Shown here: piece after piece, positions 1 to 34,545 of the stretch
Position numbering within the stretch: position 1 is the first letter of the stretch
Layout of the letters: each line of letters begins with the position of its first letter
Source: Bacteroidota bacterium
GTDB taxonomy: Bacteria; Bacteroidota; Bacteroidia; NS11-12g; UBA955
Length of the DNA stretch: 34,545 bases
Direction of reading: 5' to 3'
Assembly: GCA_030834125.1 (NCBI GenBank)
Contig: JAURFW010000018.1
Span: 1 to 34,545, forward strand
Program-made: the position numbers and the translations under genes
Notes under the pieces: generated by a model
Told to the model about the DNA's origin: nothing
Databases searched by the model: none
The model's input: only the letters and a program-made list of their open reading frames with translations

Positions 1-626
1 AAGCTTTCGATAGAGTAGTTAAAAAACTTGGAGAAACTCCAATTCCGAAATACATAGATAGAGAAGTAAAGGAGGAAGATGAGTCTTGGTATCAGTCTCT
101 TTTTGCAAAGCGTGTGGGCGCTGTTGCTGCACCTGCTGCACAACTGCATTTTACTCGTGAGTTGTTGATGAGAATGGATATTAAAGGCATCAAATTTTCT
201 GAAATCACATTACATTTAGGTCTAGGGGCATTTCGGGACGTAGAAGTTGAAGATCTCACTAAGCATAAAATGGATAGCGAGTATTACTACATTTCTGACC
301 AAACAGTTGATGAAGTAAATAATGCAATTGAAAATAGAAAAAGAGTCGTTGCTGTGGGTGGATCGGTAATGCGCACATTAGAGTCAAGTGTGAGTTCAAC
401 GAAAACATTAAATCCGGGTGAAGGTTGGACAGATAAATTCTTATTTCCGCCTTATGATTTCAATATTGCAAATGCTTTTATTACTAATTTACATGCACCA
501 GAATCACCTCTGTATATGATGGCTTGTGCATATTCCAGTCATGAATTTATGCAAGAGGTTTATCAGGAAGCCATGAAAGAGAAGTATCGCTTCATGTGTT
601 ATGGCGATGCAATGCTCATCTTGTAA
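1..626 (+). CDS. queA: tRNA ribosyltransferase-isomerase QueA (3' part)
   Basis: This is the C-terminal part (about 207 residues) of S-adenosylmethionine:tRNA ribosyltransferase-isomerase, which builds epoxyqueuosine on tRNA in the cytoplasm. The reading frame is already open at base 3, so the real start lies before the window; an in-frame GTG at 114 is internal. Family signatures seen are GAVAAPAAQLHFT, followed by the TLHLGLGAFRDV stretch and the H-x-M-x-SE segment (HKMDSEYY). Near the end are the N-L-H-x-P-ESPL and KYRFMCYGDAMLIL blocks typical of the QueA C-terminus. The stop at 624-626 is followed after 15 bases by a tRNA gene. Nothing looks damaged. Identification rests on these conserved blocks. 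Confidence 0.93.
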   Translation, partial: AFDRVVKKLGETPIPKYIDREVKEEDESWYQSLFAKRVGAVAAPAAQLHFTRELLMRMDIKGIKFSEITLHLGLGAFRDVEVEDLTKHKMDSEYYYISDQTVDEVNNAIENRKRVVAVGGSVMRTLESSVSSTKTLNPGEGWTDKFLFPPYDFNIANAFITNLHAPESPLYMMACAYSSHEFMQEVYQEAMKEKYRFMCYGDAMLIL

Positions 627-641
627 TAGATATTAATTAAT

Positions 642-724
642 AGCCCAGTTGGTGAAATTGGTAGACACGCCATCTTGAGGGGGTGGTGTCGCAAGACGTG
701 CTGGTTCGAATCCAGTACTGGGCA
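642..724 (+). tRNA. tRNA-Leu (anticodon GAG)
   Basis: A complete class II tRNA. The acceptor arms GCCCAGT (642-648) and ACTGGGC (717-723) pair perfectly, with discriminator A at 724. The anticodon stem CCATC/GGTGG encloses the loop TTGAGGG, giving anticodon GAG, which reads CUC and CUU leucine codons. A long variable arm (TGTC-GCAA-GACG region) and the T arm GCTGG-TTCGAAT-CCAGT follow. The 3' CCA is not encoded: the bases after the discriminator are CA then TA. It lies between queA and a terminator. Confidence 0.97.
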
Positions 725-732
725 CATAAGGG

Positions 733-761
733 AGGCTGCAATTTGCAGCCTTTATTTTTTT
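733..761 (+). terminator. Rho-independent terminator after tRNA-Leu
   Basis: An 8-bp perfect stem, AGGCTGCA (733-740) and TGCAGCCT (744-751), with a 3-base loop is followed by a T-rich run to 761. It ends the tRNA (and possibly queA) transcript. The TAA stop of the convergent rhomboid gene (752-754) lies inside the T-run, so the two transcripts end on top of one another. On the minus strand the hairpin lacks a good U-run. Confidence 0.85.
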
Positions 762-1438
762 ATCCAATCTCTTATTTTTTTATGTAAAACCAACATTAAT
801 ATCATCGGTGTAACACCTAGGGCAGTTAATAATTGATGTTTGGAGAATTCAAGTGGCCAAAAAAGGTAGGTCCCAATTAAACCACCAATCAATAGTCCTC
901 CGAGATGGCCTTCGTGAGATATTCTATTCCGATCTTTACTCTGTGTGAGTATAATTGATACCAAAGTAAATAAAATTCCAAAAATATAAGCTGGAATAAA
1001 TACTGGAATTAAAAATAATCCAATGCCCATATCTGGCTGTAGATAAATAGAAATCATTACAAGACCACTTACACCACCTGATGCACCTACTGCCTGATAA
1101 TCAGAGTCGTACCTCCGCAACCACATAGAATATAAACTTCCTCCAGCAACAGAAAGAATAAAAGCTAACGATGTTAGAAATGTCCCTATTGACGATTCAA
1201 CTATTGGACCAAAATAATAAAGCGCCAAACTATTTAGAGCCGCATGCATCCAGCCTGAGTGGACCAAAAATGGTGTAAATATTCTATGGTATTCTTTAAG
1301 TTTTTGAATGCGATATGTGCTAAAAAATAGTTGGTTATACGAGTTAGCATTTTGGATGAGAATAGCATGTGCAATTAATATTACTGCTATCATCCCCACA
1401 CTAAATGGGGTAATTTGAAATAAATTTTGAATGTTCAA
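752..1438 (-). CDS. Rhomboid family intramembrane serine protease
   Basis: An inner-membrane protease of the rhomboid family, which cuts substrate helices within the bilayer. The catalytic serine motif GASGG (in VGASGGVSG) and a downstream HEGHLGG segment carrying the catalytic histidine are both present, with about six hydrophobic segments. The HSGWMHAALNSLALYYFG block matches the family's first conserved helix region. The start is uncertain. The frame stays open to a TTG at 1489, but that would lie inside the divergent TPR gene. I prefer TTG at 1438, giving MNIQNLFQITP, because a near-consensus -7 element (GACTTTTG, read on the minus strand at 1446-1453) lies 7 bases upstream. An ATG at 1393 is a shorter alternative. 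Function is clear; substrates are unknown. Confidence 0.88.
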   Translation of the reverse strand: MNIQNLFQITPFSVGMIAVILIAHAILIQNANSYNQLFFSTYRIQKLKEYHRIFTPFLVHSGWMHAALNSLALYYFGPIVESSIGTFLTSLAFILSVAGGSLYSMWLRRYDSDYQAVGASGGVSGLVMISIYLQPDMGIGLFLIPVFIPAYIFGILFTLVSIILTQSKDRNRISHEGHLGGLLIGGLIGTYLFWPLEFSKHQLLTALGVTPMILMLVLHKKIRDWIKK

Positions 1439-1465
1439 GACATGACAAAAGTCAGAAAAGAAAAG

Positions 1466-1473
1466 TACTTTTG
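1466..1473 (+). promoter_or_regulatory. Putative -7 element (TACTTTTG) of the TPR gene
   Basis: Exact match to the Bacteroidota TAnnTTTG consensus, 6 bases before the ATG at 1480. No clear -33 TTG is visible at the usual spacing. The position predicts a leaderless or almost leaderless mRNA. Confidence 0.5.
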
Positions 1474-1479
1474 ATAATA

Positions 1480-2109
1480 ATGGATTCAAAAAAATGCTTT
1501 CTATTGGGAATTGTGCTTTTCAATTCAGCTTTGTTGATGTCGCAATTTGGTGAAGTTGAGGCAATGTCAAATAGGAAACGTGCAGAGGTCCTACTTAGTA
1601 AAGGGCAATGTGATCAGTCTATGAAGCTGTATCAACAAGTATATGCAGAAGACTCTGCAATGTTAGATCTTCATGGAATAATCAGGTCTTACACTTGTTT
1701 GGGAAAACTTGATGAGGCAGAATCTATGCTCAATCAACTCATTTTTATGCATCCCAAAGACCCTGATCATCATTTTTATCTTGCGTTAAACTTTCTAGAA
1801 TATCCTAAAGAGGATAGTGCCATTTCACATTTTAAAACATACATAGAATTATATAGAAAAAAGGTAGCTGTAACGCAAGACGGAACCCCAGTTGATTCAA
1901 AGCCATATTTCTACATAGGTAATATTTATAGGGTTAGAATGATACGTGAGGGTTTAACAAAGTTTGAAAAGACGGATATGATTTATCATATAGAAGAGTA
2001 TTTGAGGTTAAATCCAGTGGATGAATACGGTAGGCAATGGAAGATATTTATTGATGAGGTGAGAGATATTTCTCCCAGCAATGATGGTAAATACTATTAC
2101 AAAAAATAA
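1480..2109 (+). CDS. Secreted TPR-repeat protein
   Basis: A 209-residue protein of unknown specific role. A hydrophobic N-terminus (residues about 6-20, CFLLGIVLFNSALLMS) looks like a signal peptide, so it probably acts in the periplasm. Helical TPR-like pairs follow from about residue 30: RAEVLLSKGQCDQSMKLY, then a LGKLDEAESMLNQLIFMHP repeat with the typical G/A/P spacing, and a third at about 100-120. The second half (PYFYIGNIYRV, then EEYLRLNPVDEYGRQW) is consistent with further repeats. The ATG at 1480 is preferred over the TTG at 1471, which falls inside the -7 element. TPR folds bind other proteins; no partner can be named from the context. It diverges from the rhomboid gene. Confidence 0.75.
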   Translation: MDSKKCFLLGIVLFNSALLMSQFGEVEAMSNRKRAEVLLSKGQCDQSMKLYQQVYAEDSAMLDLHGIIRSYTCLGKLDEAESMLNQLIFMHPKDPDHHFYLALNFLEYPKEDSAISHFKTYIELYRKKVAVTQDGTPVDSKPYFYIGNIYRVRMIREGLTKFEKTDMIYHIEEYLRLNPVDEYGRQWKIFIDEVRDISPSNDGKYYYKK

Positions 2110-2128
2110 GTATAGTTCATTGCTTGCT

Positions 2129-2136
2129 TATCTTTG
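2129..2136 (+). promoter_or_regulatory. Putative -7 element (TATCTTTG) of the HD-domain gene
   Basis: Exact TAnnTTTG match, 15 bases before the ATG at 2152 and just downstream of the TPR stop at 2109. It suggests that the HD gene and rsmA are transcribed separately from the TPR gene. No clear -33 element. Confidence 0.45.
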
Positions 2137-2151
2137 TATTTCGAATACAGA

Positions 2152-3381
2152 ATGTCTGTTTACAATAAAAACAAAATAATTAACGACCCTTTACACGGGT
2201 TTTTAACCATTCCAACAGGTCTAATTTATGATTTAATTCAACATCCTTATTTTCAAAGACTTCGTAGAATTCGTCAATTGGGAATGAGTGAGTGGGTTTA
2301 TCCAGGCGCTACTCACACGAGATTTCATCATGCATTAGGTGCAATGAAGTTAATGCTATTAGCATTGGACTCGTTGAGGAAAAAAGGAGTTGAGATTACC
2401 GATCAAGAATATGAAGCCACTGCAATAGCTATATTATTACACGATATTGGACATGGTCCTTATTCACACACATTAGAGCATACTTTGATTCACGAAGTTC
2501 AACATGAGGAAATCTCAATAAGTATTATGAATAAGTTGAATTTGCAGTTCAATGGGCAAATGGATATGGCAATTCAAATTTTTCAATCAAAATATTTAAA
2601 AAAACCTTTTTTAACTCAGCTTATTTCAGGGCAGTTAGATATGGATCGATTGGATTATCTCTTGCGTGATAGTTTTTACACTGGGGTAAGTGAAGGTATT
2701 GTAGGAGGTGAGAGGATAATTAATATGTTAAATGTGGTAGGCGGAAATTTAGTAGTTGAAGAGAAAGGGATTTATTCAGTTGAGAAGTTTTTAGTAGCTA
2801 GAAGGTTAATGTATTGGCAAGTTTACCTACATAAAACTGTTATTGCAGCAGATGCATTGTTGATTTCTATTCTCAATCGTGCTCGCGAGCTTGCTCATGT
2901 TGGACATTCTTTAGGAAGTTATCATCCATTATTGCATTTTCTAATCAATGATATTTCTCGTGAGAATTTTGATGATGAAGCTTTAGAGCTTTTTCTATCA
3001 TTAGACGATATTGATATTATGTCTAGTGTGAAACTATGGCAATTTCATGAGGATAAGATATTAAGTACTTTGTCTAGAAGTTTAATAAATCGCAATCTTC
3101 CAAAGGTGAAAATATCAAAAGTAAATTTGGGTCAATTGGATATAGAGGAGGCTGTGAAGTCAACCATGGAGAAAATGAATATTTCAGAAGAAGACTCAAG
3201 AAAGTATTTTGTAAAATATGGATTGTTAGAGAATCATGCTTACAAAAGTGAGGGTGGAGGGATAAGGATTTTGAATAAACATGGTGAAGTTAATGACGTT
3301 GCAGAATCAAGCGATAATTATAATTTAGCCGCATTAAAGGAAACAGTTAAAAAATACTATTTGTTAAGGTGGGTAAACTAA
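2152..3381 (+). CDS. HD-domain phosphohydrolase (dNTPase/SAMHD1-like)
   Basis: A 409-residue cytoplasmic HD-superfamily metal-dependent phosphohydrolase, related to dGTPases and SAMHD1. The signature NDPLHGF near residue 11, the HTRFHHALGA block (metal-binding His around 55-60), the HD pair in LLHDIGHGPYSH (His97-Asp98) and a later Asp in QLDMDRLDYLLRD (about 163-168) together form the H...HD...D site. Family members hydrolyse deoxynucleotide triphosphates or other phosphoesters; the true substrate cannot be read from sequence. ATG at 2152 is chosen because homologues begin shortly before the NDPLHG motif and a TTG at 2134 lies within the -7 element. Its 3' end overlaps rsmA by 13 bases, so the two are probably co-transcribed. 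Confidence 0.88.
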   Translation: MSVYNKNKIINDPLHGFLTIPTGLIYDLIQHPYFQRLRRIRQLGMSEWVYPGATHTRFHHALGAMKLMLLALDSLRKKGVEITDQEYEATAIAILLHDIGHGPYSHTLEHTLIHEVQHEEISISIMNKLNLQFNGQMDMAIQIFQSKYLKKPFLTQLISGQLDMDRLDYLLRDSFYTGVSEGIVGGERIINMLNVVGGNLVVEEKGIYSVEKFLVARRLMYWQVYLHKTVIAADALLISILNRARELAHVGHSLGSYHPLLHFLINDISRENFDDEALELFLSLDDIDIMSSVKLWQFHEDKILSTLSRSLINRNLPKVKISKVNLGQLDIEEAVKSTMEKMNISEEDSRKYFVKYGLLENHAYKSEGGGIRILNKHGEVNDVAESSDNYNLAALKETVKKYYLLRWVN

Positions 3382-4169
3382 GAAAAAGACATAGTTCAGA
3401 TGGTGTTATTGCAAAGAAGCATTTAGGTCAGCATTTTTTAAATAGACCGGATATTGCCCAAGATATAGCAGATTTAGTTTCCGATGAGGTAGATATTGTA
3501 ATTGAAATTGGACCTGGAACTGGAGTTCTTACACAGTTTTTATATCCCCGATTTAAAGAAAAGTTATATGTGATTGAACTGGATCTTGAATCTGTTGATT
3601 TTTTAAGGCAGCAAGATTGGGCGTTTGGACTAAATATAATTGAAGGGGATTTTTTAGAGATGGACTTACAAGATTTTTTAGGAAATAAAAAAGTATCTAT
3701 TGTTGGGAATTATCCTTACAATATCTCTACTCAAATTGTGTTCAAATTGTTGGAAGAACCATGGAATGTTATTCAGTTTTGTGGGATGTTTCAAAAGGAA
3801 GTTGCCGAACGATTAAGTTCAGGTCCGGGGAATAAACAATATGGAATTACTAGTATTCTGTTACAAGCCGCATTTCATTGTAAATATTCTTTTTCAGTAG
3901 ATGAACATGCATTTATACCTCCACCAAAGGTGAAAAGTGGTGTAATTGATTGTCATAGATATTCCTACTTAGAAAATGAAAATTACTTCAGGTTAAAAAA
4001 GATAACAAAACAAGCTTTTTCACAAAGGCGGAAGACCCTGAGTAATGCATTAAAACCTATTTTACTGGATAAAACATTGCCAGAGAAGTTCGCAAGTAAG
4101 CGAGCGGAGGCCTTAAATGTTGAAGATTTCTGGGAATTAGTAAATTTTTTCTATTCTTCAACTTATTGA
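3369..4169 (+). CDS. rsmA: 16S rRNA dimethyladenosine methyltransferase RsmA (KsgA)
   Basis: The enzyme dimethylates two adjacent adenosines in the 3' terminal hairpin of 16S rRNA during small-subunit maturation, using S-adenosylmethionine. Visible motifs are the N-terminal AKKHLGQHFL (residues about 15-24), the SAM-binding EIGPGTG (46-52) and the catalytic NYPYNIS (114-120, variant of NLPYNIS). A C-terminal QAFSQRRKTLSNALKP block for RNA binding follows. The length, 266 residues, is normal. The start is GTG at 3369, overlapping the HD gene by 13 bases; no ATG fits upstream of the conserved KKHLGQ motif. Confidence 0.95.
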   Translation: MGKLRKRHSSDGVIAKKHLGQHFLNRPDIAQDIADLVSDEVDIVIEIGPGTGVLTQFLYPRFKEKLYVIELDLESVDFLRQQDWAFGLNIIEGDFLEMDLQDFLGNKKVSIVGNYPYNISTQIVFKLLEEPWNVIQFCGMFQKEVAERLSSGPGNKQYGITSILLQAAFHCKYSFSVDEHAFIPPPKVKSGVIDCHRYSYLENENYFRLKKITKQAFSQRRKTLSNALKPILLDKTLPEKFASKRAEALNVEDFWELVNFFYSSTY

Positions 4170-4272
4170 TATATAGATTAAAGAAGGTGTTATTTTGAAT
4201 GGGTACACGTTAATTGTTCAGTTTATTTCAATTTTTTCTTAAAAAAATGTATCGATAAGATATTGTAATAAC

Positions 4273-4280
4273 TAAATTTG
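4273..4280 (+). promoter_or_regulatory. Putative -7 element (TAAATTTG) of the cox operon
   Basis: Exact TAnnTTTG match in the 142-base gap between rsmA and coxB, 31 bases before the coxB ATG. This is the only good promoter candidate upstream of the oxidase operon. No obvious -33 TTG at the expected distance. The rest of the gap is AT-rich and shows no terminator. Confidence 0.5.
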
Positions 4281-4311
4281 TGACCCAAAACCCCTATTGT
4301 ACTCTAAAACG

Positions 4312-5793
4312 ATGAGATTGGATACACTAAGAGTTATATTAAACTCAATTTCAAAAAATGCCATGATTATGGCTGCCACGTTATTAACGCCGGTTATTGC
4401 ACTTGCCGCCGATGTAATTGAACCTCCTAAAGAGCAAAGTCTTGCGAATTGGGACTGGGTTACTATTCTTACTTGGGTGTTAGGATTACTGGTTATATTG
4501 GTAATTGCTCGTGCATTCGATATCGGTGCATTAACAGAAAAAATTACTGGTAAAAAAGTAGTTAGTTGGAACAACGTAAATGCATGGATTGCAATAATTT
4601 TTCTAATTGCAGGTCTGGCTGGAGTATGGTATGAATTAGTTTATCATGGTAAATACCTAATGTTGGGTAATTCAGCTTCGGCACATGGTGATACTTATGA
4701 TTCAATGTTTTATTGGACCTTTGGATTTACATTTTTTGTGTTTGTTGTTACTGAAGTATTGTTATTCTATTTTATGTTTAAGTATCGTTATGATGAGAAG
4801 AGAAAAGCACATTACTATTTTCATAATAACAACCTAGAAATTATTTGGACAGTTGTTCCTTCAATTGTCCTTACTTTTTTGGTATTAAGAGGTTTTACCA
4901 CCTGGTCAAAAATTACCGGAGAATTAGATAAAGAATCTGAAGAAATCGAAGTATTTGCATATCAATTTGGTTGGAAAGCAAGATACGCGGGTGACGACAA
5001 TATTTTAGGTTATCATAACGTAAACTTTATTTCAGGTACAAATCCCTTGGGAATTGCTGAAACAAATGCCGTAGCTGAGTTGGTCACAGAATTAGAAGGT
5101 GAGATTGCCAAACTTGAAGGATTGCAAGAAACTGAAGGCGATTCAATCAAAGCTTGGAGTACACGTTGGGATAGAATGAAGTCGACTGGATTATATCGCA
5201 CATATCCAGAGGACTACAAAACATTGGACGAAAAGTTGCACGATGGTTTAAGTGGAGCTTATGGTCGTCAACTTGAAAAAGATATTAAAAGAAAGAAAAC
5301 CGCAATCCGAAGAATTGCAGAATATCAAAAAGATAAGGATTTCTTTAATGGCTCGGCCAACGATGATAAGGTAACTACTGAAATAGTTTTAGTTAAAAAT
5401 AAGCCTTATGTTTTCAAATTTAGAGCACGTGATGTTATTCACTCAGCTTACATGCCTGACTTTAGAGTTCAGATGAACTGTGTGCCAGGTATGCCTACAC
5501 AGTTTGCGTTCACCCCCACCATGACTACAGCAGAGGCTAGAGATGTAAAAGGAAATAATGAATACGATTACTATCTATTCTGTAATAAAATTTGCGGAGC
5601 AGCACATTATAACATGAAAATCAAAGTAACTGTTGTGGAGTCTGAGGCGGAATACAATACGTGGTATGCATCTCAAGCACCATTTGTTGCACCGACTACC
5701 GCAGAAACATCTGAGCCAGCAGAAGAGCAAGTTGCTCCATCGGCTGACTCGACACAAATAGTTATTGATAATCAAGTAGCAATTAATAAATAA
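4312..5793 (+). CDS. coxB: Cytochrome c oxidase subunit II
   Basis: Carries the CuA centre that takes electrons from cytochrome c. The 493-residue chain has a signal-like N-terminus (about 15-33), then four hydrophobic segments near 50-68, 90-108, 134-157 and 175-194, two more than the classical subunit II. The periplasmic cupredoxin domain holds the CuA ligands His377, Cys424, Cys428, His432 and Met435. Between the two halves of the cupredoxin domain (about 250-350) lies a charged, coiled-coil-like insert. The usual Glu of the C-x-E-x-C motif is Lys426 (CNKIC); that residue binds copper through its backbone, so the change need not be harmful. A Pro/Ala/Glu-rich tail ends the protein. The ATG at 4312 is chosen over the TTG at 4297. 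First gene of the operon. Confidence 0.96.
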   Translation: MRLDTLRVILNSISKNAMIMAATLLTPVIALAADVIEPPKEQSLANWDWVTILTWVLGLLVILVIARAFDIGALTEKITGKKVVSWNNVNAWIAIIFLIAGLAGVWYELVYHGKYLMLGNSASAHGDTYDSMFYWTFGFTFFVFVVTEVLLFYFMFKYRYDEKRKAHYYFHNNNLEIIWTVVPSIVLTFLVLRGFTTWSKITGELDKESEEIEVFAYQFGWKARYAGDDNILGYHNVNFISGTNPLGIAETNAVAELVTELEGEIAKLEGLQETEGDSIKAWSTRWDRMKSTGLYRTYPEDYKTLDEKLHDGLSGAYGRQLEKDIKRKKTAIRRIAEYQKDKDFFNGSANDDKVTTEIVLVKNKPYVFKFRARDVIHSAYMPDFRVQMNCVPGMPTQFAFTPTMTTAEARDVKGNNEYDYYLFCNKICGAAHYNMKIKVTVVESEAEYNTWYASQAPFVAPTTAETSEPAEEQVAPSADSTQIVIDNQVAINK

Positions 5794-5818
5794 GAAATAA
5801 GAAATAAGAAATAAGAAA
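5791..5818 (+). repeat. Four tandem TAAGAAA heptamers at the coxB/coxA junction
   Basis: Four perfect copies of the 7-base unit TAAGAAA (5791, 5798, 5805, 5812), followed by TAATAATATG containing the coxA start. The first TAA is the coxB stop codon. As 7 is not a multiple of 3, the successive TAA triplets occupy all three reading frames. This is the only short tandem repeat I noticed in the operon. Confidence 0.95.
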
Positions 5819-5825
5819 TAATAAT

Positions 5826-7706
5826 ATGAGTACAGCAGCTTTACACGCAGACGAGCACCACGCTGACCATCATCACAAGGAGAGCTTCATCAGTAAGTAT
5901 GTGTTCTCAATGGATCACAAGATGATCTCAAAGCAATTCCTTATTACAGGAATTATTATGGGAACGGTTGGTTTGATCATGTCATTGTTGTTTCGTCTTC
6001 AATTAGCATGGCCTGATGAGCAGTTTTCATTTATGGAGACTTTATTAGGTAAATGGGCAGTAGATGGAAAACTAGATCCAAACTTTTATATGGGACTGGT
6101 TACTATTCATGGTACTATTATGGTATTCTATGTACTTACAGCAGGTTTAAGTGGAACATTTAGTAATTTACTTATTCCTTTACAAGTAGGTGCAAGAGAT
6201 ATGGCATCGCCATTTATGAATATGCTTTCCTACTGGTTCTTCTTCTTAAGTTCCGTAACCTTATTAATTAGTGTATTTATTGAGACAGGCCCAGCATCTG
6301 GTGGTTGGACAGTTTACCCGCCATTAAGTGCGTTAGAAAAAGCTATGCCCGGCTCAGGTTTGGGTATGACACTATGGCTGTCCGCAATTGCATTATTCAT
6401 TATATCTTCACTTTTGGGAGGTATTAATTATATCTCTACTGTATTGAATATGCGTACTAAAGGAATGAGTATGAATAGAATGCCATTAACCATTTGGGCT
6501 TTCTTCTTCACCGCTATTCTTGGTGTTTTGTCTTTCCCAGTATTGTTGGGTGCGGCTTTATTCTTAATATTTGACCGGTCTTTTGGAACAAGTTTTTATT
6601 TGAGTGATATTTATCTTGAGGGGGTAGGAGCATTAGAAAACATCGGTGGTAGTCCGGTACTTTACCAACACTTATTCTGGTTTTTAGGTCACCCTGAAGT
6701 ATATATTATTTTAATGCCGGCATTAGGAATTACATCTGAAGTAATTTCTTGTAATGCTCGAAAGCCAATTTTTGGATATACCGCAATGGTTATTTCTTTA
6801 TTGGGTATTTCTTTTCTTTCATTTATTGTTTGGGGTCACCACATGTTCATTACAGGTATGAATCCTTTCTTGGGATCTGTGTTCATGATTTTAACACTGA
6901 TCATTGCAGTTCCCTCGGCAGTAAAAGCATTTAACTATTTAACCACTCTTTGGAAAGGTAATTTGCGATTTACTCCGGCAATGTTGTTCTCAATAGGACT
7001 TGTTTCATTCTTCATTTCAGGAGGTTTAACGGGTATCTATTTGGGTAATGCGGCACTAGATATTCAGTTACACGATTCATATTTTGTTGTTGCTCACTTC
7101 CACTTAGTAATGGGTTCTGCAGCAATTTTTGGAATGTTTGCGGGTATTTACCATTGGTTCCCAAAAATGTACGGTCGCATGCTAAATAACACCCTAGGTT
7201 ATTTCCACTTCTGGTTAACCTTCATCTCAGCATATTTAGTATTCTTCCCAATGCACTTCATGGGTCTAGCTGGTGTTCCACGTCGTTACTACCAATTTAC
7301 ATTGGTTAAGGAATTTGATGTATGGATGGATGTAAACGTGCTGATGACTGTTGGCGCACTTATTGGTGGATTCGCTCAGTTATTTTTCCTTTATAACTTC
7401 TTCTACTCAATCTTCCGTGGTAAGAAAGCAACTCAAAACCCGTGGAATTCAAACTCATTAGAATGGAGTGCTCCAGTAGAAAGAATTCATGGTAACTGGC
7501 CTGGTGAAATTCCAACTGTTTACAGAGGTCCATATGAATACTCTCGTCCTGATAGAGAATTAGATTACTTCCCTCAATACGAGCAAGATGAGTCTGCTCC
7601 GGAGGTACTTAAAACTGAGAAATCTAAAACTTCTCCAGCGGAGAAAGAAGAGGCTGAATCAAGTGTATTCTTCGCAGCAATCAAGAAAGTCTTTGGTTTG
7701 AGCTAA
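5826..7706 (+). CDS. coxA: Cytochrome c oxidase subunit I
   Basis: The catalytic subunit of the proton-pumping terminal oxidase; reduces oxygen to water at a heme a3-CuB site. It has 626 residues and about twelve membrane helices. Ligands seen are His95 (heme a, in TIHGTIMVF), His289 with the cross-linked Tyr293 in GHPEVY, His338-His339 (CuB), His424 (heme a3) and His426 (heme a) in VAHFHLVMG. The HPEVY motif places it among the A-type oxidases, and the GARDMASP stretch retains the D-channel aspartate. The N-terminus is histidine-rich (HADEHHADHHH), and a hydrophilic, charged tail of about 100 residues follows the last helix. It is 32 bases downstream of coxB and one base upstream of ctaA. 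Confidence 0.98.
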   Translation: MSTAALHADEHHADHHHKESFISKYVFSMDHKMISKQFLITGIIMGTVGLIMSLLFRLQLAWPDEQFSFMETLLGKWAVDGKLDPNFYMGLVTIHGTIMVFYVLTAGLSGTFSNLLIPLQVGARDMASPFMNMLSYWFFFLSSVTLLISVFIETGPASGGWTVYPPLSALEKAMPGSGLGMTLWLSAIALFIISSLLGGINYISTVLNMRTKGMSMNRMPLTIWAFFFTAILGVLSFPVLLGAALFLIFDRSFGTSFYLSDIYLEGVGALENIGGSPVLYQHLFWFLGHPEVYIILMPALGITSEVISCNARKPIFGYTAMVISLLGISFLSFIVWGHHMFITGMNPFLGSVFMILTLIIAVPSAVKAFNYLTTLWKGNLRFTPAMLFSIGLVSFFISGGLTGIYLGNAALDIQLHDSYFVVAHFHLVMGSAAIFGMFAGIYHWFPKMYGRMLNNTLGYFHFWLTFISAYLVFFPMHFMGLAGVPRRYYQFTLVKEFDVWMDVNVLMTVGALIGGFAQLFFLYNFFYSIFRGKKATQNPWNSNSLEWSAPVERIHGNWPGEIPTVYRGPYEYSRPDRELDYFPQYEQDESAPEVLKTEKSKTSPAEKEEAESSVFFAAIKKVFGLS

Positions 7707-7707
7707 T

Positions 7708-8757
7708 ATGCCATCAACCGACAATAGTCGACTCTTAAATATTTACAGACGAATAGGTTTACTTACCTGTTCGTCTGTTTTTTTATTGTTTCTTTTTGGC
7801 GGTTGGGTAAGAGCGACAGGAAGTGGAATGGGCTGCCCAGATTGGCCAAAATGTTTTGGTCAGTTAGCTCCACCTACAGATGCCCAGGATTTACCCGAAA
7901 ATTATAAAGAAATTTTTCTAAACAAGAGGCTCAAGAAATTGAATCGTTTTACTTCGACTTTGGATAAATTTGGTTTTCATAACCGCGCAGAATTAATCCG
8001 AAAAGATCCTAAAATGCTAGAACCCGAGGAATTTCATCCAGTTAAAGCTTGGATAGAATATATAAACAGACTATTTGGTGTATTAAGCGGATTATTAGCG
8101 GTTGCTATGGGTGCATTGATAACCTATAGAATTACAATTCCAGAATTTAAGTCTTCGCGTTGGTGGTATTTTATTGGATTTGTCTTATTAATAGTTAATG
8201 CCTGGCTAGGAAGTTTGGTAGTAACGACCAATCTCTTGCCGGGAATGGTATCACTCCATTTTCTACTTTCATTCTTGTGTTTATTTTCCTTTATAAGATC
8301 TGTGCACTCGGTAAGGCCAATATTACCAATTCATAATTTATCTTCTAAAGGCAATTGGAGAAAATTGTGGGTTTTAATTTTTATTCTGGTAATAATGGGT
8401 ACTTGGTCCAGAGAGCAAGTTGATTTATTGCGTTCTTTGGGTACCTTATCGAATGATGAGGGAATATTGAATTTTCAATCAATGGATTGGATTTTTACCA
8501 TCCATCGTTATGCTTCTATTTTAGTAGTATTCTTAGGGATTTATTTGGGCTGGAATCACCGTCAAATTTTATATAAAAAGAATTTGGGCTTTATTTTAGC
8601 TTCAGTAGCTTTTTTGCAAATCATACTGGGTGCGTTTCATATGATATATGTGGTTCCGCCATCAGTTCAAATATTACATGTTGTTTTTGGAAGTGCATTG
8701 TTAACACTTTCATATCTTGGATTGTTATCCTATAAAAATAATGAAATCTCGAATTAA
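7708..8757 (+). CDS. ctaA: Heme A synthase (CtaA/COX15)
   Basis: Oxidises the C8 methyl group of heme O to the formyl group of heme A, the cofactor of CoxA. The 349-residue membrane protein starts with the family block GGWVRATGSGMGCPDWPKCFG. It holds a cysteine pair (Cys43, Cys49) and, after about 60 hydrophilic residues, the EYINRLFG motif with the conserved Glu117. Later histidines in SLHF, TIHRYAS and LHVVFG lie in the helices expected to bind heme. Eight hydrophobic segments fit the family. The start ATG is two bases after the coxA stop, and its end overlaps ctaB by 17 bases, so expression is coupled. Confidence 0.95.
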   Translation: MPSTDNSRLLNIYRRIGLLTCSSVFLLFLFGGWVRATGSGMGCPDWPKCFGQLAPPTDAQDLPENYKEIFLNKRLKKLNRFTSTLDKFGFHNRAELIRKDPKMLEPEEFHPVKAWIEYINRLFGVLSGLLAVAMGALITYRITIPEFKSSRWWYFIGFVLLIVNAWLGSLVVTTNLLPGMVSLHFLLSFLCLFSFIRSVHSVRPILPIHNLSSKGNWRKLWVLIFILVIMGTWSREQVDLLRSLGTLSNDEGILNFQSMDWIFTIHRYASILVVFLGIYLGWNHRQILYKKNLGFILASVAFLQIILGAFHMIYVVPPSVQILHVVFGSALLTLSYLGLLSYKNNEISN

Positions 8758-9619
8758 GAGTTACGCGGAGTTAGTAAAATTTAGACTTACAAGTACAGTA
8801 GTTGCAACCAGTAGTTTTGGTTACATTATTGCCTTGCAGTTTACCAAAGGTGAAAATTGGAAAAATTTCTTCGATTGGTTATTATTTGCAGGTGTTTTGA
8901 TTGGCGGAATGTTTATCGTTTTCGCCGCCAATGGAATGAATCAAATTATTGAAAAAGAAAATGATGGCAAAATGGAGCGAACCTCCAATAGGCCGATAGT
9001 AGAAGAAAGAATTTCTGTAGCGCATGCAAGGATTTTTTGTTGGGTTACTGGCTTATTAGGAATAGTTGTTCTCATTATCACGGGTGCAACCTTTTTATCT
9101 GTATTACTTGGAGGGTTGAGTTTTGTTTTATATGTTTTTGTTTACACTCCAATGAAACAAGTGAGTCCAATTGCAGTAATGGTAGGAGCTATTCCGGGTG
9201 CGTTGCCTCCTTTAATTGGTTATTCTGCAGTAGTACCTCGCTTAGATGAAATAGGTTTAATTTTATTTTTGGTGCAATTCTTTTGGCAGTTTCCACATTT
9301 TTGGGCAATTGCATGGTTATTGCATGATGATTATCAGAAAGCGGGATATTGGTTATTACCAACTCGCGGCGGAAGAGATAAACGAAGTGCATATCAAATA
9401 CTTATTTACACAGTAATATTAAACTTGGTTAGTCTAATGCCCCTTTATTATGGTGTTTCAAATATTGCTGCAGTCTCGGTTATTATTCCATTGGCATTAT
9501 TCTTTCTCTATAAAGCCTACAGGTTGTTTGTCACTTTAGACACATCTGAGGCAAGAAAACTATTATACGCTTCATTTTTGTACACCCCTGTTGTATTTTT
9601 GTCGTACATTCTGTTTTAG
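8741..9619 (+). CDS. ctaB: Protoheme IX farnesyltransferase (heme O synthase)
   Basis: Transfers a farnesyl group to heme B to make heme O, the substrate of the neighbouring CtaA. It has 292 residues and the multi-helix UbiA prenyltransferase fold. The first Asp-rich motif is in NQIIEKENDGKMERTSNRPI, and the block YTPMKQVSPIAVMVGAIPGA with the QFPHFWAIAWLLHDDY segment is diagnostic for the CtaB/CyoE family. The ATG at 8741 lies inside the end of ctaA; a longer in-frame extension to 8717 has no support. The downstream gene starts 11 bases after the stop. Confidence 0.96.
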   Translation: MKSRIKSYAELVKFRLTSTVVATSSFGYIIALQFTKGENWKNFFDWLLFAGVLIGGMFIVFAANGMNQIIEKENDGKMERTSNRPIVEERISVAHARIFCWVTGLLGIVVLIITGATFLSVLLGGLSFVLYVFVYTPMKQVSPIAVMVGAIPGALPPLIGYSAVVPRLDEIGLILFLVQFFWQFPHFWAIAWLLHDDYQKAGYWLLPTRGGRDKRSAYQILIYTVILNLVSLMPLYYGVSNIAAVSVIIPLALFFLYKAYRLFVTLDTSEARKLLYASFLYTPVVFLSYILF

Positions 9620-9630
9620 TCTAATCATAT

Positions 9631-10224
9631 ATGAAATCAGTCAAAGTAAAAGAACCTAAATATCCAGTTTCACCAAGCAAATTAAACCTGTGGTTATTTA
9701 TGCTAGCAAGCAGTATGCTGTTTGCCGCAGTTGTATCTGCTTTTATCGTTCACAGGCCAGATGCTGAAGGACGTTCAGCTTGGACAGCCTTTGATTTGCC
9801 AATTTATTTTTTATACTCTACAATTATTGTTATTGCCAGTTCAGTAACAATATATCTAGCTCATAGAGCTGCAAAAAATGATGAGCTTGGTCAAAATAAA
9901 AATTTAATTCTGATCACTGCTATATTGGGAATATTATTTTGTATTTCGCAATATATGGGATGGAGACAGATGGTTGATTTGAACCTGACATTCGTAAATG
10001 CACGTCCAGAGGATATTTCTGCTTCATATGTTTGGGTAATCACAGCATTACATTTTGTACACATTGTGGGAGGAATAATTTTATTATTTGCCGCCTGGAT
10101 TCAGTCCATTCGTTTGAATATTCATAAAAAGAAGATGGTTTTAATGTCAATTGCTCATACTTATTGGCATTTTGTTGGCATTTTGTGGTTTTTCTTGTAT
10201 TTATTTCTTTATTTCGCACAGTAA
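9631..10224 (+). CDS. Cytochrome c oxidase subunit III family protein (short paralogue)
   Basis: A 197-residue heme-copper oxidase subunit III homologue with five hydrophobic segments. It starts with SPSKLNLWLFMLASSMLFAA, the standard first helix, and ends with SIAHTYWHFVGILWFFLYLFLYF, the conserved subunit III C-terminus. The LHFVHIVGGI stretch is also typical. Subunit III surrounds subunit I and supports proton uptake. It is followed after 13 bases by a longer subunit III gene; Bacteroidota oxidase operons often carry two such genes in tandem. The two copies are clearly diverged, so this is an old duplication. Confidence 0.9.
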   Translation: MKSVKVKEPKYPVSPSKLNLWLFMLASSMLFAAVVSAFIVHRPDAEGRSAWTAFDLPIYFLYSTIIVIASSVTIYLAHRAAKNDELGQNKNLILITAILGILFCISQYMGWRQMVDLNLTFVNARPEDISASYVWVITALHFVHIVGGIILLFAAWIQSIRLNIHKKKMVLMSIAHTYWHFVGILWFFLYLFLYFAQ

Positions 10225-10237
10225 CTAATTTACCCAA

Positions 10238-11002
10238 ATGGCAAATCAAGCAGAAGCTACTTTTGAGAAACAACCTATGTGGTCTGGAGGGCGTTCCCCC
10301 TTTAATGTGAGCTATGGAAAATTAATGATGTGGATCTTCCTTTTATCGGATGCATTCACGTTCTCAAGTCTATTGGTACAATACGGAGCGCAGCGCTTCA
10401 GTAACATCGAAACTGCAGTAACAACAAGTTGGCCTGATCCTGCTTCGATCTTTAATCATTTTCCATTCATGCATGGTGTGCACTTACCGTTGTTATTTGT
10501 AAGTGTTATGACTTTCATATTGATTGTGAGTTCTGTTACAATGGTTTTAGCCGTTGAAGCGGGGCATAGAAATAGTAAGAAAGAAGTTCAGAAATACATG
10601 GTTTATACAATTTTTGGAGGAATAGCTTTTTTGAGTTGTCAGGCATGGGAATGGGCTACATTTATTCATGAAGGTGCTCGTTTGGACAGCAATTTCTTTG
10701 GAATCACAGAACAAGGTTACAAACATTTGCAAAGTGTAAGCTTTAGTGATCATTTTGAGTGGGCTGATGGTGATCGTACATGGGGTCCAGTGCCTTTTGC
10801 GGCATTATTCTTTATCGTAACTGGTTTTCACGGGTTTCACGTATTCTCCGGAGTTGTAATAAACGTTGTTGTATACATTATGACTGTTAGGGGAGTATTC
10901 GAACGTCGTGGTCATTACGAAATGATTGAAAAGGCTGGATTATACTGGCACTTTGTAGATCTAGTGTGGGTGTTTGTATTTACCTTTTTCTATCTAATCT
11001 AA
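10238..11002 (+). CDS. coxC: Cytochrome c oxidase subunit III
   Basis: Second and longer subunit III (254 residues). GKLMMWIFLLSDAFTFSSLL forms the first helix, a loop containing HFPFMHGVHLPLL follows, and the chain ends with AGLYWHFVDLVWVFVFTFFYLI, the hallmark W-H-F-V-D-x-V-W motif of subunit III. The extra length over the preceding gene lies mainly in two hydrophilic loops (about residues 50-75 and 145-185). An integral part of the aa3-type oxidase. It sits 13 bases downstream of the short paralogue and 13 bases before the subunit IV gene. Confidence 0.94.
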   Translation: MANQAEATFEKQPMWSGGRSPFNVSYGKLMMWIFLLSDAFTFSSLLVQYGAQRFSNIETAVTTSWPDPASIFNHFPFMHGVHLPLLFVSVMTFILIVSSVTMVLAVEAGHRNSKKEVQKYMVYTIFGGIAFLSCQAWEWATFIHEGARLDSNFFGITEQGYKHLQSVSFSDHFEWADGDRTWGPVPFAALFFIVTGFHGFHVFSGVVINVVVYIMTVRGVFERRGHYEMIEKAGLYWHFVDLVWVFVFTFFYLI

Positions 11003-11015
11003 TCATATAATAGTT

Positions 11016-11354
11016 ATGGAATTTTATACTAAACCCGGCGATTACGATCCGATTAACTACGTTCCGCATCAAGCGAGCCATGGTACCAAGGAGTTATGGA
11101 AGACTTTTTGGTTGCTTTTAGGAATTACCATTTTAGATTTCATCATCTATTTCGTTATGCCAGCTACAGGATTGAGAAACGTAATTTTCATTTTCTTTGG
11201 ATTGGTAAAGGCTTATTACATTGTTGGTGCATTTATGCACCTGAAGCATGAAAAAATTAACCTTGCATTAATAATTCTAGTTCCTACCGTTTTTATTATT
11301 GGTTTGGTAATGGGTTTGCTTTACGAGGGTAATGCTATAAGTTTAATGAAATAA
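11016..11354 (+). CDS. Cytochrome c oxidase subunit IV (prokaryotic type)
   Basis: A 112-residue membrane protein with three hydrophobic segments (about 30-48, 55-75 and 84-103). The TGLRNVIFIFFGLVKAYYIVGAFMHLKHE stretch (key residues K-A-Y-Y-V-F-M-H-L) is the signature of the bacterial oxidase subunit IV family. It has a structural or accessory role in the oxidase. The start is an ATG 13 bases after coxC; the next gene begins two bases after its stop. Confidence 0.9.
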   Translation: MEFYTKPGDYDPINYVPHQASHGTKELWKTFWLLLGITILDFIIYFVMPATGLRNVIFIFFGLVKAYYIVGAFMHLKHEKINLALIILVPTVFIIGLVMGLLYEGNAISLMK

Positions 11355-11355
11355 G

Positions 11356-12039
11356 ATGACCAAATCATCTCGAAATAATTTTAAAGTGGCCGCATTAGCG
11401 GCCCTTATTATTTTACCTGCTCTTGCGGTATTCTTTTGGGCGAATGTTTCTTGGGTACACCAGGAGCTACCATATTATGGACAGCGTGAATTGGATAATG
11501 CTGGTGATACTATTTACCATAAAGTAAGTGACGATATTGTGCTTTATAATCAGCACGGAAAAAAAATAACATTACATGATTTTGATTCAAGTATTTTATT
11601 AGTTAATATTTTCTTCTCAACCTGTCCTCAGGTTTGTCCAGAAATGAATAAGCAAATTCAAGCTGTGGCTGAAGAATATTTAAATGAGCCGAATGTGGAA
11701 TTTTTAAGTGTATCGATAGATCCAGAAACTGATTCGATACCTGTTCTAGCAGAATATGCGAAGTTGTTTAAAGCTGATTTGTATAAACGTACTTTCGCCA
11801 CCGGAAGTAAGAAGGAAATTTATGACTGGGCGATAAACGATTTATTACTTGCTACGGAACAACGTGGCAGTGACTTCATACACGATGATAGAGTAGTAAT
11901 TATCGATAAGGAAAGACATATTCGCGGTGTTTTACCTACACGTGCAAAAACAAATCACGAGAAAATAGAGTTAATAAGAAGAATCAAGGATGATATTGAA
12001 AATTTAAAATATGAGTACCGCAAAAAAACAATGGATTAG
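11356..12039 (+). CDS. SCO1/SenC-type copper chaperone
   Basis: Delivers copper to, or reduces, the CuA site of subunit II. The 227-residue protein is anchored by one N-terminal helix (about 10-30) with a thioredoxin-like domain on the outer face. The copper-binding CxxxC motif is STCPQVCPE (Cys90, Cys94), and the distal copper ligand is His176 in FIHDDRVVIID. The SVSIDPETDSIPVLAEYA stretch is typical of the family. It overlaps the next gene by 29 bases, the longest overlap within the operon. Its place directly after the structural subunits fits a dedicated assembly factor. Confidence 0.94.
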   Translation: MTKSSRNNFKVAALAALIILPALAVFFWANVSWVHQELPYYGQRELDNAGDTIYHKVSDDIVLYNQHGKKITLHDFDSSILLVNIFFSTCPQVCPEMNKQIQAVAEEYLNEPNVEFLSVSIDPETDSIPVLAEYAKLFKADLYKRTFATGSKKEIYDWAINDLLLATEQRGSDFIHDDRVVIIDKERHIRGVLPTRAKTNHEKIELIRRIKDDIENLKYEYRKKTMD

Positions 12040-12559
12040 TGATAAAGGATTCTTCTATCTTGTTTTGGGAATTACAGCAGTTATTCCTATTGCTGTTATC
12101 ATACTCCAAATGCTTCCAGAAGTCATGAGGCCGGGTATAACATTTGCCAAGTCGCTACCAAAATTAAATGCTATAATTAATTCATTAGTGTCAATAGCCT
12201 TATTATTAGGTTATTATGCTATCCGCTTTAAAAAAGACAAGAGCACTCATCAAAAATACATGTTAACTGCATTTATCTTATCTGCTGTGTTTCTTATTAG
12301 TTATGTGATTTATCATTTATCGGCTCCTCCAGTTCCTTATTGTAATGAAGGCAGTATTAGGTATGTTTATTTTTTTATATTGCTTACACATATTGTATTG
12401 GCCGCAATAGTACTTCCAATGGTTCTATATACCATATACTTTAGTACATCTGGTCGTTTTGATAGGCATAAGAAATGGGCGAGATGGACTTTTCCTATTT
12501 GGTTATATGTATCCATCACTGGAGTTGTAGTATATTTGATGTTAGCACCTTGCATGTAA
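12011..12559 (+). CDS. DUF420 membrane protein, probable oxidase assembly factor
   Basis: A 182-residue protein with about five membrane helices. LPKLNAIINSLVSIALLLGYYAIRFKKD with the following H-Q-K-Y-M and the HIVLAAIVLP stretch match the DUF420 family (YozB/CtaM-like). In Gram-positive bacteria, members of this family are needed to make heme A-containing oxidases; the same role here is inference from family and operon position. Conserved histidines sit in helix ends (THQKYM, LTHIVLA, DRHKKWARWTFP). It begins inside the SCO gene, so its translation probably depends on that gene, and its stop is one base before the next ATG. Confidence 0.85.
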   Translation: MSTAKKQWISDKGFFYLVLGITAVIPIAVIILQMLPEVMRPGITFAKSLPKLNAIINSLVSIALLLGYYAIRFKKDKSTHQKYMLTAFILSAVFLISYVIYHLSAPPVPYCNEGSIRYVYFFILLTHIVLAAIVLPMVLYTIYFSTSGRFDRHKKWARWTFPIWLYVSITGVVVYLMLAPCM

Positions 12560-12560
12560 T

Positions 12561-12797
12561 ATGAAAAAGTTATTTTTATTATCAATTGTAATTTTAAGTT
12601 CATTCTCAGCACTTGTAGCGCAATGCCCTATGTGTAAAACTGCTCTCACAAATAGCAGAAAAAATGAAAAGCAATATGATAGAAAAGTGGGTGATGGAAT
12701 TAATACGGGAATATTGTTTCTAATGTCTGTACCTTATGTATTGGTTGCTGGAGCTGGCTTTGCGTTTTATAAAACTCAAAAGAAGAAGAATAAATAA
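12561..12797 (+). CDS. Small secreted CxxC membrane protein of unknown function
   Basis: A 78-residue protein I cannot assign to a named family. Residues 1-20 form a signal peptide (MKKLFLLSIVILSSFSALVAQ) whose likely cleavage leaves a mature N-terminus at or next to QCPMCKTAL, so a C-x-x-C pair would sit at the very start of the mature protein. A charged stretch (about 30-48) and one hydrophobic segment (about 50-68), then a KKKNK tail, suggest a single-pass protein with the cysteines outside the cytoplasm. It lies between DUF420 and DUF983, within the assembly part of the oxidase operon, and ends in a TAATG overlap with the next gene. A role in copper or thiol handling is only a guess from place and motif. 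Confidence 0.8.
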   Translation: MKKLFLLSIVILSSFSALVAQCPMCKTALTNSRKNEKQYDRKVGDGINTGILFLMSVPYVLVAGAGFAFYKTQKKKNK

Positions 12798-13186
12798 TGG
12801 TGGAAAAAAAGAGGGCGGGTTTCTTTCCCTTCTTATTATCTCATTGTCCTCGATGTGGAAAAGGAAAAGTATTTAGAAATAAAATACTATCGTTTAAGAA
12901 GTTTTCGGACACATTAGATCAATGTCCAAAATGTAATTTGGAATACGAGCCAGAAACAGGTTTCTTCTTCGGTGCCATGTATTGGTCTTATGCTTTGTTG
13001 GTTGGTGCTACAGTAATTTTATCAGTTTTACTGTATTATTTAAATTATTTTGACCAAGCAGTATATATCATTCCCTCATTAATATTGTTTTCACTTCCTT
13101 GGGTATTTCGATATGGAAGATTATTAATGCTGTATGTTGTTTATCCAATAATGTATAAGGATAAATTCTACGGAGATAATAGTTGA
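12797..13186 (+). CDS. DUF983 zinc-ribbon membrane protein
   Basis: A 129-residue member of the DUF983 family. The N-terminal cytoplasmic part has two C-P-x-C knuckles (Cys17/Cys20 and Cys43/Cys46) that form a zinc ribbon. Two to three hydrophobic segments follow (about 58-82, 88-105 and 110-122). The GFFFGAMYWSYALL stretch is typical of the family. Function is unknown; members often occur near cytochrome oxidase genes. Its ATG overlaps the previous stop by one base (TAATG), and it is the last gene of the operon, 17 bases before the terminator hairpin. Confidence 0.85.
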   Translation: MVEKKRAGFFPFLLSHCPRCGKGKVFRNKILSFKKFSDTLDQCPKCNLEYEPETGFFFGAMYWSYALLVGATVILSVLLYYLNYFDQAVYIIPSLILFSLPWVFRYGRLLMLYVVYPIMYKDKFYGDNS

Positions 13187-13203
13187 GAAAAATAAATTTT
13201 GGC

Positions 13204-13233
13204 AAAAAAACCGAGTCGTTCCTCGGTTTTTTT
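13204..13233. terminator. Bidirectional terminator between the cox operon and recA
   Basis: A strong hairpin: AAAAAAACCGAG (13204-13215) pairs with CTCGGTTTTTTT (13222-13233) across a 6-base loop. The T-run on the plus strand and the A-run on the other arm allow it to act in both directions, ending the cox operon and the convergent recA transcript. Confidence 0.92.
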
Positions 13234-13254
13234 CAATCAATTCACCACTGAATA

Positions 13255-14280
13255 TTATTCACCAGCTTGAACTTCTACTACCTCTTCTCCGGCAGAGTTT
13301 TTTGCCAGGATTTTACTTTCAATATCTGCGAGTAATTCTGGATTATCTTCTAATAGGGTTTTCACCGAATCACGTCCTTGACCCAGCTTAGTACCATCAT
13401 AGCTAAACCAACTACCGCTCTTTTGAACAATATTAGCGTCTACTGCGATATCGAGAACCTCACCGACTCGAGAAATTCCTCTACCGTACATAATATCAAA
13501 TTCAACTACTCTAAATGGGGGAGCTACTTTATTTTTAGCTACCTTAACTTTTGTTCGATTACCTATGATTTGATCGCCATCTTTAATCTGTGAACTTCTT
13601 CTAATATCAAGTCTAACTGAAGCATAAAATTTAAGAGCGTTACCACCAGTAGTGGTTTCAGGATTACCGAACATAATTCCAATTTTTTCACGTAATTGGT
13701 TAATAAAAATTGCAACACATCCTGTCTTATTGATACTTCCTGTAAGTTTTCGAAGCGCTTGACTCATTAATCGAGCATGTAAACCTACTTTACTATCTCC
13801 CATATCGCCTTCAAGTTCAGCTCTAGGAACAAGTGCTGCAACAGAGTCAACTACCAATACATCTATTGCACCAGAGCGAATTAAATTATCTGCAATTTCT
13901 AAGGCCTGTTCTCCATCATCGGGTTGAGAAATTAAAAGGCTACCAGTATCGATACCTAGCTTTTCAGCATAGAATTTATCAAAAGCATGTTCGGCATCTA
14001 CAAAGGCGCATATCCCTCCTTTTTTTTGTGCTTCCGCAATTGTATGCAGTGCTATAGTTGTTTTACCAGAGCTTTCTGGACCATATATTTCTATAATTCT
14101 ACCTTTAGGAAATCCACCTACACCTAACGCTAAGTCTAGTCCGAATGAACCAGTAGACACGACATCCACATTAACTTTTTTATTATCGTCCATTTTCATG
14201 ACGATTCCCTTTCCGTAGCTCTTCTCCAAACGCTCTATTGTTTGCTGTAGTGCTTTTAGTTTTTCCTTTTGTTCGCTCAT
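13255..14280 (-). CDS. recA: Recombinase RecA
   Basis: The ATP-dependent DNA strand-exchange protein of homologous recombination and DNA repair. It has 341 residues, with the Walker A motif GPESSGKTT at 67-75, the Walker B region LVVDSVAAL, the [30 protein letters not shown] block (loop L2) and the [10 protein letters not shown] segment. The C-terminal tail is short and only mildly acidic. Start ATG at 14280. It converges on the cox operon and diverges from radC; its promoter overlaps the radC promoter region. No LexA-type box was recognised. Confidence 0.99.
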
Positions 14281-14329
14281 AGTTGTATTTATTAAAAATA
14301 ATTATCGTTTCAATTTCTTAAACAGTTTT

Positions 14330-14362
14330 CAAAAATATCAAATTGAAAATATATTTGACAAA
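14330..14362 (-). promoter_or_regulatory. Putative recA promoter (-33 TTTG, -7 TATTTTTG)
   Basis: Read on the minus strand, TTTG (14359-14362) is followed after 21 bases by TATTTTTG (14330-14337), an exact TAnnTTTG. This is the only promoter in the window where I could find both consensus boxes at the usual spacing. Transcription would begin near 14325, giving a leader of roughly 45 bases. Its -33 box lies inside the radC leader. Confidence 0.6.
14350..14357 (+). promoter_or_regulatory. Putative -7 element (TATATTTG) of radC
   Basis: Exact TAnnTTTG match, 8 bases before the radC ATG at 14366 and only 12 bases from the recA -7 element on the other strand. No good -33 box; the expected place holds TTTTC. 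Predicts a nearly leaderless mRNA. Confidence 0.5.
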
Positions 14363-14365
14363 TGT

Positions 14366-15067
14366 ATGTCAAAAAAATTATCAACACAAAATAAGAGCGT
14401 GAACAGTATGTTACGTGTTGAATCCCTTTATGAAAAGTTTCAAGCCCAAGGTAAGTCGGCAATGACGAATGAAGAACTTCTTCAATTGTTGTTTTCTTTT
14501 CGCGGAAACCGCAAAAAAATGTGGAGTCAATCTGAAGAAATCATCAAATATACCGACGGCCGATTGGACCTTTTGGCAAAAATGTCATTACAGGATTTTC
14601 AACATTTAAAAACTATTGCAATTGAAGATGCATTAATGTTATCTGTGATTTGGGAGATTGGGAATCGAAAAAATGCAGCTTATGAGCAAGGTCAACTTAT
14701 TCGGTCAAGTAACGATGCACGAAGAATTTTCATTTCAAATTTATCTGACTTGCCGCATGAAGAATTTTATGCTGCTTATTTAAATCGAAGGCACAGGTTA
14801 CTTGGGAAATTTCAAATTTCTAAAGGTGGTATTTCTGCAACTGTAGTAGATATTCGTTTGCTATTACAAAAAGCACTACAATATAGTGCTTCAGGAATAA
14901 TTATTGCTCATAATCATCCAAGTGGAAATACAATGCCATCTGCGGAAGATAAAGAATTGACAAAAAGGATTCAGAAGGCCTGTGTTTACTTCGATATTAA
15001 CTTATTAGATCACTTAATTTATTGCGGACATAATATTGTAAGTTTTAGTGATGAAGGTTGGATTTAG
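14366..15067 (+). CDS. radC: RadC family protein (MPN/JAB domain)
   Basis: A 233-residue RadC protein. The N-terminal half contains a helix-hairpin-helix-like region (about 30-100). The C-terminal half is the JAB/MPN metalloprotease-like domain with Glu132 or Glu133 and the signature AHNHPSGNTMPSAEDKELT (His182, His184, Asp195). The family was once linked to DNA repair, but its biochemical activity is unsettled. The start is ATG 14366; an out-of-frame ATG four bases earlier is not used. It lies head to head with recA. Confidence 0.93.
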   Translation: MSKKLSTQNKSVNSMLRVESLYEKFQAQGKSAMTNEELLQLLFSFRGNRKKMWSQSEEIIKYTDGRLDLLAKMSLQDFQHLKTIAIEDALMLSVIWEIGNRKNAAYEQGQLIRSSNDARRIFISNLSDLPHEEFYAAYLNRRHRLLGKFQISKGGISATVVDIRLLLQKALQYSASGIIIAHNHPSGNTMPSAEDKELTKRIQKACVYFDINLLDHLIYCGHNIVSFSDEGWI

Positions 15068-15117
15068 ATTGTGTTTTTATGGCTTGTTTTTATAACAAAA
15101 AATCCAAGTATTACAAT

Positions 15118-15125
15118 TATTTTTG
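15118..15125 (+). promoter_or_regulatory. Putative -7 element (TATTTTTG) of gcvP
   Basis: Exact TAnnTTTG match, 9 bases before the gcvP ATG at 15135, in the 67-base gap after radC. No clear -33 box. Again predicts a near-leaderless transcript. Confidence 0.5.
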
Positions 15126-15134
15126 CTCGTAATT

Positions 15135-17993
15135 ATGAGCCAAATAGATGCGCGCTATTTCAAGCCTTTTGAGGAGAGACATAATGGTCTTTCACAGGCT
15201 GACATTCAAGTTATGCTAGATACAATTGGGGTTAGTTCAATGGATGAATTGATAGAGAGAACCATCCCAGCAAATATCCGAAGAAAGGGTACAATGGATA
15301 TCGGTGCCCCTATGAGTGAGCCGCAGTTTTTGGCAAAAGTTAAAGAATTGGCATCTAAGAATACTGTTTTTTCGAACTATATAGGAATGGGATATTATGG
15401 AACCCATACACCTACTGTGATTTTACGTAACATTATGGAAAATCCAGGTTGGTATACCCAATATACTCCATATCAAGCAGAAATTGCACAAGGTAGATTA
15501 GAGGCATTGTTGAATTTCCAAACTATGGTTATTGAATTAACAGGAATGGAGATTGCGAATGCTAGTTTATTAGATGAGGGTACAGCCGCAGCTGAGGCTA
15601 TGGGTATGTTCAAGGGGTTGTTACCTAGAAAAAGTACTGCAAGTAAGTTTTTTGTAGATGAAAATACCTTCCCACAAACAATTGATATCTTAACAACTCG
15701 TGCCGAACCAATAGGAGTTGAGTTGGTAATTGGAGATTATAAATCCTTCCAACCTACTGAAGAATTTTTTGGGGCTTTAGTTCAGTATCCCAACAACGAA
15801 GGAAGTATTGAAGATTACAGAGAGTTTGTAAAAACATGTAAATCTGCTGAAATTAAAACTTGTTTTGCAGCAGATATATTAGCACTTTCAATATTAACTC
15901 CTCCTGGTGAGTTTGATGCAGATTGTGTAATTGGTAATACTCAGAGATTTGGTGTGCCAATGGGATTTGGTGGACCACATGCAGCATATTTTGCAACTCG
16001 TGAAGAGTTCAAAAGACAAATTCCAGGTAGAATTATTGGTGTATCTCTCGATAGAAGAGAAAATCGTGCTTTAAGAATGGCCCTTCAAACTCGTGAGCAA
16101 CATATCAAACGTCAGAATGCTACTTCAAATATTTGTACTGCTCAAGTATTATTAAGCATAATGGCTAGTATGTATGCTGTTTACCATGGTCCGAATGGTA
16201 TTAAGAAAATTGCTAAAAGAGTACATGGTTTGGCGAGAAATGCTTCGGAAAGATTATCAAAAATTGGTTTTGTAAATAAAAACGAAAATTATTTCGATAC
16301 CTTATGTTTGGATTCTAACGGTAAGCAGGAAGAGTTTAAGCGTAAAGCAGAGTCTGTACAAATGAATTTTAGATATTTCACTAATGGAAATATTGGTATT
16401 TCTATGGATGAAACAACTACTATTGATGATGTAAATGCAATAGTGAGTCTATTTGGTGGTGATACCAACGAAGGACAAACAATTTTTGAAAATAATTGGC
16501 CAATTTGGGCTATTCGTACCTCCGAATATATGACGCACCCAGTGTTTAATAAATACCATATTGAACACGAGATGCTTCGTTATATCAAAAGACTAGAATC
16601 AAAAGATTTGAGTTTATGTCATAGTATGATTCCATTAGGATCTTGTACAATGAAATTAAACGCATCCACAGAGATGATTCCCGTAACGTGGCCGGAATTC
16701 AACATGCTTCATCCCTTTGTCCCGAAGAATCAAGTTCAAGGATATCAAGAATTGATAGACGATCTAGATAAGGATTTATCTGAGATTACGGGTTTTGCCA
16801 AAATGAGTATGCAGCCAAATTCAGGAGCACAAGGTGAGTATGCGGGTTTAATGGTAATTAGAGAGTACTTCAAATCCAATGGACAAGGTCATAGAAATAT
16901 TGCTTTGATTCCTTCAAGTGCCCATGGAACTAATCCGGCAAGTGCCGTAATGGCTGGTATGCAGGTAGTTGTAACTAAATGTGATGATCACGGAAATATT
17001 GACGTAGAGGATTTACGGGAAAAAGCTATAGAACACAAAGATAACTTGGCAGTTTTGATGGTGACTTATCCAAGTACCCATGGAGTATTTGAGAGTGCAA
17101 TTAAGGAAATCACTCAAGTAATACACGACAATGGCGGTCAGGTTTATATGGATGGTGCAAATATGAATGCCCAGGTGGGATTAACTTCTCCAGGATTAAT
17201 TGGCGCGGATGTGTGTCACTTAAACTTACATAAAACTTTCTGTATTCCTCACGGTGGTGGTGGACCTGGAATGGGTCCCATTGGTGTTGCCGCACATTTA
17301 GCACCTTACTTGCCTGGTCATAAATTAGTGGATACTGGAATTGGGAATAAGGCAATGACTGCGGTTAGTGCAGCTCCATTTGGATCGGCAAGCATATTAC
17401 TAATTTCTTATGCATATATAAAAATGATGGGTGGAGCAGGGTTAACAGAAGCAACAAAAATTGCAATTCTAAATGCCAATTATATGAAGGCAAGATTGAG
17501 TGCTGAATACCCAATTTTATATGTAGGTGAACAAGGAATGGTAGCGCATGAAATGATTTTAGATACTCGTGGATTCAAAACTTCGGCTCATATAGAAGCT
17601 GAGGATATTGCTAAGCGTTTAATGGATTATGGATACCATGCTCCGACTTTGAGTTTCCCTGTTGCAGGAACACTAATGGTAGAACCAACAGAAAGTGAAA
17701 GCAAGGAGGAACTTGATCGTTTTTGCGATGTGTTACTTCAAATTCGAGAAGAAATTCGAGAAGTTGAATTGGGTATAACAGACGCAGATGTAAATGTTCT
17801 AAAGAATGCACCTCATATTGCTGATGAGTTAATTTCCGATGACTGGTCATTCCCGTACTCTAGAGAAAAGGCCGCTTATCCATTGCCATATTTGAAAGAG
17901 TTTAAATTTTGGCCAACTGTAGCCCGCGTAAATAACACATATGGAGATAGAAATCTTATATGTGCTTGCCTTCCAATGGAAGAGTATATGTAA
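15135..17993 (+). CDS. gcvP: Glycine dehydrogenase (decarboxylating), P-protein
   Basis: The pyridoxal-phosphate P-protein of the glycine cleavage system: it decarboxylates glycine and passes the aminomethyl group to the lipoylated H-protein. The 952-residue single chain contains both halves that are split in some bacteria. The N-terminal half has [13 protein letters not shown] and [16 protein letters not shown]; the C-terminal half has [20 protein letters not shown] and the PLP-binding [19 protein letters not shown] with Lys700. Length and motifs are complete. The ATG at 15135 (MSQIDARYF) is preferred over the TTG at 15123, which lies in the promoter element. Transcribed alone; no other glycine cleavage genes are in the window. 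Confidence 0.98.
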
Positions 17994-18003
17994 TTAGTTA
18001 TAA

Positions 18004-18029
18004 TATCTCTACTTTTTAAATTAGAGATA
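18004..18029. terminator. Weak hairpin between gcvP and tsaE
   Basis: TATCTCTA (18004-18011) and TAGAGATA (18022-18029) form a perfect 8-bp stem with a 10-base loop in the 95-base gap between the convergent genes. There is no proper U-run after it, so terminator function is uncertain. Confidence 0.35.
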
Positions 18030-18088
18030 GGGTTTAGATTAAAAGCCGCCTATCGATCATAAGTATTAATTTCTTGGTATAAATTATA

Positions 18089-18499
18089 CTAATCAATATT
18101 TAAGGTATACTTCCTGTTCCGATCGTTATGACTGATTTCAATTATTATTGGGTAGTAAAAATTGATTAAATTCATTCCAATTTCTGGCCATTCAATTAAC
18201 CAAATACCATCTTCAAGCGATTCGTCAATACCAACATCATAGAGCTCTACAATATCGTTTACTCTGTACCAATCTGTATGGTAAATAGTTCCATTATTTG
18301 AATTATAGGTATTCACCAATCCAAATGTAGGGCTACTCATTTCACTTGTAACTCCAAGTTTGCTGCAGAATTTTTTGATTAACGTTGTTTTGCCCGCACC
18401 TAGGTCTCCTACAAAAGTGAAAATTCGGTTTTCTGGAAGCTTGTCTATGAGAACTTTAACAACCTCATCAAGCTCCTTTTCTTGAGCTATGATTTCCAT
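18089..18499 (-). CDS. tsaE: tRNA threonylcarbamoyladenosine biosynthesis ATPase TsaE
   Basis: The small P-loop ATPase that cycles with TsaB and TsaD to place the t6A modification on ANN-decoding tRNAs. It has 136 residues. The Walker A motif is GDLGAGKTT (31-39, Lys37), followed by SSPTFGLVNTY, the HTDWYRV block and WLIEWPE, all typical of the family. The ATG overlaps the porX stop by one base (TAATG), so the two are translated from one message with porX first. Confidence 0.95.
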   Translation of the reverse strand: MEIIAQEKELDEVVKVLIDKLPENRIFTFVGDLGAGKTTLIKKFCSKLGVTSEMSSPTFGLVNTYNSNNGTIYHTDWYRVNDIVELYDVGIDESLEDGIWLIEWPEIGMNLINFYYPIIIEISHNDRNRKYTLNID

Positions 18500-20052
18500 T
18501 ATTTACCTTTTGGACGCAAAGTAATAAGAGGACACATCATCTCTTCCATAGAGATTCCCCCATGTTGAAATGTGTTTTTATAATAATTAACGTAGTAATT
18601 GTAGTTATTGGGATATGCAAAGAAATCGTTTTCCATTGCAAATACAAAGGCCGAGCTTAAGTGTTGTAATGGTAGAAATAATTCCTTAGGTTTCTTTACC
18701 TCAAAAACTTCTTTGGCGTTGTAAGTGATGTTTTTACCCTGCTTATAGCGGAGATTTGAATTTACCTTTTTATCACCAATTACCTTCACCGCATTTTTTA
18801 CTCTAACGCTTCCATGGTCCGTAGTAATTACAATTTTTCCTGGCTTCTCAGCTATTCGTTGCATTGCTTCCCATAATGGAGAGTGTTTGAACCATGTGGC
18901 AGTTACGTTTCTATATGCCGCTTCGTCATCGGCGAGTTCACGCACAATATTTACATCAGTTCTAGCATGAGAGAAAGCATCTACAAAGTTATAGACGATA
19001 ACGTTCAACTGGTTTTGACGCATGTTTGGAACTTGATCTACTAATGCTTTTGCATTATCTAGATTTGTGATTTTTGTATAAGAGAATTTAATATCCCTTC
19101 TAAGTCTGCTGAGTTGTGAAGCCAAAAAATCTTTTTCATACATATTTTTCCCGCCTTCGTCTTCGTCGTTAGACCATTTATCAGGGAATGTTGATTCGAT
19201 TTCACTAGGCCGTAGTCCGCTAAAAATTGAATTACGGCAATATTGAGTTGTAGTTGGAAGTATGCTCATGTACATATCCTCTTGTTCAGTCCTGTATAGC
19301 TCATTTATTGTTTCAGAAATAGCTCTCCATTGATCAAATCTGAGATTATCTAGTAAAATGAAGTAAACAGGTTCTTCATTATCGAGCATTGGGTTAACAT
19401 GTTTACGAATCAGATTATGACTAAGCGTTATTTCAGTATCATCATCTTGAATGATTTCACTATAGTTTTTATCGATAAACTTACAAAAGCTACGGTTTGC
19501 ATCTGCTTTTTGGGTTTCCAATACCTCTTTCATTCCCCCTTGGTCAGTTTGCCCTAATTGCATTTCCCAAAAAACAAGTTTTTTGTAAACGTCTTTCCAT
19601 TCTTGAAAACTTAATCTATCAGAAACGCTCATGCCAATTTGCATAAATTCACGCTGATAACCTTGTGTAGTTTTTTCATTTATTAGACGTTTTTCATCTA
19701 CGTGTTTTTTGATGCTAAGTAATATTTGATTAGGATTTACGGGTTTAATTAAATAATCCGATATTTTACTTCCAATTGCCTCTTCCATAATATGCTCTTC
19801 TTCATTTTTAGTAATCATTATCACTGGCATATTTGGTCGTAACTGTTTGATTTCGGCTAATGCATCCAATCCACTAATTCCAGGCATATTTTCATCGAGA
19901 AATACAAGGTCAAAATCCTCATTTTTTACCGATTCAACGGCATCTCTGCCATTATTTACACTACTAACAGCAAATCCCTTTCCTTCTAAAAAAAGAATAT
20001 GTGGTTTTAATAAATCAATCTCATCATCGGCCCATAGAATTTTTTTCTGCAT
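18499..20052 (-). CDS. porX: PorX-type response regulator with PglZ phosphatase domain
   Basis: A 517-residue two-domain protein. Residues 1-120 form a CheY-like receiver with phospho-acceptor Asp53 (FLDENMPG), acidic Asp9/Asp10 and Lys near 100 in LIKPVNP. After a helical linker, residues of about 205-505 form a PglZ domain of the alkaline phosphatase superfamily, with metal-site residues in LLDNLRFDQWR, the nucleophile region PTTTQYCRNSIFSG, NFVDAFSHARTD and TTDHGSVRV. This layout is that of PorX, which with the kinase PorY controls type IX secretion genes in Bacteroidota and has phosphodiesterase activity. No DNA-binding domain. ATG at 20052 is chosen over TTG at 20079 because the receiver begins directly (MQKKILWADDE). 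Followed by tsaE. Confidence 0.93.
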   Translation of the reverse strand: MQKKILWADDEIDLLKPHILFLEGKGFAVSSVNNGRDAVESVKNEDFDLVFLDENMPGISGLDALAEIKQLRPNMPVIMITKNEEEHIMEEAIGSKISDYLIKPVNPNQILLSIKKHVDEKRLINEKTTQGYQREFMQIGMSVSDRLSFQEWKDVYKKLVFWEMQLGQTDQGGMKEVLETQKADANRSFCKFIDKNYSEIIQDDDTEITLSHNLIRKHVNPMLDNEEPVYFILLDNLRFDQWRAISETINELYRTEQEDMYMSILPTTTQYCRNSIFSGLRPSEIESTFPDKWSNDEDEGGKNMYEKDFLASQLSRLRRDIKFSYTKITNLDNAKALVDQVPNMRQNQLNVIVYNFVDAFSHARTDVNIVRELADDEAAYRNVTATWFKHSPLWEAMQRIAEKPGKIVITTDHGSVRVKNAVKVIGDKKVNSNLRYKQGKNITYNAKEVFEVKKPKELFLPLQHLSSAFVFAMENDFFAYPNNYNYYVNYYKNTFQHGGISMEEMMCPLITLRPKGK

Positions 20053-20170
20053 ATTTTTAAAACGAAATAAGTTAAACAAAATTCGACAATTGTTATGGCA
20101 ATTAGTAAAAATATAATTGCTTCACGTCGAAACACTGCAATTTCGTGATAAATACCCCAAATTTGCACCA

Positions 20171-20836
20171 GTGAGTTCACATCATATAGTTCGAGATAAT
20201 CAAGAACCGGCTTTAATCATTGCTAATGGCGAAAGTTGTGATTTAGGCCTTTTGGGTGATATAATGGAATGGACGCCATTTACACTTGTTCTTGATGGGG
20301 CATTGCAAAGAGTTCTGGATGCAGGGATAAGATGTGATGTTTGGCTAGGTGATTTTGATTCAGGAGTTGATCTAAATCTCGAAGAGCATCCACACCTCTC
20401 TCATATAAAGAAGGTACATGCACCAAATCAAGATCTTACAGACCTTCAAAAAGGTATTGAGTATTTAATTAATGAAGGGTTTTCGGGAGCTAATATTATG
20501 TGGGCGACAGGTAGGCGTCAAGACCATCATTTAAATAATATTTTAACATTATCACGTTATGCTGATAAAATCTCTTTAAATATTATTGATGATCATTCAA
20601 GAATTTATCCTTGTCCAAAAGAATTTAAAAAGTGGTATAAAAAAGGCACCCACCTTTCATTAATTCCTGTTGGAGAAGCTCATGATGTTTACACTACAAA
20701 TTTAAAATGGAATCTTTCAGGTGAACTGCTACATTTACCCGAATTCACAAGTAGCTCTAACGAAGTATTAGAGGATGGATTCGTGGAAATTTCGTTTAAA
20801 GAAGGTCATTTATTAATTATGGAATGTTGGGATTGA
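20171..20836 (+). CDS. thiN: Thiamine diphosphokinase
   Basis: Converts thiamine and ATP to thiamine diphosphate in the cytoplasm. With the chosen start it has 222 residues: the ATP/Mg site GDFDS (60-64), QDLTDLQKGI (87-96) with the paired acidic residues, and TGRRQDHHLNN (113-123), a variant of the family's TGGRxDH. The C-terminal half is a beta-rich domain. I choose GTG at 20171 (MSSHHIVRDNQEPALII) because a near-consensus -7 sequence (CAAATTTG, 20158-20165) ends 5 bases before it. The frame remains open to a TTG at 20117, a possible but less likely start. It diverges from porX and is followed by exonuclease III after 16 bases. Confidence 0.88.
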   Translation: MSSHHIVRDNQEPALIIANGESCDLGLLGDIMEWTPFTLVLDGALQRVLDAGIRCDVWLGDFDSGVDLNLEEHPHLSHIKKVHAPNQDLTDLQKGIEYLINEGFSGANIMWATGRRQDHHLNNILTLSRYADKISLNIIDDHSRIYPCPKEFKKWYKKGTHLSLIPVGEAHDVYTTNLKWNLSGELLHLPEFTSSSNEVLEDGFVEISFKEGHLLIMECWD

Positions 20837-20852
20837 TTGCGAACTTTCGGAA

Positions 20853-21620
20853 ATGAAAGTTATATCTTATAATCTTAATGGAATTAGAGCAGCTTGTAAT
20901 AAAGGTCTTATCTCTTATTTAAGATCTGAAAATGCCGATGTTGTTTGTTTTCAAGAATTGAAAGCGCTTCCAGAGCAAATAGATATTCCCGCTTTCGAGG
21001 AATTAGGCTATCATTGCTATTGGTTTTCCGCACAAAAGAAAGGGTATAGCGGTGTTGGAATTTTAAGTAAAATTAAACCGAAAAATGTTGTTGAGGGTAT
21101 GGGTGATGAATTGTTTGATATTGAAGGTAGGGTATTGCGGTTAGATTTTAATTGGGGAAGCATAATATCTGTCTATTTCCCTAGTGGAACAACAGGAGAT
21201 ATTAGACAAACGGTGAAAATGGATTTTTTAGAGAAATTCCAAAATCATATTAATGAACTCAGACAAATCCAGCCAAACCTGGTGGTTTGTGGTGATTATA
21301 ACATATGTCATAAAGCGATTGATATCCATGATCCGATAAGCAATAAAAATAGTACTGGATTTTTGCCTGAAGAACGGGAATGGATGACTCAATGGTTTGA
21401 TAATGGCTTTGTTGATTCATTTAGAAATTTGCATAAAGATGAATCTCATAATTATACATGGTGGAGCTACCGTGCCAATGCAAGAGTGAATAATAAGGGT
21501 TGGAGAATTGATTATATTTCAGTTAGTTCTGAACTTGCTGAAAAAATAAACGGCTCAGGAATACATCCCCAGGCCGTTCATAGTGACCACTGTCCTAGCT
21601 GGACAGAATTATCAATTTAA
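20853..21620 (+). CDS. xth: Exodeoxyribonuclease III (AP endonuclease)
   Basis: A 255-residue enzyme of the exonuclease III family that cuts DNA 5' of abasic sites in base excision repair. Active-site motifs in order are YNLNGIRAA (Asn7), CFQELK (Glu35), GDYNICH (Asp148, Asn150), WRIDYISVS and HSDHCP (Asp245-His246). No signal peptide, which separates it from the secreted EEP protein at 31107. It begins 16 bases after the kinase gene and may share its message. Its TAA stop overlaps the stop of the convergent gene in the four bases TTAA. Confidence 0.95.
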   Translation: MKVISYNLNGIRAACNKGLISYLRSENADVVCFQELKALPEQIDIPAFEELGYHCYWFSAQKKGYSGVGILSKIKPKNVVEGMGDELFDIEGRVLRLDFNWGSIISVYFPSGTTGDIRQTVKMDFLEKFQNHINELRQIQPNLVVCGDYNICHKAIDIHDPISNKNSTGFLPEEREWMTQWFDNGFVDSFRNLHKDESHNYTWWSYRANARVNNKGWRIDYISVSSELAEKINGSGIHPQAVHSDHCPSWTELSI

Positions 21621-22669
21621 TCTACCCAACGTTCGGTAATTCCGCCGTTTGGTGTAATAATCATCATTTTTGTTTTAACGGTATTATTGTTAATAATATT
21701 TATAGGTATTTTACGTGTAAATGAAACATTCATTGTGTAAACCATTTGAATACTTGGTTCAAGGGGATTTGGGTTAATAACTGCATCAAAAGAGTTACCA
21801 GATATTCTGTTATGAAATAATGTTGATCTGTTCGGGCGTTTTGCTGTTTCTTCTATATTATCATCTGAAATCGCGCTAACCGCCATTGGTTGATAGTTTA
21901 CATATTGATCAACTGGGTCAACTTGATATGTGTTTTCAGATACAATTCGATAGCAGGTGTCTAGGTTTACCTTTAGTTCTTTAAATGATTTCATTCTTTC
22001 ATTAAGAATGGAAATCGCCGCCTTTCTCATTTGATTCTTTGCAAAATGAGTTGAATCGTAATGATATTCTACTTTTATCAAATCATAGATTTCGCACTGC
22101 GCTGCAATAGTAAAAAGTCTATCGAGTTGTTCAGGTTTATCGTAACGAATATGTATATTCTTTTGCATTTCAAAGCCTTTCGGTACTTCAATGTAAGCAC
22201 TAGAAAATAGTTTTTTTTCTTTTCTAAAAATAGGAACCAACGCAATCATATCCACATAAAAATTTTCAGGATTGAGCCCAATATCTTTACCCATGGTAAC
22301 AAATTTTCTAACTCTTTTTGTTAACTTACTGTCAAGCTCAACAATTTTTTCACCAGCCTGATTCATATGAAATATTGCCGTATAACCTGTGGGTTCTGCA
22401 TTCTTTAATACCTGGATGGTTAGATTTGTATTGTTAGCATCTGAGTATGTACCTTGTTGACCTTTTTTACTGTCACCAAAGTTCCATTGTTGAGAAAGCA
22501 TTCCTTGGTTTATTTGAGTTTGATTTACCGGAGCAGCAAAAGAACGATTCTCGTATGTAGCGTTCATTTTAAAACGATTGTTCTCATTCCAAGTGGAATT
22601 TCCGGATACCTGGGCCTGAGAACTACAGGCAGTTGCTATGCCTATTAGGACAAAAAGTAAATTTTTCAT
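21617..22669 (-). CDS. Secreted SIMPL-like (DUF541-like) protein
   Basis: A 350-residue exported protein. Residues 1-19 are a signal peptide (MKNLLFVLIGIATACSSQA). The central part (about 85-265) looks like a divergent SIMPL domain: VELDSKLTKRVRKFVTMGKDIGLNPENF, then a pair of helices ending in a QMRKAAISILNERMKSFKELKVNL stretch that resembles the A-x-x-A-K-x-x-A-E helix of the family. The match is weaker than for the gene at 28919. The N-terminal 80 residues and the last 70 are unassigned. Members of this family lie in the periplasm or outer membrane and have no agreed function. The gene is convergent with exonuclease III and ends in a shared TTAA. Confidence 0.7.
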   Translation of the reverse strand: MKNLLFVLIGIATACSSQAQVSGNSTWNENNRFKMNATYENRSFAAPVNQTQINQGMLSQQWNFGDSKKGQQGTYSDANNTNLTIQVLKNAEPTGYTAIFHMNQAGEKIVELDSKLTKRVRKFVTMGKDIGLNPENFYVDMIALVPIFRKEKKLFSSAYIEVPKGFEMQKNIHIRYDKPEQLDRLFTIAAQCEIYDLIKVEYHYDSTHFAKNQMRKAAISILNERMKSFKELKVNLDTCYRIVSENTYQVDPVDQYVNYQPMAVSAISDDNIEETAKRPNRSTLFHNRISGNSFDAVINPNPLEPSIQMVYTMNVSFTRKIPINIINNNTVKTKMMIITPNGGITERWVD

Positions 22670-22702
22670 AGTTTAATTTATTGTGTAACGCACTTCAATA
22701 CC

Positions 22703-23872
22703 TTATGGGTACACAAAGTTGTGAGTTTTATTATTTATTGTGAGTTTTTTACTTGAAAATGACTCTGTATGTCCGATGATTTGTGCTTCGATATTATAAT
22801 TCTTTGCAATAGAAATCATGGTATTTGCTGAATTCTCATCAGTGTAAATTTCAAGTCGATGCCCCATATTAAATACCTGATACATTTCTTTCCAATCGGT
22901 TTGACTTTGAGACTGAATTAACTGAAATAACGGAGGGATTGGTAATAGATTATCCTTGATAACATGTAGGTTATCGATAAAATGTAAAATTTTGGATTGG
23001 CCTCCCCCAGAACAATGTACCATTCCTTTAATTTGATCTCTACCTACCTCTTCAATTATTGATTTAACTAGTGGTGCATATGTTCTTGTAGGAGATAAAA
23101 CTAATTTTCCGGCATCAACAGGGCTTCCTTCTACAGGGTCTGTTAATAGTACATTGCCGCAATATACCACATCATCAGGAAGAGATGTGTCATATGATTC
23201 GGGATATTTTTCTCTGTAAATATTTGAAAAAACATCGTGTCTTGCACTAGTGAGACCGTTAGATCCCATTCCTCCATTGTATTCACTTTCATAAGTGGTT
23301 TGCCCATAGCTGGCAAAACCTACAATCACCTGATTAGCAGCAATTCTAGCATTGTCTATAATTTCATTGCGTTTAGATTGAGCAATTAATGTAGAATCTA
23401 CCACAACCGTGCGGACTAAATCGCCTAAGTCTGCAGTTTCACCTCCTGTAGTATGGATTTCAATACCATGTTGACGCATATTTTCGCAGAACTCCTCGGT
23501 GCCATTAATAATTTCAGCAATTATTTCTCCGGGGATATTCCCTTTATGCCTGCCTATTGTACTTGATAGTAAAAATGGTCCTGTAGAACCCACGCAAAGT
23601 AGGTCATCTGTATTCATTACAATTGCGTCTTGTGCAATACCTTTCCATACAGAAATATCAGCTGTTTCCTTCCAATATAAATAAGCTAAACTGCTTTTTG
23701 TTCCGGCACCATCGGCATGCATGATAGTACACATTTCAGGGTTACCGGTTAATTGGTCTGGTATTATTTTACAAAATGCTTTTGGGAAAAGTCCTTTGTC
23801 TAGGTTTTTAATGGCGTTATGGACGTCTTCTTTTTGGGATGAAACTCCGCGTTGCGCGTATTTATTAGACAT
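22703..23872 (-). CDS. purM: Phosphoribosylformylglycinamidine cyclo-ligase
   Basis: The fifth step of purine synthesis: ATP-dependent ring closure of formylglycinamidine ribonucleotide to aminoimidazole ribonucleotide. The 389-residue protein has the PurM fold. Blocks seen are HADGAGTKSSLAYLYW, QDAIVMNTDDLLCVGSTGPF, the TTGGETADLGDLVRT motif, GLTSARHDVF and VHCSGGGQSKI. It is longer than the approximately 345-residue E. coli enzyme, as is common for the Bacteroidota form with its own insertions. Start ATG at 23872, preceded by a -7 element. It is transcribed alone or behind the tyrosine phosphatase. Confidence 0.95.
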   Translation of the reverse strand: MSNKYAQRGVSSQKEDVHNAIKNLDKGLFPKAFCKIIPDQLTGNPEMCTIMHADGAGTKSSLAYLYWKETADISVWKGIAQDAIVMNTDDLLCVGSTGPFLLSSTIGRHKGNIPGEIIAEIINGTEEFCENMRQHGIEIHTTGGETADLGDLVRTVVVDSTLIAQSKRNEIIDNARIAANQVIVGFASYGQTTYESEYNGGMGSNGLTSARHDVFSNIYREKYPESYDTSLPDDVVYCGNVLLTDPVEGSPVDAGKLVLSPTRTYAPLVKSIIEEVGRDQIKGMVHCSGGGQSKILHFIDNLHVIKDNLLPIPPLFQLIQSQSQTDWKEMYQVFNMGHRLEIYTDENSANTMISIAKNYNIEAQIIGHTESFSSKKLTINNKTHNFVYP

Positions 23873-23877
23873 TACTA

Positions 23878-23885
23878 CAAATATA
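23878..23885 (-). promoter_or_regulatory. Putative -7 element (TATATTTG) of purM
   Basis: On the minus strand this is an exact TAnnTTTG ending 5 bases before the purM ATG (23872). No clear -33 box. Points to a purM transcript with practically no leader. Confidence 0.5.
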
Positions 23886-23929
23886 CATTGAAATCATCTT
23901 TCTATTTTATGGATAGTGAATTAGAAATA

Positions 23930-24039
23930 CTATTGCATTTTTTGATTGGCAGATTTAAACCATTCAATCATCTCTTTTTATCATCTGCGGATAGATCGGC
24001 CACCTTATAAGTGATAACATAGCCTGTTGATTTATTCAT
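23930..24039 (-). pseudogene. Small ORF behind the tyrosine phosphatase, broken by a frameshift
   Basis: An ATG at 24039 overlaps the phosphatase stop (ATGAATAA) and opens a 23-codon frame (MNKSTGYVITYKVADLSADD, then KKR) that stops at 23968. A second frame opens at an overlapping ATGA (start 23971) and reads MIEWFKSANQKMQ to a stop at 23930. One extra A in the preceding A5 run would join them into one natural-looking 36-residue peptide ending DDKKEMIEWFKSANQKMQ. This could be a small gene with a recent frameshift, a decayed gene end, a sequencing error in the A-run, or chance. I recognise no family with confidence; the end faintly resembles helical ends of heme-binding domains. Confidence 0.35.
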
Positions 24040-24508
24040 TACTCGCTGCGTTGAGGTAGTTTACCCAAAGGTCGGCGTTTTTATCAATTATTTGAAAAAC
24101 ATTTTCAAATCCTTCATCGCCTCCATACCAAGGATCTGGAATATTGGAGTTGGGTGCATCAGGATCTAATTCTCTAAATAAATGTATTTTATCTTTCTGC
24201 TCTTGTGTTCTGCAAAAATTCAATACTTGAAAGTGCACATCTGAGGCCATAGTTACAATTAAATCAAAATCCATTAGATCTCCTAATGTTAGTTGTCTGC
24301 TAATGGAATCCACTTCAATGCCATGAGTCGAAGCATTTTTTCTTGTTCTGTCATCTGCTCTTTCTCCATTATGGAACCCATTGGTACCGCAGGAGTCTAT
24401 ATAAAAATTATCGCTTAAGTTTTGTGAATCAACTTTTGCGCGAAATAGTGCTTCTGCTAAAGGACTTCGACAAATATTACCAAGGCATACAAATAGGATT
24501 TTTTTCAT
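24032..24508 (-). CDS. Low-molecular-weight protein-tyrosine phosphatase
   Basis: A 158-residue cytoplasmic phosphatase of the arsenate reductase-like fold. The P-loop C-x5-R-S is VCLGNICRSPLAEAL (nucleophile Cys8, Arg14), and the general acid Asp125 sits in the IPDPWYGG loop. Both key parts are intact and the length is normal. Targets are unknown; in other bacteria such enzymes act on tyrosine kinases or on small-molecule phosphates. It is 25 bases downstream of the lipoprotein gene on the same strand, and its stop overlaps the small ORF behind it. Confidence 0.95.
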   Translation of the reverse strand: MKKILFVCLGNICRSPLAEALFRAKVDSQNLSDNFYIDSCGTNGFHNGERADDRTRKNASTHGIEVDSISRQLTLGDLMDFDLIVTMASDVHFQVLNFCRTQEQKDKIHLFRELDPDAPNSNIPDPWYGGDEGFENVFQIIDKNADLWVNYLNAASNE

Positions 24509-24533
24509 TTATTTATTTTTTGAAGTTAGTTTG

Positions 24534-25628
24534 TTAGGGAGTCTGTTTTTTTTCGGGGTGCGCGGGTTCTAAGGGTTCGTGTACTTGGGTTTCGATTTCT
24601 AGGGTTGAAAATTTTATTAATAAGGAACTGCCATCGTCATTGTCAACTACACCAAAAATTTCATCTTTTGGGTTTATAGAAACACCTTCTAATTTTATGG
24701 GGTTCTCTTTGTATTTGACTTCCATTTTCATAAACTTTGATAAGTTTATATCCAATGGGTTTAAAGTCTGATTAGATGAATCTGCAAGCGGAATGAAACA
24801 TAAAAAACTTCCAAGAATAGCTCCATCATCAATTATTCCTTCGTCATCTTCAACAGACGCACTCAACAAAATTCCATTTTTTGATTTCCAGTAATCACCG
24901 CCCGATAATGTAGATTTTACTCCCTGAATGGAAGGCATTAAACTATCTAAATAAATTATATTTTTAAGTCTTGGAACTTCTGTGGAGCTATCTTTAAAGT
25001 ATGTTTTCCAATCTGATAGAGCGTAAAACAACAAGGAGTTAGTTTCCCTATTTATTAAAATTAAGTTATTGTCTACAGTTAATGCACCTTCTATATTCCA
25101 TTTTTTAGGTGCAATTTTTGCGTCTTTTTGCAATTTTCTGTAGGTATGAGTCATAGAGTTAAATTTTACTTTGTTGGTCCTTAAATCATAAGTCATTTGC
25201 ACATATCTATTGGGATATTTCGAACCGGATCCCCATCCCCAAATTATGGAATCCGACTTCAAATGTAAAAGTGCTTCAAAGTCTAGTTTGTCTTTTTTAA
25301 ACACCCTGCCTTTTTTATTCAAAGGATAGAATCCCGGAAAAGGGATACGTACTCTTTTTTCAGAAAATATCAGGAGTTCATTTGCATCATCGCCAATAAT
25401 ATATATTGTTGAATCTATAGTAACAATCCCTGAGGCAGAGGGGTAGTCATTAATAGGCGTTACCTTACAATCCTTCAGGCAATTAACAGCTTTGTCATTT
25501 TTATCAGATGCGTTCAGAGTTTTTTGGTTCTGGCAGGATACATAAAACATCACTGAAATAACCCAAATAAGTGAATGTAGACAACTGAATTTCGAAATAA
25601 GCCTATGTAGTTTTTCTCTAATTTTCAT
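24534..25628 (-). CDS. Putative lipoprotein, beta-propeller-like
   Basis: A 364-residue exported protein, not firmly assigned. The N-terminal hydrophobic stretch ends with a lipobox-like YVSC at Cys32, so it is probably a lipoprotein. The rest shows repeated strand-like blocks: SGIVTIDSTIYIIGDDANELLIF, DFEALLHLKSDSIIWGWGSGSK, IEGALTVDNNLILINRETN, IKLEGVSINPKDEIFGVVDND. These, and the LLSASVEDDEGIIDDGAILGSF segment, suggest a propeller-type beta-sheet protein, perhaps of the DUF6929 group, but this is from memory of the pattern. It diverges from the large Asp-box protein and precedes the tyrosine phosphatase. Confidence 0.75.
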   Translation of the reverse strand: MKIREKLHRLISKFSCLHSLIWVISVMFYVSCQNQKTLNASDKNDKAVNCLKDCKVTPINDYPSASGIVTIDSTIYIIGDDANELLIFSEKRVRIPFPGFYPLNKKGRVFKKDKLDFEALLHLKSDSIIWGWGSGSKYPNRYVQMTYDLRTNKVKFNSMTHTYRKLQKDAKIAPKKWNIEGALTVDNNLILINRETNSLLFYALSDWKTYFKDSSTEVPRLKNIIYLDSLMPSIQGVKSTLSGGDYWKSKNGILLSASVEDDEGIIDDGAILGSFLCFIPLADSSNQTLNPLDINLSKFMKMEVKYKENPIKLEGVSINPKDEIFGVVDNDDGSSLLIKFSTLEIETQVHEPLEPAHPEKKQTP

Positions 25629-25670
25629 TTACTATTTCTTAATTTGGTCCATTATTTAATAAAACACAGC

Positions 25671-28600
25671 ATGAAATATCCAAAGATAATCAAAGCACTT
25701 TATCAATATGTTATAATATTAACGTTGGTATTTATTCCTGCTTTAAATGCTCAAAAGGATTCAAAATGGTCTCAAAAGGCAATCCTCAAGGAAATATTAA
25801 AAAAGCTTCCTAAGAGGAATCTCGGACCGGGTGCAATGAGTGGTAGAATAACATCTATCGCTGTGCCATACTATATCCCGTATGGTTCTGCAAATAGGAA
25901 TACGATTTATGTGGGCGCTGCGAGTGGAGGAGTATGGAAAAGTCAGGATGCTGGATATTCGTGGAATCCGATTTTTGATGAAAATAATGTTCAGAGTATT
26001 GGATCAATTGCAATAGATCCTCAAAACCCCGATGCAATATGGGTAGGAACCGGTGAAGGAAATCCTCGAAATAGCCATAATTCAGGTAAGGGTTTGTATC
26101 GCAGTTTGGATGGTGGAAAAACATGGAAATGTATGGGTTTACAGTCTACAAGAACTATCCACAGAATAATCATCAACCCAAAAAATAGTAATGAAATTTA
26201 TGTTGCCACTATGGGTTCTGTTTGGGGTCCAAATGAGCAGCGAGGTGTTTTTAAATCGGTTGATGGAGGTAAAACTTGGGATAAGATTTTATATACAAAT
26301 GCGAGCAGCGGCTGTGCTGAAATGGTAATGGATCCAGTAAACCCGAATAAAATTTTTGCTTGTATGTATGACTACGAAAGAAAACCGTGGACTTTTAGAA
26401 GTGGTGGCTCTGGTAGTGGATTGTACATTACTCATGATGGAGGTGATAACTGGAAGAAAATCACCTCTAAAGATGGCTTCCCCGAAGGTGAATATGGTAG
26501 AATTGGAGTTGCAATTCCGCGTGTAAATTCTAAAAGAGTTTATGCTATTGTGGAAGCGAAAAAGACAGGTTTTTACCGCAGTGATGATGGCGGCGTTTCA
26601 TGGAAGCGCATCACAGATGATGCGAATGCTGGAAATAGACCATTTTATTATCATGAGATTTACGCTCATCCTACCGAGCAAGATAAAGTTTATAGCGTTT
26701 GGTCTCAAGTTTCACATTCTTTAGATGCTGGCGAACATTGGAAAATTTTGGCAAATTGGGGACAAATACACCCCGATCACCATGCTTTTTTTATACATCC
26801 TAATGATCCAAATTATGTAATAAATGGAAACGACGGTGGAGTAAATATTTCTTATGATGGCGGCAATTCATGGCGTTTTGCGGAGAATATTCCTGTGGGT
26901 CAGTTTTATCATATTGATATAGATAATCAAGAGCCCTATAATATTTACGGAGGACTTCAAGACAATGGAAGTTGGGTTGGACCGGCGTATCACTGGAAGA
27001 GAGGTCCTATTCGTAACCATGAATGGCAAGAAGTTTTATTTGGAGATGGTTTTGACTGTTCTCCAATTCCAGGACAAAAAGGGAAGGGATATGCTCAATG
27101 GCAGGGTGGAAATATTTATAGATTCGATATTAACTCTCAATTAAATGTGCCCATTAAACCTGTTCATCCAGAGGGCAAGCACTTGAGATTTAATTGGAAT
27201 GCGGGTATGGCTGTTGATCCCATTGATCCCAATGGATTGTATTTCGGAAGTCAACATTTGCATTATTCTGATGATAGAGGAAATACTTGGAAAATTATTA
27301 GTCCGGATTTAACTACAAATGATTCGAGCAAATTACATCAATCAGAAAGTGGGGGATTGACTGTTGATGCTACTGGGGCGGAAAATTTCTGTTCTATACT
27401 TTCAATTGCACCAGCAAGGAATAATAAAAATGTTATTTGGGTGGGTACTGATGATGGTAATATCCAAATAACTAAAAACGGTGGTGTTGTTTGGGAAAAT
27501 GTAGTAAAAAACATTAAGCAGTTACCAAAAAATTCTTGGATTCCGTATTTATGGACCTCTTTAGATGGAAAAACCTGTTGGGCTGTAGCTAACAATTATC
27601 GTCAAAATGATTGGGGAACTTATGTATTCAAAACAGAAGATTATGGGAAAACATGGATCCGTATGACTGATGATAATATTGAAGATGAGAATGGGGCGAT
27701 AATTTCAGAAAGAGGTAATATACAAAACCCTGATTTAATTATAGAAAATGAAATGGGCTATGCTCGCTGCGTATTGCCCCATCCTAAAAACAATAATTTG
27801 GTATTCCTTGGCACTGATAGAGGACTTTGGTTTAGTATAAATGGCGGAAAAACATGGAGAAAATGGACGGAAGGATTTCCATCTGTTCCAGTTTCCGATC
27901 TAAAAATTCAGGAATATCATAATGATTTAGTTATAGGAACTTTTGGCAGAGGAATTTGGGTAATTGATGATATTTCACTTTTGGAGAAATTAGCCAAAGA
28001 TGAAAAAATTATTCATTTTCAATTAAATGGGGTATCCATCGTAAATACTAAAAATGGACGCTGGGTAGAAAGAATGAATACTTCCGGAGCCAGATTTGTT
28101 ACCGAGACTGCCTTTGCAGCTCCCGATAAGCCTAGTGGTGTTTTAGTTGATTTGTGGGTGAACGATAAGTCTGATATCAAATTACAAGGTGAAGTATACA
28201 ATATAAATGGCAAGAAGATAAGAACTCACAGATTCAAACTTGATAGTAATGGTTTCCACAGAATTTACTGGAATATGATTTCTGATGGTGTACACTTCCC
28301 ATCACATGATTCACCAAAAAAAGACAGTGATTTACCACATGGTTTAAGAGTAATGCCTGGAAAATATAAATTGGTAATACGAAATCAGGGTGATACGTTA
28401 ATTTTTAGTGATAGTGTCTGGGTAGAAGTATTACCTTCAAAGCAATTCGATGTTAATACTCAGTATCAAAAGGTTATAGATATTTCAGAAGAGTTTGTTG
28501 AAACAGTAAAAAAGGCGGCATCAATATTTGAGTCGTTGAAGCAAATGCAGTATAATTTAAATAAAGTCGCTCAAATGCAGTTTGATAATGACAAATTTGG

Positions 28601-28922
28601 GGATTCAATTAAGAAGAGTTGCAGCCAATTAATTCTTTCCATCGATTCATTAAAGGACAGATTCATGTTGCCTGAAGGATATCGATATTACGAGGAATCT
28701 ACTTTACGTTTAATGGATGTTTTGGGCGAGGCCGGAGGACTAATACGCGGATCCATTGAATTGAATCAGAATACACGTAACGCAGTTGATAATGCCCGAA
28801 AAATGACTGATTTAATAGCTGATGAAGTAAGAGAATTTATCAGATTTAAATATCAATCATTTATGGGTGAAGTAGAGTCAAATAAGCAATGGGACTGGAA
28901 GAAAGAAATAGATAAATTCTAA
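25671..28922 (+). CDS. Large secreted Asp-box (BNR/VPS10-like) beta-propeller protein
   Basis: A 1083-residue exported protein. Residues 1-27 are a signal peptide ending in LNA. From about residue 45 (NLGPGAMSGRITSIAV) to about 770 it is filled with Asp-box repeats (S/T-x-D-x-G-x-x-W): SQDAGYSW, SLDGGKTW, SVDGGKTW, THDGGDNW, SDDGGVSW, SLDAGEHW, SYDGGNSW, SDDRGNTW, TKNGGVVW, TEDYGKTW and SINGGKTW. This predicts one or two sortilin/sialidase-like propellers. A FlgD-like beta domain (about 800-870) and a helical C-terminal part (about 930-1083) follow. No type IX sorting domain is seen, so it may stay in the periplasm. Such proteins are widespread in Bacteroidota without known function. ATG at 25671 is chosen over TTG at 25644. 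Its stop overlaps the next gene's stop (CTAA). Confidence 0.9.
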   Translation: MKYPKIIKALYQYVIILTLVFIPALNAQKDSKWSQKAILKEILKKLPKRNLGPGAMSGRITSIAVPYYIPYGSANRNTIYVGAASGGVWKSQDAGYSWNPIFDENNVQSIGSIAIDPQNPDAIWVGTGEGNPRNSHNSGKGLYRSLDGGKTWKCMGLQSTRTIHRIIINPKNSNEIYVATMGSVWGPNEQRGVFKSVDGGKTWDKILYTNASSGCAEMVMDPVNPNKIFACMYDYERKPWTFRSGGSGSGLYITHDGGDNWKKITSKDGFPEGEYGRIGVAIPRVNSKRVYAIVEAKKTGFYRSDDGGVSWKRITDDANAGNRPFYYHEIYAHPTEQDKVYSVWSQVSHSLDAGEHWKILANWGQIHPDHHAFFIHPNDPNYVINGNDGGVNISYDGGNSWRFAENIPVGQFYHIDIDNQEPYNIYGGLQDNGSWVGPAYHWKRGPIRNHEWQEVLFGDGFDCSPIPGQKGKGYAQWQGGNIYRFDINSQLNVPIKPVHPEGKHLRFNWNAGMAVDPIDPNGLYFGSQHLHYSDDRGNTWKIISPDLTTNDSSKLHQSESGGLTVDATGAENFCSILSIAPARNNKNVIWVGTDDGNIQITKNGGVVWENVVKNIKQLPKNSWIPYLWTSLDGKTCWAVANNYRQNDWGTYVFKTEDYGKTWIRMTDDNIEDENGAIISERGNIQNPDLIIENEMGYARCVLPHPKNNNLVFLGTDRGLWFSINGGKTWRKWTEGFPSVPVSDLKIQEYHNDLVIGTFGRGIWVIDDISLLEKLAKDEKIIHFQLNGVSIVNTKNGRWVERMNTSGARFVTETAFAAPDKPSGVLVDLWVNDKSDIKLQGEVYNINGKKIRTHRFKLDSNGFHRIYWNMISDGVHFPSHDSPKKDSDLPHGLRVMPGKYKLVIRNQGDTLIFSDSVWVEVLPSKQFDVNTQYQKVIDISEEFVETVKKAASIFESLKQMQYNLNKVAQMQFDNDKFGDSIKKSCSQLILSIDSLKDRFMLPEGYRYYEESTLRLMDVLGEAGGLIRGSIELNQNTRNAVDNARKMTDLIADEVREFIRFKYQSFMGEVESNKQWDWKKEIDKF

Positions 28923-29662
28923 TTCTCAATTTCATATGTCAAGTCCATGGTTACTGAGGCGGTTTTATACCTGTCAGAGGTATTATAAGTGCCTCCCCAA
29001 CTGTATTCATCTGTAGAGTTTTGACCAACAATTTGGAACACGCCCATATCGGCATTTTTTAAATCACCAATTGATGCACCGGCATCTTTTGCCATGATTT
29101 CCGCTCGTTTTTTAGCATCTTGAGTGGCTTTAGAAATAAGTTGATGTTTAAGACTTTCTAAGTTGGTGAAGTAGTATCTCGGACTTCTGCTGTAAAACTC
29201 TACACCTTGATTAAGTACTTCTGTTATAGATCTAGATATATCTTCTACTAAATCAATATTTTCTGACTCTATTTTTACTTCTTGTCTGAGTTGATATCCT
29301 AAAAATCGCTCACCAATCCTATTCCCTTCAGAATTATATAAGGTTTCTGTTTTTTCTTCAGTAGAAACTGCACCAAAAATTATAGCACTTTTTTTAATTC
29401 CTTTATTGATTAAAAATTCTTTAACAATGGCACGGTTATTCTTCAATCGTTTAAATGAACCTTGTAAAGATTCATCCAAGGCATAAAAATTTCCTTCCCA
29501 AACAATTAAGTTAGATTCAAAGTTTTCAAGGCCAATACCTTTAACCTGAATTTCATTTTTTTCAGAGAAACTGTTTCTATGAACATAAGAATAACTTAAA
29601 ATACTTACAGAAACCACCGAAGCAATTGCAATAAGCCAGTAGTGTTTTTTAATATTTGACAT
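28919..29662 (-). CDS. SIMPL domain (DUF541) protein
   Basis: A 247-residue protein with one N-terminal hydrophobic segment (about 8-26), so membrane-anchored or exported. Then a SIMPL domain: EIQVKGIGLENFESNLIVWEG (beta start), a helix ending in VKEFLINKGIKKSAIIFGAVS, and the typical late block LKHQLISKATQDAKKRAEIMAKDAGASIGDLKNAD (key pattern A-x-x-D-A-K-x-R-A-E). The last strand is ASVTMDLTYEIE. Family function is not established. It is 52 bases downstream of the SPFH gene on the same strand, suggesting a two-gene unit at the membrane. Its stop overlaps the convergent propeller gene by four bases. Confidence 0.92.
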   Translation of the reverse strand: MSNIKKHYWLIAIASVVSVSILSYSYVHRNSFSEKNEIQVKGIGLENFESNLIVWEGNFYALDESLQGSFKRLKNNRAIVKEFLINKGIKKSAIIFGAVSTEEKTETLYNSEGNRIGERFLGYQLRQEVKIESENIDLVEDISRSITEVLNQGVEFYSRSPRYYFTNLESLKHQLISKATQDAKKRAEIMAKDAGASIGDLKNADMGVFQIVGQNSTDEYSWGGTYNTSDRYKTASVTMDLTYEIEN

Positions 29663-29714
29663 ATTTAAATAATTAACGTCAGTTGGAAGAAATTATTTCA
29701 TCAAAGGGTTAGAA

Positions 29715-30548
29715 TTATTTGTCGCCTAGAATTAGTGGTAAACCGTCTTTACCACCTACAACAACAACTTTACTATTTTCAGATTTTGCCAATTCTTTTG
29801 TTGCTTCAATCCCTTTTTCTTTAAGAATTTTATCAGTTAAGGAAGCACTTAAAATACGGTTTGCGCGTGCTTTACCTTCTGCATCGATTCGTTGACGTTC
29901 TGCTTCTTGTTTTGCTTTCTCAATACGGAATTCATACTCTAAAGCCTCTTGTTCTTGTTTAAGCTTTCTTTCAATAGCTCCTTTAATAGTTGGGGGAAGA
30001 GTGACGTCTCTAATGAGCACCTCATTTAATTGTACATACTGCTTATCTAGAATTTTTTTTGTCTCGATATAGATTTCTTCTTGAATAGCATCTCGTTTTG
30101 ATGAATAAATTTGTTCAGGAGTATAACGTCCTACAACAGAACGGGTAGCAGATCTAATAGCAGGTTTAATAACTCGATCAATATATAATTCACCACGCTT
30201 CTGGTGTAACTCACCCAGTTGCTCAAATTTTGCTTGAAACCAAATTGAGGCTTCTAAAATAATATCCAATCCGTTAGAAGAGAGTACGGTCATTTTTTCA
30301 TATCCTTCTTGCTGACGTACCTCATATTTAATCATTTTATTCCATGGAGCTATTAAATGAAATCCTTCTCCATAGGTATTTTTAATATCGACACCACCGG
30401 AGAAAGGACGATACATAACTCCAGCATTACCAGATTCGATAGTTACGGTTGAATTAAATAAGAAAATGAGTAATATCACAATCACCGCTACAGGGAGTAA
30501 ATATTTACGAACATTAATTTCTGGGGGGGTATTATTTTGAAAATCCAT
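29715..30548 (-). CDS. Prohibitin-like SPFH (band 7) membrane protein
   Basis: A 277-residue membrane scaffold protein. One hydrophobic segment at about 15-30 anchors the N-terminus. The SPFH/band 7 domain follows (about 34-200): NAGVMYRPFSGGVDIKNTYGEGFHLIAPW, then RQQEGYEKMTVLSSNGLDIILEASIWFQ and IKPAIRSATRSVVGRYTPEQIYSSKR. An Ala/Glu/Lys-rich coiled coil (about 205-255) mediates ring assembly in the family. The order and spacing match prohibitins rather than HflC or stomatin. Such proteins form membrane rings that hold proteases and lipids; the partner here is unknown. It precedes the SIMPL gene on the same strand. Confidence 0.93.
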   Translation of the reverse strand: MDFQNNTPPEINVRKYLLPVAVIVILLIFLFNSTVTIESGNAGVMYRPFSGGVDIKNTYGEGFHLIAPWNKMIKYEVRQQEGYEKMTVLSSNGLDIILEASIWFQAKFEQLGELHQKRGELYIDRVIKPAIRSATRSVVGRYTPEQIYSSKRDAIQEEIYIETKKILDKQYVQLNEVLIRDVTLPPTIKGAIERKLKQEQEALEYEFRIEKAKQEAERQRIDAEGKARANRILSASLTDKILKEKGIEATKELAKSENSKVVVVGGKDGLPLILGDK

Positions 30549-30627
30549 AAGCCCAAATTACAAAACTTAGGCCAAAGATTATTAATAAGTCGTTAAATTA
30601 ATATCTAATTCCGACTCAAATGTCGCT

Positions 30628-31080
30628 TTATTTTCTTACGAAGGTAAGTGTACTTATAAAAAGTTCACCGATGCTTGGCTCATCCCACTTTTGTACTAAT
30701 ACCAATTTTTCACTACTAACTGATTTTACATTCATAGTATCATTGTACAAGGGATCAGTGTCATCAAATATGATGATCTGATTATTGGCGTATGAAAAAT
30801 CATAAGTTTGAGAGAGTATTCCTTCCTCGTAGAAATTTACAACCCCTTTGGATTTAAACTCCACTGTTTCATCATCTGAGTTGTAATCATAAGTATTTGA
30901 TTCTATCAAATTATTATTGATATACATCTCCTCAACTTCATTTGTTAGTCCCCATTTACCATAGATAGTTGAATTTGTTGTTCCTGTGTTTCCGCGTGGT
31001 TCTTTTTTACAAGATAGAAATGAGATGGAAACGGCTGATAATGTAAGGAACAAGTAATATGCTTTGGAGAAAAATCTCAT
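30628..31080 (-). CDS. Small lipocalin-like lipoprotein
   Basis: A 150-residue exported protein. The signal peptide ends in a lipobox-like SFLSCKKE, with the lipid-bearing cysteine at about residue 24. The mature part contains YGKWGLTNEVEEMYINN, VEFKSKGVVNFYEEG, IIIFDDTDP and LVLVQKWDE, a run of strands resembling the lipocalin-like proteins common in Bacteroidota (G-x-W start, strand-turn-strand pattern). Function unknown. ATG at 31080 is chosen over a GTG at 31086, which lies in the -7 element. It has its own promoter, and the EEP gene ends 26 bases upstream. Confidence 0.8.
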   Translation of the reverse strand: MRFFSKAYYLFLTLSAVSISFLSCKKEPRGNTGTTNSTIYGKWGLTNEVEEMYINNNLIESNTYDYNSDDETVEFKSKGVVNFYEEGILSQTYDFSYANNQIIIFDDTDPLYNDTMNVKSVSSEKLVLVQKWDEPSIGELFISTLTFVRK

Positions 31081-31085
31081 AAACA

Positions 31086-31093
31086 CAAAATTA
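31086..31093 (-). promoter_or_regulatory. Putative -7 element (TAATTTTG) of the lipocalin-like gene
   Basis: On the minus strand an exact TAnnTTTG, 5 bases before the ATG at 31080 and in the 26-base gap after the EEP gene. No -33 box seen. Confidence 0.45.
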
Positions 31094-31106
31094 AAGAAAA
31101 AACGAA

Positions 31107-31949
31107 TTATTCGAGTGTAGCCTTAACTGGGTAATGGTCTGAAAGATATTTAATAGGGATATTGGGATTTCTAACAGTATTATTTATTTCGCACTGTAAT
31201 AATTTTGAATTTTTAATGAATATGTAATCAATGCGTTTCCCTAGTTTTGACTCTTCTTTATCAAAACCGTTGAAAGTGCATTGGTTTGGTTGATCTTTAC
31301 CTACATCGATCATTCTTTTTGAAATCCATTTAATTGGTCTTGATGTTGGAGGTAAATTAAAATCTCCCATCAAAACAACTCTTACCGAATCACTAGTCCA
31401 CTTCTGAATCTGATTATAAATAATCTTCATGCTTTTTCGTCTTGCTCGCTTTCCAATATGGTCAAAATGTGTATTCATTACCAACCATTTAGTATTAGAA
31501 TTCAAGTCTTCAAAAAGCCCTACAGTTGCAATTCTAGGCAAGGCTGCATCCCATGATTTTGAAGGATATTTTTTGTTTTTCGACAACCAAAATGTGGTAG
31601 GTAATTCACTAGATATTATGGGTTTGAACTTGTTTTTATTATAAAACAAGGCGCAATGTTCGCCTTGAGTATCACCGAAATCACGACCAACACCAATCCA
31701 TCTATAATTATCACCTAAATTAGATTGAATGTCCCGCACTTGATGAATTAATCCTTCTTGAACCCCTAAAAAGTCAATTTGCGATTTTTTCAAAAAATTT
31801 CCAACTGCATTTTTGCGATTATCCCAAGAATTAATACTATCGTTTGGAGTAGCATAACGGATATTAAAAGTCATGAACGTAACTTGTGATATTCCAAGTC
31901 GCGTTAGAAAAATTAATCCAACAAATAGTATCCTACTCAGTAATGACAT
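31107..31949 (-). CDS. Secreted endonuclease/exonuclease/phosphatase (EEP) family protein
   Basis: A 280-residue hydrolase with the EEP fold and an N-terminal signal peptide (about 1-21, ending GISQ), so it acts outside the cytoplasm. Active-site blocks in order are TFNIRYATPND (Asn), FLGVQEGL (Glu), MNTHFDHIG (His), VLMGDFNLPP (Asp, Asn), KRIDYIFI and LSDHYPVKA (Asp-His). All expected residues are present. Family members cleave nucleic acids, phospholipids or sugar phosphates; the export signal argues against a repair role. The ATG at 31949 overlaps the end of the upstream broken gene by 17 bases, so it probably belonged to that operon. Confidence 0.9.
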   Translation of the reverse strand: MSLLSRILFVGLIFLTRLGISQVTFMTFNIRYATPNDSINSWDNRKNAVGNFLKKSQIDFLGVQEGLIHQVRDIQSNLGDNYRWIGVGRDFGDTQGEHCALFYNKNKFKPIISSELPTTFWLSKNKKYPSKSWDAALPRIATVGLFEDLNSNTKWLVMNTHFDHIGKRARRKSMKIIYNQIQKWTSDSVRVVLMGDFNLPPTSRPIKWISKRMIDVGKDQPNQCTFNGFDKEESKLGKRIDYIFIKNSKLLQCEINNTVRNPNIPIKYLSDHYPVKATLE

Positions 31950-32181
31950 TTTTTACTCTGCTACCATCATTATAGTGGTAGATATATATTTGGTTGGGTA
32001 AAGGATTTTCAATTTGTTTACCTTGTAAATTATAAATCCGTAGTAGGGTTTTTGGTAATTGATATTCCAAATCAAAAACTGAATTTGTATTGTCAGTACA
32101 ATTATTAAAAATATTATTGCTGTAGTAATTCCAGTTCAACTTAGCCCAAATCATAATATCAGAGATGTAATCTGAGATCAT
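31933..32181 (-). pseudogene. C-terminal remnant of a T9SS-sorted beta-helix protein
   Basis: An 82-codon frame beginning at an ATGA overlap with the N-terminal remnant. The frame is open a little further upstream, to about 32207. The first part (SSRISNMISDYISDIMIWAKLNWNYYS, read across the ATG; key pattern I-x-x-x-I-x-D-x-x-D) resembles the last rung of right-handed beta-helix proteins, usually preceded by a NYWG motif that is missing here. The end (LRIYNLQGKQI, then IYIYHYNDGSRVKNVI) is a type A sorting domain of type IX secretion. It has no signal peptide of its own, so it cannot work as a separate gene. It overlaps the EEP gene by 17 bases. Confidence 0.7.
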
Positions 32182-32483
32182 ATTTGAAATTCGTGAAGAC
32201 TCAACGCTTCAAATAAAATAGGATTGTTTTTATTCCCAATAGCAATTAACTCACCTTGAACCAATAAGTCTTTTGAAGTATTTGGGTCGGTTTTAATTAT
32301 TACCCCAGGCTCGATTATTACTGTTGTGTTTTCAACAACTAACGCATTTTGATTGAGAATATATGGACTATATGAGGTGGTTAATGTGATATTACTATCG
32401 ATGATGGCCGGTAACTGCGTTTGCGCTATTACTATTCTTGAAATTGAGAAAAGCGACAACAGAAGGAGGCTTAAGTTTTTCAT
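32178..32483 (-). pseudogene. N-terminal remnant of a T9SS-sorted beta-helix protein
   Basis: A 101-codon frame from ATG 32483. Residues 1-21 form a clear signal peptide ending IVIAQ. Then comes the typical start of secreted right-handed beta-helix proteins: SPYILNQNALVVENTTVIIEPGVIIKTD, LVQGELIAIGNKNNPILFEA (key pattern I-E-P-G-V-x-I, G-x-L-x-A-x-G-x-x-x-N-P-I-x-F). After FEA the frame runs out in about nine uninformative residues and stops at 32178. The rungs that should follow are absent and the sequence passes, out of frame, straight into the C-terminal remnant. I infer an internal deletion. It has its own -7 element at 32490-32497. Confidence 0.7.
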
Positions 32484-32489
32484 TAGGTC

Positions 32490-32507
32490 CAAATATAGGT
32501 ATATTTG
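32490..32507. promoter_or_regulatory. Palindromic pair of divergent -7 elements
   Basis: CAAATATA-GG-TATATTTG: two exact TAnnTTTG elements facing away from each other with a 2-base spacer, forming a perfect 8-bp inverted repeat. The minus-strand element ends 6 bases before the ATG of the beta-helix remnant (32483). The plus-strand element ends 3 bases before the lipoprotein ATG (32511). Two polymerases could not use both at once. The dyad could also be an operator. Confidence 0.6.
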
Positions 32508-32510
32508 AAT

Positions 32511-32906
32511 ATGGCTTTAAGAAACAGAATCCGTACCATTTTTTGCTTACTTACACTATCTGCTGTTCCTGTAATTATTCTTAACAGTTGCGAAAACAAA
32601 GATGTAATCTGCACAATGGAATTTCGTATGTTAAGCGTTGAAATTTTGGGTGATTCTACCGATAGAATTTACAGTATTGATTCAAGAAATGGAGATACTA
32701 TTGATGGGTATGAAATTTTTGATTTGAATTGGTGTTTTGCAGATGACGGAGAATGGTTCAATAGGCTGAAGGAAGATGAAAATCGTACAGTAAGTATCAC
32801 GGCCATTTCCAAAGGTGGTAAAAGTGTAAAAACCAGTTGTGTTATTACGCGAGATGCTTGCCATATTGAGAAAGTTTCCGGACCAGGAAAAATAATTTAC
32901 CCATAA
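32511..32906 (+). CDS. Small lipoprotein next to a TonB-dependent receptor
   Basis: A 131-residue exported protein of unknown function. The signal peptide ends at a lipobox-like LNSC (Cys27). The mature part keeps four further cysteines (34, 75, 110, 117) in CTMEFRML, LNWCFADDGEW, KTSCVITRDACHIEKVSG, probably two disulfides. VSITAISKGGKSVKTSCVITRD looks like an immunoglobulin-like strand pair. It is 80 bases upstream of the receptor, so it may be a surface or periplasmic partner of it; that is inference from position only. ATG 32511 is chosen over TTG 32505, which is inside the -7 element. Confidence 0.8.
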   Translation: MALRNRIRTIFCLLTLSAVPVIILNSCENKDVICTMEFRMLSVEILGDSTDRIYSIDSRNGDTIDGYEIFDLNWCFADDGEWFNRLKEDENRTVSITAISKGGKSVKTSCVITRDACHIEKVSGPGKIIYP

Positions 32907-32970
32907 AGTTATAAACTTAAAAATGACCAAATTATAGTTAATAAAATAAGTTAATACATTAAGTACTCTA

Positions 32971-32978
32971 TAACTTTG
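32971..32978 (+). promoter_or_regulatory. Putative -7 element (TAACTTTG) of the TonB-dependent receptor
   Basis: Exact TAnnTTTG, 8 bases before the receptor ATG at 32987. It lies in the 80-base gap after the lipoprotein and suggests the receptor also has its own promoter. No -33 box recognised. Confidence 0.45.
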
Positions 32979-32986
32979 TTTAATCA

Positions 32987-34545
32987 ATGTTTTTTTTCTC
33001 CAGGAATTCTTTCTCAACGTATTTACTAATACTTTTTACTTTTCATATTTCAATCCTTGATTCACAGTCAGATTCTTTTGAAACTATAGAAGATATTGTA
33101 ATCACAGGTACAATGAATCCTGTGAAATTATCTGAAAGCCCTGTTCATCTTGATATTTATAACGCTCAATTTCTAAAGCAGAACCCTACTGCTCATTTAT
33201 TTGATGCACTGCAATTGGTTAATGGAGTTAGACCCCAAGTAAACTGTAATGTATGTGCTACTGGAGACATTCATATTAATGGAATGGAAGGTCCATATAC
33301 TATGATATTGATTGATGGAATGCCGATTGTTAGTTCTTTGGCATCGGTATATGGTTTGATGGGGATTCCAAATTCAATAATTGAGCGTTTGGAAATTATT
33401 AAAGGACCCGCTTCGTCATTATACGGCAGCCAGGCCATAGGAGGAATAATTAATATTATCACTAAAAGGAATGCAAGCAAATTTTCAAACATTGAAATTT
33501 GGAGTAACACTTGGTCAGAAACCAATATTGACTATTCAAATTCTACTAAATTAGGTTTAAAAGGTAACCTAATTACTGCGATTAACGGTTTCTCAAACCC
33601 CTTGATAAAAGATAGAAATAATGATGGTTTTACAGATATTCCAATTCAAAAAAGAGCTGCCATTTTTCAGAGGTTATCGCTTAAAGGAAAAGCCAATCAA
33701 TTATTTCAACTTTCTTGGAGAGGTTTAATTGAAGATCGATGGGGTGGACAAATTAATTGGAAAAGAAAGCATTTTGGTGGAAGTGAAATATACGGAGAAG
33801 CAATTCAAACAAAACGCTTGGAATTATTAAGTTCCTACGAATTTTCATCTAAAATACCTCTGAAAATTCAAACTTCGAGTGTATTTCATCGTCAAAACAG
33901 CGCTTATGGAAATGTATTGTTTCAAGCCGAGGAGTCTTTGCTGTTTGGTCAATTAATATGGCAGCCCAACTGGGAAAAACACGATTTATTGGTAGGTACT
34001 GCGATAAAATATACCCATTACGATGATAATACTGTAATTACTGAAGCCTTAAAGCAGGATTCGATAATGATATCAAAGCCTTTGATTACAACTTTACCAG
34101 GCATTTTCTTTCAAGATGAATACCATACAGGCAGTCACACATTTCTTTTGGGGTATAGATTAGATCATCATCCCAAACATTCTTGGATTAATAGTACTCG
34201 ATTTTCATATCTTTATAAATCAAAAAATTTGGGTCAATTTCGTGTAGGAAGCGGTACAGGGTTTAGAACTGTAAATATATTTACAGAAGAGCATGCCGCA
34301 TTAACGGGAGCAAGAAAAGTTATTATTGAGGAAGATTTAATGCCAGAGCAAAGTTCGAATTATAACTTTTCTTGGTCTAATACATGGACACCCGCAAAAA
34401 ATCAGTTTATTCAAACAGATATTCAGTTGTTCTATACAGTGTTCACTAATCAAATTCAAGCGGATTATTCTCGTGATTTCAATTCAATTTATTATGGTAA
34501 TTCAAGTGGAAATTCATGGAATAGAGGTACATCATTAAATTTATC
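32987..34545 (+). CDS. TonB-dependent outer membrane receptor (5' part)
   Basis: The first 519 residues of a receptor that continues past the window end. Residues 1-27 are a signal peptide. A TonB-box-like segment (EDIVITGTM, about 35-43) leads into the plug domain: LFDALQLVNGVRPQVNC, HINGMEGPYTMILIDGMPIV, then IPNSIIERLEIIKGPASSLYGSQAIGGIINIIT (key residues E-I-x-K-G-P-x-S-x-L-Y-G-x-x-A-x-G-G). From about 165 on, alternating strands form the barrel. The plug has a C-x-x-C (Cys87, Cys90 in VNCNVCATGD). There is no carboxypeptidase-like regulatory domain before the plug, so it is not SusC-like; it is closer to cobalamin/siderophore-type receptors. Substrate unknown. Confidence 0.93.
   Translation, partial: MFFFSRNSFSTYLLILFTFHISILDSQSDSFETIEDIVITGTMNPVKLSESPVHLDIYNAQFLKQNPTAHLFDALQLVNGVRPQVNCNVCATGDIHINGMEGPYTMILIDGMPIVSSLASVYGLMGIPNSIIERLEIIKGPASSLYGSQAIGGIINIITKRNASKFSNIEIWSNTWSETNIDYSNSTKLGLKGNLITAINGFSNPLIKDRNNDGFTDIPIQKRAAIFQRLSLKGKANQLFQLSWRGLIEDRWGGQINWKRKHFGGSEIYGEAIQTKRLELLSSYEFSSKIPLKIQTSSVFHRQNSAYGNVLFQAEESLLFGQLIWQPNWEKHDLLVGTAIKYTHYDDNTVITEALKQDSIMISKPLITTLPGIFFQDEYHTGSHTFLLGYRLDHHPKHSWINSTRFSYLYKSKNLGQFRVGSGTGFRTVNIFTEEHAALTGARKVIIEEDLMPEQSSNYNFSWSNTWTPAKNQFIQTDIQLFYTVFTNQIQADYSRDFNSIYYGNSSGNSWNRGTSLNL

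Follow-up and report, generated by a model that had tools for sequence, protein, structure and literature searches.

Two adjacent, divergent TAnnTTTG elements in a 27-bp gap of a Bacteroidota genome: putative sigma-A promoters close to the start codons

How two genes that start away from each other across a gap of only 27 bp may both be transcribed is the question raised by positions 32484–32510 of a contig from a Bacteroidota bacterium, analysed here over its full length of 34,545 bp (referred to as the window). The reading we favour, and hold to be likely, is that the gap contains two back-to-back sigma-A promoters situated near the ATGs, giving leaderless or near-leaderless mRNAs, with polymerases that would be mutually exclusive. 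The features of the region are the following.

32484..32510, no strand: gap between the two divergent ATGs, 27 bp long, holding both putative promoters
32490..32507, no strand: imperfect palindrome CAAATATAGGTATATTTG with 8-bp arms CAAATATA and TATATTTG and an unpaired GG centre
32500..32507, + strand: putative -7 element TATATTTG of the lipoprotein gene, 3 nt from the ATG at 32511
32490..32497, - strand: putative -7 element TATATTTG of the beta-helix remnant, 6 nt from the ATG at 32483
32511..32906, + strand: small 131-aa protein that appears to carry a lipoprotein signal (LNSC, identified by eye)
32178..32483, - strand: 101-aa remnant of the N-terminal part of a secreted protein whose relatives mostly have frames of ~450–570 aa
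31933..32181, - strand: 82-aa ORF, perhaps left over from the C-terminal part of this gene, with weak similarity to two homologue loci
32971..32978, + strand: putative -7 element TAACTTTG of the TonB-dependent receptor gene, 8 nt from its ATG
32987..34543, + strand: TonB-dependent receptor with Plug domain, truncated where the contig ends (window and contig are identical)

The lipoprotein gene belongs to no Pfam family and gave no NCBIfam match above cut-off. Homologues were found at eight loci in seven other genomes; counting its own, 8 out of 57 genomes have a match, and the 13 further genomes of the genus that were searched have none. A strict element is present within 70 nt upstream in five of the eight homologue loci, with gaps of 16, 6, 15, 13 and 22 nt, and an opposite element is found upstream in none of the eight. 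On the - strand, the 101-aa ORF aligns with the first part of the longer proteins, in agreement with a preliminary description of this DNA, made from the sequence alone, in which the gene was considered broken, while the 82-aa ORF matches its two homologue loci with E values of 3e-5 and 3e-4. The region 31933–32483 of the window thus appears to hold the remnants of a secreted-protein gene of which most of the middle is apparently gone, the ATG and a signal-peptide-like start being intact. The name beta-helix is that of the preliminary description; the family search gave it no support and NCBIfam showed no family for either remnant. None of the 14 homologue loci of this gene has the element pair, nor does any of them show a strict element at 45 nt or less from the parsed start.

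Both elements in the gap match TAnnTTTG exactly, one on each strand, and are 2 bp apart, neither overlapping nor shared; their distances to the ATGs, 6 and 3 nt, are those given in the preliminary description. The -7 element of Bacteroidetes sigma-A (sigma-ABfr) is TAnnTTTG at -12 to -5, with the final G at -5 and 4–5 nt to the start (PMC6847099, PMC9723704). The putative promoters share this exact consensus on both strands, and a -33 element is weak or absent as in Flavobacterium johnsoniae (PMC6847099, PMC7366714). Neither promoter has a TTG at the usual -33 distance, and a motif search among 79 promoters of the host genome revealed no -33 motif; since F. johnsoniae likewise has no clear -33 motif, a missing -33 does not rule out the sigma-A class here. 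The host genome carries a gene for an RpoD-like sigma factor; a scan with the sigma-70 consensus was uninformative, giving 6 matches compared with 5.7 expected.

The position of the element relative to the ATG was analysed in a sample of the host genome comprising 834,533 of its 2,296,609 bases (40 stretches, L020–L059, together with the window), with ORFs of 120 aa or more counted as genes and their first ATG as the start, by one rule across all groups. In this sample TANNTTTG is located 3–9 nt before the ATG in 76 of the 582 ORFs with sufficient sequence upstream, compared with 4 for the reversed motif, and the counts for gaps of 0 to 9 nt (0, 1, 1, 5, 21, 15, 9, 15, 8 and 3) show a sharp onset at 4 nt. 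With the last G at -5 and a spacing of 4–5 nt, a gap of 4 nt would put the start of transcription on the A of the ATG. The preferred location close to the ATG argues that both elements in the gap, already taken as promoter elements in the preliminary description, probably do function as sigma-A promoters, giving mRNAs with no or almost no leader.

Two complete housekeeping promoters of the form TAnnTTTG would then be read outwards, one for each gene, with transcription beginning at the start codon or one or two bases before it and almost no leader. By analogy with the 4–5 nt spacing in F. johnsoniae, the start is predicted at 32511 or 32512 on the + strand and at 32485 or 32484 on the - strand. 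With 3 nt, the + gap lies at the limit of the range, being shared by only five elements in the sample of the host genome, and a strict 4-nt spacing from this element would start transcription within the ATG; because the 3-nt gap is unusual, the + start may be situated exactly on the A, with a spacing of 3 nt.

When the same position was compared among lineages, the element was found 3–9 nt before the ATG in 20 of 145 ORFs in a second genome of the same genus, in 9/144, 15/155, 11/134 and 2/30 ORFs in other genera of the host family and in 7/123, 4/132, 6/130 and 10/97 ORFs in the other family of the same order. For named Bacteroidota and six close relatives loci surrounding rpoD were used, 71 out of 80, leaving out those with unclear labels (L163, L164, L169, L177, L183, L209, L216, L220 and L226); groups were assigned by record titles, except for L157–L162, which were placed by RpoD identity. 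The closest RpoD matches, with 97–98% identity, are unclassified Bacteroidetes metagenome genomes, and in the six close relatives (L157–L162) 9 of 57 ORFs carry the element. The corresponding numbers are 1/89 for Hymenobacter, 1/220 for other Cytophagales, 6/113 for Sphingobacteriales, 1/214 for Bacteroidales and 6/133 for Flavobacteriaceae and Flavobacteriales, so that 0.5–5% of the ORFs in the other sampled Bacteroidota have the element at this distance. Among 59 genomes of the host family the pattern TANNTTTG-N4-ATG occurs 5902 times compared with 2657 for the reversed pattern and is the more frequent of the two in 59 out of 59. This anchoring of TAnnTTTG to the ATG suggests that leaderless mRNAs are widespread in the host family, and the anchoring of promoters to start codons in this lineage is a more interesting result than the site itself.

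The strength of the two putative promoters was addressed by scoring their flanks. The + promoter was placed at the 23rd percentile among 75 promoters and the - promoter at the 5th, the latter exceeding only 58% of 783 background elements, which suggests ordinary to weak promoters with the + side being the better one. These scores, in the lower range, count against two working promoters, as do the lack of a visible -33 element and the fact that the pair is kept at no homologue locus. They also bear on a second explanation, to which we give a smaller though real chance, namely that the lipoprotein promoter works alone, without competition, the - element being either a decaying leftover of the broken gene or a fortuitous match. 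The low - score, the reduction of the - gene to a 101-aa remnant and the 14 beta-helix homologue loci with no strict element near the start all speak for such an explanation, whereas the - element is exact and inside the preferred range of 3–9 nt, and the remnant still begins with an intact ATG and signal-peptide-like sequence. Under the favoured reading with two promoters, the - direction would probably now give a short or useless message, the gene being broken, and the + direction would feed the small lipoprotein. In the preliminary description the question was raised whether the promoter survives only for the lipoprotein/receptor side; the part concerning the lipoprotein fits weakly with the difference in flank scores, but the receptor has an element of its own. 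Because this putative -7 element is located 8 nt before its ATG, the receptor gene could be transcribed independently of the lipoprotein gene.

Pairs of elements facing away from each other were searched for both with and without regard to an ATG. Without an anchor, elements 0–8 bp apart were found at 10 places in the host genome compared with 7 for the reversed pattern, at 155 compared with 140 in the same genus (14 genomes) and at 584 compared with 627 in 57 genomes; an overall enrichment of such pairs was therefore rejected. When an ATG was required 3–9 nt from one of the elements, 226 adjacent pairs were found in 59 genomes compared with 94 for the reversed pattern. In the sample of the host genome, six divergent pairs have an element and an ORF (≥60 aa) in each direction, the elements being 2 bp (32490–32507) to 63 bp apart, and among the 10 facing pairs of the genome only the one at 32490–32507 is flanked in both directions by ORFs of that size starting no more than 10 nt away. 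These numbers bear on the improbable explanation that two AT-rich 8-mers lie close to ATGs by coincidence while transcription comes from elsewhere. It would be consistent with unanchored pairs being no commoner overall than the reversed pattern, but elements and pairs that are anchored to an ATG are enriched, and with a gap of only 27 bp any alternative promoter would have to be situated inside the opposite gene.

A second gene pair, gltX and yqeY (named by reading the protein sequences), shows the same arrangement. A set of 30 yqeY loci (L331–L360) was collected, of which 27 were parsed after dropping three where the script found no start. The yqeY element is located 4 nt before the ATG in 23 of the 27 and 5 nt in three, with no strict form in the remaining one, and in 11 of the 27, from 11 related genomes belonging to two genera (L331–L339, L346 and L348), an opposite-strand gltX element is found 1–2 bp from the yqeY element, with the genes 31–32 bp apart. 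In four genomes of the window's genus the two elements are 19 bp apart. Since 11 of the 27 loci retain such an adjacent divergent pair, the view of the preliminary description that both elements are promoters gains further support. Among the cases with 1–2 bp spacing the free bases differ between the arms.

A further divergent pair is found in one relative (L118:1274–1291), where a TetR-type and a cupin-type gene, both named by eye, diverge across CAAATTTACGTATTTTTG, with a 2-bp spacing and gaps of 4 nt and 4 nt, making this a candidate promoter pair doubling as operator.

The symmetry of the site was described initially as a perfect 18-bp palindrome. This was rejected as the central GG does not pair; 16 of the 18 positions are symmetric, with the 8-bp arms pairing fully. 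Inverted repeats with 8-bp arms and a 2-bp spacer occur three times in the window compared with 1.07 per window in a first-order random model, and 42 times in the 834,533 sampled bases, equivalent to 1.7 per window length, while TANNTTTG is not enriched across the window (41 seen, 50.3 expected). Two elements of the host genome agree in their two free bases, which is what full pairing of the arms requires, with a probability of ~0.15 or about 1 in 7. Judging from the sequence, the 16/18 symmetry is mostly a side effect of the same motif occurring twice, in opposite directions and with a 2-bp spacing, a view supported by the gltX/yqeY pairs, where adjacent elements persist without full symmetry.

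The preliminary description proposed that a dimeric repressor could block both genes at once, the palindrome being its operator. We consider this very improbable. The arms are indeed fully complementary, the site is the only facing pair among the 10 in the genome with arms identical as read, and the TetR-type/cupin-type pair, with the same 2-bp spacing, indicates that such sites can adjoin regulators. An operator would be expected to be an inverted repeat beyond chance and to be conserved. Inverted repeats of this size are, however, at chance level (three in the window with about one expected), for which reason the repeat was rejected as evidence for a repressor, and symmetry at this level does not by itself indicate one. 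Neither of the genes adjoining the gap matches a regulator family, and the palindrome is found upstream of none of the eight lipoprotein and none of the 14 beta-helix homologue loci. Such a comparison with related genomes was proposed in the preliminary description for genomes that still have both genes; the palindrome is not kept at the homologues, but the two genes were found side by side in none of the genomes searched, so its absence there says little about this particular pair. The search for both genes covered the surroundings of the lipoprotein homologues and of the receptor homologues, with every minus-strand locus taken on its proper side in the former set.

Returning to two working promoters, RNA polymerase covers far more DNA than the 2 bp that separate the -7 elements. 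With elements so close it is likely that a single polymerase would be bound at a time and that the two directions would exclude each other, as we infer from the spacing and the size of the enzyme. Competition between the two genes, if it takes place, would be measurable only if one direction were strongly used. In the preliminary description overlapping footprints were taken to mean that the genes compete; the exclusion stands as inferred, but in the E. coli bidirectional promoters tested there was no competition at basal activity, only with one side activated (PMC12825309). The bidirectional promoters described in E. coli and Salmonella by Warman, Grainger and colleagues likewise combine divergent starts, near-symmetric DNA and mutually exclusive polymerases (PMC12825309). 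In those the -10 elements are shared or overlapping with starts 7–25 bp apart (PMC10268837), whereas here the elements are adjacent and the starts, predicted from the spacing, would be ~26–28 bp apart, just beyond that range. The literature searched contained no paper on bidirectional promoters with divergent transcription start sites in Bacteroides. The site is a compact case of a known type, adjacent divergent promoters, and its own value is modest, as a tidy example of that type.

A survey of leaderless genes (Zheng et al. 2011) offers a further comparison. In the genes it describes, the promoter precedes the start codon by ~10 bp, a placement that lets transcription begin at the start codon as is predicted here. 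The survey looked for a Pribnow-like TANNNT and lists the Bacteroidetes among the clades rich in 'atypical' genes; the form TAnnTTTG is absent from its text (PMC3160421). In the host genome the element is mostly found 3–9 nt from the ATG, whereas most flavobacterial and Bacteroides mRNAs in the published data carry a leader, with medians of 24 and 32 nt, respectively (PMC9723704, PMC7366714). Leaderless or very short-leader mRNAs make up ~4–6% in Bacteroides thetaiotaomicron and Flavobacterium psychrophilum (PMC7366714, PMC9723704), and the Bacteroidetes are generally without Shine-Dalgarno use (PMC6847099, PMC10783764). It seems to us an even question whether leaderless transcription from ATG-anchored sigma-A elements is a main mode in this uncultured host family, with divergent gaps of ~27–32 bp that contain two full promoters and form a compact two-way switch, selected at pairs such as gltX/yqeY and perhaps new at the lipoprotein/beta-helix locus. 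If so, a promoter tied to the start codon would be a second answer to how start codons are chosen in such bacteria, and it would account for divergent genes only 27 bp apart.

A further form, the 14-mer CAAANNTANNTTTG in which two elements share the TA, was found at 17 places in the host genome compared with 11 for the reversed pattern. One example with a common TA, CAAAAGTAAATTTG, is located at 3116–3129 of the window, within an ORF.
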